DNA of 25,502 nucleotides, taken from NCBI GenBank assembly GCA_009668925.1, contig SBEK01000037.1, positions 1 through 25,502 of the forward strand, written 5' to 3'. This DNA is from Deltaproteobacteria bacterium (GTDB lineage Bacteria; Desulfobacterota; Syntrophia; Syntrophales; Smithellaceae). The translations under genes and the position numbers were made by a program. How positions within the stretch are numbered: the stretch's first letter is position 1; every line of letters starts with the position of its first letter. This document shows positions 1 through 25,502 of this stretch, piece by piece. Under the pieces are notes generated by a model that saw only the letters and a list, made by a program, of their open reading frames with translations, searched no databases and was not told the origin of the DNA.

Positions 1-464
1 GCGGCTCCGAATGGTTCGCCCTGCAAGGCGCGGTGGGCAACAACGTTCCGCAGGTCAATGCCAAAAAAGCCCTGAAGCTCTACCGGGCGCTCGGCAAAGC
101 GATTCGGGCAGGCCTGGTCGCTTCGTGCCATGACTGCTCCGACGGAGGATTGGGTGTTGCGCTTGCGGAAACTGCGTTTGCCGGAGGTTTCGGCCTGAAT
201 GTCGATTTGAGGGATGTTCCCTATCGCGGCGGGAAGCGTGACGACTATATTTTATTTTCCGAAACGGCGAGCCGCTTTGTCGCAACGATTCATCCGAAGC
301 ATAAAGCAAAGTTTGAAAAGATCATGGCGGGGAACATTACCAGCGAAATCGGTTTTGTCGCCAACGACGGACTGCTTCAGGTGAGCGGTCTTTCCGGCAA
401 AACGATCATCAAAGAGAAAATCGGCAAGCTCAAAGAAACGTGGCAAAAGCCGCTTAATTTTTAG
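1..464 (+). CDS. purL: PurL, phosphoribosylformylglycinamidine synthase synthetase subunit, C-terminal part
   Basis: This is the C-terminal ~153 residues of PurL; the gene begins outside the window and the reading frame is open from base 3. PurL is the ATP-dependent synthetase subunit that converts FGAR to FGAM in purine synthesis, using ammonia from PurQ. The visible part is the C-terminal AIRS-type domain. It contains the family signature HDCSDGGLGVALAE just after the entry helix, then GGFGLNVDL, and ends with a short beta-rich tail. The stop at 462-464 lies only 14 bases before the purQ start, so the two are co-transcribed. The adjacent separate purQ implies the split PurS/PurL/PurQ system rather than the single-chain enzyme; no purS is visible here. 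Confidence 0.93.
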   Translation, partial: GSEWFALQGAVGNNVPQVNAKKALKLYRALGKAIRAGLVASCHDCSDGGLGVALAETAFAGGFGLNVDLRDVPYRGGKRDDYILFSETASRFVATIHPKHKAKFEKIMAGNITSEIGFVANDGLLQVSGLSGKTIIKEKIGKLKETWQKPLNF

Positions 465-478
465 ACAGGATGAATACC

Positions 479-1303
479 ATGGCCAACAAAGTCAAAGCGA
501 TCGTCCTCACCGGCAACGGCACCAACTGCGAAATGGAAATGGCGCACGCCTGCCGGCTCGCGGGGGCCGACAAAGTCGACATCGTGCATTTAAGCGAATT
601 GCTTTTCGGAGAAAAGCGCCTGCTGGATTACAACTTTCTGAACCTGCCGGGCGGATTCCTGGACGGCGACGACCTGGGCTCGGCCAAGGCCGGGGCCAAT
701 CGTTTTCTCCATGCGCCGATTGCCGGAGCCGGCGAAATGCTCATCTTCGAACTGTTGAAATTCATCAGAACCGGCGGGCTGATTCTGGGCGTCTGCAACG
801 GATTCCAGCTGATGGTCAAGCTGGGGCTGCTGCCCGCGCTTGCGGCAAACTTCACCAAGCAGAGCACGACGCTGACGTTCAATGACTCGGGGCGATTCGA
901 GGACCGCTGGGTGTATCTCAAAGCCAACGTGCAAAGTCCCTGCGTCTTCACGGACGGCATCGATCAGGTTTATTTTCCGGTCCGTCACGGCGAAGGGAAA
1001 TTTGTTCCGGAGAGTTCCGCCATCCTCGAAGAAATAGAAAAGAAAAATCTGGTTGCGTTTCAGTACTGCGATCCACAGGGCGCAGTCACGATGGACTACC
1101 CGCAAAACCCCAACGGTTCGACCCATGCCATTGCCGGCATTTGCAACGAAACCGGCCGGCTCTTCGGCCTGATGCCCCATCCCGAAGCGTTTCTGCATCG
1201 CACCAACCACCCCCGCTGGACACGTGAGGACCTTCCCGAAGATGGCCAGGGACTTGTGATTTTTCAAAACGCCGTGAAGTTCATCCGCAGCGCGGAATTC
1301 TAA
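479..1303 (+). CDS. purQ: PurQ, phosphoribosylformylglycinamidine synthase glutaminase subunit
   Basis: PurQ is a class I glutamine amidotransferase that hydrolyses glutamine and passes ammonia to PurL. The catalytic cysteine is in GVCNGFQ (about residue 106), with LNLPGGF earlier and the His-Glu pair in MPHPEAF near the C-terminus. An in-frame ATG at 470 touches the ribosome-binding AGGA (467-470) and cannot use it. The ATG at 479 sits 8 bases after it, so I chose 479 (274 residues). This is longer than the ~225-residue Bacillus type and matches the long PurQ form. The residues following the catalytic Cys look intact. It directly follows purL and probably ends that operon. Confidence 0.92.
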   Translation: MANKVKAIVLTGNGTNCEMEMAHACRLAGADKVDIVHLSELLFGEKRLLDYNFLNLPGGFLDGDDLGSAKAGANRFLHAPIAGAGEMLIFELLKFIRTGGLILGVCNGFQLMVKLGLLPALAANFTKQSTTLTFNDSGRFEDRWVYLKANVQSPCVFTDGIDQVYFPVRHGEGKFVPESSAILEEIEKKNLVAFQYCDPQGAVTMDYPQNPNGSTHAIAGICNETGRLFGLMPHPEAFLHRTNHPRWTREDLPEDGQGLVIFQNAVKFIRSAEF

Positions 1304-1345
1304 CACTCGCATCCGTCAGGGAACTTTTTAATACCGACAGCTCCT

Positions 1346-1363
1346 GCCCGGCGCATGCCGGGC
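1346..1363 (+). terminator. GC-rich hairpin after purQ, possible terminator
   Basis: A perfect 7-bp inverted repeat (GCCCGGC / GCCGGGC) with a GCAT loop lies 43 bases after the purQ stop. It is followed by GGTCAAGTTTATC, so there is no real U-tract. It is either a weak terminator or an RNA-stabilising hairpin closing the pur transcript. The remaining sequence between purQ and the next gene (1304-1584) holds no credible gene. Confidence 0.3.
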
Positions 1364-1526
1364 GGTCAAGTTTATCCGCGGCCGGGAGTTTTGATCTTCC
1401 CGCCGAAGAAAGTCTCGGTCCGTAAGTCCGGCGTTATCCGCGGCGACCGCTTTGCGGATATTCACTTTTTGCCGGAGCGCCATTCCCGATGAGAGAGACT
1501 TTGTCCCAAGGATTTCCAAGATTTCC

Positions 1527-1555
1527 TTGACAGAGCCAACCGTGTTCCCTATACT
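1527..1555 (+). promoter_or_regulatory. Sigma-70-type promoter of the chemosensory operon
   Basis: TTGACA (1527-1532) is followed after exactly 17 bases by TATACT (1550-1555), a near-consensus housekeeping promoter. The predicted transcript start is near 1562, giving a leader of only ~23 bases. That leader contains the AAGGA ribosome site (1571-1575) of the receptor gene. This implies strong constitutive transcription of the chemosensory operon; no operator is evident. Confidence 0.7.
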
Positions 1556-1584
1556 TTCCCCCACTTCACTAAGGACGTGTCGTC

Positions 1585-3783
1585 ATGATGAAAATGACTC
1601 TCAAGCGCAAGATTATCGGCCTTGCGGTGCTGGCCGCCATTTTACCCGTCGTTGTCATGATCATCTTGATGGGATCATTCCAGTCTTCCGTTTCGGAGCT
1701 GGCCTCGAAGGAACTCGGCGACGTGGCGATGGCCAACATGGCCCAAATCGCCAAGGACGTCTACGGACTGTGCGAAACATCCAATGATCTCATCCAAAAA
1801 AAAATCAACAACGGCCTGAACGTCGCCGGAAATATTCTCAAACAGCATAAGGGCCTCGACATAGGAAAAGAAAAGGTCGACTGGGACGCCGTCAATCAGA
1901 TCACGAGGCAATCGCAGAAGATCGAGCTGCCCCGGTTGATGGCGGGCGGCGTCTGGCTCGGACAGAATCGTAATCCGAATGCGACAACGCCCGTCGTGGA
2001 TGAGGTTAAACATCTGGTCGGCATCACCTGCACGATCTTCCAGCGCATGAATGAACACGGCGATATGCTGCGGGTGGCCACCAACGTATTGGATGCGGAA
2101 AAGAAGCGGGCCATCGGCACCTATATTCCGGCCGTGATGCCGGACGGTTCAGCCAACGCGGTGATTGCGGCGGTCTTGAAGGGGCAGTCCTACCGGGGAC
2201 TGGCCTACGTGGTCAATACCTGGTATTTGACGGCCTATGAACCCGTCATGGACAAGACGGGCAAAATTATCGGCATGCTCTATGTCGGCGAAAAACTGGA
2301 AGCCGTTTCCTCGCTGCGCAAAGCGATCATGGGAATGAAAGTGGGAAAGATGGGTTATGTGGGCGTTGTCGGCGGCAAAGGCGAGCACCGGGGCCGGTAT
2401 ATCATCTCCAAAGACGGCAAGCGCGACGGCGAAAATATCTGGGAGCAAAAGGACATCCACGGCCAGGCCATTATTCAGATGCTGATCACCAAGGCTCTCG
2501 CGCAGCCCAGGGGCGAGTCTTTTTATCATGAATACGTCTGGCAGAATCCGGGTGAACCCCATCCGCGCAAGAAAATCTCATCCGTCATTTACTTTGAGCC
2601 CTTTGACTGGGTTATCGTGGCGGGAACCTACGAGGATGATTTCTTCGGTCCGATCGGCCGCGTCCATGATATGATCAAATCACTTTTTGTGAAGCTCGTC
2701 GGGGCCGGTGTGGTGGTCATTCTTCTATCCGTGTGGCTCGCCTACACCCTGGCGCGCCGTCTCACGCACCCGCTTGGACTCACGACCAGGCTGGCCCAGA
2801 AAATCGCCGTGGGCGACCTCCAGCAGACGCGCGAAGAATTGGCCAAACCGGAAGCGGCGCGGATCATCCAATCGGGGGATGAAACCGGCAACCTCCTTGA
2901 AGCTTTTGAAACGATGACCGGCAACCTCGATTCGCTCATCGGCCAGGTCCACCGGTCGGGTATCCAGGTGACGACATCCGCCACGGAGATCGCCGCCTCG
3001 GCGCGCGAACTGGAGGCGACTGTCGCCCAGCAGGCGGCATCCACCACCGAAGTTACGGCCACCAGCCGAGAGATTTCCGCGACGGCCGATGATCTGGCCC
3101 AGACCATGGAGGGAGTCAACGTCTCCCTGAATGAAACGATCGGCATGGCCGAATCGGGCCGCAAAGACCTCTCCCGCATGGAAGTAGCCATGCGCGAACT
3201 GGTCAAGGCCACATCGTCCATCTCGTCCAAGCTCGCCGTCATCAATGACCGGGCCAACAAGATTTCTCACGTGGTCACCACGATCAATAAAATTTCCGAC
3301 CAGACGAACCTACTGTCGCTCAACGCCGCCATCGAAGCCGAAAAAGCAGGCGAGTTCGGGCGGGGCTTTTCCGTTGTCGCCCGCGAAATCAGTCGGCTGG
3401 CCGATCAGACGGCCATCGCGACCCAGGATATCGAACAGGTCGTAGCCGAAATGCAGTCATCCGTCTCATCGGGCGTGATGGAAATGGACAAGTTCGCGGA
3501 TGAAGTCCGGCGCGGCGTGGAAACGGTGGCCACGCAGAGCAGTCAGCTCGCGCGGATTATCGACCAGGTGCGCATCCATGGTCCGCAGTTTACCGCCGTG
3601 AAGGACGGCATGTACGGCCAGTCCCAGGGAGCACAGCAAATCAACGAAGCCATGTGCCAGCTGTCGACCGCTGCGGAGCAGACCAAGGAATCGCTTCATG
3701 AATTCAAACTGGCGACGGAGCAGCTCAATGAAGCCATCCAGGGGCTTCAGTCAGAGGTCTCCCGGTTCAGAATCAGCTCCTGA
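1585..3783 (+). CDS. Methyl-accepting chemotaxis receptor with Cache-like sensor (WspA position)
   Basis: This is a membrane-anchored chemoreceptor of 732 residues and the first gene of the operon. TM1 is about residues 9-32. A large periplasmic region (~33-368) follows, resembling a Cache-type double sensor (motifs GMLYVGEKLEAV and IISKDGKRDGENIW). TM2 is about 370-391, then a HAMP domain, and a long cytoplasmic signalling coiled coil. The CheA/CheW-contacting hairpin tip is the EAEKAGEFGRGFSVVAREIS region around residues 583-602. It lacks a C-terminal CheR-tethering pentapeptide (it ends RFRISS). AAGGA lies 9 bases before the chosen ATG; the next in-frame ATG at 1588 is also possible. By position it is the WspA counterpart. 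The Cache-like periplasmic region differs from the short four-helix sensor I recall for Pseudomonas WspA. The ligand cannot be read from sequence. Confidence 0.92.
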   Translation: MMKMTLKRKIIGLAVLAAILPVVVMIILMGSFQSSVSELASKELGDVAMANMAQIAKDVYGLCETSNDLIQKKINNGLNVAGNILKQHKGLDIGKEKVDWDAVNQITRQSQKIELPRLMAGGVWLGQNRNPNATTPVVDEVKHLVGITCTIFQRMNEHGDMLRVATNVLDAEKKRAIGTYIPAVMPDGSANAVIAAVLKGQSYRGLAYVVNTWYLTAYEPVMDKTGKIIGMLYVGEKLEAVSSLRKAIMGMKVGKMGYVGVVGGKGEHRGRYIISKDGKRDGENIWEQKDIHGQAIIQMLITKALAQPRGESFYHEYVWQNPGEPHPRKKISSVIYFEPFDWVIVAGTYEDDFFGPIGRVHDMIKSLFVKLVGAGVVVILLSVWLAYTLARRLTHPLGLTTRLAQKIAVGDLQQTREELAKPEAARIIQSGDETGNLLEAFETMTGNLDSLIGQVHRSGIQVTTSATEIAASARELEATVAQQAASTTEVTATSREISATADDLAQTMEGVNVSLNETIGMAESGRKDLSRMEVAMRELVKATSSISSKLAVINDRANKISHVVTTINKISDQTNLLSLNAAIEAEKAGEFGRGFSVVAREISRLADQTAIATQDIEQVVAEMQSSVSSGVMEMDKFADEVRRGVETVATQSSQLARIIDQVRIHGPQFTAVKDGMYGQSQGAQQINEAMCQLSTAAEQTKESLHEFKLATEQLNEAIQGLQSEVSRFRISS

Positions 3784-3794
3784 CGGATGCCGCC

Positions 3795-4259
3795 ATGTTG
3801 CTACTTCAGTTTCAGGCCGGGGCGGATCGCTACGGCCTCGATATCGAACAAGTCATCGAAGTGTCGTCTCTTGTATCCCTGAGACCCATTCCTCATGCGC
3901 CTGCGGAAGTAGCCGGAACATTCAATTACCGGGGTACCCTGACGCCGGTCCTGGACCTGACGGCTCTGCTCACCGGCACCTCCTCCCGTCCCCGAATGAG
4001 TTCGCGCATCATCCTCGTCACCTATCAAGGAGAAGACGGCCGTTCCCATATCCTGGGACTTCTGGCGGAGGCGGTTACAGAAATGATTCGCTGCAGTAAG
4101 GAAGACCTCCAGCAACCGGTCGTCTCCGTGAGCGGCGCACCCTATCTGGGAGATATGATTTTCGATGATCGAGGTTCCCTGCAGGTCCTGGACATGGAAA
4201 GGCTTTTAACCCGCGACCTGCTGTTTACTCTTTTTCCGCCCGAGGTGAGCAACGGATGA
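3795..4259 (+). CDS. CheW-type coupling protein (WspB-like)
   Basis: This is a 154-residue single-domain CheW adaptor that links the receptor to the CheA kinase at the inner membrane array. It shows the CheW fold signatures: LLLQFQAGADRYGLDIEQVIEV at the N-terminus (read as two strands) and FNYRGTLTPVLDL near residues 44-56, then a C-terminal strand pair. It starts 11 bases after the receptor stop with only a weak ribosome site, suggesting translational coupling. Its own stop overlaps the next gene by ATGA. It is one of two CheW proteins in this operon, matching WspB in the Wsp arrangement. Confidence 0.9.
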   Translation: MLLLQFQAGADRYGLDIEQVIEVSSLVSLRPIPHAPAEVAGTFNYRGTLTPVLDLTALLTGTSSRPRMSSRIILVTYQGEDGRSHILGLLAEAVTEMIRCSKEDLQQPVVSVSGAPYLGDMIFDDRGSLQVLDMERLLTRDLLFTLFPPEVSNG

Positions 4260-5650
4260 ACACCCCTCCCGCCATCTTGCGTTTTCTCGCCGCTTCCCTC
4301 GGAATGGAGGAAGACGCTGCGGGGAAGGAAGCCGTCGGCCGCGCCCTGGCCGCGGCCATGCGCCAGGAAGGGCTGTCCGATGCGGCGTCCTATGAAAAAT
4401 TGTTCTCGTCATCGCCGGACGTGCGCCAGCGGTTTATCGACGCAATGGTTGTCGGAGAAACCTGGTTTTTTCGCGACCGCGGCCCCTTCACCTATCTCGC
4501 ACGCCACAGCCGGGAATTGCGCAATCTTTGCCCCGGAGCGCCGCTTCGCATCCTGTCCGCTCCCTGCGCAACCGGTGAAGAGCCGTATTCGATCGCCATG
4601 ACCCTTCTGGCCGCGGGCGTCCCGCCGCAGGCCTTCTCGATCGATGCCGTGGATGTGAGCCTTATGGCGCTTAACCGGGCCCGAGAGGCCTGCTATGGAA
4701 GCAGCGCCTTTCGCGGCAACCTCGGAGAGGACGTCGCCCCGTTCTTTGAGACGACGCGCCGCGGACGCCGGATAACGGACCGGATTGTCCGCCAGGTCGC
4801 GTTCCTTCACGATAATCTGGTATCCCCCGGCAGCCTCGCCGCGCGCGGTCCTTATGCCGTCATCTTCTGCAGGAACTTGCTCATTTATCTGACCGCGGAG
4901 GCCCGCCGCCGGGTTTATGACCTGCTTGACGGCCTTCTTATTCCCGGCGGCCTGCTTTTCACCGGGCACACGGAAACAATTTTCTGGAGCCAGCAGGGTT
5001 ATCTCCCCATCCAGTGGGACCGGGCCTTTGCTTTATCCAAACCGCTGGAATCACCGGCGCCGAAAGCCGCAAAAAAACCGGCAGCCCTTAAATTGCCTCC
5101 GGCGGCCGCTAAGAGCCCGCCTCCCGGCGTCCATGCAGCGGGCCCGATATCCGCCGCAGCCCAGTACACCTCCGTGGTCCAGACACCCGCGGCCCAGACA
5201 CCCGCGGCCGGCGCAGTGCAGCGCCGGGCGAGGCCCGACCAAATCACGACCGCCGTCGGCACCTCTGACTCGTCCCGGAAACTTCAGGAAGCCCGCGGAC
5301 TGGCCGATCGCGGCGATACGGCGGGCGCCCTGCGCCTCTGTGAAGAGGATGTCCGCACATTCGGTCCGACCGCCGGGACATACTGCCTCATGGGCGTCAT
5401 CCGCATGGCGGATCGCGATTTCAATACGGCGGAAGACTGCTTTGTGAAGGCTCTTTATCTTGATCCCGGCCACTATGAAAGTCTTGTCCACCTGAGCCTT
5501 ATCTGCGGGCGGAAAGGGAACGAAAAGAAGGCGGCTCTCTACCGGGAAAGGGCCGAACGACAGGCGGGGATACTGAGAAAAGCAGCGCAGGAAGCCGGAA
5601 AGTTATCGGAAACCCGGTCGGATGAAGACGCGGAGTTGAAGACGACGTGA
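4256..5650 (+). CDS. CheR methyltransferase with C-terminal TPR (WspC-like)
   Basis: This protein uses S-adenosylmethionine to methylate glutamates on the receptor and so tunes kinase activity. The N-terminal all-alpha domain ends at VVGETWFFRD (~63-72). The SAM-binding core follows, with SAPCATGEEPYSIAM (~100-114) and the FCRNLLIYL motif near residue 205. Residues ~265-345 form a Pro/Ala-rich linker containing a short tandem repeat. The C-terminus (~345-445) carries TPR-like helices (GTYCLMGVIRMADRDFNTAE). The CheR-linker-TPR layout is typical of WspC-type and other alternative-function chemosensory systems. It begins with an ATGA overlap with the upstream cheW. Confidence 0.92.
   Translation: MNTPPAILRFLAASLGMEEDAAGKEAVGRALAAAMRQEGLSDAASYEKLFSSSPDVRQRFIDAMVVGETWFFRDRGPFTYLARHSRELRNLCPGAPLRILSAPCATGEEPYSIAMTLLAAGVPPQAFSIDAVDVSLMALNRAREACYGSSAFRGNLGEDVAPFFETTRRGRRITDRIVRQVAFLHDNLVSPGSLAARGPYAVIFCRNLLIYLTAEARRRVYDLLDGLLIPGGLLFTGHTETIFWSQQGYLPIQWDRAFALSKPLESPAPKAAKKPAALKLPPAAAKSPPPGVHAAGPISAAAQYTSVVQTPAAQTPAAGAVQRRARPDQITTAVGTSDSSRKLQEARGLADRGDTAGALRLCEEDVRTFGPTAGTYCLMGVIRMADRDFNTAEDCFVKALYLDPGHYESLVHLSLICGRKGNEKKAALYRERAERQAGILRKAAQEAGKLSETRSDEDAELKTT
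5180..5209 (+). repeat. Two 15-bp tandem repeats in the CheR-TPR linker
   Basis: The unit CAGACACCCGCGGCC occurs twice in perfect tandem and encodes QTPAA-QTPAA inside the flexible linker between the methyltransferase and TPR regions. It is in frame, so expansion or contraction would only change linker length. Confidence 0.85.
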
Positions 5651-6318
5651 GAGAAAATATGCCGAGTGCCGCGAAATATTGCTGGAAAGAAAAAGGAATC
5701 TTTGGCGACGGAACGTGTACGGAACTGGCCCTGTTGATCCACTGCCGCCGCTGCCCCGTTTATGCCGCAGCCGGAAGACAGCACCTGGACCAGGATTTAC
5801 CGCGGGGCTATCTGGAGGATCGGACGCCCGTCATGGCCCTGCCTAAAGAATCGGCGAGGCTCGGAACCATTTCCGTCATGGCCTTTCGCCTGTCCGGTGA
5901 GCGGTTTGCGCTGAAAACCATCTTCTTCCAGGAGGCGGCGGAGCCGTCACCGATTCACACCCTGCCGCTGAAGGTTAATCGGGTTTTTCGGGGGATCGTC
6001 AATATCAACGGAGAGCTTCTGCTCTGTCTTTCGCTGGACAGTCTCCTGGAGCTAACAGAGGATGAAGGACAACGTGCGCCGGTCGTTCATGAACGCATGC
6101 TGGTGGTCGGACGCGAAGGGCAACGCTTCGTATTTCCCGTCGAACAGATTCTGGGGGTCCATCGGGTCGCCCCGGAGGACCTGGGCGAGGTTCCCGCGAC
6201 GCTGTCGCGTTCCGCGAGGTCGCTGACCCGGGGAATCTTTCAACTGGGCGGCCGCAACGTGGGACTTCTGGACGAAGACCGGCTTTTCCCCTCCATGACG
6301 AGGAGTCTCAATCAATGA
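5647..6318 (+). CDS. CheW-type protein with N-terminal Cys cluster (WspD-like)
   Basis: This is the second CheW adaptor of the operon, 223 residues. The first ~50 residues carry a conserved Cys/His/Trp pattern: CWKEKGIFGDGTC followed by IHCRRCPVY. This is the hallmark I recall from WspD proteins and could bind a metal or cluster. The CheW domain follows (~75-215), with FRGIVNINGELLLCLSL in its core. The GTG at 5647 overlaps the cheR stop (GTGA). An in-frame ATG at 5659 is an alternative start that keeps the Cys motif. The role inferred from Wsp is receptor-kinase coupling in its own complex. The stop overlaps cheA by ATGA. Confidence 0.88.
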   Translation: MRENMPSAAKYCWKEKGIFGDGTCTELALLIHCRRCPVYAAAGRQHLDQDLPRGYLEDRTPVMALPKESARLGTISVMAFRLSGERFALKTIFFQEAAEPSPIHTLPLKVNRVFRGIVNINGELLLCLSLDSLLELTEDEGQRAPVVHERMLVVGREGQRFVFPVEQILGVHRVAPEDLGEVPATLSRSARSLTRGIFQLGGRNVGLLDEDRLFPSMTRSLNQ

Positions 6319-8687
6319 CCGATTCCACGCATACGCCCATCGACCCTCTGATGCTGGACTTGTTCCGTGTGGAGCTCGAAAACAACACCCGGACCCTCGA
6401 ATCGGGCCTCGTCACGGCCGAGCGCGACCAGACGCCGGAGCGGATAGAACCGCTCATGCGGGCCGCTCATTCCATCAAGGGGGCCGCCCGGATCGTGGGG
6501 TTGACGGCCGCGGTCACTCTGGCTCATGCCATGGAAGACGTCCTGTCGGCAGCCCAGCATGGGACACGGCCCCTGACATCCGATGCGGTGGACCGGCTCC
6601 TTAAAGGAAATGATTTCTTTGCCGCTCTGTCCCGTCTGGACGTAAGTGAGCTGCCCGCAGCTCTGGAAAGAGCGACCGGCGAAATTCAGGCCCAGTCGGA
6701 CCAATTGCGGGTTTTATTGGCGACGGCACCCGAGCCCTTCCCGGGACCGCAGCCGGCAGCAGCGGCGCTAACCGCCCCACCTCCTGCCGGCGCTCCGGAA
6801 ATTGAAACAGCGGCCGCTTCGCCTCCTCCGGGAAAGAACTCCGCTCTTTGCGCCGAATCGGCACCGGATACGGGAGGCGCAAATGATGTCAGCAGCGCTG
6901 TGCCTCTCGCTTCGCCCGTCATCCGCCCCCGCGCCGCGCCGGATAAAGGAGAAGGTGGTCTGGTGCGCGTCCGGGCGGAAAACTTGAACCGTCTGATGGC
7001 TCTGGCCGGTGAATGTCTGGTTCAATCCCAAACCGTCAAAACAGTCTATCAAAGTCTGCTGCGGCTGAAAAAAGACATCTTCGAGGTGGAAAAGCCCCTT
7101 CGCCGCTCTCTGGAATCTCCAGCCGGGAATGGAGACGACGAAAGCTCGGATAGTCTGCAGGAAACCCTGACCCGCGTCACCCAAGCCGAACAGACCGTCG
7201 CCCGGGATATCATCCGGTTCGAACGCTTCTCGCGGCGACTGGAGCATCTGGCGCATCGTCTCTACAATGAAGTCATCTCGAGCCGCATGGTGCCTTTTTC
7301 CGACGGCCTGCACGGCTTTTCGCGCATGGTCCGGGATCTGGCCCGGGAAACCGGGAAGCAGGTCCGCTTCGAAATCGCCGGTGAGGCCACGCCGGTCGAT
7401 CGTGACATCCTGGAGAGACTGGAAGCGCCCCTGTCCCACCTCATCCGCAATGCCATCGACCACGGCATGGAAACGCCCGCCGAACGGGAAGCGGCCGGTA
7501 AACCCGCCGAAGGAACGCTTGTCCTGGAAGCCCGTCATGTCGCCGGGATGTTGAACATTTCGCTCTCCGATGACGGCCGGGGCATCAATTCAGAAGACCT
7601 GCGGGGGAAAGTGGTGGAAAGAGGCTACGTCTCGCCGGAGATGGCCGGAAGCTTAAGCCGGGCGGAGCTTTTTGAATTCCTCTTCCTGCCGGGGTTCTCG
7701 ACGGCCAAAACCGTGACGGAAATTTCCGGACGCGGCGTCGGCCTCGACGTCGTCTTTAACATGGCTCATGAAGTCGGAGGCACCGTGCGGGTCGATGCCG
7801 AAGCCGGCCGCGGCGCTCGTTTCCATCTGCAGCTGCCGCTGACGCTCTCCGTCGTCAGAACCCTGCTTTTGTCCATCGGCGATGAACCCTATGCGCTGCC
7901 GTTATCGCGCATCGACCGCGTTCTGTCGCTCACGCGGACCGATATCCGCGAGATTGAAGACCGTTCTTATTGCACGCTGGATGGGGAACATATCGGTATC
8001 CTCGGCGCGCGCCAGCTTTTTCAACTGCCGCCGGCACCCGCTGCCGGCGCAACTTTCTCGGTTGTTATCATCAGCGACCGTCTGAATCGTTACGGTCTGG
8101 TCGTTGATCATGTCATCGGCGAAGAAAGCCTGGTCGTCCGGCCGCTCGACAGCCGTCTCGGGAAGATTCCCAATATCAGCGCCGGAGCCATCCTCGACGA
8201 CGGCTCGCCGGTCGTCATCTTTGACGTGGATGATCTGGTGCGATCCATCCACCAGCTTCTCACGGCCGGAAAACTTCAAAAAATCGGCAAGGGGCGCCAG
8301 GCCCTGCCCACCGGAAAAAAGCGCATCCTCATCGTTGATGATTCTCTCACCGTTCGCGAAGTCGAGCGGCGGCTTCTGGAAAATGCCGGCTACGACGTCA
8401 CCACGGCCGTGGACGGTGTGGACGGCTGGAACATTCTGACGGCCCATTCGTTTGATCTCCTCATCTCCGACGTCGATATGCCCCGCATGAACGGCATTGA
8501 ACTGGTCCGCACCGTCAAAGCCGATCCGCTCCTGAAAGACGTGCCGGTCATGATCGTTTCTTACAAGGATCGCGAGGAGGACCGCCTGCGCGGCCTCGAA
8601 GCCGGTGCGAACTATTACCTGACGAAGGGCAGCTTTCACGATGAGAGTCTGCTGACGGCCGTCCTCGATTTGATCGGAGGCCCCTGA
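6315..8687 (+). CDS. CheA-receiver hybrid histidine kinase (WspE-like)
   Basis: This is the central kinase of the pathway, 790 residues, cytoplasmic. Domains in order: an HPt/P1 domain with the phosphorylatable His52 (RAAHSIKGAARIVG), and a Pro/Ala-rich linker (~135-210) with no recognisable P2 domain. Then come a P3 dimerisation region (~215-330) and a P4 ATPase with the N box LIRNAIDHGME (~373-383) plus DDGRGI and GRGVGLDVV boxes. A P5 CheW-like domain (~510-640) follows, then a C-terminal receiver (~665-790) with VDDS and the phosphoacceptor Asp719 in ISDVDMPRMNG. This P1-P3-P4-P5-REC layout is that of WspE. The expected targets of His52 are its own receiver, the CheB and the terminal response regulator. 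It starts with an ATGA overlap; its stop overlaps cheB by one base (TGATG). Confidence 0.93.
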   Translation: MTDSTHTPIDPLMLDLFRVELENNTRTLESGLVTAERDQTPERIEPLMRAAHSIKGAARIVGLTAAVTLAHAMEDVLSAAQHGTRPLTSDAVDRLLKGNDFFAALSRLDVSELPAALERATGEIQAQSDQLRVLLATAPEPFPGPQPAAAALTAPPPAGAPEIETAAASPPPGKNSALCAESAPDTGGANDVSSAVPLASPVIRPRAAPDKGEGGLVRVRAENLNRLMALAGECLVQSQTVKTVYQSLLRLKKDIFEVEKPLRRSLESPAGNGDDESSDSLQETLTRVTQAEQTVARDIIRFERFSRRLEHLAHRLYNEVISSRMVPFSDGLHGFSRMVRDLARETGKQVRFEIAGEATPVDRDILERLEAPLSHLIRNAIDHGMETPAEREAAGKPAEGTLVLEARHVAGMLNISLSDDGRGINSEDLRGKVVERGYVSPEMAGSLSRAELFEFLFLPGFSTAKTVTEISGRGVGLDVVFNMAHEVGGTVRVDAEAGRGARFHLQLPLTLSVVRTLLLSIGDEPYALPLSRIDRVLSLTRTDIREIEDRSYCTLDGEHIGILGARQLFQLPPAPAAGATFSVVIISDRLNRYGLVVDHVIGEESLVVRPLDSRLGKIPNISAGAILDDGSPVVIFDVDDLVRSIHQLLTAGKLQKIGKGRQALPTGKKRILIVDDSLTVREVERRLLENAGYDVTTAVDGVDGWNILTAHSFDLLISDVDMPRMNGIELVRTVKADPLLKDVPVMIVSYKDREEDRLRGLEAGANYYLTKGSFHDESLLTAVLDLIGGP

Positions 8688-9709
8688 TGCCTCTGACGAT
8701 TGCCATTGCTCATCGTGACACAACCGCTCTCGTTCTTGTCCGGCAAATCATTTCCCAGGAAACAGACTATAAAATAATCTGGACCACGGGCAGCGGGGCC
8801 GACCTCCTCGCGAAATGCCGGCGCGAACCGCCGGATCTGCTGCTTGTCGATCTGGCCCTGGCCAATGTCAACGGCGCTCAGCTGATCTGCGACATCATGA
8901 AGGAGGCCCCCTGCGCCATTCTGATTCTCTGTGATGCTCTGGCCCGGCAGGCGGGAAAAGTTTTCGAGGCTATGGGGTGCGGAGCACTCGACGCTATCGC
9001 CACACCTGTTCTTAAGGACGATGGTTTCGTGGCGGGACGGGACATCCTGCTCAAAAAAGTCGTTACGATGGCCAAACTTCTCGGCAATACAGCCCAACCG
9101 GCTCAACCGAAAGCCAGCAAAAGCCGGCCTGCACCGGGGCGCCTGCCGCACCTGATCGCGATCGGATCCTCCACAGGAGGTCCCAGGGCTCTGGCGACCA
9201 TTTTGTCCGGCCTTCCTGAAAAACTGGATGCCGCAGTGGTCATCTGTCAGCACGTCGATCAGCAGTTCGCCCAGGGTCTTGCCGAATGGCTGAACTCGCA
9301 ATCGCCGCTTGCCGTGGCCCTGGCCGAGGAAGGCATGCGGCCGCGCCCCGGTGTGGTTCTCGTCGCGGGAACGAACGATCATCTCGTCTTCGGCCCGGAT
9401 CAAGCCCTCCACTATTCGGAACATCCCCGGGAGTATCCTTATCGCCCTTCCGTCAATGCGTTCTTTGAAAGTATCCGGCAGTACTGGCCGCAGAAGGATC
9501 TGGCGATTCTCCTCACGGGCATGGGACGCGACGGCGGGGAAGGACTTACGGCGCTCCGCAGGATGGGCTGGCACACCATCGTCCAGGATGAAGAAACGTC
9601 CATTGTCTATGGAATGCCCGCAGCAGCTGTGGAACTGGGGGGCGCGGTGGAAATCCTGCCGCTGAAAGAAATCGCCGGAGCCATTCTAAGAAAGGTTCAA
9701 TTAAAATAA
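8687..9709 (+). CDS. CheB-type methylesterase with degenerate receiver (WspF-like)
   Basis: This is a 340-residue protein that removes methyl groups from receptor glutamates, opposing CheR. The C-terminal esterase domain (~153-338) has a complete catalytic triad: Ser162 in GSSTGG, His189 in CQHVD and Asp282 in GMGRDGG. The N-terminal receiver keeps the phosphoacceptor Asp55 (LLLVDLALAN). By eye, however, it has His9-Arg10 where receivers carry the acidic metal-binding pair. It also has Cys instead of Thr/Ser in ILILCDA and no Lys in the GALDAIATP loop. The block VFEAMGCGALDA and the overall layout resemble WspF. It is translationally coupled to the kinase. The altered receiver may be weakly phosphorylated or not at all. 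Confidence 0.91.
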   Translation: MPLTIAIAHRDTTALVLVRQIISQETDYKIIWTTGSGADLLAKCRREPPDLLLVDLALANVNGAQLICDIMKEAPCAILILCDALARQAGKVFEAMGCGALDAIATPVLKDDGFVAGRDILLKKVVTMAKLLGNTAQPAQPKASKSRPAPGRLPHLIAIGSSTGGPRALATILSGLPEKLDAAVVICQHVDQQFAQGLAEWLNSQSPLAVALAEEGMRPRPGVVLVAGTNDHLVFGPDQALHYSEHPREYPYRPSVNAFFESIRQYWPQKDLAILLTGMGRDGGEGLTALRRMGWHTIVQDEETSIVYGMPAAAVELGGAVEILPLKEIAGAILRKVQLK

Positions 9710-9721
9710 AGGAATTATATT

Positions 9722-10942
9722 ATGCCAGAAAAAGAGACGCCCATTTTCACCCGGTCCGGCCAGGACCATGCCGCAACGCTCACGGCTCATAAGATCAAGG
9801 TTCTCCTCATCGACGATCAGGCCATTGTCGGCGCAGCCGTGAAGCGGATGCTCGAACCGGAGACCGATATCATTTTTCAATTCTGCCAGGATCCGACGCA
9901 GGCGATCCCGACAGCCGCCGAGTTTGCCCCGACCGTCATCCTCCAGGATCTGGTCATGCCGGACATTGATGGCCTGACCATGGTAAAATTTTTCCGGGTT
10001 CATCCCCAGTTGAAGAATGTGCCTCTGATCGTTCTGTCCTCCAATGAAGAGGCCGTGACGAAAGCAAAAGCGTTTGAGCTCGGAGCCAACGACTATCTCG
10101 TGAAGCTCCCGGACCGGATTGAACTTATCGCCCGCATCCGCTACCATTCGCAGGGCTATATCAATCTGCTGCAGAGAAACGAGGCGTATGCCGCCCTCTT
10201 GGCCAGCCGTCAGGCGCTCGCCGCCGAACTCGCGCAGGCGGCAGACTATGTCGTATCGCTCATGCCGGAACCTCTTCCCACGGGAAGCATCACCACGGCC
10301 TGGCGCTTCTTTCCGAGCGCCCAGCTGGGAGGCGACAGCTTCGGCTATCACTGGATCGACGAGGACAACTTCGCCATGTATCTTCTCGACGTCTGCGGAC
10401 ACGGAGTCGGCTCGGCGCTGCTGTCCGTATCCGCCTTCAATGCCATCCGCTCCCAGACACTGCCGAAAACGGATTTCCGGTTGCCCCAGCAGGTTCTGGC
10501 GACGCTTAATGATGCCTTCCAGATGGAACACCACAACAATCTCTACTTCACTATCTGGTATGGCGTTTTCAATCGCCCCAGCCGCGAGCTGCGCTTTGCC
10601 AGCGGCGGACATCCTCCGGCTTTCCTTGTTTCACGAGAGGGAGGGCTCACCAAGCTGATGACGAACAATCTGTTTATCGGCGGGCTGCCCGAAAGCACCT
10701 ATCAGGGAAGCTCTGTCGCCGTCGGGCCGGGCGCTCATCTGTATATCTTTTCGGACGGCGTTTACGAAGTGGACCATCCCGGCGGCGAAATGTGGACGCT
10801 GGACGAACTGGGAGCCTATGTGCTGGAAAGCCGCCTGGGCAGCGGCGAAGACATCGATGCCCTCTATCACAAGATGCAGGCTTACAGGGGTCAGGATATT
10901 CTGGATGACGACTTCTCCATGCTGGCCGTTCAATTCACCTGA
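9722..10942 (+). CDS. Response regulator: WspR-like receiver fused to PP2C/SpoIIE phosphatase
   Basis: This is the output protein of the operon, 406 residues. The receiver (~25-145) is complete: Asp31-Asp32, phosphoacceptor Asp76 in LQDLVMPDIDGLT, Ser106-Ser107 and Lys128 in NDYLVKLPD. The stretches PTVILQDLVMP, GANDYLVKLPD and ELIARIRYHS closely resemble the WspR receiver as I recall it. A helical linker (~150-180) leads to a PP2C/SpoIIE-type Ser/Thr phosphatase. Its metal-binding motifs are all present: GGDSFGY, DVCGHG, FSDGVYE and DDDFSML. WspR would instead carry GGDEF here. The likely substrate is a phosphorylated STAS-type anti-sigma antagonist or similar protein; none is encoded nearby. 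AAGGA lies 8 bases before the ATG. It is the last gene of the operon, and no clear terminator follows. Confidence 0.93.
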   Translation: MPEKETPIFTRSGQDHAATLTAHKIKVLLIDDQAIVGAAVKRMLEPETDIIFQFCQDPTQAIPTAAEFAPTVILQDLVMPDIDGLTMVKFFRVHPQLKNVPLIVLSSNEEAVTKAKAFELGANDYLVKLPDRIELIARIRYHSQGYINLLQRNEAYAALLASRQALAAELAQAADYVVSLMPEPLPTGSITTAWRFFPSAQLGGDSFGYHWIDEDNFAMYLLDVCGHGVGSALLSVSAFNAIRSQTLPKTDFRLPQQVLATLNDAFQMEHHNNLYFTIWYGVFNRPSRELRFASGGHPPAFLVSREGGLTKLMTNNLFIGGLPESTYQGSSVAVGPGAHLYIFSDGVYEVDHPGGEMWTLDELGAYVLESRLGSGEDIDALYHKMQAYRGQDILDDDFSMLAVQFT

Positions 10943-11001
10943 AGGGTGAAAGAAGAAATTCACGGAAAACAGGCTCTCACGGTTCGCCGCCCCGCGCGGA
11001 T

Positions 11002-12636
11002 TTACCGGATGCAGACGCTCAAGACCTCCATCAGATCGGTTTCCCCCGCGATCACTTTGGCGACGCCACACTGGAGCAGCGTCTCCATTCCCTCGGTCAT
11101 GGCTGTTTTGCGAAGAGCCGCAATGGATTTGCGGCTGATGATCATATGCTTGATGTCGTCGGAGGCAATGAGCAACTCAAAGAGTCCCATTCGGCCGCGG
11201 TAGCCCATGTTGTTGCATGCTTCACAGCCTTTTGCTCGGTATAGTCTGAAATTATCGGTGTAAGCGAGGTTGAGCGCGGCAAAGGCCTTCTCTCCGTAAT
11301 GATGGGCAAGCTCCGCGTATTCCTGCTCCGGGGGATGATAAGCTTCCTTGCACTTGCCGCACAGGCGGCGCACCAGCCGCTGCGCCAGAACGCACAAGAG
11401 CGAATCGGCAAAGGCGAAGGGGTCGATGCCCATGTCGAGCAGACGGACGATGGTTTCCGGGGCATTATTGGTATGCAGCGTGCTCATAACCAGATGGCCG
11501 GTTGTCGACGCCTCGATCCCCATCTTAGCCGTTTCGTAGTCGCGCATTTCACCGACCATGATGACGTCGGGATCGGCGCGCAGAAAAGACCGCATTGCCG
11601 CCGCGAAATCCAGGCCGATCTTGTGATGCACCTGCAGCTGCCGGATGCCCTGCTGCGCGATTTCCACCGGATCCTCCGCCGTCCATATCTTGATGTTGGG
11701 TTTGTTGATGATCTGGAGCGCCGCATGGGCGGTCGTCGTCTTCCCCGAACCGGTCGGACCGACCAACAGAATGAGTCCGTAAGGTTTTTTCAATTGGGCC
11801 TGGAAGAGATGGTGGGCCTTGGCGGGCATCTTCAGTTCGTCAAAGGTCATGATCTTCCCGCGGGTCAGCAGACGCAGAACGACATCTTCCACATAGCCGT
11901 GTGTCGGCAGCGTAGCCACCCGGAGCTCGATTTCGTCGGCGCCCGGAACCCTGTATTTGATTTTACCGTCTTGCGGCAGACGTTTTTCGGTAATATCCAG
12001 GTCCGCCATGATCTTGATCCGGGAAACGATTGCGGCCCGGTATTCATACGGGAAATTCTTATAATGAATGCATTCACCGTCGATCCGGAAGCGCACGTTG
12101 ACAGCTTTGTCTTTGATGTCCGGCTCGATATGGATGTCGGAGGCCCGCCTGTCATAGGCATCATTGATGGCATCATGAACCAGTCTGACAACATTGACGT
12201 CCGTCTCGGATATGCCGTTTCCGGCGTCACTTTTCACTTCGCCGTTAGCATCCGCGGAATATTCGTCTTCATCCGCCGGCTCACCGATATTATAAAAATA
12301 TTCGATAAACTTCCGGATGTCCTTTTTTGATGCGGAAAAATATTCGACCGACTTCGTCTTCAGAACATTCTCGATCACGTCTTTCTTGATGATATCGTTC
12401 GGATCGTCGACGACGACGATGATTTTTCCTCCGCGGAATCCCAGAGGCACCCATAGTTCGCGCCTCAAATATTCGCAGCGCAGATTCCTGAGCAGGTCTT
12501 CCGGGATGGGGTAGTCCCTGCTGAAGTCAATGGAATTGCCGGTGACGGGAGAAGCCGCTTTTTCCTTGACTCCCTGCTTCGCGGGAATACCCGGAGCGCC
12601 GGTACTTTCTTTAACGGGGTCGCCTTTAGCATTCAT
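11002..12636 (-). CDS. GspE/PilB-family type II secretion or type IV pilus assembly ATPase
   Basis: This is a cytoplasmic hexameric-type ATPase of 544 residues that powers pilus extension or type II secretion. After a low-complexity start, residues ~42-112 look like a single MshEN/T2SSE_N-type domain. The ATPase core follows, with ASDIHIEP, Walker A GPTGSGKTTT (~292-301), Asp-box AEDPVE, Walker B DVIMVGEMRD and His-box STTGHLVMSTLHTN. A zinc tetracysteine motif (CGKC near 424 and CEAC near 467) is typical of GspE and PilB. AGGAA lies 7 bases before the ATG. No pilin, pilC/gspF or pilT lies next to it, so its exact machine is open. Its 3' end faces the phosphatase gene. It is probably co-transcribed behind the TonB-like gene. 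Confidence 0.9.
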   Translation of the reverse strand: MNAKGDPVKESTGAPGIPAKQGVKEKAASPVTGNSIDFSRDYPIPEDLLRNLRCEYLRRELWVPLGFRGGKIIVVVDDPNDIIKKDVIENVLKTKSVEYFSASKKDIRKFIEYFYNIGEPADEDEYSADANGEVKSDAGNGISETDVNVVRLVHDAINDAYDRRASDIHIEPDIKDKAVNVRFRIDGECIHYKNFPYEYRAAIVSRIKIMADLDITEKRLPQDGKIKYRVPGADEIELRVATLPTHGYVEDVVLRLLTRGKIMTFDELKMPAKAHHLFQAQLKKPYGLILLVGPTGSGKTTTAHAALQIINKPNIKIWTAEDPVEIAQQGIRQLQVHHKIGLDFAAAMRSFLRADPDVIMVGEMRDYETAKMGIEASTTGHLVMSTLHTNNAPETIVRLLDMGIDPFAFADSLLCVLAQRLVRRLCGKCKEAYHPPEQEYAELAHHYGEKAFAALNLAYTDNFRLYRAKGCEACNNMGYRGRMGLFELLIASDDIKHMIISRKSIAALRKTAMTEGMETLLQCGVAKVIAGETDLMEVLSVCIR

Positions 12637-12721
12637 GTATAAATTCCTGTATGTTTTCCGGATCAGGCATCTTTAGAGCATTTTCCGGGGGCATCTCACC
12701 GAAGCTGTCCCGCATCGCCCG

Positions 12722-13282
12722 TTATTGATAGCGAAACGAAGCGGTGATGTGCAGGCGCGAAAGCTCATACTTTGCGGGCAGCGGACCAAAGGGCGCTGCG
12801 GCATTAATGACATCCAGGGTTCCCTGATCCAGACTTGCCGAACCGGAGGACGATGTCAAAAGCAACTGCGCCAATGATCCATCGGCATTAATGGACATCA
12901 GGATGACCACTACGCCGACTTCGCTTTTCCTGTATGCTTCGGCCGATATCCAGATCGGCAATATCTTTTTTTTCAGAGTCGCCAGATAGCCCGCATACTT
13001 CATATCGGAAGAACCCAGATCTACCGTGTCCTCGCGTCCTCCCTCCGGGATTGGCTTGGCTTCCTTTTTTTGCGGTTGTACTTTTTCACGCACCGGTTTT
13101 GCTTTTTCCTCTTTTGCGGGTTCTTCGGCCCGCTGAGGCTCGGATTGTGCAATTCGCACGGTGAAAAGCTCGGCGGCTTTGACATTGTCGCGCAGGTCCA
13201 CCATGCTGCTCACGGTAATCAACGCGACATGCCCGATGATGGAGATAATGATCGGCAAAAGAAAAATCTTTTTTGAATCCAT
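12722..13282 (-). CDS. TonB-like C-terminal domain protein with N-terminal membrane anchor
   Basis: This is a 186-residue envelope protein. One N-terminal membrane segment (~6-26) is followed by a Glu/Lys/Pro-rich periplasm-spanning spacer (~48-85). A TonB/TolA-type C-terminal domain (~95-186) comes last, with the recognisable GVVVILMSINADGSLAQLLLTSSSGS and an ending ITASFRYQ. The closest description is a TonB-family or TolA-like energy-coupling or envelope protein; the partner receptor is unknown. No exbB/exbD is adjacent. It lies 85 bases upstream of the ATPase gene on the same strand, with a promoter 20 bases upstream of its start. The ribosome site is weak (GCGAGAAAAG). Confidence 0.78.
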   Translation of the reverse strand: MDSKKIFLLPIIISIIGHVALITVSSMVDLRDNVKAAELFTVRIAQSEPQRAEEPAKEEKAKPVREKVQPQKKEAKPIPEGGREDTVDLGSSDMKYAGYLATLKKKILPIWISAEAYRKSEVGVVVILMSINADGSLAQLLLTSSSGSASLDQGTLDVINAAAPFGPLPAKYELSRLHITASFRYQ

Positions 13283-13302
13283 GCTTTTCTCGCTTATGTG
13301 GA

Positions 13303-13331
13303 ATCATATACGGCATTTGCCTCAAAATCAA
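13303..13331 (-). promoter_or_regulatory. Sigma-70-type promoter for the TonB-like/ATPase pair
   Basis: Read on the minus strand, TTGATT (13331-13326) is followed by a 17-base spacer and TATGAT (13308-13303). The predicted transcript start is about 14 bases before the TonB-like ATG. This is a good match in spacing and position. Confidence 0.55.
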
Positions 13332-13376
13332 CAATATGATAACCAAAATGTGATTTTAGACACGGCGGGATATAAC

Positions 13377-13850
13377 ATGCTGACAGATGAAGAGTACATG
13401 AGATTGGCCCTGGACGAAGCGCGCAAAGCCGCTGCCGGGGATGAAGTGCCGATTGGCGCGGTATTGGTTCAGGACGGCCGCATTCTCGCCTGCGCGCACA
13501 ACGCTCCCATCGCGCTTAACGACGCTTCCGCACATGCCGAAATGCTGGCCATCCGTATGGCCTGCCGGGAAACCGGCAATTACCGCCTGACCGGAGCAAA
13601 ACTTTATGTAACGCTGGAACCCTGTGTCATGTGTGCCGGCGCGATTCTCCAGGCAAGGCTTGGGCAGGTTATTTTCGGCGCCCGCGATCCGAAAGCCGGA
13701 GCCGTGGTTTCTCTCTATCAGATTCTGAGTGACAACCGTTTCAACCATCAGGTGAATGTGTCGGAAGGAATTCTGCGGGATGAATGCGGGGAAATTTTGA
13801 GTAGATTTTTTAGAGAAAAGAGGGTAAGAGCCGAGTCGGCAGTTGAATAA
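13377..13850 (+). CDS. tadA: TadA, tRNA-specific adenosine deaminase
   Basis: This zinc deaminase converts adenosine 34 to inosine in the tRNA-Arg(ACG) anticodon. The 157-residue product starts MLTDEEYM, with GGCGGGA 6 bases before the ATG. The frame stays open ~70 codons further upstream, but that stretch overlaps the divergent TonB-like gene and its promoter and lacks family similarity. Zinc and catalytic residues are all present: His53 and catalytic Glu55 in SAHAEML, and Cys83 and Cys86 in EPCVMCAGA. The tail GARDPKAGAVVSLY is characteristic of bacterial TadA. It is followed after 5 bases by a tRNA gene. Confidence 0.93.
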   Translation: MLTDEEYMRLALDEARKAAAGDEVPIGAVLVQDGRILACAHNAPIALNDASAHAEMLAIRMACRETGNYRLTGAKLYVTLEPCVMCAGAILQARLGQVIFGARDPKAGAVVSLYQILSDNRFNHQVNVSEGILRDECGEILSRFFREKRVRAESAVE

Positions 13851-13855
13851 ATTGC

Positions 13856-13949
13856 GGAGAGATGTCTGAGTGGCCGAAGGAGCACGACTGGAAATCGTGT
13901 GTATGCCCACAAAGGTGTACCGCGGGTTCGAATCCCGCTCTCTCCGCCA
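13856..13949 (+). tRNA. tRNA-Ser(GGA)
   Basis: The acceptor stem GGAGAGA pairs with TCTCTCC, with discriminator G and an encoded CCA (13947-13949). The anticodon stem is CACGA/TCGTG with loop CTGGAAA, giving anticodon GGA at 13890-13892. The long variable arm of a class II tRNA and the GGTTCGAATCC T-arm are present. It reads serine UCC/UCU codons. Confidence 0.96.
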
Positions 13950-13957
13950 GATAACAC

Positions 13958-13990
13958 CAATAGGGACGTTGGCATTCAACGTCCCTATTG
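13958..13990. repeat. Perfect 14-bp hairpin between two tRNA-Ser genes
   Basis: CAATAGGGACGTTG (13958-13971) and its exact reverse complement (13977-13990) flank a 5-base GCATT loop. No U-tract follows (AATAACG), so it is not a typical terminator. It could be a solo REP-like palindrome or a processing hairpin between the tRNAs. No second copy was seen in this window. Confidence 0.85.
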
Positions 13991-14011
13991 AATAACGATA
14001 GGAAGATAATC

Positions 14012-14105
14012 GGAGAGTTACCGAAGTGGTCGTAACGGGATCGACTCGAAATCGATTTGGGGGTCACAAGCTCCCACGGGGGTTCGAATCCCCCACTCTC
14101 CGCCA
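14012..14105 (+). tRNA. tRNA-Ser(CGA)
   Basis: The acceptor stem GGAGAGT pairs with ACTCTCC, with discriminator G and an encoded CCA. The anticodon stem is ATCGA/TCGAT with loop CTCGAAA, giving anticodon CGA at 14047-14049. A long variable arm and the GGTTCGAATCC T-arm are present. It reads serine UCG codons and lies 62 bases after tRNA-Ser(GGA). Confidence 0.96.
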
Positions 14106-14302
14106 TTGATTACAGCAGGATCAACCACCTCGCAGTAAGCTGTCGATGTATGAAATGAACGTCGTTGTTTCGTAATAAGCTACGGAGAATTAACGCTCGT
14201 CTTGCAAAGCGGGATTAAAGCTCACCCTTTGATTCAGTCAGGTGTCTTCAAAATTTGGGTTGATTCCTGTCCATTTATCCATTAAGAGTCTTGATCAGGC
14301 AA

Positions 14303-14308
14303 TAATAT
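14303..14308 (+). promoter_or_regulatory. Possible -10 box for the SRP RNA
   Basis: TAATAT lies 7 bases before the first paired base of the SRP RNA, the expected spacing for a -10 element. No convincing -35 box is present 16-18 bases upstream. The rest of the stretch from 14106 to 14302 shows nothing I can assign. Confidence 0.4.
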
Positions 14309-14315
14309 GAAATAT

Positions 14316-14410
14316 GGCCGGGTCCCGTACAACGAAGGCTTGTGAACCCCGTCAGGTCCGGAAGGAAGCAGCGGCAGCAAATCCCCTCGTGTGTTGCGGT
14401 AAACCCGGTC
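14316..14410 (+). ncRNA. ffs: Bacterial small SRP RNA (4.5S-type)
   Basis: This is the RNA scaffold of the signal recognition particle that binds Ffh. The universally conserved apical loop CAGGTCCGGAAGGAAGCAGC lies at 14353-14372. The ends GGCCGGGT (14316-14323) and ACCCGGTC (14403-14410) pair to close the rod. The size of ~95 bases fits the short bacterial type without an Alu domain. An AT-rich stretch (ATTTATATTTTATTATC) follows and may help termination. It sits just upstream of dnaX, a common arrangement. Confidence 0.95.
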
Positions 14411-14464
14411 TCCATTTATATTTTATTATCCCCGGCGTAAAAAACCCAATGTAATGAGGTTCAA

Positions 14465-16162
14465 TTGGAATATCTGGTATTAGCCCGAAAATTTCGCCCG
14501 CAAAAATTTGACGATGTTGCGGGTCAGGAGCCCGTTATCCGAACCTTAGCCAATGCGATCGGCCAGGGACGCATCGGACACGCGTTTCTGTTTTCCGGCC
14601 CCCGGGGCGTCGGCAAGACGTCGGTGGCCCGGATTCTGGCCAAATCGCTCAACTGCGAGAAAGGACCGACGGCCGAACCCTGCAATATCTGTCCGAACTG
14701 CAGGGAAATCACCGATGGGACATCGATGGACGTTCGCGAAATCGACGGCGCCTCCAACCGCGGGATAGATGAAATCCGTGAACTTCGTGAAAATGTCAAA
14801 TTTGCTCCGGCCGCTTCCAAATACAAAATCTATATCATCGATGAAGTGCATATGTTGACCCGCGAGGCGTTCAATGCTCTTCTGAAAACGCTCGAAGAAC
14901 CGCCCGGCCACGTTATTTTTATCTTTGCCACGACGGAAAACCACAAGGTCCCCGCCACCATCCTGTCCCGCTGCCAGTGTTATGATTTTCGCCGCATATC
15001 GCTTGCGCAAATAGCGGAAAATCTCGCGGTCATCGCCGCGAAAGAAGGCATCACGATCAGCGAGGCGGCGCTTTCCTGGATCGCCGAAGCCGGCGACGGG
15101 AGCATGCGCGACGCCCAGAGTATTTTCGATCAGGTGATTTCCTATGCCGGCCTGGCCATCTCCGACGACGATGCGGAAGATATTCTGGGCCTGGCCGATC
15201 GTAAATACCTCTACCGCCTTTCTGAAGCGGTGATGGCCCGCAACGCCGGCGCCTGCCTGATGATTCTGGAAGAAGCCTATCTGGCCGGCATTGACATGAA
15301 GCACTTTTATTCGATGCTGCTCAAACATTTCCGCAATTTACTGCTGGTAAAAATCGCCGCGGACGGCGGTGTGTCCTTCGATATCGCGCCCGAACAGGTG
15401 GCGAAGCTTAAAGATCAAACGCACAAGATCTCGCGGGAAACCCTGCGGTGCTACCTGGATATCCTTCTCGGTGAAGCCGACAGTCTGCGCCGCAGCCAGG
15501 AAGTGCGGATGAAAATTGAAACCATCCTGGTCCGGATGGCTTATTTGGAACCGGTTCTTCCTGTCGGCGAAATCCTGGCGACTCTGGAGTCGCTGGCCAA
15601 CAGGCTGCAGACTAACGACCCGCCGCCCCGGAACGGAACCGTCGCCGAGCCGGCGTCAATAAGGTTGTCCGAGCCGCCGCACCCCGCGGCGCAGCAAGAG
15701 TCAGCCGATCCTCCCGGCCCGCGCCCCGCTTCCGAAGCAGTAAAGCCCGTTCATACGGCAAAGCCCGCGCCGGGCCATGATCTGAAAAGCTTTATCAAGC
15801 GGGAGAATCCGCCGCTGGGCGCTAAAATCGATGCGGCGGAAATCCTGGGGCTGGAGAACGGCTGTTTGACACTGGGCTTCCCGAATGGTTATATTTTTCT
15901 CGACAGCATCATGGAAAAGCCGCAGAAAGACGAGTTGGAAAGGATTGCGGAACTTTTTTATTCGCAAAAAATCTCCCTGGCGATCAAAACGATCGAGACG
16001 CCGAAGATAAACGGATCCAACCGCAGCGCAAAAGCAAACACCCTAAACGACATCAAGCGTGAGGCCATGAATTCTCCGATTTTTCAGAAAGTGCTCTCAC
16101 AGTTTGAGGGAGCGGAGCTTGTGGATATTAAACCAATTACGGATAAAAAGCAGGGAGGGTAA
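14465..16162 (+). CDS. dnaX: DnaX, DNA polymerase III clamp-loader subunit gamma/tau
   Basis: This is the AAA+ ATPase subunit of the replicative clamp loader, 565 residues. It starts with TTG at 14465: GAGG lies 5 bases upstream, and the N-terminus EYLVLARKFRPQKFDDVAGQ matches the family's start exactly; no in-frame ATG is near. Walker A is GPRGVGKT (45-52). The zinc module is Cys64, Cys73, Cys76 and Cys79. Walker B is IIDE (124-127), sensor 1 is ATTEN (155-159) and the arginine finger is SRC (~168-170). A Pro/Ala-rich linker (~380-440) leads to a tau-type C-terminal domain. No obvious frameshift slip site for a short gamma form was seen. The stop is 5 bases before the next gene. Confidence 0.95.
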   Translation: MEYLVLARKFRPQKFDDVAGQEPVIRTLANAIGQGRIGHAFLFSGPRGVGKTSVARILAKSLNCEKGPTAEPCNICPNCREITDGTSMDVREIDGASNRGIDEIRELRENVKFAPAASKYKIYIIDEVHMLTREAFNALLKTLEEPPGHVIFIFATTENHKVPATILSRCQCYDFRRISLAQIAENLAVIAAKEGITISEAALSWIAEAGDGSMRDAQSIFDQVISYAGLAISDDDAEDILGLADRKYLYRLSEAVMARNAGACLMILEEAYLAGIDMKHFYSMLLKHFRNLLLVKIAADGGVSFDIAPEQVAKLKDQTHKISRETLRCYLDILLGEADSLRRSQEVRMKIETILVRMAYLEPVLPVGEILATLESLANRLQTNDPPPRNGTVAEPASIRLSEPPHPAAQQESADPPGPRPASEAVKPVHTAKPAPGHDLKSFIKRENPPLGAKIDAAEILGLENGCLTLGFPNGYIFLDSIMEKPQKDELERIAELFYSQKISLAIKTIETPKINGSNRSAKANTLNDIKREAMNSPIFQKVLSQFEGAELVDIKPITDKKQGG

Positions 16163-16167
16163 TCAAG

Positions 16168-16482
16168 GTGCACAACATCGGCAATATCATGAAACAGGCC
16201 AAGAAAATGCAGGAAAAGATGGGCCGGCTGCAGCAGGAACTGGAAACAAGAACCATTGAAGCCCAATCGGGTGGTGGAATGGTCAAGGTGCTGGTTAACG
16301 GGAAATTTGAAATCGTTTCGCTGAAGATTGAAAAAGAAGTTGTCAATCCGGAAGATGTCGAGATGCTGCAGGACCTGATCGCCGCGGCAGTCAACGAAGG
16401 CATCCGCAAATCGCAGGAAATGGCGTCCTCCGAAATGGCGAAAATCACCGGGGGCTTGGGCATTCCCGGGATGGGGATGTAG
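16168..16482 (+). CDS. YbaB/EbfC-family nucleoid-associated protein
   Basis: This is a small DNA-binding dimeric protein of 104 residues, usually encoded between dnaX and recR, as here. It starts with GTG, preceded by a strong AGGGAGGG ribosome site at 8 bases. Signatures are the N-terminal helix [20 protein letters not shown], then [20 protein letters not shown] and the Gly/Met-rich tail [10 protein letters not shown]. Length is standard. Its cellular role is not well defined in the family. The conserved dnaX-ybaB-recR order supports the call. Confidence 0.94.
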
Positions 16483-16489
16483 AGGACGC

Positions 16490-17089
16490 ATGAAATCTTA
16501 CGCACAACCGATTAAACGCCTGATTGCGGAACTGGCCAAGCTGCCCGGCATCGGCGAAAAAACGGCGGCGCGGCTGGCCAACTACATTTTGCGGGCGACG
16601 CCCGATGATGTGGAGAAACTGGCCGAAAGCCTGGTCGAAGTAAAGCGAAAAATCCGGCTCTGCCGGATCTGCCTCAATCCGACGGAAGAGGATATCTGCT
16701 CTATCTGCAGTAATCAGGCGCGCGATCAGCATGTGATTTGCGTGGTCGAAGAACCGGACGCCCTGGCTGCCATTGAGGAAAGCGGCGTCTTTCACGGATT
16801 GTACCATGTTTTGCACGGAGCCCTGGCGCCGCTCGACGGCATCGGACCGGAAAATTTACGTCTGGGCGAACTGCAAAAGCGCATCCGCGAAGGCCGGATC
16901 AGCGAGCTCATTTTGGCCACCAATCCCAATGTTCACGGCGAGGCCACAGCGCTCTTGATCACCCGGATGTTTAAAGACGCTGATATTCAAATCACCCGCA
17001 TTGCCATGGGCGTGCCTATGGGCGGCGACTTGAAGTATGTGGACAAAATGACGATATCAAAATCGCTGGAGTTCAGAAGAGGGATGTAG
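16490..17089 (+). CDS. recR: RecR recombination mediator protein
   Basis: RecR works with RecF and RecO to load RecA onto single-stranded DNA gaps. The 199-residue length is typical. An N-terminal helix-hairpin-helix ([16 protein letters not shown]) is followed by a C4 zinc motif (Cys58, Cys61, Cys70, Cys73). A Toprim domain begins at [16 protein letters not shown] and includes [12 protein letters not shown]. The C-terminal Walker-B-like part [12 protein letters not shown] is present. It starts 7 bases after the ybaB stop with a GAGGA ribosome site. It closes the dnaX-ybaB-recR unit. Confidence 0.96.
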
Positions 17090-17096
17090 CACGCCG

Positions 17097-17963
17097 ATGG
17101 TGGGGGAGAAAAAAAATACATGGCGGCGAATCAATGCCCTGCGCATCACAGCCACCGTGAAAAAACTGTTTATTGAAGCCAATACGGTTTTGGGAACGGA
17201 TATGGTCTCTGCTCTACAGGGTGCTCTGCAAGGCGAAGAATCGCCCATCGGCAGACAAGTGCTGCAAAAAATCCTTCAGAATGCCGATGTCGCCCGCCGC
17301 GAGCAGATGCCGATCTGCCAGGATACCGGCCTTGCCGTCCTGTTTGTCGAAATCGGCCAGGATGTTCATATTGTGGGCGGTGATTTGCGGGAGGCCATTC
17401 ACGAAGGCGTGCGACAGGCCTATCAGGACGGTTATCTGCGTAAATCCGTTTGTGATCCCTTGACGAGAGCCAATACGCAAGACAACACGCCGGCTGTTAT
17501 CCATATGAATATTGTTGCCGGCAATCAGCTGAGAATTATCGCCATGCCCAAAGGCGGCGGCAGCGAAAACATGAGCGCTGCCAAAATGCTGACACCCGCG
17601 GAGGGAATCGACGGCATCAAGAAGTTTGTCCTGGAAACGGTGGAAAAAGCCGGCGCTAACCCCTGCCCGCCGATTATGGTGGGTGTCGGCATCGGCGGTT
17701 CCCTGGAGCAGGCCTGCATTCTCGCCAAGAAAGCACTTTTACGGCCGGTGGGTGAAACGAATCCAACGGACGCGCGTCTCACGCAAATGGAACAGGAACT
17801 CACCGTACGGATTAATGAAACGGGCATCGGCCCTGCGGGGCTGGGCGGAAGGGTAACGACTCTCGGCGTTCACGCGGAAATGATGCCCTGCCACATCGCC
17901 TCTCTGCCGGTGGCCGTCAACATTCAGTGCCATGTGGCCAGACATCGGGAAGAAACGATATGA
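17097..17963 (+). CDS. Class I fumarate hydratase, alpha subunit (Fe-S hydro-lyase)
   Basis: This is the catalytic N-terminal half of a two-subunit [4Fe-4S] fumarase, which interconverts fumarate and malate. It has 288 residues. Conserved blocks are [61 protein letters not shown] and [10 protein letters not shown]. Candidate cluster ligands by position are Cys74, Cys207 and Cys278. The start is uncertain: the ATG at 17097 lacks a well-spaced ribosome site, and the first ~12 residues are not family-like. It overlaps the beta subunit by ATGA. An L(+)-tartrate dehydratase is the main alternative, but the anaerobic central-metabolism setting favours fumarase. Confidence 0.88.
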
Positions 17964-18544
17964 GTGCCGAAACCGAAGCAACGAGCGATAAAGCTCCCAT
18001 CCGTATTGAGACGCCCCTCACTGCCGATGTTTGTTCAATCTTACAGGCCGGCGATATGGTTCTGCTTACAGGTGAAGTATACACCGCCCGGGATGCCGCC
18101 CACCGCCGCTTGTCTGAAGCGCTCAGACAAGGTCTGCCGCTGCCGATCAATTTATCAACGGCAACGATCTTCTACGCAGCCCCCTCGCCCACGCCGCCCG
18201 GCAAAGCGATCGGGTCGATCGGACCGACAACCAGCTACCGGATGGATGCTTTTACGCCTCTGCTCATTGAACACGGCTTAAAAGGCATGATCGGCAAGGG
18301 CAACCGCTCGCCGGAAGTTATTGAAGCCATTAATCAATATAAGGCGGTCTATTTCGGCGCCATCGGCGGCATTGCCGCGCTCATGGCGCGCTCGATCAAA
18401 AAAGTGGAATTAATCGCTTACGAGGATCTGGGTCCGGAAGCGATCCGCAGACTCACCATTGTTGAATTACCCCTGATCGTCATCAATGATTCCAGAGGAA
18501 ACGATCTGTACGCATCCGAGCTGAACAAATGGCGCATCCGGTAG
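17960..18544 (+). CDS. Class I fumarate hydratase, beta subunit
   Basis: This is the C-terminal half of the two-subunit fumarase, 194 residues. It matches the family in LQAGDMVLLTGEVYTARDAAHRR near the N-terminus, then GSIGPTTSYRMD, MIGKGN, GGIAALMARSIKKVE and LPLIVINDSRGNDLY. The frame opens earlier (17927), but the ATG at 17960 overlaps the alpha stop as ATGA and has GGGAAGAA upstream, so translation is coupled one to one. The alpha and beta genes sit between recR and the por operon. The reaction links C4 acids in an anaerobic pathway. Confidence 0.89.
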   Translation: MSAETEATSDKAPIRIETPLTADVCSILQAGDMVLLTGEVYTARDAAHRRLSEALRQGLPLPINLSTATIFYAAPSPTPPGKAIGSIGPTTSYRMDAFTPLLIEHGLKGMIGKGNRSPEVIEAINQYKAVYFGAIGGIAALMARSIKKVELIAYEDLGPEAIRRLTIVELPLIVINDSRGNDLYASELNKWRIR

Positions 18545-18579
18545 ATATCTGTTGTATTTTCAGAGAAAACGAAAAAATG

Positions 18580-18608
18580 TTGACTCCATAATGCTTCTAT
18601 ATTATGGA
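18580..18608 (+). promoter_or_regulatory. Promoter candidate with embedded inverted repeat, upstream of porC
   Basis: TTGACT (18580-18585) is followed after 17 bases by TATGGA (18603-18608), a fair -35 and weak -10. Between and overlapping them is a perfect 7-bp inverted repeat, CCATAAT (18586-18592) and ATTATGG (18601-18607), separated by 8 bases. A dimeric regulator bound there would block polymerase. The alternative is that the repeat is chance. Confidence 0.45.
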
Positions 18609-18649
18609 AGACGGTCATTTTGTGTAAAGTTTATGAAGGAGAATAGGTA

Positions 18650-19198
18650 ATGATAGAAGTGAGATGGCATGGCCGGGGCGGTCAGGGAGCGGTTACATCG
18701 GTGGAATTGCTGGCGGTTGCGGCAATTGCCGCGGGAAAATACGCGCAGGGATTTCCTAGTTTCGGCCCGGAAAGAAGAGGGGCGCCCGTCGCGGCGTTTA
18801 CCCGTATTGATGACAAAAAAATTGATGTTCGGTCGGGTATTTACGATCCCGATGTCGTGCTGGTGCTCGACGCCAGTTTAATCGGCCTCGTCAACGTAAC
18901 CGACGGGCTGAAACCCAGTGGAAAATTAATCGTCAACACTCCTAAAACACCCGAAGAAATTCGCAAAGAACTGAACTTCCAGGGCACGATCGCCACAGTC
19001 GACGGCACCGGTATCGCGCGCAAGGAAATGGGCGTGCCCATTGCCAACACCACCATGATCGGCGCATTGCTGAGAGTCACCGGCGTCATGGAACTTGACG
19101 CGATGAAGGATGCCATTGAGCATCGGTTCGGCAGAATCGCCCAGAAGAACTTCAATGCGATGAAGCGGGCCTACGACGAAATACAAATAATCAACTAA
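18650..19198 (+). CDS. porC: 2-oxoacid:ferredoxin oxidoreductase gamma subunit (PorC-like)
   Basis: This is the gamma subunit of a four-subunit 2-oxoacid:ferredoxin oxidoreductase, most likely for pyruvate. It has 182 residues. The family start WHGRGGQGAVTSVELLA is followed by GFPSFGPERRGAPVAAF, both diagnostic of the Por/Vor gamma fold. The middle carries VLVLDASLI and IVNTPKT. AAGGAGA lies 7 bases before the ATG, a strong ribosome site for the first gene of the operon. The order gamma-delta-alpha-beta follows. Pyruvate is preferred over branched-chain 2-oxoacids on overall resemblance, but substrate cannot be proven from sequence. Confidence 0.92.
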   Translation: MIEVRWHGRGGQGAVTSVELLAVAAIAAGKYAQGFPSFGPERRGAPVAAFTRIDDKKIDVRSGIYDPDVVLVLDASLIGLVNVTDGLKPSGKLIVNTPKTPEEIRKELNFQGTIATVDGTGIARKEMGVPIANTTMIGALLRVTGVMELDAMKDAIEHRFGRIAQKNFNAMKRAYDEIQIIN

Positions 19199-19207
19199 GA
19201 GGTATAT

Positions 19208-19486
19208 ATGACATTGAAAACATGGCGGGAACTTCCCATCGGCTGTGTCGTGTCCGAACCGGGCAGCGCCAGCGAGTATCATACGGGAAGCTGGCGGTCG
19301 CAGCGGCCCATCTGGGACAACGCGAAATGCATCAAGTGCGGCATTTGTTACGTTTTTTGCCCTGAAGGATGCGTGCAGCAAAACGAAGACGGTTTTTTTA
19401 GCGCAAATATGGATTATTGCAAGGGATGCGGCATCTGCTCGCATGAGTGCTGGCCCCGCGCAATTAAGATGATCGAGGAGGAATGA
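19208..19486 (+). CDS. porD: 2-oxoacid:ferredoxin oxidoreductase delta subunit, two [4Fe-4S] ferredoxin (PorD-like)
   Basis: This is a 92-residue ferredoxin-type subunit that carries electrons from the catalytic TPP site to the external acceptor. The PorD-type lead-in WRSQRPIWDNAKC precedes cluster I (Cys41, Cys44, Cys47, Cys51) and cluster II (Cys71, Cys74, Cys77, Cys81). All eight ligands are present. It lies 9 bases after porC and 1 base before porA. Confidence 0.93.
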   Translation: MTLKTWRELPIGCVVSEPGSASEYHTGSWRSQRPIWDNAKCIKCGICYVFCPEGCVQQNEDGFFSANMDYCKGCGICSHECWPRAIKMIEEE

Positions 19487-19487
19487 C

Positions 19488-20663
19488 ATGGGCAAACGCG
19501 TAGGTATGGAAGTGGCAGTTGCCGTCGCGGAAGCCGTGGGGCTCTGCAATATCGACATGGCGGCCGTTTACCCTATCACCCCTCAGTCGCATATCGCGGA
19601 GCACCTGTCCGACCTCGTCGCCGATGGAAAAATCGACGCGGAATTCGTGACCGTGGAATCGGAGCATTCGGCTATGAGTGCGGTGATCGGCGCGTCCGGC
19701 ACGGGCGCCCGTTCTTATACGGCGACCAGTTCGCAGGGGTTGATGTACATGCATGAATTACTGCCCATCGCTTCGGCGATGCGTCTGCCGATCACGATGG
19801 CCATTGCCAACCGGGCGGTTTCCGGTCCGCTGAACATCCTCAATGACCATTCCGATATTATGCCGCAGCGTGATTCGGGTTGGATTTCCATCTTTGTGGA
19901 AAACGGACAGGAAGCGATTGATATGTCGATTATCGCTTTTAAGATTGCCGAGCATAAGGACGTCATGCTTCCGGTCAATATTAATATTGATGGTTTTCAA
20001 TTGACGCACATGGTGGAGCCTTTTGAGATGCCGACACAGGAAGAAGTGAACGGCTTCCTGCCGACGTTTGTTCCCCATGCGACACTTCATCCCGCAAAGC
20101 CTGTGACCATGGGCGCTTTTGCCATGTCCGACTACTTTACGGAAATCATGAAAGCCAAGGATGAGGCGCTGAAAAATTCCAAGAAAGTCATTGTCGACGT
20201 CTGGAACGAATGGGCAAAATTATTCGGTCGCTCCTACAAACCAGTCGAAACTTACAAAGCGGACGACGCGGAAATTCTGATGCTGACCATGGGCTCGATG
20301 GGAGAAACGGCGCGGATGGCGATTGACGAACTTCGGTCCAAAGGCGTCAAGGCCGGGCTCATAAAATTAAGATTATGGCGTCCGTTCCCGTTTGAGGAAG
20401 TCAAAGCGGTTGTAAAGAACGCGAAAAAACTGATCGTAACCGACCGCGCCGTATCTTTCGGCGGTCCCGGCGGCCCGGTATTTTCGGAAATCAAATCCGC
20501 CCTGTATGCCCAGGCCGAGCGCCCTTTGATTTACAATTATATTTACGGACTGGGCGGACGGGATGTTCCTGTCCATGATTTTGTGGGCATGTTCGAAAGA
20601 GTTCTGGCGGACACGGCAGGCCTGGCGGTGGACACCTATGAATTTTGGGGAGTGAGAGAATAA
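19488..20663 (+). CDS. porA: 2-oxoacid:ferredoxin oxidoreductase alpha subunit (PorA-like)
   Basis: This is one of the two catalytic-core subunits, 391 residues. It holds the pyrimidine-binding fold: YPITPQSHIAEHL (28-40), the conserved Glu in VESEHSAMSAV (~57-64), TSSQGLMYMHE and MAIANRAVSGP. The C-terminal transketolase-like domain starts near residue 255 (EILMLTMGSMGETA) and includes KLRLWRPFPFEEV. GAGGAGGAA precedes the ATG. Its TAA shares one base with the porB ATG. It pairs with PorB to form the TPP active site. Confidence 0.93.
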   Translation: MGKRVGMEVAVAVAEAVGLCNIDMAAVYPITPQSHIAEHLSDLVADGKIDAEFVTVESEHSAMSAVIGASGTGARSYTATSSQGLMYMHELLPIASAMRLPITMAIANRAVSGPLNILNDHSDIMPQRDSGWISIFVENGQEAIDMSIIAFKIAEHKDVMLPVNINIDGFQLTHMVEPFEMPTQEEVNGFLPTFVPHATLHPAKPVTMGAFAMSDYFTEIMKAKDEALKNSKKVIVDVWNEWAKLFGRSYKPVETYKADDAEILMLTMGSMGETARMAIDELRSKGVKAGLIKLRLWRPFPFEEVKAVVKNAKKLIVTDRAVSFGGPGGPVFSEIKSALYAQAERPLIYNYIYGLGGRDVPVHDFVGMFERVLADTAGLAVDTYEFWGVRE

Positions 20664-21613
20664 TGAATATAGTAGAAAATTTTGAGTTATTTGCTCCGCG
20701 GTTGATTAATAAACAGGAATTGCTGTCGTCGGGCCACCGCGCCTGCTCGGGCTGCGCCGAAGTGCTCGCCGTGCGGCTGATGGCCAAGGCGCTGGGCGAA
20801 AATACTGTCATCGCGTCCGCGACCGGCTGCATGGAAATTGTCTCGAGTATGTTTCCGACCACCGCCTGGCAGGTACCCTGGATTCACGTCGCCTTTGAAA
20901 ATGCGGCGTCGGTCGCCTCGGGCATTGAGGCGGGCCTTAAAGCCCTGCGCAAAAAAGGGAAGATCGACGACCGTTATGTCAAAGTCGTCGGCATGGGCGG
21001 CGACGGCGCCACCATGGACATCGGGTTTCAGGCGCTTTCCGGCGCCATGGAACGCGGCCACGACATGATTTATGTCTGCTTCGACAACGAAGCTTATATG
21101 AATACGGGCATTCAACGCTCCAGCGGCACGCCGATGGGCGCGTCCACCACAACCGCTCCGGCGGGAAAAGTGAGCATCGGCCAGAAAACATGGAAAAAGA
21201 ACATGCCGGAAATCATGGTTGCCCATGACATTCCTTATGTGGCCACCGCCTGCCCCAGCTATCCGCTGGATTTTATCCGCAAGATGGAAAAGGCCAAAAG
21301 CATTCCCGGGCCATCTTACATTCACTGCTTCGCCGTGTGCCCGACCGGATGGCGCGCCGCGTCGCAAACGGCGGTTTCCATGGGACGCATGGCGGTCGAA
21401 ACGGGTGTTTTCCCGCTTTACGAAGTTGAAAACGGACAATACCGCGTATCTCCGGACATGCCGAAAAAACTCAAGCCCCTGAAGGATTATTTCAAATCTC
21501 AGGGCCGTTTCCGACATCTGGGCGAGGCCGAAATCGACGCCATCCAGAAAAAAGTAGTAAGCGAATATCAGAGAATTTTGGATAAAGCTAAATACCTGAA
21601 AGGCTGTGACTAA
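20663..21613 (+). CDS. porB: 2-oxoacid:ferredoxin oxidoreductase beta subunit, TPP-binding (PorB-like)
   Basis: This is the thiamine-diphosphate-binding subunit, 316 residues. A TTG start 6 codons upstream is possible, but the ATG at 20663 overlaps the porA stop (TAATG) and gives the normal N-terminus. Candidate [4Fe-4S] ligands are Cys28 and Cys31 (HRACSGCAE), Cys56 (TGCMEI) and Cys226 (VCPTGW). The TPP/Mg motif is GGDGATMDIG (112-121) with DNEAYMNTG (141-149). The arrangement is that of pyruvate:ferredoxin oxidoreductase beta. It is followed after 42 bases by the NADH module. Confidence 0.93.
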   Translation: MNIVENFELFAPRLINKQELLSSGHRACSGCAEVLAVRLMAKALGENTVIASATGCMEIVSSMFPTTAWQVPWIHVAFENAASVASGIEAGLKALRKKGKIDDRYVKVVGMGGDGATMDIGFQALSGAMERGHDMIYVCFDNEAYMNTGIQRSSGTPMGASTTTAPAGKVSIGQKTWKKNMPEIMVAHDIPYVATACPSYPLDFIRKMEKAKSIPGPSYIHCFAVCPTGWRAASQTAVSMGRMAVETGVFPLYEVENGQYRVSPDMPKKLKPLKDYFKSQGRFRHLGEAEIDAIQKKVVSEYQRILDKAKYLKGCD

Positions 21614-21655
21614 AGAAATAGGGGATAACCCGAAGAATATTGAGGTGAATTTAGA

Positions 21656-22141
21656 ATGGAAAAAGCTAGCGATATCAAGCTAAAAACAAAACAAATCGTC
21701 AAGAAATACAAAGGCGATAGAACCGCGCTGATAGCCGTTTTGCAGGATATTCAGGAAACCTTCAATTACCTTCCGAAGGAAGCCTTGAAAACAGCGGCCG
21801 TTCAAATGAATATGCCTTTCACGCGTATGTATGAAGCGGCCACGTTTTATACCGCCTTCAGTTTGAAACCGCGCGGTAAAAATATTGTCAAAATTTGCAA
21901 GGGAACGGCCTGTCATGTCCGCGGTGCCGCCGCCCTCCAGGACCGGTTCGAAACCACGCTGGGCATCAAGCCGGGTCACACGACGGCCGATGGAAAGTTC
22001 TCGCTCGAGACCGTCAACTGCGTCGGCGCCTGCGCCCTGGGACCCGTTGTGGTCATCAATACCGACTACCACGGCCAGGTGACGATCAACAAAGTGGATA
22101 AAATCATCAAAAAGATCAGTGAAGAGGGGGCGCAGCAATGA
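21656..22141 (+). CDS. NuoE-like [2Fe-2S] subunit (HydC-type)
   Basis: This is a 161-residue thioredoxin-fold ferredoxin of the NuoE/HydC family. The N-terminal helical part includes [17 protein letters not shown] and [16 protein letters not shown]. The [2Fe-2S] ligands are Cys81 and Cys86 ([10 protein letters not shown]) plus Cys122 and Cys126 ([11 protein letters not shown]). In complex I and in electron-bifurcating enzymes it sits next to the NuoF flavin subunit and shuttles or buffers electrons. GAGGTGA precedes the ATG. The stop overlaps the NuoF-like gene by ATGA, so the two are made together. Confidence 0.93.
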
Positions 22142-23982
22142 ACGAAAATCCTGATACTCAAGCCCGCCAGATTATGGACAATTTAACGATTTACTATGGT
22201 CCCAAGAAAAAATTTGTGGCCATTTGCGCCGGCACCGGCTGTCGCGCTACCGGCAGTCTTAAGGTCAAAGAAGCGCTCGAAGCCGAATTAAAAAAACAAA
22301 ATATGGATGTGGATGTCCTTGCCACCGGTTGTCTGGGTTTCTGTGAAAAAGGACCGATGGTCGTCATCCATCCCGACAAGTATTTTTATCAACACGTCAA
22401 AGTCGAAGATGTACCGGAAATCGTCTCGAAAACCGTGGCCCAGGGTGAAGTCATAAGCCGTCTGCTTTACCGCCATCCGGAAACGCAAAAAACTTTGTTC
22501 AGGGAAGAAGACCTGCCCTTCTACAAAAAGCAGGTTCGGGTGGTATTCGGCAAGAACGGCATGATTGATCCGGCCAAGATCGAAGACTATTTTGCCATCG
22601 AAGGCTACCAGGCGTTGGGCAAAGTCCTTTCGGAAATGACTCCGGAAGAAGTCATCACTGAAGTGAAGAAGGCCGGACTCCGAGGCCGCGGCGGCGGAGG
22701 TTTTCCGGCGGCCGTCAAATGGGAAGGCGTCCGCAGGGCGCACGGCGAACCCAAATACGTCATCGCCAACGGAGACGAAGGCGACCCCGGCGCTTATATG
22801 GACCGCAGCCTCATGGAAGGCAATCCGCACAGTGTCATTGAAGGAATGATCATCGGTGCTTACGCCGTGGGTGCTCACGAAGGATACATCTACGTCAGAA
22901 ACGAATATCCGCTGGCGGTAGAACACCTCAGGACGGCCATTGAGGCCGCCAGGGAGGCCGGCCTTTTGGGAAAGAACATTCTCGGCACGGATTTTTCGTT
23001 TGATATCCATATCAATAAAGGAGCAGGCGCTTTTGTCTGCGGCGAGTCCTCCGCCTTATTTGCTTCGATCGAAGGCCGCGCCGGCGAGCCGCGCGCCAAA
23101 TATGTCCACGCTGTGGAAAAAGGTCTGTGGGACAAACCCACTGTCTTGAACAATGTGGAAACCTGGGCCAATGTACCGCTCATTATCAACAAGGGTGCAG
23201 ACTGGTACGCCTCGATTGGGACGGAAGGCTCCAAGGGAACGAAAATCTTTTCACTGGTCGGCAAGATCAACAATACGGGTCTTATTGAAGTTCCGATGGG
23301 CACGACGCTTTATGAAATCATCTATGACATGGGCGGCGGCATACCCAACGGGCGCAAGTTCAAAGCCGTCCAGACCGGCGGTCCGTCAGGCGGCTGCATT
23401 CCGGAAAACCTGCTCGATATCCCCGTTGATTTCGATAAACTCACCGAAGTGGGCTCTATGATGGGTTCCGGCGGGATGATCGTTATGGACGAGACCTCCT
23501 GCATGGTGGACGTCGCCCGCTATTTCCTTGACTTTCTGAAGGAAGAATCCTGCGGCAAGTGCGTGCCCTGCCGGGAAGGCGTCCGCCGGATGAGCGACAT
23601 TCTCGAAGACATCTGCGCCGGCCGCGGCCAGGAAGGCGATGTCGAGCTTCTGGAAACCATGTCCCAGGCCATTGCCGACGGATCGCTGTGCGCGCTGGGC
23701 GGCTCCGCCCCGAACCCCGTTTTGAGCACGATCAAATATTTCCGTGATGAGTATGAAGCGCACATTAAGGATCACCGCTGTCCCGCCGGCGTCTGCAAGG
23801 CGCTGATCACTTACAGCATCGATGCGGAGAAATGCACCGGATGCGGCGTCTGCGCCAAATTCTGCGCTGTGCAGGCGATCAGCGGAGAAAAGAAGAAAGT
23901 CCACCTTATTGATAAAGATAAATGCACCCGTTGCGGCGCCTGTATCCAGAGCTGCAAATTTGATGCAATCAACGTGAAGTAG
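22138..23982 (+). CDS. NuoF-like NADH-binding flavoprotein with extra Fe-S domains (HydB-type)
   Basis: This is the 614-residue NAD(H)- and FMN-binding subunit. An N-terminal thioredoxin-like [2Fe-2S] domain (Cys30, Cys35, Cys65, Cys69) is followed by the NuoF core. The FMN loop is [13 protein letters not shown] (~180), the NADH site is [13 protein letters not shown], and [16 protein letters not shown] follows. An SLBB domain comes next, then the [4Fe-4S] motif [12 protein letters not shown] (~469-480). A C-terminal two-[4Fe-4S] ferredoxin has [11 protein letters not shown] (~565) and [11 protein letters not shown] (~595). This extended form is found in electron-bifurcating hydrogenases (HydB) and related NAD-dependent formate dehydrogenases, not in ordinary complex I NuoF. 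The likely role is to pass electrons between NADH and ferredoxin. Confidence 0.94.
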
Positions 23983-23996
23983 AGGTAAAAGACATC

Positions 23997-24710
23997 ATGG
24001 TAAATATGATTATTGACGGAAAAAATATATCAGCAAAGAGCGGCACCATGCTTCTCGAAGCCATCCGTGGCGCGGGCATTTCTGTCCCCACCCTGTGCGC
24101 GCACGAAGCCATATCCCGATCCGGCGCTTGCCGGTTGTGTGTCGTCGAGATCAAGAAGGGCAACCGGACGCGGATCGTCACTTCCTGCCTCTATGGCGTG
24201 GAAGAGGGCCTGGTGGTCGACACCAAAAGTACGCGTGTGCTGAATGTTCGTCGTCTGGTTATGGAATTGCTTCTGGCGCGCTGTCCGGAATCGGAAGTCC
24301 TGCAAAAGATGGCCAAAGAAATGGGCGTGGAATCGCAGGGACGCTACGTCGCCGATACGGATAAAGGCAAATGCATTTTGTGCCGCTCCTGCGTGCGCGT
24401 TTGTGAGGAAGTTGTCGGCGTGAGCGCCATCGGTTTATTTTCCCGGGGATCTTACAAAGAAGTCGGCACGCCATATAATGAAAAATCTGATGTCTGCATC
24501 GGCTGCGGCGCCTGCGTTTATGTCTGCCCGACGGGCCACATCGAGATGACATCGACCGGCGACAAGCGCAAGATCTGGGGCCGCACCTTCAAAATGCAGA
24601 CCTGTGAAAAATGCGGCAAATACTTCGCCCCGGTGGATCAGTTAAAATACATCAGCAGGAAGACCGGCGTGCCGATGAAGGAACTGGCTGTCTGTACGGA
24701 ATGCCGCTAA
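23997..24710 (+). CDS. Short NuoG/HydA-like iron-sulfur subunit without catalytic domain
   Basis: This 237-residue protein equals only the N-terminal electron-transfer part of NuoG or HydA. A plant-type [2Fe-2S] domain (Cys34, Cys45, Cys48, Cys64) is followed by two [4Fe-4S] clusters (Cys126, Cys129, Cys132, Cys136 and Cys167, Cys170, Cys173, Cys177). The His-Cys3 cluster motif usually found between them is absent; that stretch reads LLLARCPESEVLQKM. A C-terminal tail (203-236) has CEKC and CTEC pairs, a likely zinc-ribbon-type site. There is no H-cluster or molybdopterin domain, so it can only relay electrons. HoxU-type subunits are a similar case. It is the last gene before a strong terminator. 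A second in-frame ATG at 24006 is possible. Confidence 0.88.
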   Translation: MVNMIIDGKNISAKSGTMLLEAIRGAGISVPTLCAHEAISRSGACRLCVVEIKKGNRTRIVTSCLYGVEEGLVVDTKSTRVLNVRRLVMELLLARCPESEVLQKMAKEMGVESQGRYVADTDKGKCILCRSCVRVCEEVVGVSAIGLFSRGSYKEVGTPYNEKSDVCIGCGACVYVCPTGHIEMTSTGDKRKIWGRTFKMQTCEKCGKYFAPVDQLKYISRKTGVPMKELAVCTECR

Positions 24711-24745
24711 AGAATTGATTTATAAAACGACTCTGCGTTTTTTGG

Positions 24746-24773
24746 AGCCCGGCCCGAAAGCCGGGCTTTTTTT
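24746..24773 (+). terminator. Rho-independent terminator of the por-nuo operon
   Basis: A perfect 8-bp stem AGCCCGGC/GCCGGGCT with a 6-base CCGAAA loop is followed directly by a run of T (24767-24773). It lies 35 bases after the last stop codon of the operon. Confidence 0.93.
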
Positions 24774-24943
24774 ATGACCGGAAAGATCCACACGGTGGTT
24801 GTCGCAAAATGATCTGCTGTAAATCCCTCAAAACGCAAGCGCATAATGAACTCTTTTCCGCAATCAGGGTCGCACGAGCGCGATTCCGCAGATTTTCAAG
24901 CGGGTCAAAGGGCGGGGCTTCCCGCAATAAAATAAATATCGGT

Positions 24944-24973
24944 GGAGCAAGGGGGATTCTCCCCCCTTGCTCC
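24944..24973. repeat. Perfect 12-bp inverted repeat
   Basis: GGAGCAAGGGGG (24944-24955) and its exact reverse complement (24962-24973) flank a 6-base loop. No T-run follows, so it does not look like a terminator. A smaller hairpin, GCGGG/CCCGC, lies just upstream at 24912-24925, and an 8-bp one, TTCTGCCG/CGGCAGAA, downstream at 25012-25044. Confidence 0.8.
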
Positions 24974-25473
24974 CTGCCCCTTCGTTCCTTAAAAATCTAT
25001 CGAAGATTTCTTTCTGCCGGAAAATTCCGTTTCTCTCGGCAGAATAACATCGGAACACTCCGTGGGACAGTTTTGTCTCATTTCAGCACCCGAGCCTCGG
25101 GAAACAAAAATACCTTTTATACGTCTTGCGAAATAAGAATCAGCCCAATGATTCTTTGCCTTCTGTGGCACCGGACCTCACCATCATAATTCACAAGTAT
25201 TTATTATATTAAAATTATTAGCCTGACAAAAAACAGACTATTGCCTTTTTAACTTATGCAACCGGACGCACAACTAGCCAAGACGTTTCCTTCATTCGCG
25301 GGGTATTCAATTTCAAATCGCCAAATCTATTATTGCTATTCGCAGAGATATTTTGTACTTGTTTTGATATGGCTTAATATGTTACAAGGTCCATGCCATA
25401 TCCATTTAAATAACTACATCCTCAATTTTTATAGAATTTTTTTGACGTTATTTTATTTGCAGCTGCAGGTAAC

Positions 25474-25488
25474 TGTCTCAACGAGACA
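25474..25488. promoter_or_regulatory. TGTCTC/GAGACA inverted repeat, possible regulator site
   Basis: TGTCTC (25474-25479) and GAGACA (25483-25488) form an inverted repeat with a 3-base spacer. A related near-palindrome, TGGGACA (25063-25069) and TGTCTCA (25074-25080), lies about 400 bases to the left. The shared half-site is why they are listed; a binding protein is not known. Confidence 0.3.
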
Positions 25489-25502
25489 CAGCTGTCTTAC
25501 CC

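Follow-up and report, generated by a model that had tools for sequence, protein, structure and literature searches.

A Wsp-order operon whose response regulator carries a PP2C-type phosphatase domain

A stretch of 25,502 nucleotides (contig SBEK01000037.1 of assembly GCA_009668925.1, from a Deltaproteobacteria bacterium of the Smithellaceae; hereafter the window) was found to contain a seven-gene operon in the Wsp order, the last gene of which encodes a WspR-type receiver joined to a PP2C/SpoIIE phosphatase (REC-PP2C). Our preferred reading, to which we assign a probability of roughly two in three, is that a Wsp pathway ends in this protein as its response regulator and that the PP2C output acts on a STAS partner switch. 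The operon, the kinship of the receiver, the approximate position of the joint, the conservation of the catalytic residues and the conservation of the protein across phyla are set out below, together with the observation that RsbW-like and STAS genes are commoner near the REC-PP2C family than near WspR-GGDEF.

The operon and its phosphatase domain

The REC-PP2C gene is an open frame of 406 aa and closes an operon (Table 1) whose order (MCP, CheW, CheR-TPR, CheW, CheA-REC, CheB, regulator) is that of Wsp and whose genes all lie on the + strand. Four of the six gene junctions are overlaps of 1–4 nt and two are gaps of 11–12 nt, while genes for a T2SSE-type ATPase and a TonB-like protein follow 3' of the REC-PP2C gene in the opposite orientation. 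The promoter match ahead of the operon is the best of 5 promoter-like matches in positions 1200–11200, where 2.6 are expected by chance, and inverted-repeat and terminator scans gave nothing useful. The initial annotation had recognised the wspR-like gene correctly; the full upstream Wsp operon in the window goes beyond it. The same six upstream genes followed by REC-GGDEF were present, in the same order, in 19 of 21 WspR-GGDEF control loci, the other two (L230 and L234, the latter near a contig end) showing CheB only. The receiver of the window CheB gave a weak Pfam score (36.5 bits) and, by eye, has a single Asp where an acidic pair is expected, so that its phosphorylation may be altered. 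Additionally, the N-terminus of the window CheA was matched twice, at separate places, by the CheA of L007 and likewise by that of L011, as if each of these carried two Hpt-like stretches.

Table 1. Features of the window and, in the last row, of the RsbW-GNAT-like genes in related loci (residue numbers refer to the REC-PP2C protein)
Feature	Position	Strand	Basis
Sigma-70-like promoter match	1527..1555	+	Consensus match only, 11/12, ~30 nt 5' of first gene
Chemoreceptor, WspA position: Cache_3-Cache_2, HAMP, MCP signal domain	1585..3783	+	Pfam
CheW, WspB position	3795..4259	+	Pfam
CheR methyltransferase with C-terminal TPR, WspC position	4256..5650	+	Pfam
Second CheW, WspD position	5647..6318	+	Pfam
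Hybrid CheA: Hpt, HATPase_c, CheW, C-terminal receiver; WspE position	6315..8687	+	Pfam
CheB methylesterase with N-terminal receiver, WspF position	8687..9709	+	Pfam
REC-PP2C response regulator, wspR position	9722..10942	+	ORF, Pfam, structure-database matches, trees
WspR-type receiver, residues 27-140	9800..10141	+	Response_reg (Pfam), 69 bits
Single long helix, residues 132-180, last receiver helix towards PP2C	10115..10261	+	AlphaFold2 model
Inferred fusion joint, residues 166-169	10217..10228	+	WspR-type similarity fades, PP2C-family similarity starts
PP2C/SpoIIE phosphatase, residues 214-405	10361..10936	+	SpoIIE (Pfam), 139 bits
RsbW-like HATPase_c_2 with weakly GNAT-like C-terminal region of ~350 aa	L001:11238-12767; L011:13922-15403; L072:938-2482		

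Pfam detected no C-terminal GGDEF domain in the window regulator and SpoIIE in its place, so that the protein is not a WspR. Across 36 selected relatives, D205 (just N-terminal of the Pfam domain), D223 and D345 are invariant and D396/D397 are at least 90% conserved; we take these to be the PP2C metal-site aspartates. In line with the first description of a full phosphatase with every metal motif, and with the strong SpoIIE match (Table 1), the domain is complete in these aspartates and, by sequence, of the SpoIIE/RsbU class.

The loci examined in relatives numbered 44, each with PP2C on a WspR-type receiver, L096 (the same as L006), L012 (truncated), L013, L014, L106, L118 and L121 (generic receivers), L217 (kinase-like), and L221 and L222 (GGDEF) having been excluded before the count. 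Upstream sequence of 8 kb or more was available for 39 REC-PP2C loci, from several phyla; CheA and CheB preceded the regulator on the same strand in 32 of these and all six genes did so in 28, which is the outcome of the search for REC-PP2C proteins beside WspE/WspF homologues that had been proposed along with the annotation. Three loci (L104, L105 and L212) carry a second regulator with a WspR-type receiver between CheB and REC-PP2C (L104:10928-12385; L105:11279-12760; in L212 a 493-aa frame 1.5 kb upstream of REC-PP2C), directly ahead of the latter. Pfam identifies the output of this second regulator as a class III adenylate/guanylate cyclase in L104 and L105, and for the genome of L212 the same assignment rests on similarity. 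A candidate CheB-REC-PP2C fusion, suggested by protein P0240 and by long ORFs in L216 and L220, was set aside, as the extra N-termini in L216 and L220 look like a CheB shadow frame.

Kinship of the receiver and position of the joint

The top structure-database sequence matches of the window protein were WspR 3bre (1.2e-48, over residues 24–167) and WspR 3i5a (1.6e-48). In the receiver, 83 of 142 ungapped positions (58%) were identical to Pseudomonas WspR 3bre, compared with 31 of 106 aligned positions (29%) for the CheA receiver of its own operon and 13 of 59 (22%) for that of CheB. By analogy, the phosphoacceptor is assigned to D76 (codon 9947-9949), which, like D31, D32, S106 and K128, is invariant across the 36 selected relatives; the receiver residues had been reported as intact, and this is confirmed, while the motifs quoted with that report are all present in the translation. 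Taken together, the domain matches and conserved residues are far beyond chance.

In a tree of 114 receivers, built without proteins shorter than 200 aa overall and with no generic rows after the first 16, the 98 WspR-type rows formed one clade (100/99) against 16 generic receivers, and this clade includes the window protein and the two Pseudomonas WspR structures (3bre and 3i5a). A second tree of 52 rows, among them five generic REC-PP2C receivers, likewise united its 32 WspR-type rows (100/99.7); its generic rows were long-branched and its bootstrap was not fully settled, and their internal order was disregarded. Furthermore, an AU test rejected the grouping of PP2C-bearing WspR-type receivers with the five generic REC-PP2C receivers (p-AU 1.3e-7). 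Tree and AU test together reject a generic RsbU-type origin of the receiver, which falls with WspR as the initial annotation had suggested, and the window receiver is best regarded as orthologous to that of WspR. When the receiver was used as query against 14 genomes, 13 gave one or two matches at 187–282 bits with the rest at or below 61.4 bits, and the fourteenth (G009, whose REC-PP2C protein, L014, has a generic receiver) gave weak receiver matches only.

The joint was located from the fading of one similarity and the onset of another. Mean identity to 34 WspR-type proteins with other outputs fell from 0.59 (residues 151–160) through 0.27 (161–170) to 0.08 (171–180), and 25 of the 34 local alignments stopped by residue 184, 16 of these at 165–167, while nine extended to 234–251 at low identity. 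Conversely, 11 PP2C proteins whose N-terminal part is of another kind all share E169, L170, A173, Y176 and P182; in the eight of them that were domain-scanned, the PP2C domain is preceded by GAF-PAS, by PAS, by a generic receiver, by HisKA plus receiver, or by nothing recognisable. Since WspR-type identity fades and PP2C-type identity starts there, we infer that the exchange point lies inside the linker helix, 26–29 residues past the Pfam receiver end. The output swap proposed initially at the receiver-linker boundary thus retains its joint but not its position, which lies about 26 residues further on, in the helix. Both halves also occur with other partners. As for how often the PP2C fusion arose, 4 changes are required on the tree, although a single clade is not rejected (p-AU 0.38), and four GGDEF rows stand at the base of the receiver tree on long, poorly resolved branches; the swap may have run from GGDEF to PP2C or in reverse.

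Spread across phyla and partner-switch genes

With P0001 as query (E 1e-60 or better), matches were obtained in 15 of 297 genomes in the phylum of G001 (Smithellaceae), 13 of 240 in that of G007 (Kiritimatiellae) and 5 of 247 in that of G008 (Melioribacteraceae); after removal of G045 and G698 (PP2C-only match) and of G110 and G313 (generic receivers), 13, 12 and 4 genomes, respectively, had the WspR-type receiver. A census with the receiver as query (E 1e-30) was positive in 23 of 395 genomes in the phylum of G001 (13 with PP2C only, 3 with PP2C and cyclase, 7 with GGDEF), in 9 of 199 in that of G789 (Planctomycetaceae; 8 with PP2C, 1 kinase-like) and in 62 of 398 in that of G788 (Acidiferrobacteraceae), where no PP2C output was found among the distinct receivers from 30 fetched loci. 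The protein database holds at least 7999 scored relatives of the window protein, and each of the best 120 combines a receiver with SpoIIE and is at least 63% identical. WspR-clade receivers carry four output kinds, namely GGDEF, histidine kinase, class III cyclase and PP2C, the cyclase apparently constituting a fourth Wsp output of cAMP or cGMP type. L188 and L217 (G1297, Planctomycetaceae phylum) combine a Wsp-like operon with a WspR-type receiver and a histidine-kinase-like output, resembling the WspH case discussed below.

Partner switching, which had been predicted for the protein, is supported indirectly, by genes near the loci of some relatives, though not in the window, where no STAS or RsbW-like ORF of at least 70 aa was found. 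Among the 39 REC-PP2C loci that extend 2 kb or more downstream, 9 have an RsbW-like gene no further than 4.5 kb away (a STAS gene too in 4 of the 9), compared with none of the 21 WspR-GGDEF loci (Fisher p 0.021); the 39 loci include close relatives, so that the Fisher p values overstate the case, and there is dependence among the nine positives, L001 and L002 being 99% identical there and L115–L117 forming one clade. The background expectation for the 39 loci is 0.25 against the 9 observed, as calculated from 22 matches of at least 50 bits in 31.1 Mb of nine genomes with a different profile. In L001 and L002 the gene within 20 nt after REC-PP2C begins with an RsbW-like HATPase_c_2 domain, while in L213 the order is REC-PP2C, STAS, RsbW-like, with the STAS start ~19 nt after REC-PP2C; the remaining RsbW-like genes are those of L108, L109, L115, L116, L117 and L011, with STAS also in L108, L109 and L011. 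Loci without CheA upstream adjoin an RsbW-like gene in 5 of 7 cases, compared with 4 of 32 loci with CheA (Fisher p 0.004); the five (L115, L116, L117, L213 and L108) show no CheA in the 10.5 kb that precede the regulator, whereas of the remaining two L010 extends just 708 nt past it and has its che genes on the opposite strand, and L099 retains CheB. A search for STAS antagonists and anti-sigma kinases, also suggested at the outset, was run in the five closest genomes and found in each a STAS gene followed by an RsbW-like gene elsewhere, with no SpoIIE match on those contigs. One further full SpoIIE protein is encoded in each of G002–G005, in G004 and G005 beside a STAS gene of its own, and the STAS-RsbW pair might be served by that phosphatase.

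PP2C enzymes can act on other phosphoproteins, and the substrate might accordingly be a non-STAS phosphoprotein such as a Hanks-type kinase target or an array component, a view with which the 30 of 39 loci lacking an RsbW-like or STAS gene within 4.5 kb would agree. We consider this unlikely, given that such genes occur near the REC-PP2C family and not near WspR-GGDEF, and that the domain belongs to the SpoIIE class, described in passages of PMC9239204 as dephosphorylating STAS proteins.

The gene after REC-PP2C in L001 and L002 encodes a protein of ~500 aa, in which ~145 RsbW-like residues are followed by ~350 more (Table 1). Pfam Acetyltransf_1 was detected in the L011 homologue (30 bits), a three-homologue profile weakly matched two GNAT structures (E 7.5e-4 and 0.005), and no GNAT domain was found by Pfam in the L001, L002 and L257 copies; the C-terminal region may be termed GNAT-like, an assignment that is weak for most members. 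A single-sequence structure model was unusable (pLDDT 33.5). Full-length matches (>340 bits) were present in 13 of 22 genomes chosen for a WspR-type REC-PP2C; 40 genomes that lack it, drawn from the same two phyla, gave none, apart from a single partial match (G014). This co-occurrence (Fisher 6e-8, or 7e-7 with the partial match counted) is confounded by phylogeny, the controls being the first-listed genomes without a REC-PP2C match and the comparison covering two phyla. The RsbW-GNAT gene lies directly downstream of REC-PP2C in two genomes (L001 and L002) and follows STAS and RsbW-like genes in 3 of 12 full-length loci (L253, L254 and L255), as in L011. It is possible, if doubtful, that the array-driven partner switch ends not in a sigma factor but in an RsbW-like kinase with a GNAT-like region; if true, this target would tie Wsp sensing to acyl transfer.

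Proposed pathway and comparison with known systems

We propose that array signalling would control the WspE-like CheA, which would phosphorylate the WspR-type receiver at D76, and that phosphorylation would rearrange the receiver together with the continuous linker helix, thereby altering PP2C activity. The PP2C domain would dephosphorylate a STAS-domain antagonist, which in that form would bind the RsbW-like kinase and free what the kinase holds. Within this scheme the phosphotransfer from CheA, the direction of control, the STAS substrate and the identity of the final target are what we infer. A Wsp-type pathway with a PP2C terminus would probably end in a protein switch and not in c-di-GMP.

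The window protein might instead act by binding, in the manner of RssB or HsbR/CrsR, and directly capture a sigma factor (e.g. RpoS), with phosphatase activity secondary or absent. Its best full-length structure-database match was the REC-PP2C chain 3eq2 (2.2e-27), titled P. aeruginosa RssB, and a Foldseek search with the AlphaFold2 model (built on the 36-relative alignment; mean pLDDT 86.7, pTM 0.67) placed P. aeruginosa RssB first over the full length, then E. coli RssB and WspR, and next the PP2C domains of RssB, SiaA, an RsbU protein and SpoIIE; moreover, the HsbR-HsbA system is reported in PMC6482189 to regulate RpoS. The curated RssB family was also the best NCBIfam model, but its score of 105 bits is far under the cut-off of 700, the receiver is WspR-type, the PP2C aspartates are invariant or nearly so, and the RsbW-like/STAS neighbours fit a phosphatase, all of which makes direct sigma-factor capture quite unlikely. 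Highly improbable is a pathway that still feeds c-di-GMP through an unlinked GGDEF regulator also phosphorylated by CheA, with the PP2C protein as a side branch: GGDEF does occur on Wsp-type receivers in 7 of the 23 positive genomes of the same phylum, the three Wsp operons with both cyclase and PP2C regulators show that branching happens, and the search of close genomes covered WspR-type receivers, such that a GGDEF protein with an unrelated receiver is possible, but in the five closest genomes the REC-PP2C receiver scored 275–282 bits and the next-best at most 54.5, with no second WspR-type receiver, of GGDEF or other output, and hence no sign of the separate GGDEF regulator named at the outset as a possible real target of the kinase.

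These observations bear on how Wsp is viewed: it serves as a model both of surface sensing and in experimental evolution, and c-di-GMP is commonly taken to be its output. With four output kinds on one receiver clade and PP2C ending complete operons in several phyla, Wsp looks like a general front end with exchangeable outputs. The mapping of the joint to a few residues in one helix offers a testable rule for receiver control of unlike enzymes, and the RsbW-like/STAS neighbours provide named candidate partners.

The window operon resembles the Pseudomonas Wsp system (wspABCDEFR) in the order of its genes and in having CheR-TPR, a hybrid CheA, CheB and a regulator whose receiver belongs to the same clade, whereas Pseudomonas WspR is REC-GGDEF and the regulator here has a PP2C output. 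The sensor of the window chemoreceptor is Cache_3-Cache_2, from which the sensor type of Pseudomonas WspA presumably differs. P. aeruginosa RssB (3eq2, 3f7a) shares the REC-PP2C architecture and is the best full-length match, yet the window receiver matches WspR far better than RssB, identity to the RssB chains being 22–27%. HsbR is likewise a REC-PP2C protein and is fed through HptB; unlike HsbR, the window protein is likely fed by the chemosensory CheA of its own operon. HsbR/HsbA and CrsR/CrsA are presented in PMC6482189 as a response regulator-anti-sigma factor antagonist partner switch. Burkholderia WspH, according to passages of PMC8552884, is encoded in the wsp gene cluster and couples a conserved Wsp receiver to a histidine kinase output; it is similar to the present case in its swapped output and differs in the nature of that output, and the word 'phosphatase' is absent from the main text of that paper. 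A 2012 survey lists, among ACF pathways, REC with a family 2C Ser/Thr phosphatase and REC with a mononucleotidyl cyclase in CheR-TPR clusters (PMC3447774), and its relevant passages give no link to the WspR receiver, joint or downstream partner. As to the initial suggestion of a little-described system, the architecture class was already tallied in those passages. Wsp, PP2C and partner switching were not found joined in the titles and abstract starts listed by searches of open-licence PMC literature. As far as those searches show, four points are new: that the receiver is orthologous to that of WspR, where the joint lies, how the protein is distributed over phyla, and its association with RsbW-like/STAS genes and with the RsbW-GNAT protein.
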